Shown here: piece after piece, positions 1 through 64,000 of the stretch | How positions within the stretch are numbered: the stretch's first letter is position 1 | How the letters are laid out: the number at the start of each line of letters is the position of its first letter | NCBI RefSeq assembly: GCF_000003815.2 | Contig: NW_023365722.1 | Location: forward strand, 1 to 64,000 | Length of the DNA: 64,000 nt | DNA from: Branchiostoma floridae | Lineage: Eukaryota; Chordata; Leptocardii; Amphioxiformes; Branchiostomatidae | Reading direction: 5' to 3' | Position numbers and translations under genes: made by a program | The notes under the pieces: generated by a model | Databases searched by the model: none | The model's input: only the letters and a program-made list of their open reading frames with translations | Told to the model about the DNA's origin: nothing

Positions 1-723
1 CGCACAAACTACTTTTCCGACTGTTCTGACATCCACACCGCTCTGTCCCTGTTCAATGCCGTGTCTAGTGGTGTACATGACATAATGCCTGTAGGTCTGA
101 CCAGCCCCATATCTGTATACTGTGATCAGACCACAGATGGGGGAGGGTGGACGGTCATACAGAGGAGGTTTGACGGGTCCATCGACTTTAACCGGCCTTA
201 TAACTCCTTTAGGTTCGGGTTTGGTTCATCCGCTGGGGAGCAGTGGTTGGGGTTGGAGAATGTGTACCGTTTGACCGACCAGGATGCGTATGAGATGTAT
301 GTAGAATTGGAGGATTGGAACAGTGTGGTCAAGTACGCCAAGTACTCGTCATTCTCGTTGGGGAATAGTGGTTCCTACTATCGCCTCTCTGTTGGTGGGT
401 ACAGTGGGACGGCTGGGGATGGGTTCTACTTATCGTCCGACTCATCTTCCCACGGTGGCTACCTAAACGGTCAGGCTTTCAGCGCTAGGGATGTAGACCG
501 TGATGCCAATAGCGGGTCTTGTGCTGGTGGTAGAGGTGACTACTCAGGAGGGTGGTGGTACAAGAGCTGTGCTAGGTCTGCCCTGAACGGCCCGTACCTG
601 CGGCCCTCTGACCGCACCGGTCACAGTGGCTACGGTATCTATTGGTACCCATTTGGAGGCTCCTATCACCAATATCTGAAAAAGTCCAAAATGATGGTCC
701 GTCCTGCTAACTTCCAACCATAA
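1..723 (+). CDS. Fibrinogen-related domain (FReD) protein, last exon, 5' partial
   Basis: The frame is open from base 1 (R-T-N-Y-F) to TAA at 721-723 and encodes about 240 residues of a fibrinogen C-terminal domain. Family hallmarks are readable in order: SGVHDIMP, CDQTTDGGGWTVIQRR, WLGLENVYRLT, LEDW, VGGYSGTAGDGF, an acidic DRDANSGSC calcium-site-like segment, GGWWYKSC, LNGPYL and the terminal LKKSKMMVRP. FReD proteins (ficolins, tachylectins, lancelet FREPs) are secreted lectin-like proteins that bind acetylated sugars or microbes. Upstream exons lie outside the window. By comparison with the tandem paralogue at 3373-5539 this exon should start about 130 bases before base 1 with a short acidic linker. 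The two copies are nearly identical in the first two thirds and diverge in the C-terminal pocket region. Family assignment is certain; the ligand is unknown. Confidence 0.93.
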   Translation, partial: RTNYFSDCSDIHTALSLFNAVSSGVHDIMPVGLTSPISVYCDQTTDGGGWTVIQRRFDGSIDFNRPYNSFRFGFGSSAGEQWLGLENVYRLTDQDAYEMYVELEDWNSVVKYAKYSSFSLGNSGSYYRLSVGGYSGTAGDGFYLSSDSSSHGGYLNGQAFSARDVDRDANSGSCAGGRGDYSGGWWYKSCARSALNGPYLRPSDRTGHSGYGIYWYPFGGSYHQYLKKSKMMVRPANFQP

Positions 724-1235
724 GTTGCCAGGCACCATTTAACCAAGCTGACAGGTCGAGGACACACAATTTCTTAATAGGCAAACCATCGCCTCATGCT
801 TACTCTGATAGCTGCATCTACAATATTGACGTCCATCAGTTTTCTCCGAATCTGTATAATTTCAAAACTCATATCTAACGGTCATAGGTATATAGCAATA
901 AACTCTTATGAAATAATAAAATACATGTTATCTTTTCCTATATCTGGAGCTTGGCTGTATACATGTATCACTTCTTAGTCCCGTCAACCCAGCTCTTCGT
1001 TATCTGAATCGACAAGTTTATCATGTGAGATTACCTTGTTACATTATCTAATGTAAACTTTTTGAAACTTGTGTCGAACATGTGTCGAACGTTAACCTGT
1101 CTATGAGGCTATGAATATGTAGTTATCATTCTTTCTTAAACTCTCGGCTCTCCTTACGTATAGTACACTAGATGGTTTAGAATCTTTGAAACATAATGAT
1201 TGATTCCTGTCAGTTGCAGCATGTGGTAATGTTAC

Positions 1236-1241
1236 ATTAAA
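1236..1241 (+). promoter_or_regulatory. Probable poly(A) signal (ATTAAA) of the first FReD gene
   Basis: ATTAAA lies 513 bases after the stop codon, followed by GTGAAATAGACTGAAGCA. The paralogue has AATAAAGTAGAGTAGACTGA at the equivalent place (6008), so the site is kept between the duplicates, which supports a functional 3' end. Confidence 0.5.
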
Positions 1242-1744
1242 GTGAAATAGACTGAAGCAAGCCTTATTTGTTTGTCGTTGTTTCCTTTCATGCCACGGCT
1301 CGTTATACGAGTATGTAGTGGTTTTTCACAATATAAACCAAATTAATTGTATGCAATAGTATTCTGCAGTACCATAGCGAATTGCTAGGAATGGTTTATG
1401 AATGTATGAAGAAATGCCTAATGTAAGTAACACCAAAAGAGCTTTTAATTGGGATTGTAAAAGCAAAACGACCACTTCCAGAAAAGCAATAGTAAAAAAA
1501 TTAGGTCAAGCTAAAATATTGTGAAGTCATGAAAAGGTGCAAAGAAGTTGTCTAGGAACCAGTGTGTGAAAGTGAAGACTGAATTAAGATTATCACGGCA
1601 TCTACACATATAATGCTTGAGAATTTTCAACATCCACTGAAAATGGCACGACTAATTAGCAACTTTCAGCACCTGTACGCAGATTCAAACTTTCCGTAGG
1701 TTCCTAACAAGGTCTTGTGAAGTTTGTCTAAGTTGTATATAGAG

Positions 1745-1835
1745 GCACGCCCCCTACCTTAAAACACTCAGCACTGCAACCGGATTCATAGTTCACGTCG
1801 CAATATGCAAGCCCGTATCAGACACATTATACTTT
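1745..1835. repeat. Dispersed repeat, copy 1 (second copy at 9697-9785)
   Basis: Both copies carry CACGCCCCCTA, then AACCTTAA or close, GCACTGCA, a CCGG(A/G)TTCATAG block, and GCCCGTATCAGACACAT in the same order and spacing. I do not recognise the family. The second copy lies about 150 bases upstream of the GALNT7 start codon. Confidence 0.6.
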
Positions 1836-2798
1836 GAGTCATTCATTTTAGAGTCATTCTTTTCAAACATGGCTGTCCTTGTTGGTACATCATTTGTGTG
1901 TTCAATTTGATGCAGTTGTCTATTCTCCATTGCGCTTAATGTTAATCTATATATTGTAGTCATGTCACAATTAAGTCAAATGAACTGTATGTTTCTCTAG
2001 ATCTGTTGTGCTCTCCCTTTCTCTTATTAAACTTAGAATATTACACAGTATAAACTGAATATTTTATAATCTGCGATTCCGAATAAAGGAACGATGGAAA
2101 ATAGGCGAATTCATATTCTTACACACCCGGTAGATGAAATCTATCTAAACTGGCAAAAGCTAGTAAACAGTGGTGGATGTACGTAAGTCTGAAATACGAC
2201 TATACTGCATTGTAATCGGACTCTGCTCTGCCGAACTCTGTGATCCTACTGTCCCATCTATACATGGAAATCGTAGGACAGAGATCCACAGCAGCTTTAT
2301 TGTGGTGTATTGAATGAGTTAGAAAATTTGAATTTCAACTTTAACTTAAACGTACTAAGAAATTTCCGCTTATATAAAGCACACTCCTGTAGAAAGTGTC
2401 CTGTAAACAATAGACGCAGGGACTGTGTACAAACCTACCAGGGGCTGTGTTACCTGGGATATGAGTGATGCCACAGTTATGTCTTATTGTATTCGTAGAG
2501 TGCTATATACATTTCGCTAAGAGCTTTGTAGAGTGTAGAGTCAACTGTCATATATAACACTGAAGGATTTCCATTTTTGAATGTTTGAAAAGTCAGCTCG
2601 TAAACGATATCTCGTTATTTAAAGTGGCACCGTCTTGTACACAAACATATTCTGAGAAGATATATTCAAAAGTTTTGTAGATAAAACAATTTTGTTACAG
2701 TAATGTTATTTCTGAAAGATATAACAAATTAGTTTAAAAGTCAGGATCAAGACAAATGTTTAAGAAATTTGTTCTTGCATAAAGAACAGCTAAGAGTT

Positions 2799-3236
2799 GT
2801 GTCAACTTTAATAGAGGAACGAAGGAAGTACGGAATTCATATTCTTACACATGTGGAAGATAAATTTGATTCCAATTGTATGCAGATACATACCGCTGAT
2901 GCAAAACAAACAAACTATATTACTGTACAAGTAACCAGACAGATGGCAAGTGTAAAATATATTAGATAAATTCCTTGGTACGTTTGGCTCGTTGAGTCTT
3001 GTATCAACTTAAATAAAGGAGCGAAGGAAGTAAAAAATTCATTTTCTTACACATGTAGAAGATAGATTTCTTTCTAATGGTATGCAGACTAGCTTTTTCA
3101 AACGCACAGTATTACTGTACATGTAACCAGACAGATGCCCAGTTTAAGAGATATTAGGCAAATTCCTTGGTACGTTTGGCACGTTCAGTGTTGTGTCAAC
3201 TTTAATAAAAGAAGGAAGGAAGTATCAAATTCATGA
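2799..3236 (+). repeat. Imperfect tandem repeat, about 200-bp unit, upstream of the FReD gene
   Basis: Two full units and the start of a third begin at about 2799, 3001 and 3193. Each opens with GT(G/A)TCAACTT(T)AATA followed by GAAGGAAGTA and TTCTTACACATGT; later in the unit come GTAACCAGACAGATG and AAATTCCTTGGTACGTTTGG. Another isolated copy of the opening motif is near 2083. The third copy ends about 70 bases before the TATA-like element, so the array sits in the immediate upstream region of the FReD gene. Confidence 0.75.
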
Positions 3237-3306
3237 ATGTTAGGTTGGTTCTTTGAAGACATTTCTGTCTAAATTGGTTTGTAAATAGTAGCAGATGGAC
3301 AGAGTG

Positions 3307-3314
3307 TTTAAATA
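3307..3314 (+). promoter_or_regulatory. TATA-like element of the second FReD gene
   Basis: TTTAAATA lies 59 bases before the ATG at 3373, leaving room for a start site near 3335-3345. It is the only TATA-like motif in the 100 bases upstream. The assignment is by position only. Confidence 0.4.
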
Positions 3315-3372
3315 CGAGCCTACGGCAGACTTGTGTCCAGACTGACGACCAGCCTGACTTACTGCTGTCATC

Positions 3373-5539
3373 ATGCTGTACCTGATCCTACTCATCACTG
3401 CTGTCTGCAGCACCGCTGTCTGTGGAACAGCACAGCCTGGGGACTCACAGTGGAGCACCGAGGACCTGTGCCATATTCGGAAAGGATGCCAAGGAATCGG
3501 TGAGTGTTGAATACTAGATACTAAGTAATATATAGTTCTACAATGCTTCACCGGTACCGTTTGCCAAGTAAGTCTTTCGTGTTAACTCATGAGGTCCGAA
3601 AGCTTTTATCATAATTGTTTAGAACAATATCTTCGTAGGATTGTAACCTTTATATGCTTGGATAATAGAAAATCTGCCAATCGAGAATAAATGCATTTAT
3701 TTCGTTCTGTTGTATACGAGTTAGGAATCAAGAAACTTACCTGAAATGCTAGGCATCTCAGTGAACCTCACACAAGGCCTATTACAGAAAATGTTTCCCT
3801 AGTAGTACATGAGCCTGATCCTGAAAAAAATCGATTTCTTTGCAGACATTTTACAGAAAAGGGTTGACCTAATGTTGTGGTAGAGGGGTCTCTGATCCAT
3901 CACCCAGCAAGATTTTAATGCTCAAATTGTGGTATCACTTTTTTGCTAGCGAAGCATAAAGATAGAATACTTATTCTGCATAGGCGAAAAATTCAATTTA
4001 TAAAGGAGAGGGGAATCAATTAAAACTCAATGTTTTCAATCAAAATAGCAAGAACTTACCAGCTGGCAAAGCCGTAACATTATCAGAAACAGTATTTTTG
4101 TCTAGGCTTAAGATGATTTTCTGCTTGCAGCTCTGTCAAAACCCAGTCCCGATGGCGATGCCACTTCGATGAAAGAGCTGTGCAGAGCTGTAGGCGATAA
4201 ACTCAGCGTACTCGACTCCAACATATGTGGTGAGTACATTGCCGAATGCTTTTGTCACTTTTCCCCCCAACAATGTTCGGATAAGTGAGGAGTAAAACAA
4301 AATACAAGCATCATCATTTTTCTAGTTCTGTGTGGTTTTTACAGCACTTTTGTTATCTTAGTTCTATGTTTGATTATGTGCGGTACCTTGCATTTTCCTT
4401 ATTGTCTATTTCTCAAATGACCAAAGCATTAAACTGCAAGGTCACTTAGCATTTTAGTCATGAGGGATATCTAATTCACAGATAAATGAGGAATAAAAAT
4501 TCTACTTTATTCTAGTGAACAGCGATAATCTCAATCTTCCCTCTACTTAATACAATTGTATGATTCTAAATTCTCAGGAACTTGTCACAAATACCTTAGG
4601 GCGTATAGCTAGCTAGAACCAGAATTTGTTCATTTGCAATTTCCTACTTTCAACAAAATTTTGTGTCATTTCCCATGAATGTCTCCTGACATCGTATCCT
4701 GCTTCCTCACAGAATCACTTCTGTCCCCGATAGAGGACCCAGACGACGAAGACAACCCCCAGGTAGACAAGGTGGACGAGCAGCTTCCCCAGTCCGACCT
4801 GGCCTCCCTGGCCCTTAGCGGGCGCACGAACTACTTTTCCGACTGTTCTGACATCCACACGGCCCTGTCCCTGTTCAATGCCGTGTCTAGTGGTGTACAT
4901 GACATAATGCCTGTAGGTCTGACCAGCCCCTTATCTGTATACTGTGATCAGACCACAGATGGGGGAGGGTGGACGGTCATACAGAGGAGGCTTGACGGGT
5001 CCATCGACTTTAACCGACTTTATAACGACTTTAGGTACGGGTTTGGTTCATCCGCTGGGGAGCAGTGGTTGGGGTTGGAGAATATGTACCGTTTGACCGA
5101 TCAGGATGCGTATGAGCTATACATAGAATTGGAGGATTGGGACAGTGTGGTGAAGTACGCCAAATACTCGTCATTCTCGGTGGGGAGTGGTTCCTACTAT
5201 CGTCTTTCTGTTGGTGGGTACAGTGGGACGGCTGGGGATGGGTTTTACTTATCAGGAGGCTCATCGAATGCTAACTACCTAAACGGTCAGGGCTTCAGCG
5301 CTAGGAATGAAGATCGTGATACATCGTCGGCGTCATGCGCCAGTACTAACAGTTATTCCACAGGAGGGTGGTGGTACAAGAGCTGTGGTTATTCTGCCCT
5401 CAATGGCCCGTACCTGCGTCCCTCTGACCGTACTAGTGGCAGTGGCGGCGGGATCGTATGGTACCCGTTTGCAGGCTCCTATTGGTACTATCTGAAAAAG
5501 TCCAAAATGATGGTCCGTCCTGCCAACTTCCAACCATAA
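3373..5539 (+). CDS. Secreted fibrinogen-related domain protein, complete three-exon gene
   Basis: Exons 3373-3499, 4131-4229 and 4713-5539 join in frame (phase 1 at both introns) through GTGAGT donors and polypyrimidine-AG acceptors, giving 350 residues plus TAA. Residues 1 to about 20 form a hydrophobic signal peptide (MLYLILLITAVCSTAVC). Exon 2 adds a short segment (KELCRAVGDKLSVLDSN). Exon 3 starts with an acidic linker (IEDPDDEDNPQVDKVDEQL) followed by a ~220-residue FReD with CDQTTDGGGWTVIQRR, EDW, VGGYSGTAGDGF, DRDTSSASC, GGWWYKSC and LKKSKMMVRP. There is no collagen or coiled-coil region, so it is not a classical ficolin; it matches the expanded lancelet FREP/ficolin-like class. A role as a secreted recognition lectin is inferred from the family. 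It is the tandem duplicate of the gene ending at 723. Confidence 0.93.
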
Positions 5540-6007
5540 GTTGTCAGACACTAACCCAGCTGACAGGTCGAGGATTCACAGGGAATGCATCACCCCATGC
5601 TCACCCAGTGCATTTGCAATGGATTGACGTCAATCCAGTTTCTTTATTAAAGATGATGAACAATTTCAAAAGAGTAGGTTGTGGAAGACTCTAGGCATTG
5701 AAACCATAGCAAATTGTTATCTTTTCCAACATCTGCATATTCATCAGTACGTCATCTCACATTCTGATCCAGCTCTTCATAATCCGACATTTTTGTAATT
5801 TGATATTACCTTGCTAGCTATAGACTCCCAACAATTCATGAAACTGAAAATATGCTTTTAGTTTACTTAAAGTACAGTAAGTTGTCTACGAAACTATGAA
5901 TATGGTATTGTGTCTTCAATTCCTGACTTTTCTAGTGGGTGGTACACCCGATGGATTGCCATGTTTGAAACATATTCCCTGTCAGTTGTGACATGTGCTT
6001 ATGGCAC

Positions 6008-6013
6008 AATAAA
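6008..6013 (+). promoter_or_regulatory. Poly(A) signal AATAAA of the second FReD gene
   Basis: AATAAA lies 469 bases past the stop, in a block that aligns with the ATTAAA block at 1236 of the paralogue. No GT-rich downstream element was checked in detail. Confidence 0.55.
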
Positions 6014-6389
6014 GTAGAGTAGACTGATGCAGTGATTGTTCCCTTGTCCTTTTTTGTCTCTTCTTCTATCCTGTAGCTAGTTATATATATTCAAAGGTTG
6101 TGCCACAGTATAAAGCACCTAACCATGTATAACCTTATTCTACAGTACCTTACCTAAAGCGCCTTAACTTTAACGGGTAGGAACGTTTTTAAAAGCGTAA
6201 ATTCTAGGGTATATCTGAAAATGGCCACATCAACAAAATGGTTGGAAAACCATTTTTTACGAAGAATGGAAGAAAAAATATGATTTTGTTGTAAACGATC
6301 TTCAGACGATTGCAAAAAAAATTAATTCAACATTGAATAAAATCAAGAGAGAACAAAAGTGAACCAAATGATGGGCCACAAAGAGCTTG

Positions 6390-8118
6390 AACTTTGAACT
6401 TTATTAAAATCACCACTTTGCAGGCAATTTAGCCTGAATTGTGTTGGTGTTTACAAGCTTCGTTATTAAACATTGTTTAAAAAGTTATTACAATTTTAAA
6501 GGCATACTTTACATTGACTTATAATTTTGCTTAAAATCACAAATTACAGACGTTTACTATACAATATTTGTAACAATGAGTTCGGTACACGTCATACGGA
6601 TGTGATAGTGCGTTAATTGTCATTCAACAGAGCAAGGGCCCTGGGGATAAACGATTGCGAATGTCTGTTGGACCGGCTCAGTGGCAGCTTAAAACGGGGA
6701 GCCCGTCGTAGCTGGTACTGACACTCTGTAGCCGGCTGCAGGAACTCCTGGCAAGGGTGAGTGGCGTCAGCCACCACCCTTCTCAGTTCACGTACAGTCG
6801 CATCCCGTCTCCGGGACTCCAAGGTAGGTAGCTGTTCGTAGGGTATACCGATGATCCTGCAACAGGACCTCTGGACTTTCTCCAGCTCTTCAGCCAGACC
6901 GCGGGGTAGACCTCCCCACACCGGTGAGCCGTACTCCAGTACTGGGCGGATGAATGTCTTGTAGATCTGGAGAAGTACGTCTGCTGGTAGCCCGGCTCGT
7001 TTGGACAGTCGCAGGTAGTGAATCCTGGGGCTGACTTTCGACAACATGTACTCAATGTGTGGGCGCCAGGACAAGTCGTCGCTGACTATCACTCCAAGGA
7101 GTTTGAACCTCCGCACACGCTCTACGTTCTCCCCGTTCAAAGTAAGTGGAGGGGGGTTCACTGCCTCCTTACGACAGCTGACCACCATGTCTTTGGTCTT
7201 TTTCACATTAGCTGCCATACTGTAGGACTTCGCCCAAGAGTCAACTTCATTGATGGCAAGTTGCATTTGGCCTGGTAGCGATCCCATGAGAAGTTCTGTG
7301 TTTGTCAGGTCATCAGCGTACTTAACTGGGGCTACACTGATCGGGATGCCTTTGTCAAGACTGTTCATGGCCAGGACAAACAGAGATGGCGAGATGATCC
7401 CACCCTGAGGGGTTCCGGCGAGTACTGGGCGTGGCGAGGAGATACACGAACCCCACCTGACACGCTGTACACGGTCACTCAGGTAACTGCGCAAGCAACA
7501 CCACAGGTCCCGTCTCACCCCCATCTTTGCCAAGCTATGCAGAAGACTGCCGTGGTCAATTGTGTCGAATGCCCGGCTAAAGTCGATGAATGACACATGT
7601 ACATCCATTTTCGGCTTACTGTTGAGCGCGTCGTGCCAGGTTTGCGTAATGTGGTTGAGGGCCGACACCGTTGATCTCCCCGGCCTGAAGCCATGTTGGG
7701 AGCCATGGATCAGGTGGTCAGTGTCTCTCTGTAACAGCACACGGACAAACGATTCCAGTACTTTACCCAGACAGCTGGTAAGGGAGATCCTTCTGTATTC
7801 TTCAGGCCCCTTGGGTTTAGATGTCTTCGGTACTGGAACGACCAACTCCGACTTCCATTGTTCAGGGAATATGCCCTGTTGCAGACAGGAGTTGTAGATG
7901 TTACATAGCACAGGAGCAAGTTCCTCGTGGAAAGTAGTCAGAATCCATGTCGGAATGTGGTCGTCTCCGGTAGCTTTGCGTGGGTTGAGCTTTCTGAGTT
8001 GGAGTTTAACCTGTCCTATACTGAGCTCTGGCAATGATCCAGTGGAAAGCTGGTCCGAGACGTCTGCAGTGCTCGGTATGTCACGGGTAACGTTCGACCA
8101 AACGGACGAGAAGTGTTC
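6390..8118 (-). mobile_element. 5'-truncated non-LTR retrotransposon (LINE)
   Basis: Minus-strand element: an open reverse-transcriptase frame (8118 to 6613), then about 220 bases of 3' UTR ending near 6390 with an AATAAA (on the minus strand) and two tandem AAAGTTC heptamers. Short terminal repeats of this kind are usual at CR1/L2-type 3' ends. No endonuclease region is present, so the copy is 5'-truncated at about 8118, where a stop closes the frame. The exact ends are approximate. Confidence 0.85.
6613..8118 (-). CDS. LINE reverse transcriptase (C-terminal part of ORF2, CR1/Jockey-like)
   Basis: About 500 codons open without a stop. Reverse-transcriptase motifs appear in order: KATGDDHIP, QHGFRPGRST, FIDFSRAFDTIDH, GTPQGGIISPSLF, the catalytic VKYADDL, NVKKTKDMVV and FKLLGVIVSDD, ending in SFIPRALALLN as in many CR1/Jockey-superfamily elements. 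The frame starts inside HFSSVWSN, a segment normally just before the RT core. No ATG needs to be chosen because the copy is truncated. Absence of stops and frameshifts suggests a fairly recent insertion. The clade is not fixed from the sequence alone. Confidence 0.88.
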   Translation of the reverse strand, partial: EHFSSVWSNVTRDIPSTADVSDQLSTGSLPELSIGQVKLQLRKLNPRKATGDDHIPTWILTTFHEELAPVLCNIYNSCLQQGIFPEQWKSELVVPVPKTSKPKGPEEYRRISLTSCLGKVLESFVRVLLQRDTDHLIHGSQHGFRPGRSTVSALNHITQTWHDALNSKPKMDVHVSFIDFSRAFDTIDHGSLLHSLAKMGVRRDLWCCLRSYLSDRVQRVRWGSCISSPRPVLAGTPQGGIISPSLFVLAMNSLDKGIPISVAPVKYADDLTNTELLMGSLPGQMQLAINEVDSWAKSYSMAANVKKTKDMVVSCRKEAVNPPPLTLNGENVERVRRFKLLGVIVSDDLSWRPHIEYMLSKVSPRIHYLRLSKRAGLPADVLLQIYKTFIRPVLEYGSPVWGGLPRGLAEELEKVQRSCCRIIGIPYEQLPTLESRRRDATVRELRRVVADATHPCQEFLQPATECQYQLRRAPRFKLPLSRSNRHSQSFIPRALALLNDN

Positions 8119-8121
8119 CTA

Positions 8122-9696
8122 AATTGTATTATGGAGGTGGCTGAACCTTTTATGGAATTAGACAAACAAAGTTGTTCATGAGACCATAGACAGTTGCTTA
8201 GAGATAGTGAGAAACAAGATTGTATAAGTGAATGCTTGAAGAAGCAAACTTTGATTCTAACTCTTGCTTGTACGTCGGACCCTACGTGGAAACAAGTTAA
8301 GATAAAAACAATCCAAGAAAAGACGGTCTATTAGCGAAATGTGCCTGCCTAAGACAAACCTGTAAACTTGTGACAAATGCTTGCAGGGCTGTGTAAGAGC
8401 ACACCGTGTCGCTTTTTACCAATAAAGGAAGTGAATGTTTAAAATAGATCAATGTTGTCTTATTTAGATTTCAAGATACACGTTGAGCAAATAAATCTGT
8501 TTAACAATCCACAAAGCATTGTTTATCCCTGTGCGAGCTCACGACGAAGGAGCATTTTCCATGCTTGTCAAATACATTAGGCAGAATATATGCAGTTAAC
8601 TACTTTTACGTTTTCTATTCCACATGTTAAAATATGTGGAATAGAAAAGTTTAAATTAAATATTTTTTTCCAACGAAATTTTCCGTGTTAATACATATGG
8701 TTTTATGATGTTTTGGCGAGTCTTCATCTCATACCCGTCAGTGTCATTATGTAAGTGGCAATATCATGAAATGAATGTTCCGTGACTTAACTTTATTGAA
8801 CATGGGTACCGGTCATTAAACAACGTTGCATAACTATGTATATATATATCTTATTCTGTATACAATGTACTATTCAGATACCATCTCCTGACCGCTAAGA
8901 AAACTCTAGATCTTGAGATACGACATTTTCTCAGACACATCGTTATGTTATCAACGTCATTAACAGAAAGCTATCACCAAGGTATTGCATATGACGACAC
9001 ATCGGCGCTTTATGATTATTCATATAGTTACATGGGGCCTGAAAAGTAAATGGCAGTGGTGTACAACTTACTGGTTATTGGGTGGACCGACTACTCTCTC
9101 TTGGCAGCCAGGTCCTGAATTGCGAGGAGCTTTCAATAGGTTGGGCTAATCCTTACTTAATATCCGAGAAGACTCAAATAAGTAGCTCGGCCTTGAACTG
9201 GTCGGTCTAGAATCCCACGCCATTCAAATTTCACTCCTAAAACGTTTAACGTGAATAGTTTAAAAATTGAACTATCTTATGAAGAAGACAAGGAAAGGAT
9301 AATATATTTGTCTATGGCGATAAAAAGCATCTAAATAATTTTAAAGAATTGTTCAACTAAAAAAATGGAATATCCAGAACTTTTGAAGACAACAGATTCG
9401 ATCTTTCTTCACACAAGTATGAACAACACGAACTGCGGTACCATGACTAACCGCTATGAAAACGCCCGTCAAAGTGTAACGTATTAAAAAGTCAGGAGAA
9501 ATATACAACTTTTGTCTCAAAAAGCGCCTCAAAGAACAGCACAAAAAGTCCAGAATTATTTTTAACATCAACTCAACGAGGACATCTCACATCAAGTAGA
9601 GTTATTGATCTCCTTAAGTAGATTCGATCTATCCTTTACAGAAGTTTCTTTCAGAAGTTCTTTTAAAGTTTGACTGTTTGTCCAGGTTTATTGACA
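8122..9696. other. Intergenic, no gene seen
   Basis: AT-rich sequence between the LINE and GALNT7. I see no exon; the only structure noted is the perfect hairpin at 8611-8648. Confidence 0.5.
8611..8648. repeat. Perfect 15-bp inverted repeat (hairpin)
   Basis: TTTTCTATTCCACAT at 8611-8625 is exactly complementary to 8634-8648, with an 8-base loop. It could be a MITE core or a cruciform; no flanking target duplication is evident. Confidence 0.7.
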
Positions 9697-9785
9697 CAGC
9701 CACGCCCCCTAACCTTAACACGTGGCACTGCATCCGGGTTCATAGGTCACCCTGCGATACGCATGCCCGTATCAGACACATATAC
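9697..9785. repeat. Dispersed repeat, copy 2
   Basis: Matches the block at 1745-1835 (CACGCCCCCTA, GGCACTGCA, CCGGGTTCATAGGTCAC, GCCCGTATCAGACACAT). It lies upstream of the GALNT7 start and may contribute to its promoter or 5' UTR; that is not shown by the sequence. Confidence 0.6.
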
Positions 9786-9901
9786 ACACACGCTGGTTGT
9801 TGTGTGGGTTATACGGGCTCACTTCCCCCGCGTTTTCTTTAAGTTTTTAACCCAAATCTTTAATATATTCCGATCCCAACCTTGGGGTATAGGTTCGTAG
9901 G

Positions 9902-9934
9902 ATGCTATCAGAGTTTGTTGCTGTATTGAGATGA
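9902..9934 (+). promoter_or_regulatory. Upstream ORF overlapping the GALNT7 start codon
   Basis: ATG at 9902 opens a 10-codon reading frame ([10 protein letters not shown]) whose TGA at 9932-9934 overlaps the main ATG at 9931-9933 as ATGA. If the transcript starts upstream of 9902, ribosomes finishing this peptide would be placed exactly at the GALNT7 start. Confidence 0.5.
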
Positions 9935-10032
9935 GATTGAGACCAAGTTTTGTCGTCAGAACCGCGACAGTGTTCGGGGTGTTCTTCTTCGTCGTCTGGA
10001 TTTTTACTCGAGGAATCGACGAAAATGCGGTG
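9931..10032 (+). CDS. GALNT7: GALNT7 exon 1: cytoplasmic tail and signal anchor
   Basis: Encodes 34 residues starting [10 protein letters not shown] and followed by a hydrophobic stretch ([12 protein letters not shown]), a type II signal anchor; vertebrate GALNT7 also starts MRL. An in-frame TAG at 9898-9900 lies upstream, so this ATG is the first in frame. The donor is GTGAGT at 10033, phase 0, matching the next exon at 13949. It is separated from the rest of the gene by 3.9 kb. Confidence 0.8.
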
Positions 10033-13000
10033 GTGAGTGGACAATAACTTTATTTCTCACACATTTTAGTCACCATAAATACATTCAATTTATAGAAAAT
10101 ACATATTCATATCGATATACATTGCCGGTGCAGTTATTCTTGTTGTTCTAGCAAAGAAAACAAACAAATATTTGTGTATCAAATTTAACGACTAAAATTC
10201 CTTTACACGCGTCAAGCAGAAGTCGTTTATTTTTCAAACGAATTTTAAGATATTTCGGAAGAATTCTGGTTTCTAGGAATATGTATTGATATTATAGAAA
10301 TCATATTTGTCTTCCACATGTTACCAAAGCCCCCCTCCCCCCTACGGTGACGTGGAAACACACCTGTCTCCCCCTGTATCCGCACATGGACTCGCCCATG
10401 TCAATATTTCCAGGTGCTTTAACATACAACAAAACCTTAAAGATTTTTCCCAATCCCTTAAGTAAATAGCTGCTTGAGTTGCTTAGTGTTTTAAGAATTT
10501 AAGGTTTTTGAATTGACAAACTAGCATTTATTTCAATACTTGTCACAAAGACAAGGACTGAAAAGATATTTGTTTGTGTGTTTTGTTTTTACTAGTTGCA
10601 AAAAGTCTTGTTGACTTATGCTAGATGTCATGAAAAATAAGTTAAGATAGAAAGACTATGTTTGTGTTTGTACTGATTAAATGGTACAGCCGCTCTTCGA
10701 CATAATGCATTTTAAGGCTTTGTAGGCTCGCAGAACTTTAATAGAGTCAGTAATTGTTGAATGACGTCTTAACATTATGAGCTAGTGATGTAAGTGCAAC
10801 AAAATAGAGAAATGGCTGTTTGATTAAATTTTCAAAATTTACAGTATTTAATGAAATGAAAGCATGTACCGTACATTGTAAGCTTGAAGCTGTGTTTCTT
10901 GTAATTTGCAAAAAATGGATTCCTATTGTCCAAATTAATTGTATATGACTCTGAGTTGTATACATTGTACACACTTTGATAGATAAACTAAACTGTCTTT
11001 ATTTTCCACAAATCAATGTATACTTACCCCCCTCCCCATTTGTCCATGTTTGCAGCACTGTGCATAAGTCACCTCAGATGACTTGTACGTTACCATTTGG
11101 TAATTTGTCTGGCGCTATTGAATCAAATGTATGTAATATTATAATATCATGTTATCATAACCATATTAGTGGGGTCCTGTATTTGGCCCCTACATATAGG
11201 TCATTGGTTCGAATCCATTGATATGCCACTGATCTTGTGCCCTTGGAAAAGCACTACTAGTATACGACTTTCCTCTCTTTACTCAGGTGTTTCTGCTAGT
11301 ACTAGTTGGGGATGTCCCTCAGATAGGATGTTGAATGGAGATCCCATGTTTGAGAAGAGACATACCTCGAGCACATTAATGATCCCACCACACTTATCGA
11401 AAAGAGCAGGGGCCCTTCCCGGTGTGAGTGGTTTAAAACCTATACAAAATGTAGTTCTAAGGCCGCAAATGGGGCAATTGCTGTTGTATTGAGGTCAGGG
11501 TCACCTGAGTTAGCGCTCACTCCAGACACTTACGACAGTCATATTGAGGTCGCCTGAGTTAGCCCCGAATGGCAGCTGCTCCAGACCCTTGTGATCAACC
11601 CCCACCAATTTTAAGATCCTCACAATTCATCCCCTGACATTGCAAAGAGAGAGTAGTCGGCCCAACCCAATAGTAATAATAATAACAAAGAATATGGCAA
11701 CCTGCCCCGAGATTGTATGGTGTTTTAAGGCCTGGTCATTACCTATAACCACCAAATAAATCAAATGAGTGAGCAAAGGTGTACTTTGTTTATCATTTGC
11801 CTTTTCATTGTCATTTATTAACAGTACTGGAAACGGCCTACATGTTGTGTATACGTTGTATGTACAAGTTGTTAAGCCATTTGTTCAATCACCTTTATTG
11901 TTACGTAAAAGAGTCCCACAATATGTAATGTGCAAATATCAAATATGAATTATTAATGATAGAATGAGTACACCATTGCTTATGAAATAGGCCATGGCTG
12001 AAAAAAAGGCAGAGAGACAATTAGTGAATTCTGATACTTTTGTAAACCTGTAAATGATTGAATTAGAGCATGTAAATATAACATGTTATGCACACATACA
12101 GTGTGACAATGTCAACAAGATGAAGATATGGATATATTTTGGGAGTTTCTGATCAAAGTCCTTAAAATAGTTAAATGGTATCATTTTTTGAAATCAGAAA
12201 TGAGGCCCCAAAATAAAGTGATTAAGCAATTATAAAGGCTATCAAAAATTTTGAAGGCTACAAAAGAAATGTTTCTAAACTATCCTTTCCGCATAATATG
12301 ACCAATAGGAAAAAATCAAATTTTCAGTACTTGGAATAAATTGATTTTTGAATAAGGGACTCAATTTCATGGTAGAAGGGAAAATGAGGTTATCATACTG
12401 GAAGCAATCCTCAATTGTTAATCAATGGTTACAAATTGGAAGCTATAGTCACAGTGTCTTGAATCTGTGAACGAGGTCACCTTGAAAACTGTGAGAATAA
12501 AACTGCTGCTTATGTTTACAGAAATACAGTAATAAAGCCATATAGTGGATCAATATATTGGTCATGTTCCTTTTCATTTTCATCTGCGGTAGATCTTAAA
12601 ATGGTTCCAGTGTTTTTATTTTGCTGTTTTCTACCACAAATTGTTTGACATAAGTTGTACATGTACTACAAAATCTTGTCAATTGAAATTTAAGACATGG
12701 TAACTTTCCTTTCACCTTATGCCCCAAAATTAAGTCTCTGTAAAAAAAAAGTGAATTTACATTAGATGTAGGACTTTTACGAAAAAAGCTATTCTATGTT
12801 CTTAGTGCTATAATAATTATTAATTAATAATGATGATAATAGCAAGCTAAGTACAGGCAATCAGATGCAAAGGTGGTAATATTATTAAGTACACATGATG
12901 ACTGATAAAAAACATGGGTTCTAAAACTATATCTAATACATTTGTTCAGCTTGATCTCCTTTCTTAGTAATGTTGAAAATGTAGCTTGAGAGTTTGTATA

Positions 13001-16000
13001 ATGCAGTATGATCAAAACGCATAAGACAAATGACTTTTTCAATACTAGCAAAGATTTAAAGTACTATGTAGCAGCTGGTGCTTCGAGTACTTAGTGCAAG
13101 ATCTAGACCTTGTGTCGGAACGTCAGAGGTTTTCATGATTCATGACTATATTATTGATTATAGGTCATGTACAAAAGAACTTGTTGTGACAGCTGTTGTT
13201 GAAGAAGGAAGCATATTTTCGTATATCCTGCACTCCAAACTGTACTGTAGGATGTTGGCTTTCTAAGTAAAACAAGGGAATGTCTTTGCATTGGAAGATT
13301 AGGCAAATGAGATTTGGGAGAAAATCATATGACAGAAATGGATCAGTGGCTATGAGAAAATTTTTAAAGGCGGAAGGGGGGGGGGGTAATTTTAATAGCC
13401 AAAGAAAACATTTTTACATTTATATGTTTGCCAAACAGGGTCTACATAATATTATAGAAATATAGAAACTTTCAGACCTGGACTAAAATAAAACCTTTAT
13501 GTCTCTACTATATTCAAGGTTCTTTCTAAATGATCATGAAGTTTAAGTCTATTTTGAGAATAGATGTATGTCCCTGTAGCTCAACTGGTGGCAGCCTCAC
13601 AGTTGAGCAGCTGTTCCAATGTCAGTTGGAGCTGCACTCATCCTTCAGAAGGGACATAAATTGCTGCTTTATATTATGCTGTGTGCCTCTAGGTAGGCAA
13701 TACAAGAGTCTGCACTTGGGGTGGGTACCTGTACAACGTACAACTTACAACTTTGCACAGAGATCCATTTACAACTTTTCACAGCCAATTATGTCCAGGT
13801 TCACGACTTAGGACCTGGACCTGATCCTCTGGAAGTGAACTGTACCTGTACCTAAATTTCCTTTACTGGTACGCACCCCTAGTCTGAATGATTGAATGAA
13901 AGAGAGTAGATAGAAATGGTTTTATACTAGTATTACTGTCCCTCCCAGGAAACAAAAGGCAGTGAGAGGAGAAGAAACCAGCCTCCCTGGCAGGAGAGGA
14001 GAGAGGAGTGGGAGAAACAGTTCCAGGAGGACAAGCTCTTCGTACCCAACAGGAAAAAGGACAATCAGATGCCGCAGCTCAAGGTTTATACTCTCACTTA
14101 GAAACTCTAGGACCAGGGTTGTAGCCAGGCTAAAATCATTTTCCGTCCTCTCAATTATGAATGTAATCAAGCGCAGAAGAAACGACATTCCTAATAGGGG
14201 GTCCAAGGTCATGTTCCCCCCAGAAAGTTTTTAAATCTAGACCCTCTGACACGATATTTCCTTCATTTTGAGGTGTAAACTTTGCTGGTGGACTAAGCTG
14301 TTCAACAGCATCTGTTTGAGTGAAAAATTACACAAGGGAGACAGTTTTATTATATCTTTATATACTGATTTTTGTCCGTCACAGAGGACGGAATGGGCAA
14401 ATTTTTTTCTGTCCCCAACTGCAAAATTCCGTCAAAGGACAGAAGGACGGGTGTTGGCTACAACCCTGTCTATAGGACAATCAGTGTACCGAAAGCCCGT
14501 ACTAAGAGGCTTAGCAAGTCCTTCCTTTATTGTGCCATCCGTTTCTACAACAAGGCAGTTATGCACACCATCAACACTTAGCTATTATCTGCACAGTTTG
14601 TAACTTAGTACTGTTGTCCAATATGTTGATTTTAATCAACTATTTATGCTATGAACATGTTAAAAGTCACTGTTCGTATGCGGCTATTGTTCTTATGTGT
14701 TTCATGTGGTTATGGTAAAGCCTGTGTAATAAGGTGGAAATTTGGGTGAATGTGTGTTTGCCCATGAGAACCTTACTGAATGAAACATTGATTGATTGAA
14801 GGTACCCAACTTTATCGGAGAGGAGGATGAGGATGAGGAANNNNNNNNNNNNNNNNNNNNNNNNNNNNNNNNNNNNNNNNNNNNNNNNNNNNNNNNNNNN
14901 NNNNNNNNNNNNNNNNNNNNNNNNNNNNNNNNNNNNNNNNCCTGCCCATAGACCGGTTTGTTCTGTCCCCATGTGGGCATCCATCCCCCCGGAATGTTTT
15001 AATCATACCCTCTGTAGTGTCTGTACCCCTTGTAGTGTCTGGTACCTCCTGTAGTGTCTTTACTCCATGTAGTGTTTTGTACCCCCAATATAGTGTCTGT
15101 TGCCCTGTAGTTGCTCTACTACCCCCAGTAGTGTCCCTACTCCTTGTAGTGTCTGTACCCCCAGTCTTGTCCATACCCGTCTTGTGTACAGATCCCCTGT
15201 AATGTCCAGTCCTCCTACCCTGTAGTGTCTGTATCCCAATTGCAGCATATAGGTACCCCTACTCTGTGAAATATAAAACAGTTCCCAGGCCAATGAAATG
15301 CTAACCTTTTACCTTGCTTCAGGTCCTGAAATAGCAGAGAACATGAGACGGAGTGGCAACAACGTGAAGTACCGCCCCGCTGTCATGAAACCGGGCGAAA
15401 TGGGAAACTGGGAACCTGAGCCTGAGAGAATATCGGATGCACCGGGAGAGGGCGCCATCCCGTACAAACTTGGTTCGTATTCCACTCACTTATTTTTGCC
15501 AATACAAGTTTCAATCTACAGTAATGTTTATGGGGAAAATATTTTAAAACATATAATTCTTGGTTGAAAATAGTAACTGTTAGTGTTACACTCTTTTCTA
15601 TAGCTTAGGACTCCTTTAATCATTGACTGGTATGTTTTATTTCGATTAGTTTTCGATAAGTACATTATTTTTACTTGTCTAACATATATTTTTCCACCTG
15701 TAGGTCCAGAGTACAAGGATGACATAGACAAGAGTATTAAGGAGTTTGGCTTCAACATTGTGGCCAGTGACAAGATCTCACTGGACAGAACAATAAAAGA
15801 CATACGAGATCCTGAGTAAGTTATACTTGAGTGTATTCTAGTTGGTAACTGTAGCACCTCCAAACTTTCAACTATAAGGTGTTAGCAGTTGGTATGACAT
15901 TTCTGGACTCCAATGTAAGAAATGTTCTTAGTATTCCTGTTTCTTACAAGTTCATATGAAAGGGGCTATATGTCATACCTGGGCTGTGATAACCTTTGAT

Positions 16001-19000
16001 ATGGGTGTACTGAACCAGTCTATGATATGACTGTTTTGAAAGGGTTTCTGATTAATCCCATGGGATTTCATGATAGAATGGGCTGCTGTCAAAAATCGAA
16101 ATACCTGATTTGGACATTGGAATTGATCTTGCAATGATCCTAAATGTTTGAGGACAGCAAATTTTCTCAACTTCTGACGCATTTTGCATTGAAGTGATGC
16201 AGTTCTTTCTCAGTTTGGTATGATACCCTTGGTCCCAGCCCTCCAGCTGGTTGGACTGTCAGACTGATCTTTTGAGTGATGTAAAATACAGAATTGTGTA
16301 TTGAACAATAATTCCTTTCTAAGTATTAGACTGATATAGAGTGTTTCAAATGACATAATATGTTCGTTTTACCTGGTCACCAGTAAAAACTATACATGGT
16401 GGATATGTTGGTGGTAAGAATTCAATGTTCATTTAAAAAAAAAAATGGTGTCAACATATCTAGTATTAATAAATGTATGGCTTTTTCCGTGCCAGGTGTA
16501 AGTACTGGCACTACGACACCAAGCTGCCTAACATGAGCGTCATCATCGTGTTCTACAACGAGGCGTGGTCGGTCGTCATGAGAACGGTCCACAGTGTCAT
16601 CAAGAGGACCCCGCCCGAACTGCTGGCGGAGATTGTCCTGGTGGACGACTTCAGTACGAAAGGTGCGTGCAGTAATCATCACTCATTCGATATCTTAGCT
16701 AGTATCTGTTTGTCGTCTGTTGTTCCCTGTCTTGCGAGAGTTAGACGTGCATGCACTACCAAAAAATGTGACTCGTCTTTGTTCTTCGTGGAACAAAAAT
16801 TATCTTCCAGAAGGAAAGTTATTCAGTGTCCAAGAACTGAGGAAAAGTCTCATCAAGGCAAGGAACAGCTTTCTAATAATCTAAGGATCTTAAACTTTCA
16901 TGAAACCCCGTACCTGTTTTTTCTCACATTTATGGGATTAAATTCTAAATGATGTTTCTTCTTGCAAGAATTTTTCTGTTAAATGGACAGACTGAATTCA
17001 CATTCAAGCTTTTAACAAAACTGTTTTTCATAGTTTTTACAAAATTCAAGGTGTTTTTCATCATTTTTCACAAGGAACTTTTTCTTTTGAATTGAGGTTG
17101 TTGACTCAATGTGCATTGTGTCTTTTGCTCTTTTTGCAATAAACTTGATTTTACTTGTGTTGGCGTATATCTATTAGTTGAAATACAACACAGGGTATTC
17201 TGTATCACCCTCAGTCCCTGCCCTCCCATTGCTCGGGCCATACCTAGGACGATACGGAAATGCCCCGTGTTGTATTATGTATGTCATTGGTGACATAAGC
17301 AATTTTCCTTGTTTGTATTGTTTTAGAACACTGGAAGCAGAGGCTGGATGACTACATAGTCCAGTTCAAGGGCCTGGTGAAGCTGGTCAGGAACAAGCAG
17401 AGGGAAGGGCTGATCCAGGCACGCAGCATCGGGGCACGGGAGGCCACCAAGGGCAAGATTCTAGTCTACCTGGACTCCCACTGTGAAGTTGGCATCAACT
17501 GGGCTCCTGCTCTCATATCTCCTATAGCTGTCAACAGGTGAGATAGATAGAAAGGGGAGTAATTTACTTTTCATTTTTCGTATATAGTAGCATACACCAA
17601 GAGATTTGGAGTTTGAATCCCAGGCTTGTCACTCGCCCGACAAGCATACTACCAGAACTTTCAGGGTTGCAGTCCTAATTAAGAGACGTTAAGCTGTGGT
17701 CCATTGTACTTGGCAAAAAGAGCTTAGCCTAGTGAAATTTCCCTGTTACACTTCTGACTTCTCTGTCAGAAATATTACAATATATGCAGTAATGTAACAT
17801 AATACCAAGCCTAAATTTTTTGCTAAAAATGCTGCAAGCTGTTGGCATCCATCTAAAAAAAATTACAGTTTTATAGAATAAAAAATAAAAATAAATGTTT
17901 TTCTAACCAACAGTTGTTGGGACCCAAATTTTTGGCTTACTCAGGAGCATAGTTCACAGAGGGAACTTGTCTGATCCAGCTCCCTGGATGTGACATGTGA
18001 GCCACGTGACTGCAGCAACCTGCAGGTGCCAGATAACCTGTCACCTCCCGTCTCGGTTTAGTGCTGGATGGCAAGCTTGAATGCACACATTCTCCCCCAC
18101 TCAAACTCAAATACAGGACTTTGTTTGTTTGGTGATTTGTTTATTCCTACATTTATTCTGTCTTCCCTTCCCAGAACCACCTGCACTGTGCCTTTGATTG
18201 ACGTGATTGACGGTAACAACTACAACATCTATGCCCAGGGTGGGGGGGACGAGTACGGACATGCCCGCGGGGCCTGGGACTGGAGTCTGCTGTGGAAGAG
18301 AGTTCCTAACATATCCAGGGAGAGGGCCAGGCACAAATATCACTCTGAGCCTTACTGGTTTGTGCCCCAGGGGTGGGGATGAATATCCAGGGTGGGGGGG
18401 GACGAGTACGGACATGCCCGTGGGGCCTGGGACTGGAGTCTGCTGTGGAAGAGAGTTCCTAACACATCCAGGGAGAGGGCCAGGCACAAATATCACACCA
18501 AGCCTTACAGGTATGTGCCCCAGGGGTGGGGATGAGTCTCCAGGGTGGGGGGGACGAGTACGGACATGCCCGCGGGGCCTGGGACTGGAGTCTGCTGTGG
18601 AAGAGAGTTCCTAACACATCCAGGGAGAGGGCCAGGCACAAATATCACACCGAGCCTTACAGGTATGTGCCCCAGGGGTGGGGATGAATCTCCAGGGTGG
18701 GGGGGACGAGTACGGACATGCCCGGGGGGCCTGGGACTGGAGCCTGCTGTGGAAGAGAGTTCCCAACACATCCAGGGAGAGGGCCAGGCATAAATATCAC
18801 ACCGAGCCTTACAGGTATGTGCCCCAGGGGTGGGGATGACTCCCCAGGGTGGGGGGGAACGAGTACGGACACACCCGTGGAGCCTGGGACTGGAGCCTGC
18901 TGTGGAAGAGAGTTTCCAACACACCCAGGGAGAGGGCCAGGCATAAATATCACGCCGAGCCTTACAGGTATGTGCCCCAGGGGTGGGGATGAGTCCCTAG

Positions 19001-22000
19001 GGGTTGAGGTGGGCTCCAAGGTGTGGGGCAAGCTACTAGTACCGGAGTCTGCTGTGGAAGAGAGTTCCCATTGACACACTCAAGAAGAGGGCCTGAGGCA
19101 GAGACTGCACCATCCTGTTTTGTCTCATCCATTCTAGTCGAGTCAAGCACTACAAATACAATCACAGAATTTTTGAATCCACCTTGAAAAGCATTTAATT
19201 TGTTTGTTTCAGACTACAGATATGGACTGAGCTGCCAGTCATACAGACAGCAGATTCTATCATAATCATGTATATACTGTGAACAAATATGCATTTCTTC
19301 CTTAAAAATTAATGACGATTTGTCTATAATAGGAAATTGAATTGACCCTCTGGAGTTTAGGACTCCTTGTAATGGCTCATATTTCAATGGAAAGATAATT
19401 TTACAGTGTTGACAGAAAACTGAAGCTTATGTTAAATCTTCCATTCTCTGTCCCCAGATCCCCTGCCATGGCTGGTGGCCTGTTTGCCATTGACAGGGAA
19501 TACTTCTTTGAGCTGGGTCTGTACGATCCTGGACTCAAGATCTGGGGCGGGGAGAACTTTGAGATCTCTTACAAGGTATGTCTCATGTCTTACATACAGT
19601 CTTTAAAAATTTTCCATAGTTGTGAATTGACATTATAATAAGCTTTGAATTCTCCAAAATGATATTTCTGAATTGCTATGGAGTAACTGCACCTTTCAAA
19701 ATTAGATTTGTCATTGATTTTTGTTCCAATGTCATATTATACATTTACTAATAATTTTGCACTGTATTTGATGTGATTTTGTCAAAACTAATGTTGAAAG
19801 TTAATGTTATCATCAGAAATTTCATGTTGTTGAATGTTGCCAAACATCAGCTTATAATTCAAAATGTTTTCTAGCATTAATTAACACGATACAAATGTGT
19901 ACTAATTGGGACACCTGCTCAATCATTTTCAATTCAAGAGAGAAAAAATTATTTCAGCTATTTGAATAGTGAAAAAAAAAAGAAAGAAAGAAAAAGTACA
20001 TGTCTTCTAATTTCAAATTATGACAATAAACGTGACAGTCTCTTGATATAGAACAACTGTTTTTGTAAAATTTAATATAATTCATGTTTACTTAAAAGCC
20101 ACTCATAGATCTGAAGTAAAGCCTGTTTACAAAATGATATTACCCAGGAAATTTCTATAAAAAAGACTTAAGATTTTGAGAAGTGTGTTCACTTAACAGT
20201 AACTGTTTACAGTACATATTTGACGTTCATCTTGTTTATTGTTGTATTCTTATTGAATTATCATGTTTTACCTAATATTGTATTGCAGCAACAGCTCACC
20301 CTGCATACGTTACAACTGTTACAACAACATGACACAAACTAACACCATCATTTAACTTCAACACAGCATGCACTGCATTTCACAACAAACTGTCTGTCCC
20401 TGTTCTATCATGTTGTATATAAAAATGTTCGCCACAACGTTGCTTACTAAGGTAATATCTGTTTGCCGTGTTCCGTTGTGCTGTTTGCCAGTGCTACACT
20501 GCGTTGCTTCTAAATTCAGTTTACGTTGCATTCATATGGCTTGTGTTCTGGCATGGCAATATTTTCTACTCTCATGACTTTTTTATAATACCACATTTCC
20601 TGACAAATTGTGGTAACAAAAGCCTTTGATCCAAAGAAAGTTTACAGGTTTAATTTTTAACACTGGTTAGGGTTGTGTCAAGTTTTGTTCTGCTTTAATG
20701 CTAACAGTGGTCCTTACATGGAGGATTGGTCCATCATTCACCTTTCATTAAGGAGAGATTTGAAAATGGATATTATTAATTATTATGGAATAAAAAAGAC
20801 ACAATAACTGTTTCAACCACTGAGGAACTTAAGTTGTTGTAGTGATGTCAAAATTAAAGTATGATATCATGATGTCAATGAAAGATATGAAAAAGTTAAA
20901 CCATGTTTGTACATGACTGTGGTAAGATCAAAGATACTAGATATTACATTTTACCTATTTGAACACGTAATGCATGCATGTACCAAATCTGATGTAGGTA
21001 TGGCAGTGCAGTGGCCAGCTGTTGTTCGTTCCCTGCAGTCGGGTCGGCCACATTTACCGACTGAGGGGGTGGAACGGCAACCCCACCCCCAAAAACTCAG
21101 GGGAGTCTATATTCATGCAGGTTGGTCCGGCTTACCCCCACCCCTGTGTTTAGTGGCACAGTCCAACCTTGTTGTTGTTGATTGTTTGGGTGTTTACGTT
21201 TTATATTAGGTGTGGCAGTGCGGCGGCGAGGTGCTGTTCACCCCCTGCAGTCGGGTGGGACACATTTACCGGCTGAAGGGGTGGGCAGGGAACCCCCCTC
21301 CCCAGCACTCAGGGTCCTCTGTGGTTCTACAGGTTGGTCAGGCCCAGAACACAGCAGAACACCCCTGTGTAAAGAGTGGTACAACCAAATATTCTTGTGC
21401 TTAAAAAATGTGAACAAAGGAGTTTTTTGCTGATTTTGGGCCCAAACATTTAGGTACAGGGAGGTTTTGGAAGTTTGAAGTTAAGAATTACTCCTGGACG
21501 CACTCCATTCAAATGATAGAAGTTGCTTCAAAATCTACATCATTTCACAAGGAAGATTTTATTGAATAATAAAACCTTCTTGTTTCATGATGCATCAACA
21601 GCATTGGACATATTTTGGACCAGTCCACTTCACCAACAGGGTGTTCTGTATAATGGCTGGAGGGAGAGCATGATTACTCCTGACCATGGCCAGTGCTGTA
21701 GACACTAACCCACAATGCACTCTGGGTGCTAGCCAGATACCCCTGCCCCCCTTCCCCCAACATCCTGAAATAATTGCTGGCACCCAGGGTAATGCGTACC
21801 CAACATAGCTCTGCTGAATTATACCATTAGGTGCCTGCATGATTCCAGGACAGTCTGCATTAACCTTGTAAGCTTGGCTGATGTAAGGACAAGCTCAATG
21901 CTGCAGCTGATCTCAGTGCAAAAGGAAGCAGAACTCTTGTAGTGGTCACAGGTATATAGAGTCGTTACCAGACGTAAACAAGGAGACATAAATGCAAAGA

Positions 22001-25000
22001 GAAACTGCAACATTGGAACCCCTCTGCCTTCATATGTCCTAACTGTGGCCGTGACTGCCATGCAAGGATTGGCCTGCAGAGCCATGGGAGACGCTGTCAA
22101 CCACGGTGACTTCATACAGAGCGCTACCATCATCTGCAAAGATGGAAGGATGCCTACTATCAGATTATATACAGGGCCTTCAGTCCATTAGTTGCTGATC
22201 TTTTTTTGCTCTCCAAAACTCCCCCGGGCTATAAAACCTGCCCGGATATTGGTCGGCATACACAGTACTGCATTCTGCCTCCAAAGAGACCGGCTGGCAG
22301 CCTGCATCATTAGTATGGCATCTGTGTAAAGTTGCTACATGTAGGTGGTCTTGCAGATGAGGGTTGTTGAATCTGAAGGCTCAGTCTGAATCTTGGCAAG
22401 ACCCAGGGTTGCACTCTTGGGAAAGTTACACAACTTAGCAGTATCAAAAGGATTCTTCTTTGTTTTCCTTAGATCTGTCTCCTATAGCTTTTAAAGGCAA
22501 AGATCTGTAAAATTTATATAGCCTTTCGTGCATACCATTGCAAGCCCGTTTGGTATTTCAACTTTGGCTTGTTTGAGGCAATGTTGCATGTTTCAGTGTC
22601 CTTTTCAGAATGGATTTTTGGATCTTCCATTTTTGTGTCCTCTAATTCTAAAGCTGTTGTCTGGCCCATCTGTATTGTGTCTGAGGTTCACATCCAGTAT
22701 GGTTTTTCTCTGTCAAGTTTTGTTTGTGTGTGGCTCAATGTGTCAAATCTTTGTTACTTCCTTGAAAATGGAGGCATTGTTCTTGGCTTGTTTGTTTGTT
22801 TTATGTGTGTTCAAATTTGTTTGTTCAAGTTGAGTACAATATGATGAAAAGTGTGGATTTTACGTTACATTTTAGGTTTGGATGTGTGGTGGCTCAGTGT
22901 TGAATGTCCCGTGCAGTCGTGTTGGACACATTTACCGGCTGAAGGGGTGGGCTGGCAATCCCGCTCCGAAAGAAGGGGGATTTTTTGTTTTACAGGTTGG
23001 TCATTCCAAGAACATTTCTTGGTTTTGAGTGGCATGACCCGAGAAGTTGAATGACTGTTATCGATAGAATGGGCAGAAGATCTCATGTTTCTTACATGAT
23101 ATACATTAAAGCTAGAGGCAGTTTGTTGGCAAGGTCTTGTCCATTAGGCCATGTTGATTTGATTATATGGATGACATCCTCCGGGAACTCCAAAACTGAT
23201 GCGAGCGAGCGAATAAAAAAAAAGGTTGGCCAAAAAAAAAAGTTGCCTTCAGTATGAAATCAAAGTGGCCAGGAAGGTTGAACATAGGACTAAACACATA
23301 GTATGGTATACCAACAGTTATGTGTAGGGACCAGTACATCATACGGGTGCAAAACATTTTTTTCTTCTTGGACCAATCCGAAAGAAAACAGACCTGAAAA
23401 AAACAACAACAAAGGAACAGGTTTCGCCATTTACAAAATGGACTCACTATGTCGGCAGCCATTTGGGGTCTAACCGGGGGGCCAAGAAGACAACAAGAGC
23501 GAGGTCAAGTAGAGTTTATAGTCAATTGCACCAAGTTTCCACAGTCAAAGGTACAGAGACAGTTAGCCTTTATTACATGGAGATGGGATTTTAAAATGCA
23601 GTGGGAGTCCAATAACCCACCAAACAGATTCCTTTGTAGCAAAATTGACCAATTACCAATGTTTTGAGTATTGCCAGTTNNNNNNNNNNNNNNNNNNNNN
23701 NNNNNNNNNNNNNNNNNNNNNNNNNNNNNNNNNNNNNNNNNNNNNNNNNNNNNNNNNNNNNNNNNNNNNNNNNNNNNNNNNNNNNNNNNNNNNNNNNNNN
23801 NNNNNNNNNNNNNNNNNNNNNNNNNNNNNNNNNNNNNNNNNNNNNNNNNNNNNNNNNNNNNNNNNNNNNNNNNNNNNNNNNNNNNNNNNNNNNNNNNNNN
23901 NNNNNNNNNNNNNNNNNNNNATCAAATCAACGTGGCCGTACTTCCAGTCAGTTGGACTCAATTTTCCAGAAAGGGGTTTTTAATATGATATTTTTTACTT
24001 AAACGGCATTTTGAAACTCCAGTAGTGGCCATCATGGCAGACTGTACCAGGACCAAAATTTACCTTTTTTTCTCCTTTCTTTTAACTACCCTTTCCTCAT
24101 CCACAATCACTGCTGAAAGACAGACAAACCTACAGTGACCCATTCTTTTCACATTCATACATATCCTATACAATTTTTCATACCAAACAAGCATATTTTC
24201 ACACAACCAGACACAGAAAACAACTCTTACAACATTTACTCAAAAACATTATCCACACTACAAAAGAACACTAAAAAAACAGCTAAAAACATCAATCTCA
24301 CAAAAAACACTCACTCAATTTCAAAACCGCTTATCCCATTTATTAATCCCCAAAGCTATAAAGTGTCCACGCCATATTTTACTCGTAGATTTGGCAGTGC
24401 GGAGGCGAGGTTTTGTTCACGCCGTGTTCGAGAATCGGACACATTTATCGTCTAGAGGGCTGGGCCGGTAACCCTCCACCCGCGAACTCAGGGTTGTCTG
24501 TGGTGTTACAGGTTTGTGCCTGATAGAAAATAGATGGTGTAGGGTAAAGTATAGATTGCTGTCTGTAGTGTATATATTAGCCATATAGTTAAAGTATGTG
24601 CCTGCAACAAAGTACCTTTGAGATATAGATTGAGGTACATTATAATCGTTGGAAGGTACTGGTTTTGTGTCTGCTATAGAAATTAAAGCTCAGTATTTAG
24701 TTAGCTGAAGCTTCTACAAATAAGTTGGTAAAAAGTCCAACTAATTTAGGTTATTAGGCTCACCACATAGCTTTTAGAAACCTTCTGCTTCAATAACAAC
24801 ATGATGCTAGAGAATTTTTATGGTGCGAGGTAAGTAGAGCATTAAATTTTGTTTTGTATGCAATTAATTTCAAATACAGTTCCTATATTCAGAACAATCT
24901 ACTCTTGTTTACAATGTATGTAAATGGTACAATTAAAGAAATACTCAAATGAGAAACCTTTTTTTAGTTTAGGTAATTTCTAGATTCAAATATTTTATCA

Positions 25001-28000
25001 GTAACTTAATGTAATCTAGAATGTACAATTAGAAGTTAGTTTTGATATAAGATAGAAATTTCTTTCTGAACAGTATCTTTTAGCTCAAGGATGACATAAA
25101 GCCATGATCGTTTTTGGATCTGTTATAAGACTTCTGCTTTTCTTTTGCACTGCTCTATTATATTAACTCTTAAATTGCATTAAAGTCTTTAACTAAAGAA
25201 TTTGAATTAAAGGCTGTCAATAATAATGATTGATGTCTGTCTTTTATAACCTTGCCTTTCCCCAACACTAGAACTACATGCGAGTAGTGGAGGTATGGTG
25301 GGATGAGTATAAGGAGTACTTCTATGCAAGCCGTCCAGAAATCCGTAACCACCCGTATGGTGACATCTCAGAACTAGTGGCCTTCAGGTCAGTACAGCTA
25401 TTTTTTAATTCCTTATTTGGCCCAGGATAACTGTCAATGTTAATAATGGTTGTTCCAGACTAGTCCGTATTTTATGGTTATTTGCACAGGCTTTGAAGTT
25501 GTACAGGTTTCCTTAGAATGATTTGAATGATTTTGCACATTAGATGTGCTACAATGCTCAAAATTCAATGCTGGTGACATTTGAATCGACGTTGTCACAA
25601 ATTTTTGTTCCAGGACACCACACTTCTGGGCCAAATGCATTTTATAACTTCATGTTTTCTCCTGCGCTTATGACATAACTGAAATGCAAAATTATTCTGC
25701 ATCATCACGTTTTATTTTGCATCCCTGCCCTCCTCTGATTTATGATTAAGATCACCATAATGGCATTTGGTGATCCGACCCAAGGCTCTAGCCAGCTCGA
25801 CATTTTTTTCCGTCAGCCAATTCCCATTGTCGCGAATACACCATTCCAGGAGTTAGAGAGACTGAACTGAGACCTTGAAAAACGGGTTAATGAGATTATA
25901 ATTTATCGTATGCGAAAGGGCACCGACATACATTGTCAACAATCATAACAATAGCAAAACAAACAGTGTGTGACTTTTACGGCCGTGGACGGCGTCCCCA
26001 AGCAGCCTGTAGCTTCCACCAAGAAACTTTTATCAGATTATGTCCGTCAAAGTTGACGGATTTGTTTTAAAATTTTTCCGTCACACGCAACAAATTTCCG
26101 TCAATTGACGGAAAAACGGACACTGGCTAGAGCCCTGATCCGACCTCAGGTTGCACAGTGTATCCAGATACATTTTGTTGGATTAAATTTAAAAGCTGTC
26201 TATCATGTTCCAGATAAGTTTATTTCTTTTCCTTGTAACTGTTAACAGACTGTTTAATGATCATCAATTGAATTTAATATTGATGTTTTGTTTTGTTCCA
26301 TACAGAGAGAGGAACCACTGCAAAAGCTTCAAGTGGTTCATGGAAGAGATCGCCTATGACATCGTGGAGCACTTCCCACTGCCTCCTAAGAACAAGATCT
26401 GGGGAGAGGTCTGTCTCTGTTCTTCCACACTCACTCATTCTCTCACTCATTCTTGCCATGTACTGTGCCATGTGTAATCAATCTTGGATTCAGCAACCAA
26501 GATTGAAGAGACTGTAGGAAAAAGGTTGCCTGGGACTGGGTTGGGTTAACTATGTCAAAATGTACTGGTCTATTTCAATGTTGCATGTGACTTCAGGTTG
26601 CCTGACCATTTTTGACTCTATATTGAATTTTTTCCCCCCTGATGACATACTAGGGACTTGGATGAGTGTACTTTACTTTTCTGTTCACATATGTATAAAC
26701 CTACACTGTAGTATGTTTATTTTTATTTTCACTCTACAATACCTTAGGTATGATACAGAGTGGAAGCATATTGTATTTGTAATGTTTCATCTTGCCAAAT
26801 CACTTGTCGGTGGTTCCAAATGGATGTCTGTAAAGCTACCAGCATTTCCATCCAACGGCATGTAACATTATTTGATCATAATACTATAGCATAATGATGA
26901 AGTGCTAAACCACCGCAAATAGTCCATTTCCTCCCGACCATGAAATAAGATCATTGTGAAATTCAAATATCTACGTCAGTTAACTGTATATCATTATATT
27001 CTGTTTCATCAGATCCGAGGGATAGACTCGGGCCTGTGCCTGGACAGCATGGGGCACAAGGACGGTGGAGAGATGGGGATCGGTGGCTGTCACGGGATGG
27101 GCGGGAACCAGATGTTCCGTCTGAACGAGGCTAACGAGATGGCTCAGTATGACCAGTGTATCCACGTGGTCGGGACCCAGGTCAAACTGGACCACTGCGA
27201 CACGGAGCATACCAGATATAGGGGGTGGGAGTTCGACGAGGTGAGATGTTGTTTGGAGTTTGGTCATAGGGGCAGTGGGTTGTTATCTACTATGAATTAT
27301 AATTGTCTAGTTACATGTAACGCTGGTTCACCTTTATCCGAGGGTAACCTGTATTCGTTGTTTGTAAGAAAAAGACGTATTTACTAAGGGATATGAAGTC
27401 GACGGACGGTGGTTTCAAATCGGAATATTTTGAAATAATTGCAAATTTGAAACCACTGTCAGCAGACTTAATACTCCTAAATGTGCTGTTTTTAAAGACA
27501 ACGGATAAAGGTCACCCCACGGATAAAGGTGAACTAAGCGTTATATCTACTGTGCTCCAACCCTCTCCTTCCACCATCTACAATGTATTGCAGTTCCCCA
27601 ATCAAAGTCAGGTAACCATTTTGACACCTGGATGGAGTGGGCATAATCATGTAAAGTGGCTTTTCCAATGACATGCCACGGCTGGCCAGGAATGCTTGGA
27701 ATAGATCCTGCGACTATGGTACTCCAGCTGAACTTACAGTTTCATATCTCACGTGTTGAACAAGCTATGGTCTGGATTTTGGGCTGTAATTCTAAGACTT
27801 GTTGCTGGGAAGTTTTGGCCCAGTCTAGCAAATTTCTTAGGAACTGCAAGTAGCACTTTAATTGCAGACTTTGATGCAGAATGAGTTAAGAAATAGTCTG
27901 TATAATGCAGACTCTGCTGTCCAGTGTTGTAACTGGCCCTTCCTCACAGCTGGCTAGTGGATATATTGGGTACCTCACAAGAGTTTTAATTTGATTAGGC

Positions 28001-28187
28001 TTTTTAAGTCAAGAAGGCATGAATGAATTTTCATGATTTTTTTGTGTCCCAGGATAAGAAGATGCTGCGTCACAAAATCGGGAAGTGCCTTGACCGGTCC
28101 GAGATTCTCCACCAGGTCTTCATGTCAGACTGCGATGAGTCATCAAAAACACAGAAATGGGAGTTCAACCAGGTCATGGCCATGTAA
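9931..28187 (+). CDS. GALNT7: Polypeptide N-acetylgalactosaminyltransferase 7 (GALNT7-like), whole gene
   Basis: Type II Golgi enzyme that transfers GalNAc from UDP-GalNAc to Ser/Thr; the vertebrate orthologue prefers already glycosylated peptides. Coding exons: 9931-10032, 13949-14083, 14802-gap, 15323-15472, 15704-15815, 16496-16662, 17327-17537, 18175-18357, 19458-19575, one of four cassettes (20998-21120, 21210-21332, 22876-22995, 24389-24511), 25272-25387, 26306-26408, 27013-27240 and 28053-28187. Phases agree at the readable joins; the sum is about 641 codons plus gap sequence, close to human GALNT7 as I recall it (657). GALNT7-type signatures are [75 protein letters not shown] and [15 protein letters not shown]. 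The exon 18175 join gives a stop as assembled (see that entry). Extra stem exons in intron 1 cannot be excluded. Confidence 0.93.
11165..11675 (+). mobile_element. tRNA-derived SINE-like repeat
   Basis: Contains a pol III B-box-like GGTTCGAATCC near 11206, then the ordered blocks GATATGCCA(C)TG, GTGCC(C/A)(T/A)(T/A)GG, GATGTGAGTGG or GTGTGAGTGG, GGGGCAATT, CACCTGAGTTA, CTCCAGACCCTTG and GTCGGCCCA. The same blocks recur in the same order at 57320-57775, so this is a dispersed family in this genome. Confidence 0.65.
13565..13716 (+). mobile_element. SINE-like fragment
   Basis: Starts with CCTGTAGCTCAACTGGTGG, an A-box-like tRNA start, and continues with GTTGGAGCTGCACTCATCC and TTCAGAAGGGACATAAATTG, blocks usual in deuterostome tRNA-derived SINEs. 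Interrupted at 13717 by a MITE-like insertion. Confidence 0.45.
13717..13883. mobile_element. Small hAT-like MITE inside a SINE-like repeat
   Basis: Ends TTGGGGTGGGTACCTGTAC and, inverted at the right, CTGGTACGCACCCCTAG. Flanks GTCTGCAC and GTCTGAAT look like a degraded 8-bp target duplication. Similar ends and CAGGTCC-rich interior occur in the larger element at 39534-39966. Confidence 0.45.
13949..14083 (+). CDS. GALNT7: GALNT7 stem-region exon
   Basis: 45 codons, phase 0 at both ends, between acceptor CCCTCCCAG and donor AAG/GTTTAT. The peptide ([20 protein letters not shown], then [18 protein letters not shown]) is charged and low in hydrophobics, as expected for the Golgi stem. It contains no GALNT signature; membership rests on phase, position and the next exon. 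Confidence 0.65.
14086..14798 (+). mobile_element. LINE 3' fragment with nested MITE, filling a GALNT7 intron
   Basis: After the nested MITE, frame [29 protein letters not shown] resembles the extreme C-terminus of CR1/L2-type reverse transcriptases (compare SFIPRALALLN at 6613). The fragment ends in the tetranucleotide run ATTGATTGATTGA, a usual LINE tail. The whole insertion is bordered on both sides by AAGGT (14081-14085 and 14799-14803), a candidate target-site duplication that also supplies the splice donor and acceptor. Confidence 0.6.
14114..14468. mobile_element. hAT-like MITE
   Basis: Terminal inverted repeats CAGGGTTGTAGCCA at 14114 and TTGGCTACAACCCTG ending at 14468; total 355 bp. 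A related element with the same architecture, size and internal CCGTC motifs is at 25781-26137 with a perfect 8-bp target duplication. Here the flanks (TCTAGGAC and TCTATAGG) are only a weak match, consistent with age. Confidence 0.7.
14802..14840 (+). CDS. GALNT7: GALNT7 acidic stem exon, cut by N gap
   Basis: GTACCCAACTTTATC... reads [13 protein letters not shown] in phase 0 and continues directly from QMPQLK of the previous exon. It runs into the N run at 14841. To meet the next exon (15323, phase 1) the hidden remainder must contribute 3n+1 bases. The acceptor context (GATTGATTGAAG) has no polypyrimidine tract. Confidence 0.55.
14841..14940. other. Assembly gap (100 N)
   Basis: Exactly 100 N, the usual placeholder for a gap of unknown size. 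It hides the end of the GALNT7 acidic stem exon. Confidence 0.95.
15003..15240. repeat. Degenerate minisatellite, about 21-bp unit
   Basis: Repeated variants of TGTAGTGTCTGTACCCCT, about eleven units, e.g. at 15014, 15033, 15053, 15144 and 15219. It lies beside the N gap in a GALNT7 intron and may have caused the assembly break. Confidence 0.75.
15323..17537 (+). CDS. GALNT7: GALNT7 exons for stem end and first half of catalytic domain
   Basis: Four exons. 15323-15472 (donor GTTCGT, weak) encodes [14 protein letters not shown] to PYKLG. 15704-15815 encodes [26 protein letters not shown]. 16496-16662 encodes [20 protein letters not shown], the [19 protein letters not shown] nucleotide-sugar segment and EIVLVDDFS. 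17327-17537 encodes [19 protein letters not shown] and LDSHCEV, where D-S-H is the manganese-binding DxH motif of GT27 enzymes. Phases 1, 1, 2, 1 and 2 agree at every join. Donors are otherwise standard (GTAAGT, GTGCGT, GTGAGA). Confidence 0.93.
17585..17715 (+). mobile_element. SINE-like fragment
   Basis: GAGTTTGAATCCCAGGCTTG followed by GTCACTCGCCCGACAAGC and GTTGCAGTCCTAATTAAGAG, ACGTTAAGCTGTGGTCC: a B-box-like start and body usual in tRNA-derived SINEs. Lies in a GALNT7 intron. Confidence 0.45.
18175..18357 (+). CDS. GALNT7: GALNT7 catalytic exon whose 3' half is tandemly amplified
   Basis: Acceptor CTTCCCTTCCCAG, then [61 protein letters not shown], which aligns with the GALNT7 segment before RSPAMAGG. 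The following exon (19458) needs phase 2 with AG to make Arg. In this first copy the junction reads TACTG/GTTTGT; splicing there gives TG+A, a stop codon. The four downstream repeat copies keep TACAG/GTATGT (donors at 18511, 18663, 18815, 18968), but reading through to them from this exon meets TGA at 18380-18382. So no simple splice restores the frame as assembled. Sequencing or assembly error within the repeat, or a null allele, are both possible. Confidence 0.8.
18235..19110 (+). repeat. Tandem repeat of GALNT7 exon 3' half plus splice donor, 152-153 bp unit
   Basis: Equivalent points GACGAGTACGGACATGCC fall at 18248, 18401, 18553 and 18705, and a variant near 18857, so five units of 152-153 bp plus a decayed sixth (about 18996-19110). 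Each unit holds about 120 bases of exon ([20 protein letters not shown]), the GTATGT donor, and about 30 bases of intron ending CCAG before the next unit. Unit differences are few, so amplification or homogenisation is recent. Confidence 0.92.
19458..19575 (+). CDS. GALNT7: GALNT7 Gal/GalNAc-transferase motif exon
   Basis: Encodes [39 protein letters not shown] between acceptor CTGTCCCCAG and donor GTATGT. WGGEN.E is the Gal/GalNAc-T motif (acceptor and metal-site region). It ends in phase 0, so every one of the four following cassette exons can be joined in frame. Confidence 0.94.
20998..21120 (+). CDS. GALNT7: GALNT7 alternative cassette exon A
   Basis: 41 codons, phase 0 to 0, between GATGTAG and GTTGGT. 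Encodes [51 protein letters not shown] contains the third metal-ligand His of the family. CSG replaces the usual CGG. Only 89 bases separate it from cassette B. Confidence 0.88.
21210..21332 (+). CDS. GALNT7: GALNT7 alternative cassette exon B
   Basis: 41 codons, phase 0 to 0, acceptor TTATATTAG, donor GTTGGT. Encodes [41 protein letters not shown]. Homologous over the whole length with cassettes A, C and D. Confidence 0.9.
22029..22106 (+). mobile_element. LINE remnant with C-terminal zinc finger
   Basis: Frame [26 protein letters not shown] then TGA. The [14 protein letters not shown]...H...C pattern is the C-terminal zinc finger found after reverse transcriptase in many animal LINEs. The upstream sequence (about 21985 on) stays in frame ([10 protein letters not shown]). 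Only this end is recognisable. Confidence 0.55.
22876..22995 (+). CDS. GALNT7: GALNT7 alternative cassette exon C
   Basis: 40 codons, phase 0 to 0, acceptor CATTTTAG, donor GTTGGT. Encodes [40 protein letters not shown]. It is one codon shorter than the others and has CGGSVLN in place of CGGEVLF and EGGFF in the loop. Confidence 0.9.
23147..23938. mobile_element. MITE-like element with inverted ends, interrupted by N gap
   Basis: GGCCATGTTGATTTGAT at 23147 faces ATCAAATCAACGTGGCC at 23921-23937, an inverted pair with one mismatch. An internal GAAATCAAAGTGGCC (about 23257) is a further partial copy. The N run 23680-23920 lies inside, so the true length is unknown and a further cassette exon could be hidden there. 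Confidence 0.55.
24389..24511 (+). CDS. GALNT7: GALNT7 alternative cassette exon D
   Basis: 41 codons, phase 0 to 0, acceptor TTTTACTCGTAG, donor GTTTGT. Encodes [41 protein letters not shown]. The IWQCGG start and RLEGW are the forms I recall in vertebrate GALNT7, so this may be the ancestral version. Confidence 0.92.
25272..26408 (+). CDS. GALNT7: GALNT7 exons for end of catalytic domain
   Basis: 25272-25387 encodes [39 protein letters not shown] (phase 0 to 2, donor GTCAGT). 26306-26408 encodes [20 protein letters not shown] and [14 protein letters not shown] (phase 2 to 0, donor GTCTGT). [15 protein letters not shown] is the strongly conserved catalytic-to-lectin bridge of the family. 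The intron between them carries the hAT MITE at 25781-26137. Confidence 0.95.
25781..26137. mobile_element. hAT-type MITE with perfect 8-bp target duplication
   Basis: 357 bp. Inverted ends CAAGGCTCTAGCCAG and CTGGCTAGAGCCCTG; the same 8 bases ATCCGACC flank both sides (25773-25780 and 26138-26145). TIRs beginning CARRG and an 8-bp duplication are diagnostic of hAT transposition. No transposase: non-autonomous. Confidence 0.92.
27013..28187 (+). CDS. GALNT7: GALNT7 exons for the ricin B-type lectin domain and stop
   Basis: 27013-27240 encodes [40 protein letters not shown] to GWEFDE; 28053-28187 encodes [44 protein letters not shown] and TAA. This beta-trefoil carbohydrate-binding module, common to the GALNT family, has C-L-D repeats (GLCLD, GKCLD) and QKW. 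In these enzymes it binds prior GalNAc residues and guides glycopeptide selection. Confidence 0.95.
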
Positions 28188-31100
28188 GCCTGACCACCCC
28201 CTGGCAAAATGGAATGTTCCATCCTACTTTTCACCACTTGTTGCCTGCAACTTGGGTTGTTGGACTTAGAATTAGGGGTGTCTAGATGACACTTTATTTT
28301 TTGAGTGAACTGTCCAATGTTTCCTTTATAAAAGGGCTGCTTTTTAGCTGTATATTTTGGCTGATAAAAATGTAAATTGTCTTAAGAATTTTATAGGGAG
28401 TAATTGGGAAATGGCATGTTTATTAGACACTTTAGATGATTGAAGTATAAGGTCTTATATCTTTCGCCAATAATATTGCACAGTTAGTGGCTTATGCCAG
28501 TCCAAACAAGGATACAAAATTACTTTCAAATTCAACATTTTGTCAGGTGCACATTCAAGCATTTGCACAAATGAAAAACATCCGTTTTTTAGCAATTGGA
28601 AATTCTTAGATGCCTCTGAGTGGAGACTTTTTGTAGAACGTCAGAATTTTACGACAAGGAACAGATGACAATATGCAAGCATTACATTTTATAGGGACCA
28701 ATGCTACTAGTACATCTAGTACACAGTGAATTGTTGTAGCATGGATACCATGTCTCCATAGTATACTGCTGGATCAAGATTTTTGCTGTCTTGCATTACC
28801 ATGGTTTAAACATTAAGCCAATGGTTATGCAAAGTGCACTGCAGTTTTCACCTAAATGCCTTTTTGGGACCATTGATTAGGGATATAAGATGGCGAGAAC
28901 TATTCATGCAAATCTTGTATCTCCAAGTTTTCAGTGACTGTGCATTTTCATCGTTTTCTTCTGTAAGATGAGCTTTTTGGGGGACCGTTTCAGATTGTTC
29001 AGTTCGACCCTCCCTGTTGCATAAATGAACTCAAGGTGTTCTTGGAAAAGAGCACAGAACAAAGGAGCCAATTTCTGGCGTATGAAATAGCAAGTCCAGT
29101 GACCACGAACACATTTTTTTTTCTCTAGCTTATTTGTTTTGACCACTTTCTATGCACCTATTTCATATACCTTTAACTCAACACTTTAAAGTTGCATTTC
29201 ACAAAATCTGGGACCCTTAATTTGATTCATCTCTGCCAAAAAATTAGGCTTAATTTGCTTTTGAAAATAATGTTTGAGCTCTGATTCTAAAATTTATATT
29301 GGTTGCTTTGTTTTTATAGTAGCAAACAGATGTAAAGGTGTAAGAAATAGGCTTCGATTGATGCATATCTTTGTGATGCAATCAGTGACATTATATGATT
29401 TTAGAACATAAAACAGAACAGCCTGGTCATTTTTGGCTACCCCTTATGAAGATATTTAATGTAATAGTCCAATGTTTGATAAAGCTGATAGAAAAGATTG
29501 AAGAGTTAATAAGTGTATATGATGCCGCAGTGGAATTTCAAGTGCAATTATAAAGACTTAGGGACTACTATTGGGCAAATTATATACAGCAACTAATTAG
29601 GATGGCCTATAGTGTTAGAAGTAAAGACTTTGCCAATGAGTTTTATTTCAATGCTTTCTGTACAAAAAGTTAAAGCCGTAGAGCAAATTAAATACAAAGA
29701 TATGTACGTTTTAAAAGCAAAACTCCTTTTTTTCTGCTACATTTAAATACATATTTAGACATTTTCCTTTCCTTGAAAAAAAAAAACACAAACAGAAATC
29801 CTTACAATTACTTTCAATTTGACAACTTTCTTTAGTTATGAAAATCTAGAAAAGACAGAAAATGCTTTAAAAAGCTTTTCTTCAAGGTCAATTTACATCG
29901 TAAAATTTTTCAATATGCAATAATCATGAATCAGATTTAATTAACTGAAAGATGACTTAAGTTTCTTAAGTACTTATCATTAAGTTGGCAGTTCCTATTT
30001 TCAACCATTCTTTCTATTTTCTTCATAGAAAATACTGATAACGTTTTTAGAGTTGACATTATTTCACATTCAAGAGTGTACTTAGCAAACTTTAATGTAT
30101 ACATGTATGTCATACTGTATAGAACTGTTAGTAAATGAGGATTTTTGGTGTTATTTGTAAGTTGTAGAATATTTTGGTGCAGGCACAAAGAAATGGAATT
30201 ATCATAATTTTAAGCGTTAAATTCAGTGTTGTACATGTTGATCTTGTAACAATTAATATTAAGTGAATGCAATATGTAGATGAAATGTACTTAATGATTT
30301 TTGTTCAAAACCATAGCAAATATAAGGCATATTACAACGAAAACCTCCTGTTTTAAACTGACCGTAAATGAACAGGAAGCAGCCAATGAGAGTGTTCATC
30401 TCAGAAATAAGTGAATCTGATTAGTTAAGCTAGTCATCAGCAACTAACCAATGAGACATCTGAAACATGAACATTCTGATTGGCTAGGATCTATGCATTA
30501 CAACATATCAGTTTTAACCAGATTTACTTAGCAATTTAACATAGTTCTGTTCCTTCTACTTTTGTGCTGTACAAGACAAAAACATATAATGCTGGTGATT
30601 TTCTTCATTATAAACAGCTTTGTAGCATATCCCTGATGTACTTCTAGTCTGTGAACATTAAGAATACTTTGTATAGTTTGAGATTGTAAATTTTCTGAGA
30701 GTTTCATGTGATATTGCAATATTTTCCACATTCATCGCAATGGGAAAATCATTACTTGTACTCTGTACAATTGTTTTTAGTAAATGATGAGATTGTGAAA
30801 TATTTGTGGTGTTTTGTTCATTTTCTTTTCCCTACTGATTATGACAGAAATCGTTTGATTTTCACGGCGGTCGGTTGCTAGGGTATTCTTTCCCGTTGCT
30901 ATGCGAGTTCGACAGAGTATCGGGTTACAAGAGCCTACTATTTGCTAACCGTAAAATATTTCAAAATAAACAAGATGTTATGACAAGGAAAATGTATTCA
31001 AAATAAGATTAAATTCGCAATTTTAGATAGTTTGAATCTTCCCGTTTGAATTGAGATAGTTGTTTTGTTTCGATTTTGCTTCCAAAGACGACTATTTTCT

Positions 31101-32213
31101 GTTTCAAGGAAGGCCTTCAATTTGACCATACTCTTGAGGCCGCAAGATGCCATGGCAAATTCTCGATTTTTATATTTTTCGTCATCTCAGAGGCAAATAA
31201 AACTTTCTGTTTTGGGGATTTTTTAATTTTTAATTTTAAGCAAAGTTACAGTCAAAAATATGTGTAAAAATGGCATTTTTCGCACTTAATTACCAATAAT
31301 TCAAAATCTAAGGCATTTTTTAAAAATCCCAAAAACAGAAATCTGGGGAAAACCGTTGCGGTCTTTTTGAGCCATCAATGAGTTATGTTGGATTCTTCTT
31401 GGTGGAGATCTTAAACGATGTTTACTCGCATGTCATGCCGCACGGAGAGCGGGAGGGTGTAATTGATACCGGTGTAAACAACACTTATAATATTCAAGGT
31501 CACCAACAAAAACGCCATTAGCTTTGTTACATATTACAGGTCCCAAACAAAGTGAAAGCATAGATGTACTGTCCAGAAAATTGTGTATATTGGTTAAAAA
31601 CTATATTTTTCGCCTGATTCAAGTTAGTCGGGGGGAAAATGCCAGAAAGCACGGTTTAACCTGCAATGACCGCAGATGACCTAAATAGAACACGGGTTCG
31701 GTTCGAATTACGTCAGATGGAACATCATGGAAGAGGGTTCGAATTCGGCTAGACATGGGAGATTTTGAGCCCGTATTTTACCACCGTGTTTTCATTGCCA
31801 GGAAGTCGTCGAATCTCAACAAAAGACATCTGTCCATCACAGATGTCCTTCTGTGTGACGTAAAACGACCTGCTTTTAATATTTTTGATGGTGTGATGGA
31901 TAATTGGCATTTCTTTTGAATGTAAGAAACATTCTCGTGGATCAAAAGCATCACCTATGCATATTTACTTGAACTGCAATAGTTCTCTGTCAGATGCCAT
32001 CCATTGAAAAGTGTTATGCTTAGCCATATGGCGCTTTATTGGTACACTTGTACACATTTACTATACAGACACTAGACTGATTACTTAATCATGTTTTATA
32101 CAAGGAAGGTAAAATTAAACGATTGGTCAACTACATCACCGTGAACAATCGTGGTGTAGTGTATAATTTAAGTTACTGAAATTTCAGCACCAAGGACAGG
32201 TCGCTTCCTTTAG
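28188..32213. other. GALNT7 3' flank and intergenic sequence
   Basis: AT-rich; no exon found. The GALNT7 3' UTR must start here but its end is not clear: AATAAA occurs near 30964 and 31196, among other AT-rich motifs. No repeat family was recognised with confidence. Confidence 0.5.
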
Positions 32214-34175
32214 CCAGCTTTACAATTCACACTCATTCTAAACAACAGGTTACAAAACTTTGCAGAAAGAAACAAACTTCTAGATGACACACAGTTTGGG
32301 TTCCGGAAAAGATGTAGAACCTCCGACAATGTTTTTATCTTAAAATCTCTAATAGACAAATACACCAAGAAAAAAGGCGGAAAACTATTCGTATGCTTTG
32401 TTGACATGAGGAAGGCATTTGACAGTGTTTGGCGAGATGGGCTATTCTATAAGTTGCATAAATGTGGTATCGGAGGTAATTTCTTTAATATTATAAAATC
32501 CATGTACAATGATGTGAATTATGCAGTTAGATTAGATAATGGATTATCAAACTCCTTTCCTTCCGTATGCGGAGTACGGCAGGGATGTAATCTTAGTCCT
32601 TTATTATTTAATTTATTCATCAATGATATATCTGAGTGCTTTGACCCCACAAAATGTGACCCTGCAGTCCTAACCTCAAAATCTCTAAACTGTTTATCCT
32701 GGGCAGACGATCTCGCTCTGATTTCATCGTCAAAACAAGGGCTACAGCATTGTATTGACTGCCTAGAAAACTATTGTAAGAAATGGAAGCTATCTGTCAA
32801 TGTTTCAAAAACCAAGGTAGTTGTTTTTGGCAAAGGTTCTAGCAAGAATAACAAAGACCAATTCCATATTTATGGCAAAAATATAGAAATCACTGACAGC
32901 TATACATACCTCGGCATTCCTTTCACATTCTCCGGAAAATTCAAAACCGCCAGGAAATATTTGAAAACCAAAGCAATGAGAGCACTTTTCAAACTCAAGG
33001 CTCTTTTACTCTCTAACAAGGACATTTCAATCAATCTCGGAAAAAATCTATTTGACAAATTTGTAAAACCCATCTTTATGTACTGTTCAGAAATCACTTG
33101 CTTTGACCGTTTTTCTAAAAGTATAAGAATCATTGTATCACATACCAATAACATCTGCGAACCTTCCTCAAAGGTTTTTTCTACTTTACTTAAAAAACTT
33201 AATATTCAAGATAACTTTCCAGCTACCATTCGAAAAACCACCTCTTCTGCTTTGAATACTACTTATGTTGTATGTTTGGAAAGAAATACAGATAAAGAAA
33301 TACTATTGCGTCATGCCAATAGCCATATTTTACGAGATAACGGTTTCCAAATTATAAACCTAGACTCAAATCAACAAATTCCAGAATTTGACATCATTGA
33401 CATGCGCTTCCAAAAATTTCTGTTAGGCATTCATGCCAAAGCCTCAAACGATGGTGTCAGGGGAGAATTGGGAACTTTCCCAGCTAGGATTGATGCAGAA
33501 ATGCAACTTGTGAAATATTGGCATCGTTTAGTTAATCTGCCCGAAGATGCCCTTCTTCGTGAGGCATACAATACTGTTTCATTCGGAGAACATGATTGGA
33601 TTGTCCACGTAAAAAATATCCTCAACTACCAAGGCTTTGGACACATATGGCTGAACCCGAGGTCATACCACATAGACACAATCACCACTCAGTTACGACA
33701 ACGTTTACAAGATATATACGTGCAAAATTGGCATTCCTCTATTCGAAACAATTCCAAACTCTCATCTTTTTCTACATTGAACAAGCATTACAAGCAAGAA
33801 AATTACATTTCAACCATAAAGAGCCTTGACGTTCGTAGGGCAATCACACAACTCAGAATTGGCTGTCACAAATTAAATATAGAAACCGGAAGATTCCAAA
33901 AAATCCCTATTGACCAGAGGGTTTGTCCATTCTGTCCAGAGCTAATCGAAGACGAATATCACTTTATGGTTGTATGTCCCAAATATTCCGATATACGCAA
34001 TTCTCTATACAGAAGGCTGTCATTTTGTACACAAGGATTTATCCAAATGGACCTGAAGTGCAAATTCAGATACATAATGACATGTGACAATCCTTGCATG
34101 GCAGATATAGGAAAATATATCAAAGAAGGTTTTGACATTAGAAATTCCCCAAATGATTGTAAAAGCCTCCAATGA
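32214..34175 (+). CDS. LINE reverse transcriptase with C-terminal CCHC-like region
   Basis: About 650 codons open with no stop. Motifs: QFGFRKRCRTSDNVF, FVCFVDMRKAFDSVW, GVRQGCNLSPLLFNLFIND, catalytic WADDLALIS, NVSKTKVVVFGKG, YTYLGIPFTFSG. The C-terminal part has CPFCPELIEDEYHFMVVCP, a C-x2-C...H-x4-C zinc-knuckle-like motif known from several invertebrate LINE groups. The plausible ATG at 32406 lies inside motif A (VDMRKAFD), so it is not a true start; the frame runs from the truncation point. No endonuclease is present. The intact frame suggests recent insertion. Confidence 0.88.
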   Translation, partial: PALQFTLILNNRLQNFAERNKLLDDTQFGFRKRCRTSDNVFILKSLIDKYTKKKGGKLFVCFVDMRKAFDSVWRDGLFYKLHKCGIGGNFFNIIKSMYNDVNYAVRLDNGLSNSFPSVCGVRQGCNLSPLLFNLFINDISECFDPTKCDPAVLTSKSLNCLSWADDLALISSSKQGLQHCIDCLENYCKKWKLSVNVSKTKVVVFGKGSSKNNKDQFHIYGKNIEITDSYTYLGIPFTFSGKFKTARKYLKTKAMRALFKLKALLLSNKDISINLGKNLFDKFVKPIFMYCSEITCFDRFSKSIRIIVSHTNNICEPSSKVFSTLLKKLNIQDNFPATIRKTTSSALNTTYVVCLERNTDKEILLRHANSHILRDNGFQIINLDSNQQIPEFDIIDMRFQKFLLGIHAKASNDGVRGELGTFPARIDAEMQLVKYWHRLVNLPEDALLREAYNTVSFGEHDWIVHVKNILNYQGFGHIWLNPRSYHIDTITTQLRQRLQDIYVQNWHSSIRNNSKLSSFSTLNKHYKQENYISTIKSLDVRRAITQLRIGCHKLNIETGRFQKIPIDQRVCPFCPELIEDEYHFMVVCPKYSDIRNSLYRRLSFCTQGFIQMDLKCKFRYIMTCDNPCMADIGKYIKEGFDIRNSPNDCKSLQ

Positions 34176-34312
34176 TTGTAAGAAACTTATCCCATACTAC
34201 AACTCCTGTATTAGTTAGATAAGCCCTAAGTTAAGTTATAGCACTGTAGTTATGTAGATGCCATACTTTGTACCTCGTACAATTGTTGTGCAATAAAGTT
34301 ATACATATGTGA
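32214..34312 (+). mobile_element. 5'-truncated non-LTR retrotransposon (LINE), second family
   Basis: Reverse-transcriptase frame 32214-34175 followed by a ~135-base 3' UTR with AATAAA at 34291. Truncated at the 5' end just after a TAG at 32211. Its motifs differ from the LINE at 6390-8118, so it is a different family. Confidence 0.85.
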
Positions 34313-35328
34313 ATGCCGGGCACTTTACTGCGGTTTGTGGATTACAATAACGCGCTAAAAGACTGGTACCTTTCAAACAATACCAAATTAACCCGACAGA
34401 ACGGCAGAAGATAGATAGTTTAGGAATGCTGATTTTCTAGCATTAAGGTTATTTAGCGGTCAGATAAGGTAAACATTTCATTGGGAATATATCGGCAACA
34501 AAGAACAATCTTTTAATATGGTTTGCGGATTTTGATTACATACAAAGGGACCTATTCAATGATAACAATTCTAATCCATTGAAAGATTTAATGACAAAAT
34601 TTTGGATGATATCCAAGATTTTGAGTTTATAGAAGATGAATACAGCTGGCTCCCACGAACTCATAGACTCCAACATTGAAAACGTTCTAATGAAAAACAA
34701 AAATAATGTGTACCGTGAGTCTTCGCAAAATAGTTGTTTATCAGTATGGTAACCATGAACAATGAAATACTATGACAAACGCAATCTGTTTCATTAGCAA
34801 ATTTTATTTTCAACAACAGCAGAAATGGTGCCAAAGACAACGTCAATGTTGTTAGTACTTTGCCCTTAAGTAACCATACTCCCTACAGAGCTCCAAGATA
34901 GATCCGCACCATCTTTAGTAACACTGTGCAATGGTGCCATTCAAATTGTTTACAGCGTGCAGGGGTATGTTAACTAGACGGAACAGCTTGTTATTCTATC
35001 AGAAACAGATAGAGTGTTACAATATTCCTTTAATTACAAAGTGCAGACATATACATCTACATTGCACACCTTCCACCAACGCTTTTGAAACCCCTGGTAA
35101 GATTACCCTGATTTTCCAAACTTTTTGGCAACACCCCAGGGGCTCGCCTAGTAGTACATCATCATGTATTGTTTTCATGCCTTTTTTAATGTAAAGGAAT
35201 CACTGCACTAAAACAAGAATTTCTGGCAATTTTTGGTTTCTTACACTACCGTGGAACTTGGCATGTCCGGGTCGTGTAAACAAATTTCTAGCCACGGTGT
35301 GTCCGGTGCGGAATATCCCCAATCATTG

Positions 35329-35348
35329 CCGGACATGGCCATGTCCGG
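35329..35348. repeat. Perfect 20-bp palindrome CCGGACATGGCCATGTCCGG
   Basis: Fully self-complementary. Nearby are single copies of CATGTCCGG (35263) and GTGTCCGG (35300). A similar palindrome with CCGGACA ends is at 37628-37648. Confidence 0.9.
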
Positions 35349-37627
35349 TAGTTCGCGGTACCCGCACACTGCGTGTCTTGAGAAGTGGTTCAGTGAAGGG
35401 ATAGTGTGTATCGAAGTGATAATTGCTATCAATGTTTTTTTTATTAAGAAAATGGTACTGAAAACAGTATAAAAGTATCCATAGAAGAAGAAACGACAAA
35501 TTTCTTTCTCTGTATCTTATTTCGGAAAAGGCGCGTTACTGGTTCTAAACACGCACGTTCTAATTCTGTAAATAATGTTCGATACGGCAGTAGCATCTTA
35601 CAGTAAGTTTGTTCAACTTTTGGGATTGAGATACCCATGGATGAAAATCTACACGCTACAGTATTTTAGAAAGAAACAGACGTTAATAAACTGCCTTTTT
35701 CCCCTGAACGCACCCCCACCCCCCAATACACATGCAATGTTTTGTTCTGGATACATGGCGTCGGTACGCGATCGCGACACGCCTGGCTTTCTGGCTACAA
35801 AAATCCCCCCCTCCCCCCCAAAAAAATATTGCATACACATATATTGAAACTAAATGTACAGGTTGATGTTATGGTACCGTTCTGATTGTTTAGCTATCCG
35901 GCCAGACACAGGGTGTAGTTAAATGATTATTTTATTTGTTGGAAGGATTTCTGCGAACGCAAACAATTTCTATCAAAGCCTATGGAGGTTAGAAAAACAT
36001 AAGAACTTCTGTGCCTGTGAACTTCGGTTTATTTATGATATATAGCGATACACGACAAGCTCATGTTAGTGAACAAGAAAATAAGACATACAAATAGTAT
36101 GTAATAAAGATTTTCAAGATACTTAAAGGAGGTTAAAAGGAGCCTAAGAATGGGTCCCCTTGGTTTATATAAACAGAAAACACACACGCATGACGCGTAG
36201 GGTAGATAATTGAATGTGTTCTTTGTTAGGATATGCATGAAAGTAATACATGTTTATATAGAAGCATTGTACGACAAACAAATTTTTTGTGGCAGGGAAG
36301 TTGATAACTACGCACGTCGGGGCCCTCGTATTCGTAACGTTTTTATGCTTTGTGATAATGCTAGTTGGACCAAGGAGGTTAATATAGTTCACTATTGTTG
36401 TAGGATAGAGTAAACGTTACGTTTATTATCAAAGTGATGTCTGAAACCGTAAACAATTACAGCTGCACTTTGCCACCTAATACCGTGTGGGTATTGTTTG
36501 ACTAACTGTATTGTTTGACTGTCTGTGAATTGCGACCATGTGACAATAAGCTGAATTCTGAGCTTACTTTGTCCGTCTATATGCAAATACGCATAAATCG
36601 CAGCCAATTGTATTCCACATAGCAGTTGGGTAGACCAATCAGCACACGTGTTACGATTTTCAAATCTTTCAATCCCATCTTTCAGTTGGCATTCGGAGAT
36701 GACCTTGTTTCTGTAAAGTAGTGCTTTCACCCAGCTCCTATCCCGATAGCAAAATCTTTGTATGCACGCAGACGGCCCCACAGCCAGTGAACAATGAGAG
36801 CTTGGAAATACTCTACGTCAAGATCGGACACCATCTTGCTGTGGAACTGCATCCAACTACCAACGCCATGGGACCTAGTTCTGTTTAGAAGGGTAACAAC
36901 TGGTGCACCGAAGAGCCCAGCTGTTGTTTTGTGTGGTTTGAGTTTCAGCAAGAAAGGTCTTTGTCACTACGTCGAACGCGAGAAGGGCTAGCTGCTGCCG
37001 TTTCACGATGGACTGAATACTACTGTTATGTGAACTTTACAAGCCAGTGCTCCTGACTAGCATCGGTTTGTGTAGAAGACCGCCTGGACAACAGAATTTG
37101 TGAGAGCAGCAATGCAGAAATCAAGAGATCTACAGGAGTTTATGTTATCAAATTGGAAGCGACCATACAGTTAGTTGGGCGACTGCTTATGAAAATAGTG
37201 ATGACCCGGACCTATGGCAGCAGACCGACATATATTTGAAAGCGAAAAGAGCGACGGAGCCCACCAGGAGCAGTCCAAAATAGTTAAAAATAAAACAAAA
37301 AGCAAAGTTAATACACATTTTGAAAGAATAAAGGAAACTTATACAAAGCTACATGGGAAGGGGGGTAATCCTAGGTCGGCAGGTGTGGTAAAACAACACT
37401 CTTTTTAATGACAAAGGGTGTAATGAACGCGCTCTAGTCGAGGTAGATAATTAGGTGATAATTGCCCGGTAATTTATGCATGGAGCTACCGTGCGGCACG
37501 GCAAAAGTGTGGGGTGTCCGGGTATATAGAGAAGTATAGCGGCTAAATGAGCGGGAACGTTCGGGCCTTATACACGTCCCGGGCACGAAGTGGTTCGTTT
37601 GCGTGCATCCTCGGGTGTGCCAGTTGC

Positions 37628-37648
37628 CCGGACAGACAGTCTGTCCGG
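37628..37648. repeat. Perfect 21-bp palindrome, CCGGACAGAC / GTCTGTCCGG
   Basis: Two 10-base arms around a single A. Shares the outer CCGGACA/TGTCCGG with the palindrome at 35329. Surrounding sequence is unusually GC-rich for this region. Confidence 0.9.
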
Positions 37649-38185
37649 TATGATACGTACCGTGAATGCCCGACCATTTCGAGTTTCTGGGTGCATGCAC
37701 AGGAGTTTCCACCACGTAAACTCGGCTTTTCAAGCAGTGAATGATAGATTTATTTTAAAACAGAAGTAGCTTTTGGCACCAAATTTGTACGTTGGTTATG
37801 AAATTGGAAGGTTAAGAAATGGCAGTGATTTTAACACCTCTGATATAAATGACATGGATTTTTGTCTGCACAATTTTTGTCATTACTAAACAAGTTTACA
37901 ATAGACATGTGAAGGAGGCACCTAAAAGTTGGTTGTGGCTCAAAAATCTACATTGGTTAAAGTTTCAAACATATATGACGTATGACATAAATCTTGAAAC
38001 TGAGCACACATCAAATTGCGCAAAATAATTCAAGACCTCACGCGTATAGAACACTTGATGTTTGTACATTATACAGTCATGTATATTACATGTATCTAAA
38101 ACATCACATTAAAATATATTTGTCTCTAACCCCAAAACGGTACTAACTTGTTAACCCTTAAGATACCATTCCCGGGTATATCTGA

Positions 38186-38393
38186 TACTGTAATTCCTGA
38201 TTTTTTCACTGTAATGTTATGTTCACGGTGACGACTGTAACGTGAACTTACATGTATCATTACCGATAAAAAATAATTCACAGACTTTTTTCATGCGCAC
38301 TTGCCTTGACAGTGAACATTTAGTTCCGAGAACAAGTTCAATTTTCTCAAACCGTGAAAATTTAGTACCGTGAAGATAAAGTGAATTACAGTA
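38186..38393. mobile_element. MITE with TACTGTAATTC ends
   Basis: TACTGTAATTC at 38186 and GAATTACAGTA at 38383-38393 are exact inverse complements. The 208-bp interior has further inverted pieces (GTTCACGGTGA, TAACGTGAAC, ACCGTGAA). TA ends suggest a Tc1/mariner-type element. Confidence 0.75.
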
Positions 38394-38948
38394 TACAGAT
38401 ACATGCCGTGTGCCACGCCCTGTTATGACCGTAGTATATACTAGGAGGAAACAGCACTGCTTGCGAAAATCTCATGAAACCCTGATTTTAGAGGCGACTG
38501 CCTTCTTTTTGTGGGTTTCAGGTGAACAGACGCTCAGGCATAGACAGGCTAAAACTCTGATTCAAAGACAATTTGATCTACAAAAACAGAAATTTACTTG
38601 ATATTTCAACTGATATCCATCACTCTTGTTCAACACCACTAGAATAAACTGGCAGAATGGAACAACAATTGTACATCTAAGTGGAAAAAAACATTTGAAC
38701 ATGTCAGAATCACTAACTCATAGGGCATACATACATTTCTATGTCAAGGCCGCAGTACATTCAATAGGAAATGTTATCGTCCTTTGTGATAGTATTAAGT
38801 AATTTAAGTTCCGATCTTCACATATGATACACAAAAAAGGTGAGATATTAGTGCAGCATCTTATCAAGCATTCAAAAAGGTTAGATTCAACTTAAATGTC
38901 TGTGACTGATAAAAAATGTGCTGACAGAGATATTGACATTTATTAATT

Positions 38949-39220
38949 GACCACACCAATTTAATTTATTTGTTCGCATATTTTTTCAGAACAAAATATT
39001 GGGAAATTTACTGCAATGATAAATGTACTCAGTAAGAATGTTATAAAGGCACTTTGGCCAATTCACTGTACTGGACTGTCTTATGAATGGCTTCATAATA
39101 GTTTAAATGGTGAAAATTTGCTGAATGGAAGTTGTGCTGATCTTTTTATCTATTTTTTGTCATTTACAGTAAAATGGAAGAGAGCAATCCCAAGAACCAA
39201 TCAATCAAATTGGTGTGGCC
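38949..39220. mobile_element. Harbinger-like MITE, short copy
   Basis: GACCACACCAATTTAATTT at the left and AAATTGGTGTGGCC at the right (39207-39220) are inverted ends matching the copy at 44989-45360. 272 bp. No clear target duplication remains. Confidence 0.65.
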
Positions 39221-39533
39221 TTTATATTAAATTAAGATAAAGAAGAGTTTTGAACTCCCCAGCAAGTGGGTAACATCAGATCTTGTTGAAATTCTGCTGG
39301 GAACCCTAGTAATTTCTCCATAGGAGCTAAACAATTACAGTACACATACTGGTACATTAGTGGTCATGACCTAACTCTAAAAAAAGATTCAGTAGTCACA
39401 GTTTAAAATTCTCTGTGACTACTGTAGCAGTTTTTGTTGTCAAATTTTCTAGCCGTTTATTGAGCACTGTGACTCAGTAACTACCAAACAGCAACATCCA
39501 TAATTCCTGTGAAATCACTGTGACAGTTGGAAT

Positions 39534-39966
39534 TAGGGCTGGGTACTGGTACAGAAAATTCAGGTCCAGTTCAGGTCCAAAGGATCAGGTCCAGGTCCGG
39601 ACCTGAACCTGGACCTGGTGCAGACAGTCACTATGACTCATACCAATGGTCCATTTCACTACAAAGAAATCTGTTTGGTGGAGTAGACTTACACTGGCAT
39701 TTTAAAATCCTTCAACGCTAACTGCACCTGTAAAACTTGGCTGTAAAACTTGGTAGAAATTACTATAAACTCTACTCTACTTCACTCTTGTTGTTTTCTT
39801 TCACCTGCAAGCGCCAAAACGTGTGAATGCCTGGTGAAATAATCTGTTAATTTTCTAATCGGTCCAACATCCGATCCACCTGATTTTTTCAGGCCCGGTT
39901 TTTCTGGACCGGTCCAATAAGAAAAACCGGTTTTGTACCGGTACGCTTTACTGATACCCAGCCCTA
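39534..39966. mobile_element. hAT-type element with perfect 8-bp target duplication
   Basis: 433 bp with ends TAGGGCTGGGTACTGGTA and TACTGATACCCAGCCCTA, flanked on both sides by GTTGGAAT (39526-39533 and 39967-39974). The interior has an AGGTCC / GGACCT-rich palindrome. Non-autonomous. Confidence 0.92.
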
Positions 39967-40231
39967 GTTGGAATTAATGCAGACTAAAAGCAGCAAAAAA
40001 GCATTAGTGCCGCAGTGAGCAAGAGTTTGACTAGGGTGCTCGAAGCAAGTTTATCTTTTCACTTGCTGTGTTGTGGCACCGACTTTACTCTTGAAGGTAT
40101 ACGTAGCTAAATAATATTCTACATACTTAATTTTCCACGCTGCAGGTAAACCCTGTTGTCTAAAGGCACGTTCAGCCAGATGTTTGAGACAATGAGGTCC
40201 AACTAGATCCTGTCCTCCCCTCCCTTGCAGT

Positions 40232-48880
<8,649 letters not shown>

Positions 48881-51800
48881 CTGGAAGGGAAAGAAACATG
48901 AGAGAAAAATCCCCAGATTTAGGATTCTCTCTATTAAGCCCTCTGTTTTCCATCTTGTGCCCCAAGAAAATGAATGGGTGCTTTAGGGCTAAAGATAAGC
49001 TGCAGAAGATGATAAATTAAGCTGGCTTGAACCACAAATCCCTTCTTTAATAACAAGGAGCTTATTTCATTTTCAGTCTCTGACATACACAGATGACATG
49101 TAAATTGGAGCTGTGCAGGTAAAATTACCTGCACCAGACATTACCAGCACCAATCTGAATTTAGGAAGTATGGATCATACTAAAATTGTTCAGGAATCAT
49201 TCCTATTTTTTCCTTTATACACCATATACAGGTGGTTATAGTCAATGCAGCTGATAACAATCATATACACCTACATTATGGGACATTTACATGTATGTCT
49301 AAAACCCAGTACATGGGCCAGTGCAGGTTAGGTGCAGGTGGACGCCAGAAATAACTGCAAAGCTCCAATTTCACCTGTGCTAACCTGCATATGCAGGTGG
49401 TATTTCGAGCCCTGAATTCATATGTGGAACCTGATACAAATCATCATAAACACTAGTCTAGCACACTCACCCTCACTCACTCACTCACTATCTGCCTGTG
49501 TGAAAATTTGCCCGTCCCGGACTAGTCCGGACCGGCATGAACCGTCAGTTCGAACCATGCAATAGTCCGAGGGTCGGACTGGACGGGACGGACGCTCGAC
49601 AGTTCGCAGAACGGTTCGGACGGCCATAAAGGGTCCAGATTGTCCGCTTGGACTAGCCCGGACTACGTCCCGGACTGGTCCCGGACGGCATGGTTCGAAC
49701 GCTTTCGGGCGGCGGCCTGGAGCGGGCCGTTCGAACGATTCGAGCCGGTACGGCTCCGCCCGGGCCGGACGCCCGAACGGGCGGTTCCCATAGCAACAAA
49801 GCGATCCGAACCGTCTGGGGGCGTGCAGAGCACCGCGGGGCGCCGGTTCGGGCGTCTGCGGACGTCTGCGAACGTCTGCGAACCACCAGTTTACATGGCA
49901 ACTGTACCTCCCAAACACCCGTGAAATGCGTAAAATCGTGCTGTTGTGAGGTGGAAATCGCTGCCCAAACAGTTCGGACGGTCTGAACCGCCGGAATGTC
50001 GTCACAAAATAGAAAGAATTTGAATGCAATTCATCCCTCTGCCGCCAGCGCTCCTATAGACAAAATATTAATGACGGCTTGAAGTTACAGAATGACACCA
50101 GCCGCAAGACAATCATTGTAAATCACATGTGCCCTCACTTTGACGTTATGTGCGTGCGGAGTCCCAGGAAACATTTGATTGCCCGCACAAACCATGTACA
50201 AAGCGTAAGTAATGGATTTCTGATGTCTTTCCGACTGAAGCGTGGTTACCAAACATGTGGTGGAGACACTATCACTAATATATGATATACATTCAAGTCC
50301 ATAATCTAGAAGATTCATTTATAAACATCATTGAATGCCCTAATATATTCATGCCAACGCTAGGCACGTTACGCACCCAGCGGCGGCGAGGGTTCAGTGA
50401 CCCCATCTCAAACGTAAACAAGAAGACGATCCTATGAAGAAGCCAAACATTTTGTTGGTGTGTGTTGAACTTTATTGTATTTTGTTGAAAGAAAGTTGTG
50501 TCTAAATATTGAATGGTAATATATGTTAATCTAGTGCCACAAAATATTATTCTACGTGTCTAAAATAAGACTAGTTTTGATATAGGTGCTGGCCCCCATA
50601 CGTGAATTGAACTCTCCCACACTTGATTGAAGCCTCCAGGTCCTTTGGGACAGCCGCCCGACAAGTGCGCACATGTCTATAACTCGTTGTTTGTTGTTTA
50701 TTTTACGTTCCATGTGTTAATTTTTGGCACAGTTTGCACATCCATTGACAGGAATACCACTAAGAATGATGTCGTCATTATACCCATTTCCTTTGTGTTT
50801 CTTGCCTTTTTTCACGAGCAAGTAATATTCAAAGACGGGAAAATACGATCCAGATATCAATTTGCGAGCCAGTGGCTAGGCCACACCCACACAGCGCGAA
50901 ACTTTAGGTATAGAGGCGTGCCGCTGTCCATCATCGCGTGGCGACCGACAAAATAATTAGCAACCATATCTCCGCTAGCTGGGTGTCATGCTGTCCGTAT
51001 TATAAAACGTCTGCACAATTATTATTGGAATATTTCGTCAGTAAATTTACTTTGCGCACTTGTAAGCGACTTTTGACAAGACTGGCCGGTGTTCCCGTAA
51101 AGCTTTCCTTCTGTCCTAATCCCAGCAAAACTGGTCTCCGGGGACAGCCGCCTACCAGACCGATTCGTAGGGCAGTAATCAAAATGTCACACTACAACGG
51201 GTCTCCAATTTCTGGAAGGGTGGCAAAATCACCAACGTCCGGCCGCACCTTTGAGCTTCGGCCGTAAGTCTAGAATCTACTTAAATTATTCAGCAAAGCA
51301 AATAGGATGTAAAATCTGCTTGTCTCTAGTGTATAGTTATTGTGCATGTGATTTCATTAACTTTTGTAAAATCAACGATATTCAGAAGGCTTCAGAAGTA
51401 CCACGAGTGTTATCATACAATGTTGATTGAATGAGTAGAGATTAAAAGACGTCACCCTAGAGGATTATTGTTTCACATCGCTTGATAGATTTTTATGCCC
51501 GTCAAAGGCACATGTGTGAATAGCAGGCGAAATCTTTACTTGCGGCACAAGTAAATAAACGCTTTTTGAAAAGTTGGTAAGGAGGAACAATATTAAACGG
51601 GGAGGATTATTGTCGAGGAAATTCCGCTCGTGAGGACATGGATATAACGTCCTTGGGAGGAAGTTACTAGTATGCCATGGTGAGGAGAAGTAATTCTATG
51701 GAACGTTGATATTAATATTTTTCAGTTGTAGTTGTACTCTACTCTCTCTACTCTATATGAAGCATGGATATGGACACCTGACGTGCTCATTCAGATTACG

Positions 51801-51927
51801 CTTAGTCTACAGTTTAGTCTTTGTTCTGTGCGTTTAGTTGTTACACAACATTGGGCATGTACACAACCAAGATACGCTACTGAAGTACAGAGAAGAAAAC
51901 AACTTCGCTGGAATTTCACAGGTTTTA

Positions 51928-52966
51928 TCCCCAGGGGCAGGCAGGCGAGTTTCTAAAGCTTGACTCCCTGCTGACAATAATCCCGATAGCCCGTCCGAAC
52001 GGTTCAAACGGTTCGGGATTTACTGTGGCGTGTCCAGAGATCCGCCTGGCTCCGACATGTCCGACCCGTGAGAACGTTGCCCCCAACCAGGGAGGTTTTA
52101 TCAAACCCGGGACATTGAGAAAACAACTTCGTTACCTTCGTCATGGATTTAAAATTACCTCCGATCAGTGGTGTATGCGGAAATTGTAAGACGATCATAA
52201 TCACATCATTATCTTCGCCGAGAAGGCTATATTTATGATATAATTTGCAACGGTACGTGGAAACATGACTTCCTCTTTGCTGCAACAAGTGAAAATTACG
52301 TCATCATACCACTGTGTTTCCACGAAAATGGGCGCTGAAACAACATTGTGCATAATACAGCCCACAGGAGTCCCAGTAAGTGCGGAAAAAATACATGGAT
52401 ACTTCAGTTAGCCAGGACTTTGACTGTGCTGTTGATAATTTCACATCTAACACACTTGGTAACACAGCTTAACGATGTAAAACAGTTTCTTACCAGTTCA
52501 GTCTTGAACAAGAAGGGATGTTTGTATTCCAGTCCGTTCGTATTCCACGGAAGTTTCGGCAGTCGGTTGGAACAGCATCAGAACATAATTCCACACAAAT
52601 TGTTTGTGTTGCTAGTCCTTTTCCATCTCTCCATGGCAGTTTGATGCATCCTGACCCGAAACGACAACGTACAAACCCCTCACGCGACACCTCTTCCAAC
52701 TTATCCATGATAGTCTGTACATTTAGCCTTAGTATAAGACTAAAAAGCGGAAAAATAACACAGGACATCAGGAAACGGTTTACTGATGAGTTTTCAATTT
52801 GAAATGACCGCGACGCACGCGCAATGCTCATGTTATCCCCAGGGGCAGACAGGGGAGTCTTTCAAGCTTGACACCCTGCTGACAATAATTGTGATAGCCG
52901 GTCCGAACGTTCAGAACGGTTCGGGAGGCACTGTTGCGTGTCCTGAGATCCGCCTGTCCCTGGCCC
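51928..52966 (+). repeat. Direct repeat pair inside the GC-rich block
   Basis: 51928-52055 and 52832-52966 share, in order, TATCCCCAGGGGCAG, GCTTGACNCCCTGCTGACAA, GTCCGAACG(G)TTC, AACGGTTCGGGA, CTGTGGCGTGTCC or close and GAGATCCGCCTG. The interval of about 900 bp separates the two copies. Confidence 0.8.
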
Positions 52967-55041
52967 GATCCAGGGCAGTTCTCTAAGTCTAACCTTTCAT
53001 ATTACGAAAGATGAAGCGTCCAAATTTCTCAGGGGAACATGACACCGACCCGTAGATTGTGCGTCACCATCCCCAACCCCTATCACTACTGAATGATTTG
53101 CGACGCACGGGTAGTGAATTGTCTCTCCTTCTGTAAGTGTAACGTGGATGCAGCCATCCTGCCATCCACGGCGTTTCTTTATCCGGTCGTCGCTTCGACT
53201 AACGAGTAATATATTTTCGAATTTATTGTACATTTGTGCTCCTCAAGCTAATTACAGGTCAATATGATAAAGTAGTTCTAACCCTTCTAACAAGAAAATA
53301 AGTCATTGATTATTCATGTAAAATGGTGGCGTTAGATGTTCGGCTAACCGTTACCCGTGCCCTGTTTTGGATACTGTACTCCAGCGTGACACAGCACTGC
53401 ACTTGTTTTTAGTCCCACTTTCTTCATATAATGTCAAGGGGAATATTACTGGTCAAAATCAACAAGTTTTAGATAATTCAGAGGACCAAAACTCGATTGA
53501 AGTCTCGCTGCAAAGTTACCGGTAGTCAGGTCGTCCAACAGGTGCTCCAACTGGTACGACTCGCAAAAAAATTCCTCTTCGGCCAAAGCCTGCGCTTTGA
53601 CTCCAAACGGTGGTGGAAATTTTAGAAAGTGAGAAACATTTAAAATATATTGCACTTCACAAATCATGTTAGGTATTGTCCACAAGGCGAGGTAATGCCG
53701 GACGTCATGAAAGGTAATAAAGATACTAAATACGTTTTCAAAATTGTCTCCCGTATCATTGCACATTTGGACAGAATCGCCGCTTGGTACCATGACAATC
53801 ATTGGAAACGTAGAGCTACTCAATGTCGTCCTATTTGTAAAGCGCCAGGGACAATTATTTAATCCTAGGGTAGAAAGATTAGTTCTACAAAGAACAATGG
53901 TGGTCTAGAGATCTGTTAAACTTTTCTCCGCCCGTTTTAACGCCGTGCAAGCATGATCAATCCCGGGGTGTGTGGTGCACCGGTGAAAACTTGTGCCATG
54001 GTGACCTACAATAGTATTGTCTTTTATTCTTCTTATCATAAGTACTTTGCTGCACTGCGTTTGGAAGACAACGGTTCTATAGGCGCGGACAATGTAGTTA
54101 GCAAATCAAACAGTGAAGCAGAGTGGAGAATGTAGCGTTCGTGTGAGTTAGAAACGAAATACGGAGTGCCGAATTGTAATTCGCCATGCCACTGCGTGAC
54201 TATCCACAAGGTATCTGCTGTTAGTTACGTTTTTCTCATTTACCGCTAGAGAAAAATAAAGAGACAAACAGAAACAGGACTAAAACATATTCATTCTTCA
54301 TAAGAACAGATTTCGTAACAAAAACTTATTCATTATGTTCCTATAGATATTCATATGTATATTAAGTTATAGACCTGACAAAGTCGCTTTACTTTTGTCG
54401 TGTCAACAAAGGTTTTATATGCTGCATGCACGGCATTGGTGTACGAGATGCGATGGAAAGACTGGTACGTCGAGAGGGTAAACATGTAGGTGTGATCCGC
54501 GCACTCAACGCCGCATGGGCGTGATGGACATTCCAAACTCCGCTGCAAGTCAGAGCAGGCCGACTTCATTAGATCTAGACCGCCCGGCATGCAGGACCAT
54601 AAACAGGCATTTGTCGCAGTTCTCCCAGACCCGTCCATAAAACTCGGACAGGGCCCACAACCTAAATTACGTCGCAAAATGTGCCAATGTAACTGCGAGA
54701 ATTTTGGCATTGTCTGAATCACTTATATTTATCGTAAAATTTCCCCTTTGTCACATTTCTGCGAATGTTTAAAAGTTCTTATTGACGACCAGGGGGTCGT
54801 GGTTGAACAGCGTGTTTTGGCTCGGCATATTCGGATGAATTTCCAAGAAACTTGATAGTGGGGCATAGGATTTCAGTTGCAGTTTCTTACAACCAATCAT
54901 GTGGCTCATTATGTGCAGTGAAAATCGACGTCTCCGGCTCATTTCGTACAAATCGTAGCGATTGGCTAGCCAGTAAATAGATTGTCTCACACTGTACAAA
55001 TCAAACGGCTGCCGCCAGCATGGCGCCATGGCAACAGCCAA
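52490..55041 (-). other. Cluster of unassigned minus-strand open frames within the GC-rich block
   Basis: Five open stretches follow one another on the minus strand: 55041-54769 (starts MAVAMAPCWRQPFDLYSVRQ), 54722-54351 (Cys-rich, CGPCPSFMDGSGRTATNACL), 53823-53446 (ends LTTGNFAARLQSSFG...), 53233-52997 (GWQDGCIHVTLTEGETIHYP) and 52831-52490 (RCRFGSGCIKLPWRDGKG). Their composition is protein-like, but I recognise no domain and could not join them with convincing splice sites. They could be exons of an element-encoded protein or chance frames in GC-rich DNA. Confidence 0.2.
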
Positions 55042-56979
55042 TGTGTGGCGGGAAGACCACCAGAGCGCCGCTCACGTGAGCCTCACAGGCGGGATGTCAA
55101 TCAACCCGCTGTTTATTTCCGCGGGTGCGGCCTGGAACTGGGATGGCCGTATTTGCCAAAATCATCTCGCGCACGGAACAGTCGGCTTTCCGAGCAACGC
55201 TCGCATATGCAGAAAAACTGCACTGAGTAGCGGAGCAGATTCTTGAAAGGGTGACTCAACACAGTGTAAGCTGGAAATTGGAAAATGAACAGCATTTTAT
55301 ATATAAGTGTATGTAAACTTTACTAGAACTTGTAGAAGACCCATCAGTCCGTTTTGCTACTCTATTGAGTATCGTATTATACTCTACTCTTCACTTCAGA
55401 TAGCCGTGCGTGGTGACTATATAAATTAATGAACGAATATGTACAAGAAAACACGTCACCCATTCATTAGTCGCGGCCAAAATAGTATAGAAGAAAAGTT
55501 GTAGATGTGAAGGTAGAAAAATCTCATTTTTAAATTTTATTTTCATAGTATTGTTCAGGCGATAGCGCAACGCTATAACTATTAGTGTTCGCCCGCTCTG
55601 GCTGTTGCCCCGCAATAATGGACGTAATGCATGCCTCTAACAATGTCTAATAGTCTCACCTACAGACTTTATCGCTCTTCTGGTCGCTGCGCTTAGTGTA
55701 CGGAAGGGGGCGCTGTCGCACGGCTTCATACAATTTAGGGACTTAGACAAAATTTGGCTGGGCGGCGGCAATTTTTTCTAAGTGTTTTACGGCGCCCGAA
55801 GCGTCCGGCGGTCCTGAACTGCCGAACGTGCTGAACCACTTAATGACGGTTCACCGCCCGGCGCTCGGACCGGCAGCCTCGCGGGCCGGACGGCTTTCAC
55901 GTAGGCGGACCGTGTGGACTGCCCTCGGACCGGTCCGAACCGTTCGGGGCGAGTTGATTTTCACACAGGTGGTTTATAGCACAATCATACATGGCAATTT
56001 AATATACAGGTGTAGTATTTTTTTGATACCTGACAGTCTGACATGATACTTTTCTATCAAATTGCATGACCCCTACATGACCTCAAAATGGCCCCTTAAT
56101 TGTACATAATTATACCGTTGGACTGGTCACCTAAGACCCATCACTCTGTGAAACCTTGTCGTTACAAATTATTGCACTGATGCAAACTTGTATTATTGCA
56201 AGCATGGGAAATTAAAGTTGTGGAATAACCAATATGGCAGATTGGCCTTTAACATCTGATGTATGTTCAACTCTCATTTTGTAATTCCACCAGGTGCCAA
56301 AATGCCACCACATCAAAAAACATCAGGCCTTGAACACCTTATGAATAATTATTATCTGAAGTGTTTATACCGTACACCAGGATTACTGATGCTTAATCGT
56401 TAATGCATGACATGTTGTTTTTCTCATGTGGCAGTATTAACATTATGGCATCTGGTGGAATTATAAGTAAATTACTGTTTCAGTTATGCAAAATGTATCT
56501 CATACATCTAGTGAAAAGTACTCAGAGTAGGAAACTGTGCCATATGGCAGAAAACATTTTGAGAATCCCGAATTTACACTAACACTTACCTTAAGTAATA
56601 CACAGACGTTCAGTCCAAGGGTTGGAAACAACACGTGTTGATTTGGCTGACCTCTGCGTAGGGCTGTGTTAGAAGAGCAAATAATTGGTGATTAGAAAAC
56701 CACACAAGAGCCACTCCACAAAGCAGTGGATCCACAGGTGGTCTATCTGTGGGTCTACATGGGGGGTATGAGCTATCATCAAGATTAAATGTTGCCTTCT
56801 AAATGTTATCAGGGGAATCCTGGATTATGATTGGACTTGCACATCTGGGACAGCGTAATCATCTGGAAGTGATTGCTAAATTCAGCGTGAATCTACAGTG
56901 AATCTATAGCCCACCTTCTTTCATTCAGACTGAAGCATAATTAGAGCCCCCATGCAGACCCCCTGGCCACTTGAAGTAT

Positions 56980-57191
56980 TACTGTAAAAGCATTTAAGTT
57001 AGCGGAGTTATAATTTCGTGACAGCGGGAAAATATACTTTTTGCGGTGGTTTTAATTTCGCGGCAGCGTCATAGACTGTATTCACATACTATAATGGAGA
57101 AATATTTGCGGTGGTTTTAAGTTTGCAGTGAAGGGGCCACCACAAAAAACGCTAACATAAAACCACCACAAACATTTCTGCATTTACAGTA
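56980..57191. mobile_element. MITE with TACTGTAAA ends
   Basis: TACTGTAAAAGCATTTAAG at the left and TTCTGCATTTACAGTA at the right are inverted; the interior carries GCGGTGGTTTTAA twice and its complement AAACCACCACAAAC. TA at each end suggests a Tc1/mariner-type MITE. The right half of a related copy lies at 62884-62951. Confidence 0.75.
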
Positions 57192-57319
57192 GATGCACAG
57201 GAGGTGCCAGTTCATTTTTGTTACTAATCCTTCAATCATAATGTGGATATTTCCTTCTCTTAAAGAGGAACCAGAGTTTTTCGGATGCTTGAAGTTATAG
57301 TGGGGGCATAATGGCAGGG

Positions 57320-57775
57320 TACTGTTTGATCTAAGTGGCCGGCTTTAATTAAAGCCCAGAGGTTTTGGATTCAATCCGTTGATATACTGCCAATGTTGTG
57401 CCAATGGGAACGACACTTTACACCACTTTTCTGGACACTTGGGTACAAATGAGTACCTAGCTTCGCTATATAGGCCCGTGAGCCCTCGGCTAGGACCTTA
57501 AATGCCGGAGGTCACGTGTTTGAGGAGAGCCATCGATACCTCCAGCTGAAATCCATCATTCTGATCATTCCTATATAAGGATCCTTTCTGATGTGAGTGG
57601 ATCAAAGCCTACATTCATATGGCCACACCTGGGGCAATTACTGTGATATCAAAGTTACCTGAGTAATTGGACCAAATGGCACCTGCTCCAGACCCTTGTA
57701 CATGATTAGTTATTACCACAATTTAATATTACCTTGGCTACGAAGAGAGGGTTGTCGGCCCACCCATTCAAAAAA
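57320..57775 (+). mobile_element. tRNA-derived SINE-like repeat, second copy
   Basis: Shares ordered blocks with 11165-11675: GATTCAATCCGTTGATAT, GTGCCAATGGGAACGACACT, GATGTGAGTGG, GGGGCAATTACTGT, TTACCTGAGTAA, GCTCCAGACCCTTG and GAGAGGGTTGTCGGCCCA. Confidence 0.65.
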
Positions 57776-60624
57776 TTAAGAAAATCTTAATTCTTATTCA
57801 AAATCTTTTTCCAAGGCCATCATCAGAGAGATCTCAGTGGATATGCTGACTGATCGACCCCATGGGGCTGTCAACGTCACTCAAGCTCCTGAGATCATAA
57901 TATAAGCTTTTAGAAAGCCTATAGCAATAGGCAATGCATCCTCTGGGAACCCTAGAAATGACGTGAACAATTGCACAACAAAAAAGGTAAAAGGGCTAAA
58001 GTATATATACACAATGTATTTACCTTTACTATGAAATATAAGTGGTCAGGAACTTACTAGTACAATATACAGCAAAATAAAGTTCCAAATATTACACCTC
58101 GAATTCTACCCTGACATGTCAGACAACTGCAAATGCATTTAACTCCCACAAGGCTTGGCTATAATATTGAAGAAGCAAATTCTGATAGCTGCAGCAGGTA
58201 ATGACATATTATTAATAGCTAGGCGTCTAGTGATAATGGATTTTAGATCCCCTGCACTCTAGCTAGGTGGTGATGGCATTTTCTGGTCCATTACCCAAAC
58301 CTGAACCACTTTAGACTCTATGCACTTACATAGATGGCTATGGCCTTTCTCATATTGTGCCATTAAAAACTAAGTTGTTAATGGCTTTCTGAGTGCATGC
58401 TAAATGGCTTCGTTCCCTTATGTTGACATTGCTGGATGTATGGTAATGACATGAGATGAGGTCGTACGCTCACGCCTCAACGCCTTTCCTCGCTGTGTGC
58501 ACTGGAGATCAACTTGTTACTTGTCGTGCGACGGGCATTTTTATGGCCCCTTGTAACACGTAGTACCTCCAGGACCCAGCAGGCCAATTTACTAGTACAT
58601 GCAGCAAGGGAAAAGCAATATGTCACAAAATGGTTGTTTGCCATTGTCGTATGTCCAGCAATTGCACTTTCCCTGACAATTGAATCAGTCTTTTCTCTTG
58701 CTATTAAATCACAAAAAGATTGAGCCAGTGGACTAACTATGGAGGAACGTGCCCAGGCCACGAATTTAAAGCAAAAGCAATTAATTGCCGACTAGTAAGT
58801 GCAAATATGGATATCCTAAAATCAGATTGCAGTGCTTGAAATAACAGACTCCATAACTAGATAATCTGTGATAACAAAGGGTTTTATGTATATGTATTTA
58901 AAGGCTCAGAGACTGAGAGGCCTATTAAGTGATCAGTACAATTTGGTGTATAACTATGAGGTGACATGAATTATGACGGGTTCATGAAGATGGCATGTTG
59001 GGGTCATGTGCCTGGGTTGCGTGCAATCTAGAATTAGTAGTAGTAGAAAAGTCTCATGTAAGGTCTCAAACCCTATGTAAAAAAAGTTATTGAATGGTTA
59101 CAACATTCATTGAACTTCAATTTAAAGATATTGTTGAAAATAAAAGTCAAATATGAATTGAAACAAGTAACACATTAAAAAAACATACCAAAAATCATCA
59201 CAATTTGTCAACACCTTCTCATGATCAGCTATTCTTGGCGAACCTTTAACGATCATGGTACCCAAAATTCATGACTCACCATTGTAAATGATACCTGGTC
59301 TCTCCTGAAATTATTATGCATATAATGTACCATTCGTTTCACTGTATTTCATTTCATTTCATGAATTGTTTGCAAATTAATTGGCTCTGTAATACTAAAT
59401 GATTTTTTACCTAACATAAAAATTGAAATAGCTACTGGATTTTCAGCAATTTCTGACTGTTAGAAATTAATCTAAGGTTGCAGCTCATTATGAAATTTGG
59501 ACTGCCAACACTTAAAACGTTCTCTAGGCCACATACTCAACTAGTAGTTGAATATTAGCAAAACGTTTACCACAAAATGGGGTATGCAAACAAGAATGAC
59601 AGTCTCTTAAACCATTGTTAACTATTAGACATGCAGAATTAACATTACAATATCTGAAACTCGCCTAATATTGTACTTACAAATGTTTCTAGGAAAAATA
59701 CACACTTGCAAGCTCACCTTGTTTGCGCCAGCAAAAATACAACGCTTCAAGCTGATGCAATCTTCAAAGAACCCGGAAAAGCTAAGGTTTATCAAACAGT
59801 AAGACGTCACTGTTTGGCTGAAGCGCTGTGCATGCAAAGAGTGACTAGGAACAAGTAAAATCGCCTCGACTTTATACAGTCAAAAACTGCAAAGTCATTC
59901 CGGCTTTTCCACCGCGCCAAGGACGCATGTGTTTTCCTAAATAAGTCCCACACATGAGCAGTTGTTGTTGAATGGGAGAGGTCACTCGGGGTCACCACAG
60001 GGCACGTACAACGTATTGGGTTACACACTTACCCATTAGGGGGTTCAAGTTACCCCATAGGTCGTTAAACTCGACTGTTCCTGTGTTAATTATGGGTGAA
60101 AGTGACCTTGTGAGGTTAACGTTCCACTTTCACTTTTTTGACCGTACATTGTATTTCATTGGTTGAAGCTGATAATTTGATCAAGTCCTGATTCGTCGCC
60201 AAATGGCTATTAAAACTTATCTTGGAACAATGAATAAGTAAAACAGCTATGCATTGTTTAAGATTAAGTTTAAGATGATATTAAGATGACTTACCGAAGT
60301 TCTTGGCCCCAGCAGATGAAAGTATAATTGCTGGTGTTGCACAAGTATTAAAACTGGTGACGTCATATGCAAGTTAAGGTCATCTGATGGTTTTGGACTT
60401 GTCCATAGTGGTCCAAAATAGAGGTAGAAGTGTACTAATTTGTGCAAATAAATGTTTGAATTTTTCCATTAATTCAACAAAATAAGTATTACTTCAGTTT
60501 TAAATAATAGTTAACTACATTTTCTTTACTTTTAGATATAACATATTTTCTAAAACATGTATTAGATACATAGTTACATTTAAGCACCCCCAATAAAAGG
60601 CCAATGAACTATTCCAGATCAAAG

Positions 60625-62199
60625 ATGGCGCCGAAAGTAGAAGTGGAATATTGGTATGTTGCATATTTTGCCGATTTCCTTGATCAAACTGCACTTATTG
60701 TGCAAGATTTTTTGGTTTTAAATAAGCTTAAAATACAAGGTAAAATGGGATGTCATGTACCGTACCGTATATCCCAGTGTCTCCTCTCAGCAAACGTTTT
60801 CCCGTGTTAAAAATTTATCAGCTGCACGTTTTCCAGTACTGAACATTCGTCAGCTATCTCTCGGTTTTCCAGTGCAGAACATCGTTCTAGCACTCGTTTT
60901 TTTGGTAACGTTACTGACGCTGTTTTTCTTCCAGTGGTAAGAGCGCTACAGCACTTGAAGCTCAGTGCTGACGAACATTTAGCCTTCTTCAGCACTGAGT
61001 ACATTTCAAGTAACGCAGAAGAACAAGAACAAGGAAATCTCGGTTTTGACAGCTTTTTTTTTTTAAATTTGCCACATAAAAGGAAGGTGAAGCTTTTTTG
61101 GTTTTGCCACCTGGAAAATGTCCAACGGTACAGCAATATTGGTGACCTGTTTTATAGGGGCCTCAAATCCAGGACTTGGGCCAAACACCGTGTTACAATT
61201 ACCAAAATGGATGAGCTTTAATACTAACACATGTACAAATGTATCTTGTTCTAGCGGAGGATGAGGGTACGCCCCCCGCTATCAGGAACTGGCCAATCAG
61301 ATCAAGACGGCTGTTCCTGAAGCGGAAGTGACGGGAGTTGTCGGGAGAAGCAGTAAGTATTTCTTCAGGAAACTTTCCAAACACAGAATGCATATACAGG
61401 GATCTTTCTCCAAATATCATATATTATCATATAGCCAGACATCGTGGACCAATCAGAAGGTCCCATTCCACATTGGTTATGACGCCGTAACACATAGATT
61501 CAGGCCAGGCAGGTGTGTATCGGTCCTCTGATTGGTCAGAATGAATCAACACCGGCACCGGTGTGGATGCAAAACGACACCAGTGCCGGTTTATTTTGAC
61601 CAATCAAAAGTAGCGATACACACAAGAAAGTAAGGTATATGGAGGCATTGGCCAATAAAAAGGAGCGAAACATATGCCAGAGCATCTAGGGAATAAGTAC
61701 AGACTGCAAGGGGGAATGGCTTCTTTCAACATTGATAATGAGTTTTGGTATTCTAAAAAGCCTGCAATGTTTCGAATATTTTCTGTGGAAATTTTGGTTT
61801 CAAAATGCAATCTGTAATCTCCTTACATATGCATGGAGCAAAGAACAAATGTGAATTTTCAGAAATTCGACAACGGAATTCACACGTACCAAGCGATCTA
61901 TGCGTCATACAGGAGTTTGCAAGTTTTGGTAGCCTTCGCTTACATCGGTGGTTTTATTCGGTGGTTATAGCAAAGAACCAGGCCTTATGACACCGTGGAA
62001 CAGGCGGGTCATTAACCCTTAATTGTTCCCTGACAGGCGAGCGTTGGGCATTCTTGCATGATGTAGTAGATGTGGCAATTTTCTTTTTTCTCAAATATTA
62101 CACACTTATCCATTCCTTGCAGGCTCCTTTGAGATCATGGTGGATGGACAACTTCTCTTCTCCAAACTAGAGTCTGGAGGTTTTCCTCAGGAAAATGAG
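60625..62199 (+). CDS. SELENOW: Selenoprotein W, first three coding exons (3' partial)
   Basis: Small thioredoxin-fold selenoprotein of the Rdx family, thought to act in cytosolic thiol redox. Exons 60625-60653, 61255-61352 and 62123-62199 join at donors GTATGT, GTAAGT and GTCAGT in phases 2, 1 and 0. The joined protein opens MAPKVEVEYCGG-U-GYAPRY, where U is the in-frame TGA at 61262-61264; Cys10 and Sec13 sit at exactly the CxxU positions of vertebrate SELENOW. Then come QELANQIKTAVPEAEVTGVV and SFEIMVDGQLLFSKLESGGF, both matching the family. 68 residues are present of about 87-95; the C-terminal exon and the 3' UTR SECIS element must lie beyond 64000. The start ATG is in AAGATGGCGCC, a YY1-like context common at metazoan 5' ends. 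Confidence 0.92.
61262..61264 (+). other. SELENOW: TGA selenocysteine codon of SELENOW
   Basis: TGA falls between GGA GGA and GGG TAC in the frame set by the upstream exon (VEYC) and by the 30 codons that follow. The CGGUG motif is the redox site of the family. The SECIS element that would prove recoding is not in the window. Confidence 0.9.
61510..61626. repeat. Foldback inverted repeat in SELENOW intron 2
   Basis: GTGTGTATCGG, GATTGGTCAGAATGAATCAA and CACCGGCACCGGTGT on the left are mirrored by ACACCAGTGCCGGTTTATTT, TGACCAATC and GCGATACACAC on the right around a short centre. Arms about 50 bp, with mismatches. Probably a MITE. Confidence 0.75.
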
Positions 62200-62883
62200 G
62201 TCAGTCTTATAATTGGTGCTGTGTATCTTTTCTTACATTCAGGTTCAGGTCCAGAGGTTCAATTTTTGATCTGGACTTATACGTCATAAACCTGTAGCAT
62301 GTGTTATGGTGCTTGGGATGTTTTTTTTGGCTACATGTAAGAAATTTGAATGTTGCATGAATTTTACATTTGCCCAATTTCCCAAAACAGTTTGGCTGAG
62401 TGACTGGCTGAGTGAATCTGTTACTGCAGCTTCTTGTGGTTTTTGTATCTTGTGTTTTTGAATTTTTATTTCTTTCTAGAGAGATACATGTATTAGTACT
62501 AGTAGTACTTAAGTACTGAGATAGTTTTTGATGTCAGGATTAACTTCCAAATAAGTGGTAGACAGTTGGGCCCCCTATATACCATTTAGGAGCTCACTCT
62601 GGAACTGCAGGGGCAAGATGTAGCAATCACTTCTCATTCATTTCACTTTATCATCTGTGATAATTATAAAGCTTGCAAACTTTGAAAGAATAACTCATAT
62701 TTTGAGAAAAGATCAGCAACTTACTGTGTATATTGTATAAGATAAGCAACTTATTGATATATAAATCCTAGTATCAACTCTTTAATTATTCTGTTTAAGG
62801 CGACATTCTTTTGAAAATCAGTAGATAAGAATAGAGAGAATAAAGGATAGATTTTTCCATTATAGTATGAAACTGCAGTCTAT

Positions 62884-62951
62884 GGCACAATGACCTTAAA
62901 ACCACAGCGAACACTTCATTTTCTCGCCATTTCCCAAGTGCATTTACAGTA
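62884..62951. mobile_element. Half copy of the TACTGTAAA MITE
   Basis: AAAACCACAGCGAACACTTC and GTGCATTTACAGTA resemble the right half of 56980-57191. Its terminal TACAGTA is directly followed by the first unit of the tandem array. Confidence 0.5.
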
Positions 62952-64000
62952 CTTCAAACAATGTACTAAGGTTCTAGATCTTGGGTTTGTTGTTACTTCA
63001 ACAATGTACTAGTACTAAAGTATGAGATCTTGGGTTTCTTGTTACTTCAAACAATGTACTAAAGTATGAGATCTTGGGTTTCTTGTTACTTCAAACAATG
63101 TACTAAAGTATGAGATCTTGGGTTTCTTGTTACTTCAAACAATGTACTAAGGTATGAGATCTTGGATTTCTTGTCACTTCAAACAATATACTAAGGTATG
63201 AGATCTTGGATTTCTTGTTACTTCAAACAATGTACTAAAGTATGAGATCTTGGGTTTCTTGTTACTTCAAACAAGGAGGTTAAAGAAAGAACCTCCTTGC
63301 TTCAAACAATATACTAAGGTATGAGATCTTAGGTTTCTTGATACTTCAAACAATGTACTAGTACTAAAGTATGACTATGAGATCTTGGGTTTCTTGTTAC
63401 TTTAAACAATATACTAAGGTATGAGATCTTGGGTTTCTTGTAACTTCAAACATTGTACTAAGGTATGAAATCTTAGGTTTCTTGTTACTTCAAACAATAT
63501 ACTAAGGTATGAGATCTTGGGTGGGTTTCTTGTTACTTCAAACAATGTACTAAAGTATGAGATCTTGGGTTTCTTGTTACTACAAACAATGTACTAAGGT
63601 ATGAGATCTTGGGTTTCTTGTTACTACAAACAATGTACTAAGGTATGAGATCTTGGGTTTCTTGTTACTACAAACAATGTACTAAAGTATGAGATCTTGG
63701 GTTTCTTGTTACTATACAAACAATGTACTAAGGTATGAGATCTTGGGTTTCTTGTTACTTCAAACAATATACTAAAGTATGAGATCTTGGGTTTCTTGTT
63801 ACTACAAACAATGTACTAAGGTATGAGATCTTGGGTTTCTTGTTACTTCAAACAATGTACTAAAGTATGAGATCTTGGGTTTCTTGTTACTACAAACAAT
63901 GTACTAAGGTATGAGATCTTGGGTTTCTTGTTACTTCAAACAATGTACTAAGGTATGAGATCTTGGGTTTCTTGTTACTTCAAACAATATACTAAAGTAT
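62951..64000 (+). repeat. Tandem array, about 44-bp unit, running off the window
   Basis: About 24 units built from ACAATGTACTAAGGTATGAG, ATCTTGGGTTTCTTGTTACT and TCAA, in SELENOW intron 3. Units differ by a few bases (AATGTACT or AATATACT, AAGG or AAAG, TTACTTC or TTACTAC). One unit at 63272-63299 is interrupted by a 28-base insertion with perfect 10-base inverted arms CAAGGAGGTT and AACCTCCTTG. Confidence 0.97.

Follow-up and report, generated by a model that had tools for sequence, protein, structure and literature searches.

Four tandem candidate alternative exons for the catalytic flexible-loop segment of a putative GALNT7 orthologue in the lancelet Branchiostoma floridae

In Drosophila, splicing of the GalNAc-T1 orthologue yields pgant5A and pgant5B, in which, according to sections of a preprint (PMC12776162), residues 398-457 including the flexible loop are swapped; loop residue 419 alters kcat/KM in vitro, the isoforms differ in substrate preference, and pgant5 knockdown is partly rescued by isoform A but not by isoform B. 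A passage of PMC9741552 describes tandem duplicated exon substitution in GALNT13/Pgant5/gly-5 of vertebrates, arthropods and nematodes, and reads it as convergent evolution. The segment concerned is well placed in GalNAc-T2, for which PMC4432651, in the part consulted, gives the flexible loop as Arg362-Ser373, the metal ligands as Asp224/His226/His359 and a role for Phe361 in peptide binding; the loop sets the open versus closed state of GalNAc-transferases and touches the acceptor peptide. Human clusters of mutually exclusive exons hold three to ten homologous exons, most without a known exclusivity device, and excerpts of the same survey (PMC5740500) ascribe 484 of 629 mutually exclusive exon clusters to other mechanisms and put the limit for short-intron hindrance at <50 bases from donor to branch point. 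For OGDH exons 4a/4b, mapped branch points near the donor are described as enforcing exclusivity (excerpt of PMC7969005). Our search of the open-access literature found nothing on splicing of lancelet GALNT7 (the matches concerned primate microRNAs and neuropeptides; predicted isoforms may stand in annotation databases), and for GALNT7 with mutually exclusive exons only a paper on endometriosis matched.

Here we analyzed a stretch of 64,000 nucleotides of lancelet DNA (the window), which holds four homologous exons for one catalytic segment. These are probably tandem duplicated alternative exons of the lancelet GALNT7 orthologue, of which each mRNA would carry one.

The GALNT7 locus and its cassette exons

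Sequence comparison supports the assignment of the gene in the window as the putative lancelet orthologue of GALNT7, a polypeptide GalNAc-transferase of family GT27. The closest solved relative of 153 joined residues is human GalNAc-T7 (6iwq, 1e-85), ahead of T10 (1.8e-46) and T2 (1.7e-40), and three flanking exons are 88, 70 and 75% identical to human T7, in each case the highest value among the loci listed. Pfam matches to the GT-A catalytic and ricin-type lectin domains (PF00535, 2.2e-21; PF02709, 1.3e-6; PF00652, 2.1e-14) agree with this identity, which the preliminary description had already proposed. An NCBIfam search of the protein, against a library for bacteria and archaea, assigned no family. 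Exons from 26306 onward were located by tblastn with the human T7 sequence. The exons around the cassettes are as follows (a slash marks an exon border).

16496..16662, + strand: catalytic-domain exon (PF00535, jointly with 17327..17537)
17327..17537, + strand: catalytic-domain exon (PF00535, jointly with 16496..16662)
18175..18357, + strand: exon preceding the WGGEN exon; its 3' part starts a 152-base array
19458..19575, + strand: shared upstream (WGGEN) exon, donor AAG/gtatgt
25272..25387, + strand: shared downstream (NYMRV) exon, donor CAG/gtcagt
26306..26408, + strand: exon after the NYMRV exon (tblastn, human T7 sequence, 79% over 28 residues)
27000..27279, + strand, approximate bounds: initial portion of the ricin-type lectin domain (tblastn; PF00652 2.1e-14)
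28080..28184, + strand: later lectin-domain stretch (tblastn; PF00652 0.0014, 19.3 bits, under the model cut-off of 29)

Between the WGGEN and NYMRV exons lie the four cassettes, candidate alternative exons for the flexible-loop segment of the catalytic domain, each with an open frame:

20998..21120, + strand: cassette A, 41 aa, tag/GTATGG...ATGCAG/gttggt
21210..21332, + strand: cassette B, 41 aa, tag/GTGTGG...CTACAG/gttggt
22876..22995, + strand: cassette C, 40 aa, tag/GTTTGG...TTACAG/gttggt
24389..24511, + strand: cassette D, 41 aa, tag/ATTTGG...TTACAG/gtttgt

Their lengths are 123, 123, 120 and 123 bases, all are stop-free and all have AG/...CAG/GT borders. Since the upstream exon is codon-complete at 19575 and no codon is split at the start of the downstream exon (25272), every cassette is of phase 0-0. 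The preliminary description had reported four open phase 0-0 exons here, and its coordinates proved exact to the base, as did the 89 bases it gave for the interval between A and B; it was also right that the reading frame enforces no exclusivity, since each length is a multiple of three. Cassette D opens with Ile-Trp and carries Glu at position 23, both as in human T7.

When the readable sequence of 19576-25271 was searched by tblastn on both strands, no other cassette emerged; the best additional match had an E of 0.12. The run of N in the C-D intron had been suggested to hide a fifth, but it falls within a repeat:

23144..23940, no strand assigned, approximate bounds: high-copy inverted-repeat element, containing the N gap 23680-23920

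The gap is entered as 241 N, and in all five element copies fetched its counterpart is repeat sequence, 322-324 bases long, so a fifth cassette at this site seems unlikely.

The genome contains 20 GALNT loci including that of the window, a count that excludes the weak hit at C4:32806972 (E 0.032). In the stretches fetched, a second full-length copy of the cassette exon was found at none of the 19 other loci; that one full copy suffices at all of them counts against the interpretation given above. Several GALNT genes of the same genome carry partial exon-border duplications. Each of the two exons that flank the cassettes has one T7-type copy genome-wide, on the window contig, and the next best matches have 77% and 53% identity.

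Upstream of the cassettes, joining the donor of array copy 1 (exon 18175..18357) to the WGGEN exon creates a TGA, so the assembled allele or assembly path may not yield a full protein by a simple route. On paper, one additional intron gives 149 stop-free paths, in a check that covered only some of the N-terminal exons.

Constraint and catalytic content of the cassettes

In the six pairwise comparisons, the cassettes share 26-35 of 40-41 residues. Synonymous divergence ranges from a dS of 0.66 to saturation, and dN/dS is 0.08-0.33 in the five pairs with finite dS, computed pairwise and not branch by branch; in the C-D pair dS is saturated and dN is 0.33. DNA homology among the cassettes ends within ~20 bases of the exon edges. 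In 4000 neutral simulations at a distance of 0.66, the smallest pairwise distance observed, protein identity averaged 11.8/41 and reached at most 22/41, and only 1.1% of runs left every one of the four copies without a stop, whereas none of the real cassettes has one. Identity to human T7 is 27/41 for A, 29/41 for B, 24/40 for C and 29/41 for D, and 21 columns are invariant across A-D and human T7. The cassettes have diverged in the manner of sequences under prolonged purifying selection; the four exons are old and protein-conserving, and the homology that the preliminary description saw among them is confirmed. Homologous neighbours of like length and equal phase under purifying selection are what is looked for in tandem duplicated alternative exons. 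In a tree built on a hand-made alignment, support is 22-43, except for 92 at the split from the T10/T2 group; with values this low, the tree does not settle the order of duplication.

In the alignment to GalNAc-T2, the metal-binding His359, the counterpart of Phe361 and the flexible loop Arg362-Ser373 fall within each cassette, and the metal-ligand histidine and T7-type loop core are kept in every one. The preliminary description, which had part of the segment bordering the cover loop, needs correcting here: by this alignment the third metal ligand, the peptide-contacting aromatic residue and the loop itself lie inside the cassette. In the order A/B/C/D, the cassettes differ at position 23 (R/K/K/E), 26 (N/A/A/A), 30 (T/P/A/P) and 32 (K/Q/K/A). 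Through positions such as these, isoforms would be expected to differ in loop closure over UDP-GalNAc and in acceptor contact, which may translate into different acceptor or prior-glycan preferences.

Splice signals and rival explanations

The spliced mRNA would take one cassette between the Lys codon ending at 19575 and the Asn codon opening at 25272. Pyrimidines occupy 8, 11, 11 and 11 of 17 acceptor positions in A-D versus 12-15 in eight constitutive exons of the gene (exact one-sided p 0.002, although the cassettes are not independent). With pyrimidine-poor acceptors in all four, inclusion would depend on cell-type splicing factors rather than on default strength, which we consider the most likely mechanism of choice. 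The donors carry T at +3 in 4/4 cassettes versus 3/29 other GALNT donors, again with cassettes that are not independent. Predicted U1 pairing is -7.7, -7.7, -7.7 and -7.2 kcal/mol for A-D, against a mean of -7.0 for the 29 others, 22 of which come from outside loci, exon ends with a readable donor being counted. Weak donors were rejected as a cause of alternative use because at 20 of the 29 control sites U1 pairing does not surpass the -7.7 of the best-pairing cassette donors.

Two devices that had been proposed to enforce exclusivity fared poorly, namely short-intron hindrance across the A-B interval and RNA pairing.

21121..21209, + strand: A-B interval, with a branch-point-like TTGAT (distance of its A to the donor 61 bases, to the acceptor 28)

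This well-placed A is beyond the <50-base rule, and the only donor-near branch candidate, CTTAC, has its A at +14 and is followed by two AGs. Docking-selector pairing was screened in 15 intron pairs with ungapped helices and 100 dinucleotide shuffles, and no helix clearly exceeded the shuffles except that formed by the arms of the inserted repeat element, which was reached by 0/100 shuffles of its own pair and 7/100 over all pairs; the next helix, I2 with I4, was reached by 5/100 for its own pair, uncorrected for the 15 pairs. None of the recognised exclusivity devices was found: the branch candidate lies at +61, all borders are of the AG/GT type (no U2/U12 clash), no frameshift arises and no pairing is clear. 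Such a device is not strictly required, given the share of clusters that PMC5740500 ascribes to other mechanisms.

The finding that lengths are multiples of three and that no such device is apparent would suit cassettes that are not exclusive, with zero, one or more included and full skipping giving a catalytically dead, lectin-bearing regulatory product; in endometriosis, exon 6 of human GALNT7, which may or may not correspond to the cassette segment, is reportedly included less. We judge this unlikely: length and catalytic residues are preserved in each cassette, a tandem pair would duplicate the active-site strand, adding a second metal-ligand strand and loop to a GT-A active site, which would be unlikely to fold, and skipping would remove the metal ligand and loop, so that an inactive product is expected. 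There is likewise only a small chance that a single cassette works, D being the likeliest as the one whose start and position 23 come closest to the human enzyme, and that the others are relics of duplication, of the kind the partial exon-border duplications elsewhere in the genome bring to mind; none of the four has a stop, all borders are intact, and residue identity at a dS of at least 0.66 exceeds the simulated maximum.

Recursive splicing, in which A, B and C recreate a donor after the upstream AAG and can be removed again while D (ATTTGG) acts as the end stop, draws on the AG/GT that A, B and C have at their starts and D lacks (AAG/GTATGG, AAG/GTGTGG and AAG/GTTTGG recreated). The GT, however, derives from Val-Trp codons found at several other GALNT loci too, so this start is not special to the window locus, and because the recreated donors pair with U1 at -6.2, -5.6 and -5.4, worse than the cassettes' own -7.7, we keep this quite improbable scheme only as a rival. 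No more probable is a four-way lid switch in which every version suits its own acceptor or pre-glycosylated mucin and an AG/GT re-splicing ratchet ending at D makes the choice. An assembly artefact that brought together cassettes from several paralogues is very improbable indeed: the contig (C164) is a short one of 280 kb with N gaps and a hard-to-assemble 152-base array, but the flanking exons are single-copy as noted, and the inter-cassette introns share no homology at E 1e-3 past the exon edges.

Comparison with known systems

The main text of PMC9741552 does not contain the words amphioxus, Branchiostoma or lancelet, and its passage on these exons neither names GALNT7 nor gives a number or position of cassettes; the likeness lies in the same protein family undergoing tandem exon substitution. 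'GALNT' is absent from the main text of PMC5740500. As far as the parts seen of that survey go, the lancelet cassettes resemble its clusters in comprising several homologous exons with no known exclusivity device, but those clusters were validated by junction reads whereas the lancelet cluster is known from its sequence. OGDH 4a/4b and lancelet A-B are alike in the short intron between two homologous exons; but whereas OGDH as excerpted has branch points near the donor, the branch candidate between A and B is normally placed.

The closest parallel, on the sections of the preprint cited, is pgant5, since by alignment to T2 the piece that would be swapped in lancelet GALNT7 also contains the catalytic flexible loop. 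In the fly there are two versions of residues 398-457, with the post-loop helix-turn-helix, in a T1-type enzyme; the lancelet gene, for a T7-type enzyme, has four versions predicted from DNA, each an exon of 40-41 residues. A one-of-four splicing choice, if true, could give four differently tuned enzymes, and four naturally selected loop versions on a constant scaffold would offer a ready-made test of the loop's part in the specificity of a T7-type enzyme. It would also carry the splicing loop swap beyond the T1-type enzyme of the fly, into a second branch of the family and into a chordate.

Identity of the gene and constraint on its cassettes

The window forms the first 64 kb of contig C164 (279,986 bases), and the genome searched comprised 513 Mb in 431 contigs. 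The joined exons around the cassettes matched human GalNAc-T7 (6iwq) at 1e-85, compared with 1.8e-46 for GalNAc-T10 and 1.7e-40 for GalNAc-T2. In a genome search with a 153-residue human T7 query, three flanking exons were each most identical at the window (88, 70 and 75%) among the loci listed. The longest and top-scoring single match in this search was an intronless gene on contig C2 with 55% identity, and an exon on contig C7 with 49% identity scored close to the exon downstream of the cassettes (NYMRV exon), owing to length. On these comparisons we take the window gene to be the GALNT7 orthologue. A 44-base tandem repeat (23.6 copies, 62950-64000) reaches the window end.

Features of the GALNT7 gene in the window
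16496-16662, 17327-17537, then from 19458, forward strand: GT-A catalytic exons
18235-18992: 152-base tandem array, 5.0 copies
20998-21120, forward strand: cassette A, open, AG/GT borders
21210-21332, forward strand: cassette B, open, AG/GT borders
22876-22995, forward strand: cassette C, open, AG/GT borders
23144-23940, C-D intron: high-copy element with inverted ends, enclosing the N gap
24389-24511, forward strand: cassette D, open, AG/GT borders
about 27000-28184, forward strand: ricin-type lectin end

The four cassettes of the preliminary description were confirmed as open, AG/GT-bordered exons lying between an upstream exon that ends with a complete codon (19575) and a downstream exon that begins with one (25272), the intervening introns measuring 1422, 89, 1543, 1393 and 760 bases. 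The cassettes are old and under constraint. Pairwise dS was 0.66 (A-B), 1.33 (A-C), 1.46 (A-D), 1.40 (B-C) and 1.53 (B-D), with C-D saturated; dN was 0.13-0.33, and dN/dS was 0.08-0.33 over the five pairs with finite dS, in pairwise tests to which recent relaxation of a single cassette would stay invisible. BLASTN self-comparison of the region (E 1e-3) recovered every cassette pair except C-D, which is too diverged at the DNA level, and no other match; DNA homology extends no more than about 20 bases past the exons. The observed identity was unreached in neutral simulation. Residues identical to human T7 number 27/41 (A), 29/41 (B), 24/40 (C) and 29/41 (D), with 21 columns invariant across all five sequences.

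The 152-base array repeats the 3′ portion of the exon preceding the WGGEN exon (itself the shared exon upstream of the cassettes), along with the donor of that preceding exon and the intron that follows it. This preceding exon (18175-18357) extends into the array, and its own donor (copy 1, TACTG/gtttgt) joined to the next exon yields TGA; the four later copies have the donor TACAG/gtatgt, and read-through to each hits a stop. Placing one additional intron inside the array, a script returned 149 stop-free paths, those nearest the expected protein gaining or losing a few residues through poor-looking sites. This leaves a misassembled array, a broken allele or unusual splicing at this point as explanations; the constrained cassettes speak for a functional gene in the species.

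The active-site segment in each cassette

Numbering followed phmmer, with query position 2 corresponding to residue 304 of the full-length T2 chain 4d0t. The printed T2 alignment (2ffu) is gapless as far as the arginine after GHVF, and at this offset the cassettes start at T2 342, their GHIYR corresponds to T2 358-362 and the WGGEN tryptophan to Trp331. According to the available text of PMC4432651, Trp331 is a key catalytic residue, Asp224, His226 and His359 are the manganese ligands, Phe361 is required for activity via peptide recognition, and the flexible loop spans Arg362-Ser373. By this alignment each cassette thus carries the third of the metal ligands, His359, together with the flexible loop and a Tyr as the equivalent of Phe361. 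The earlier account, in which the variable part merely borders the loop, was too modest: by T2 alignment the loop lies inside the cassette. The loop aligned with gaps because it is longer in the T7 type, so that equivalence to T2 there holds for the loop as a whole, not residue by residue. From position 22 on, the cassettes vary at positions 23 (R/K/K/E in A-D), 26, 30, 32-34 and 36-40, and positions 22-41 carry a net charge of +1 in A, B and C and -1 in D.

Splice signals and the C-D intron

Cassette acceptors contain 8, 11, 11 and 11 pyrimidines of 17 (A-D) versus 12-15 in eight constitutive exons (exact one-sided p 0.002, indicative, the cassettes being related). T occupies donor +3 in all four cassettes versus 3 of 29 control donors (22 from other loci, taken by eye, and 7 of the window gene), and U1 pairing of the cassette donors (-7.7, -7.7, -7.7 and -7.2, control mean -7.0) is not weak. 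While the preliminary interpretation of the cassettes mostly stood, three of its suggestions gained no support. Short-intron hindrance between A and B would operate under 50 bases, by the rule in the available text of PMC5740500, and the candidate branch A lies 61 bases past the donor (28 before the acceptor), beyond that rule. RNA pairing fared no better, as no clear docking/selector-type pairing was found among the introns. With no device found in signals or introns, we infer from protein logic and precedent that the cassettes would be mutually exclusive.

A fifth cassette had been suggested in the N gap (23680-23920), which lies inside the high-copy element. The strongest intronic helix is an 18-base inverted repeat (about 23146-23163 and 23921-23938), and the sequence ahead of the gap has 94-97% identity to at least 39 other places (40 scored of 3841 candidates), one further match being 38 bases. 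Five element copies compared end in the same inverted arm and carry 322-324 bases of element sequence at the gap position, so the gap is most likely element sequence. The 140 bases after it matched no other genomic place.

Other GALNT loci and known systems

The WGGEN exon was found in at least 19 places and segment searches gave at least 20 GALNT loci, the window among them; these counts are lower bounds, the best candidates being scored, with a weak match at C4:32806972 (E 0.032) left out. The remaining 19 loci were compared with ten queries, and none of the 19 contained a second full-length segment exon in the stretches searched (flanks of about 480-700 bases beyond the exon in the shortest loci). 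L026 and L027 each gave a single, incomplete segment match (26 residues in L026; 29 in L027, where it runs into N), and the WGGEN exon was not found in the stretch searched at L032. L027 also has a 109-base repeat (1.9 copies). A GALNT gene at L033 (C2:10587000-10589000), perhaps a retrocopy still open, has a 621-residue open frame, intronless across the WGGEN and loop segments.

Partial tandem copies, comprising only the acceptor and exon start, accompany one full exon at two loci.

Partial arrays
L009, C7:19291000-19300900, local 3955-4533, reverse strand: 117-base unit, 5.0 copies; acceptor and first part of segment exon
L015, C4:32719500-32723500, local 1609-2407, reverse strand: 65-base unit, 12.4 copies, preceding one full exon

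In L009, a T10-like gene, only the last copy is a full-length segment exon; most L015 copies hold an acceptor-like TGTAG/GTTTGG and the beginning of the segment exon. Both look like minisatellites across an exon border, whereas the window has four complete, diverged exons. At L018 (C2:31181500-31190500, reverse strand, local 1154-1557) a 59-base unit (6.8 copies) repeats the WGGEN exon end and donor. In at least 4 of 20 GALNT loci (window, L009, L015 and L018), a tandem array spans an exon border no more than one exon away from the WGGEN/segment junction.

Our open-access literature search found no paper on four-version loop cassettes in a T7-branch GALNT. A list of genes with convergent tandem exon substitution includes GALNT13, Pgant5 and gly-5 (PMC9741552, available text). 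In the available part of a preprint (PMC12776162), splicing of Drosophila pgant5A/5B exchanges residues 398-457, flexible loop included; loop residue 419 (D or K) alters activity toward charged mucin peptides in vitro, and salivary-gland knockdown is partly rescued by pgant5A, not pgant5B. As described there, this loop swap by splicing is a direct precedent for the candidate GALNT7 loop swap in Branchiostoma floridae; new here are the four versions, in the T7 branch and in a lancelet.
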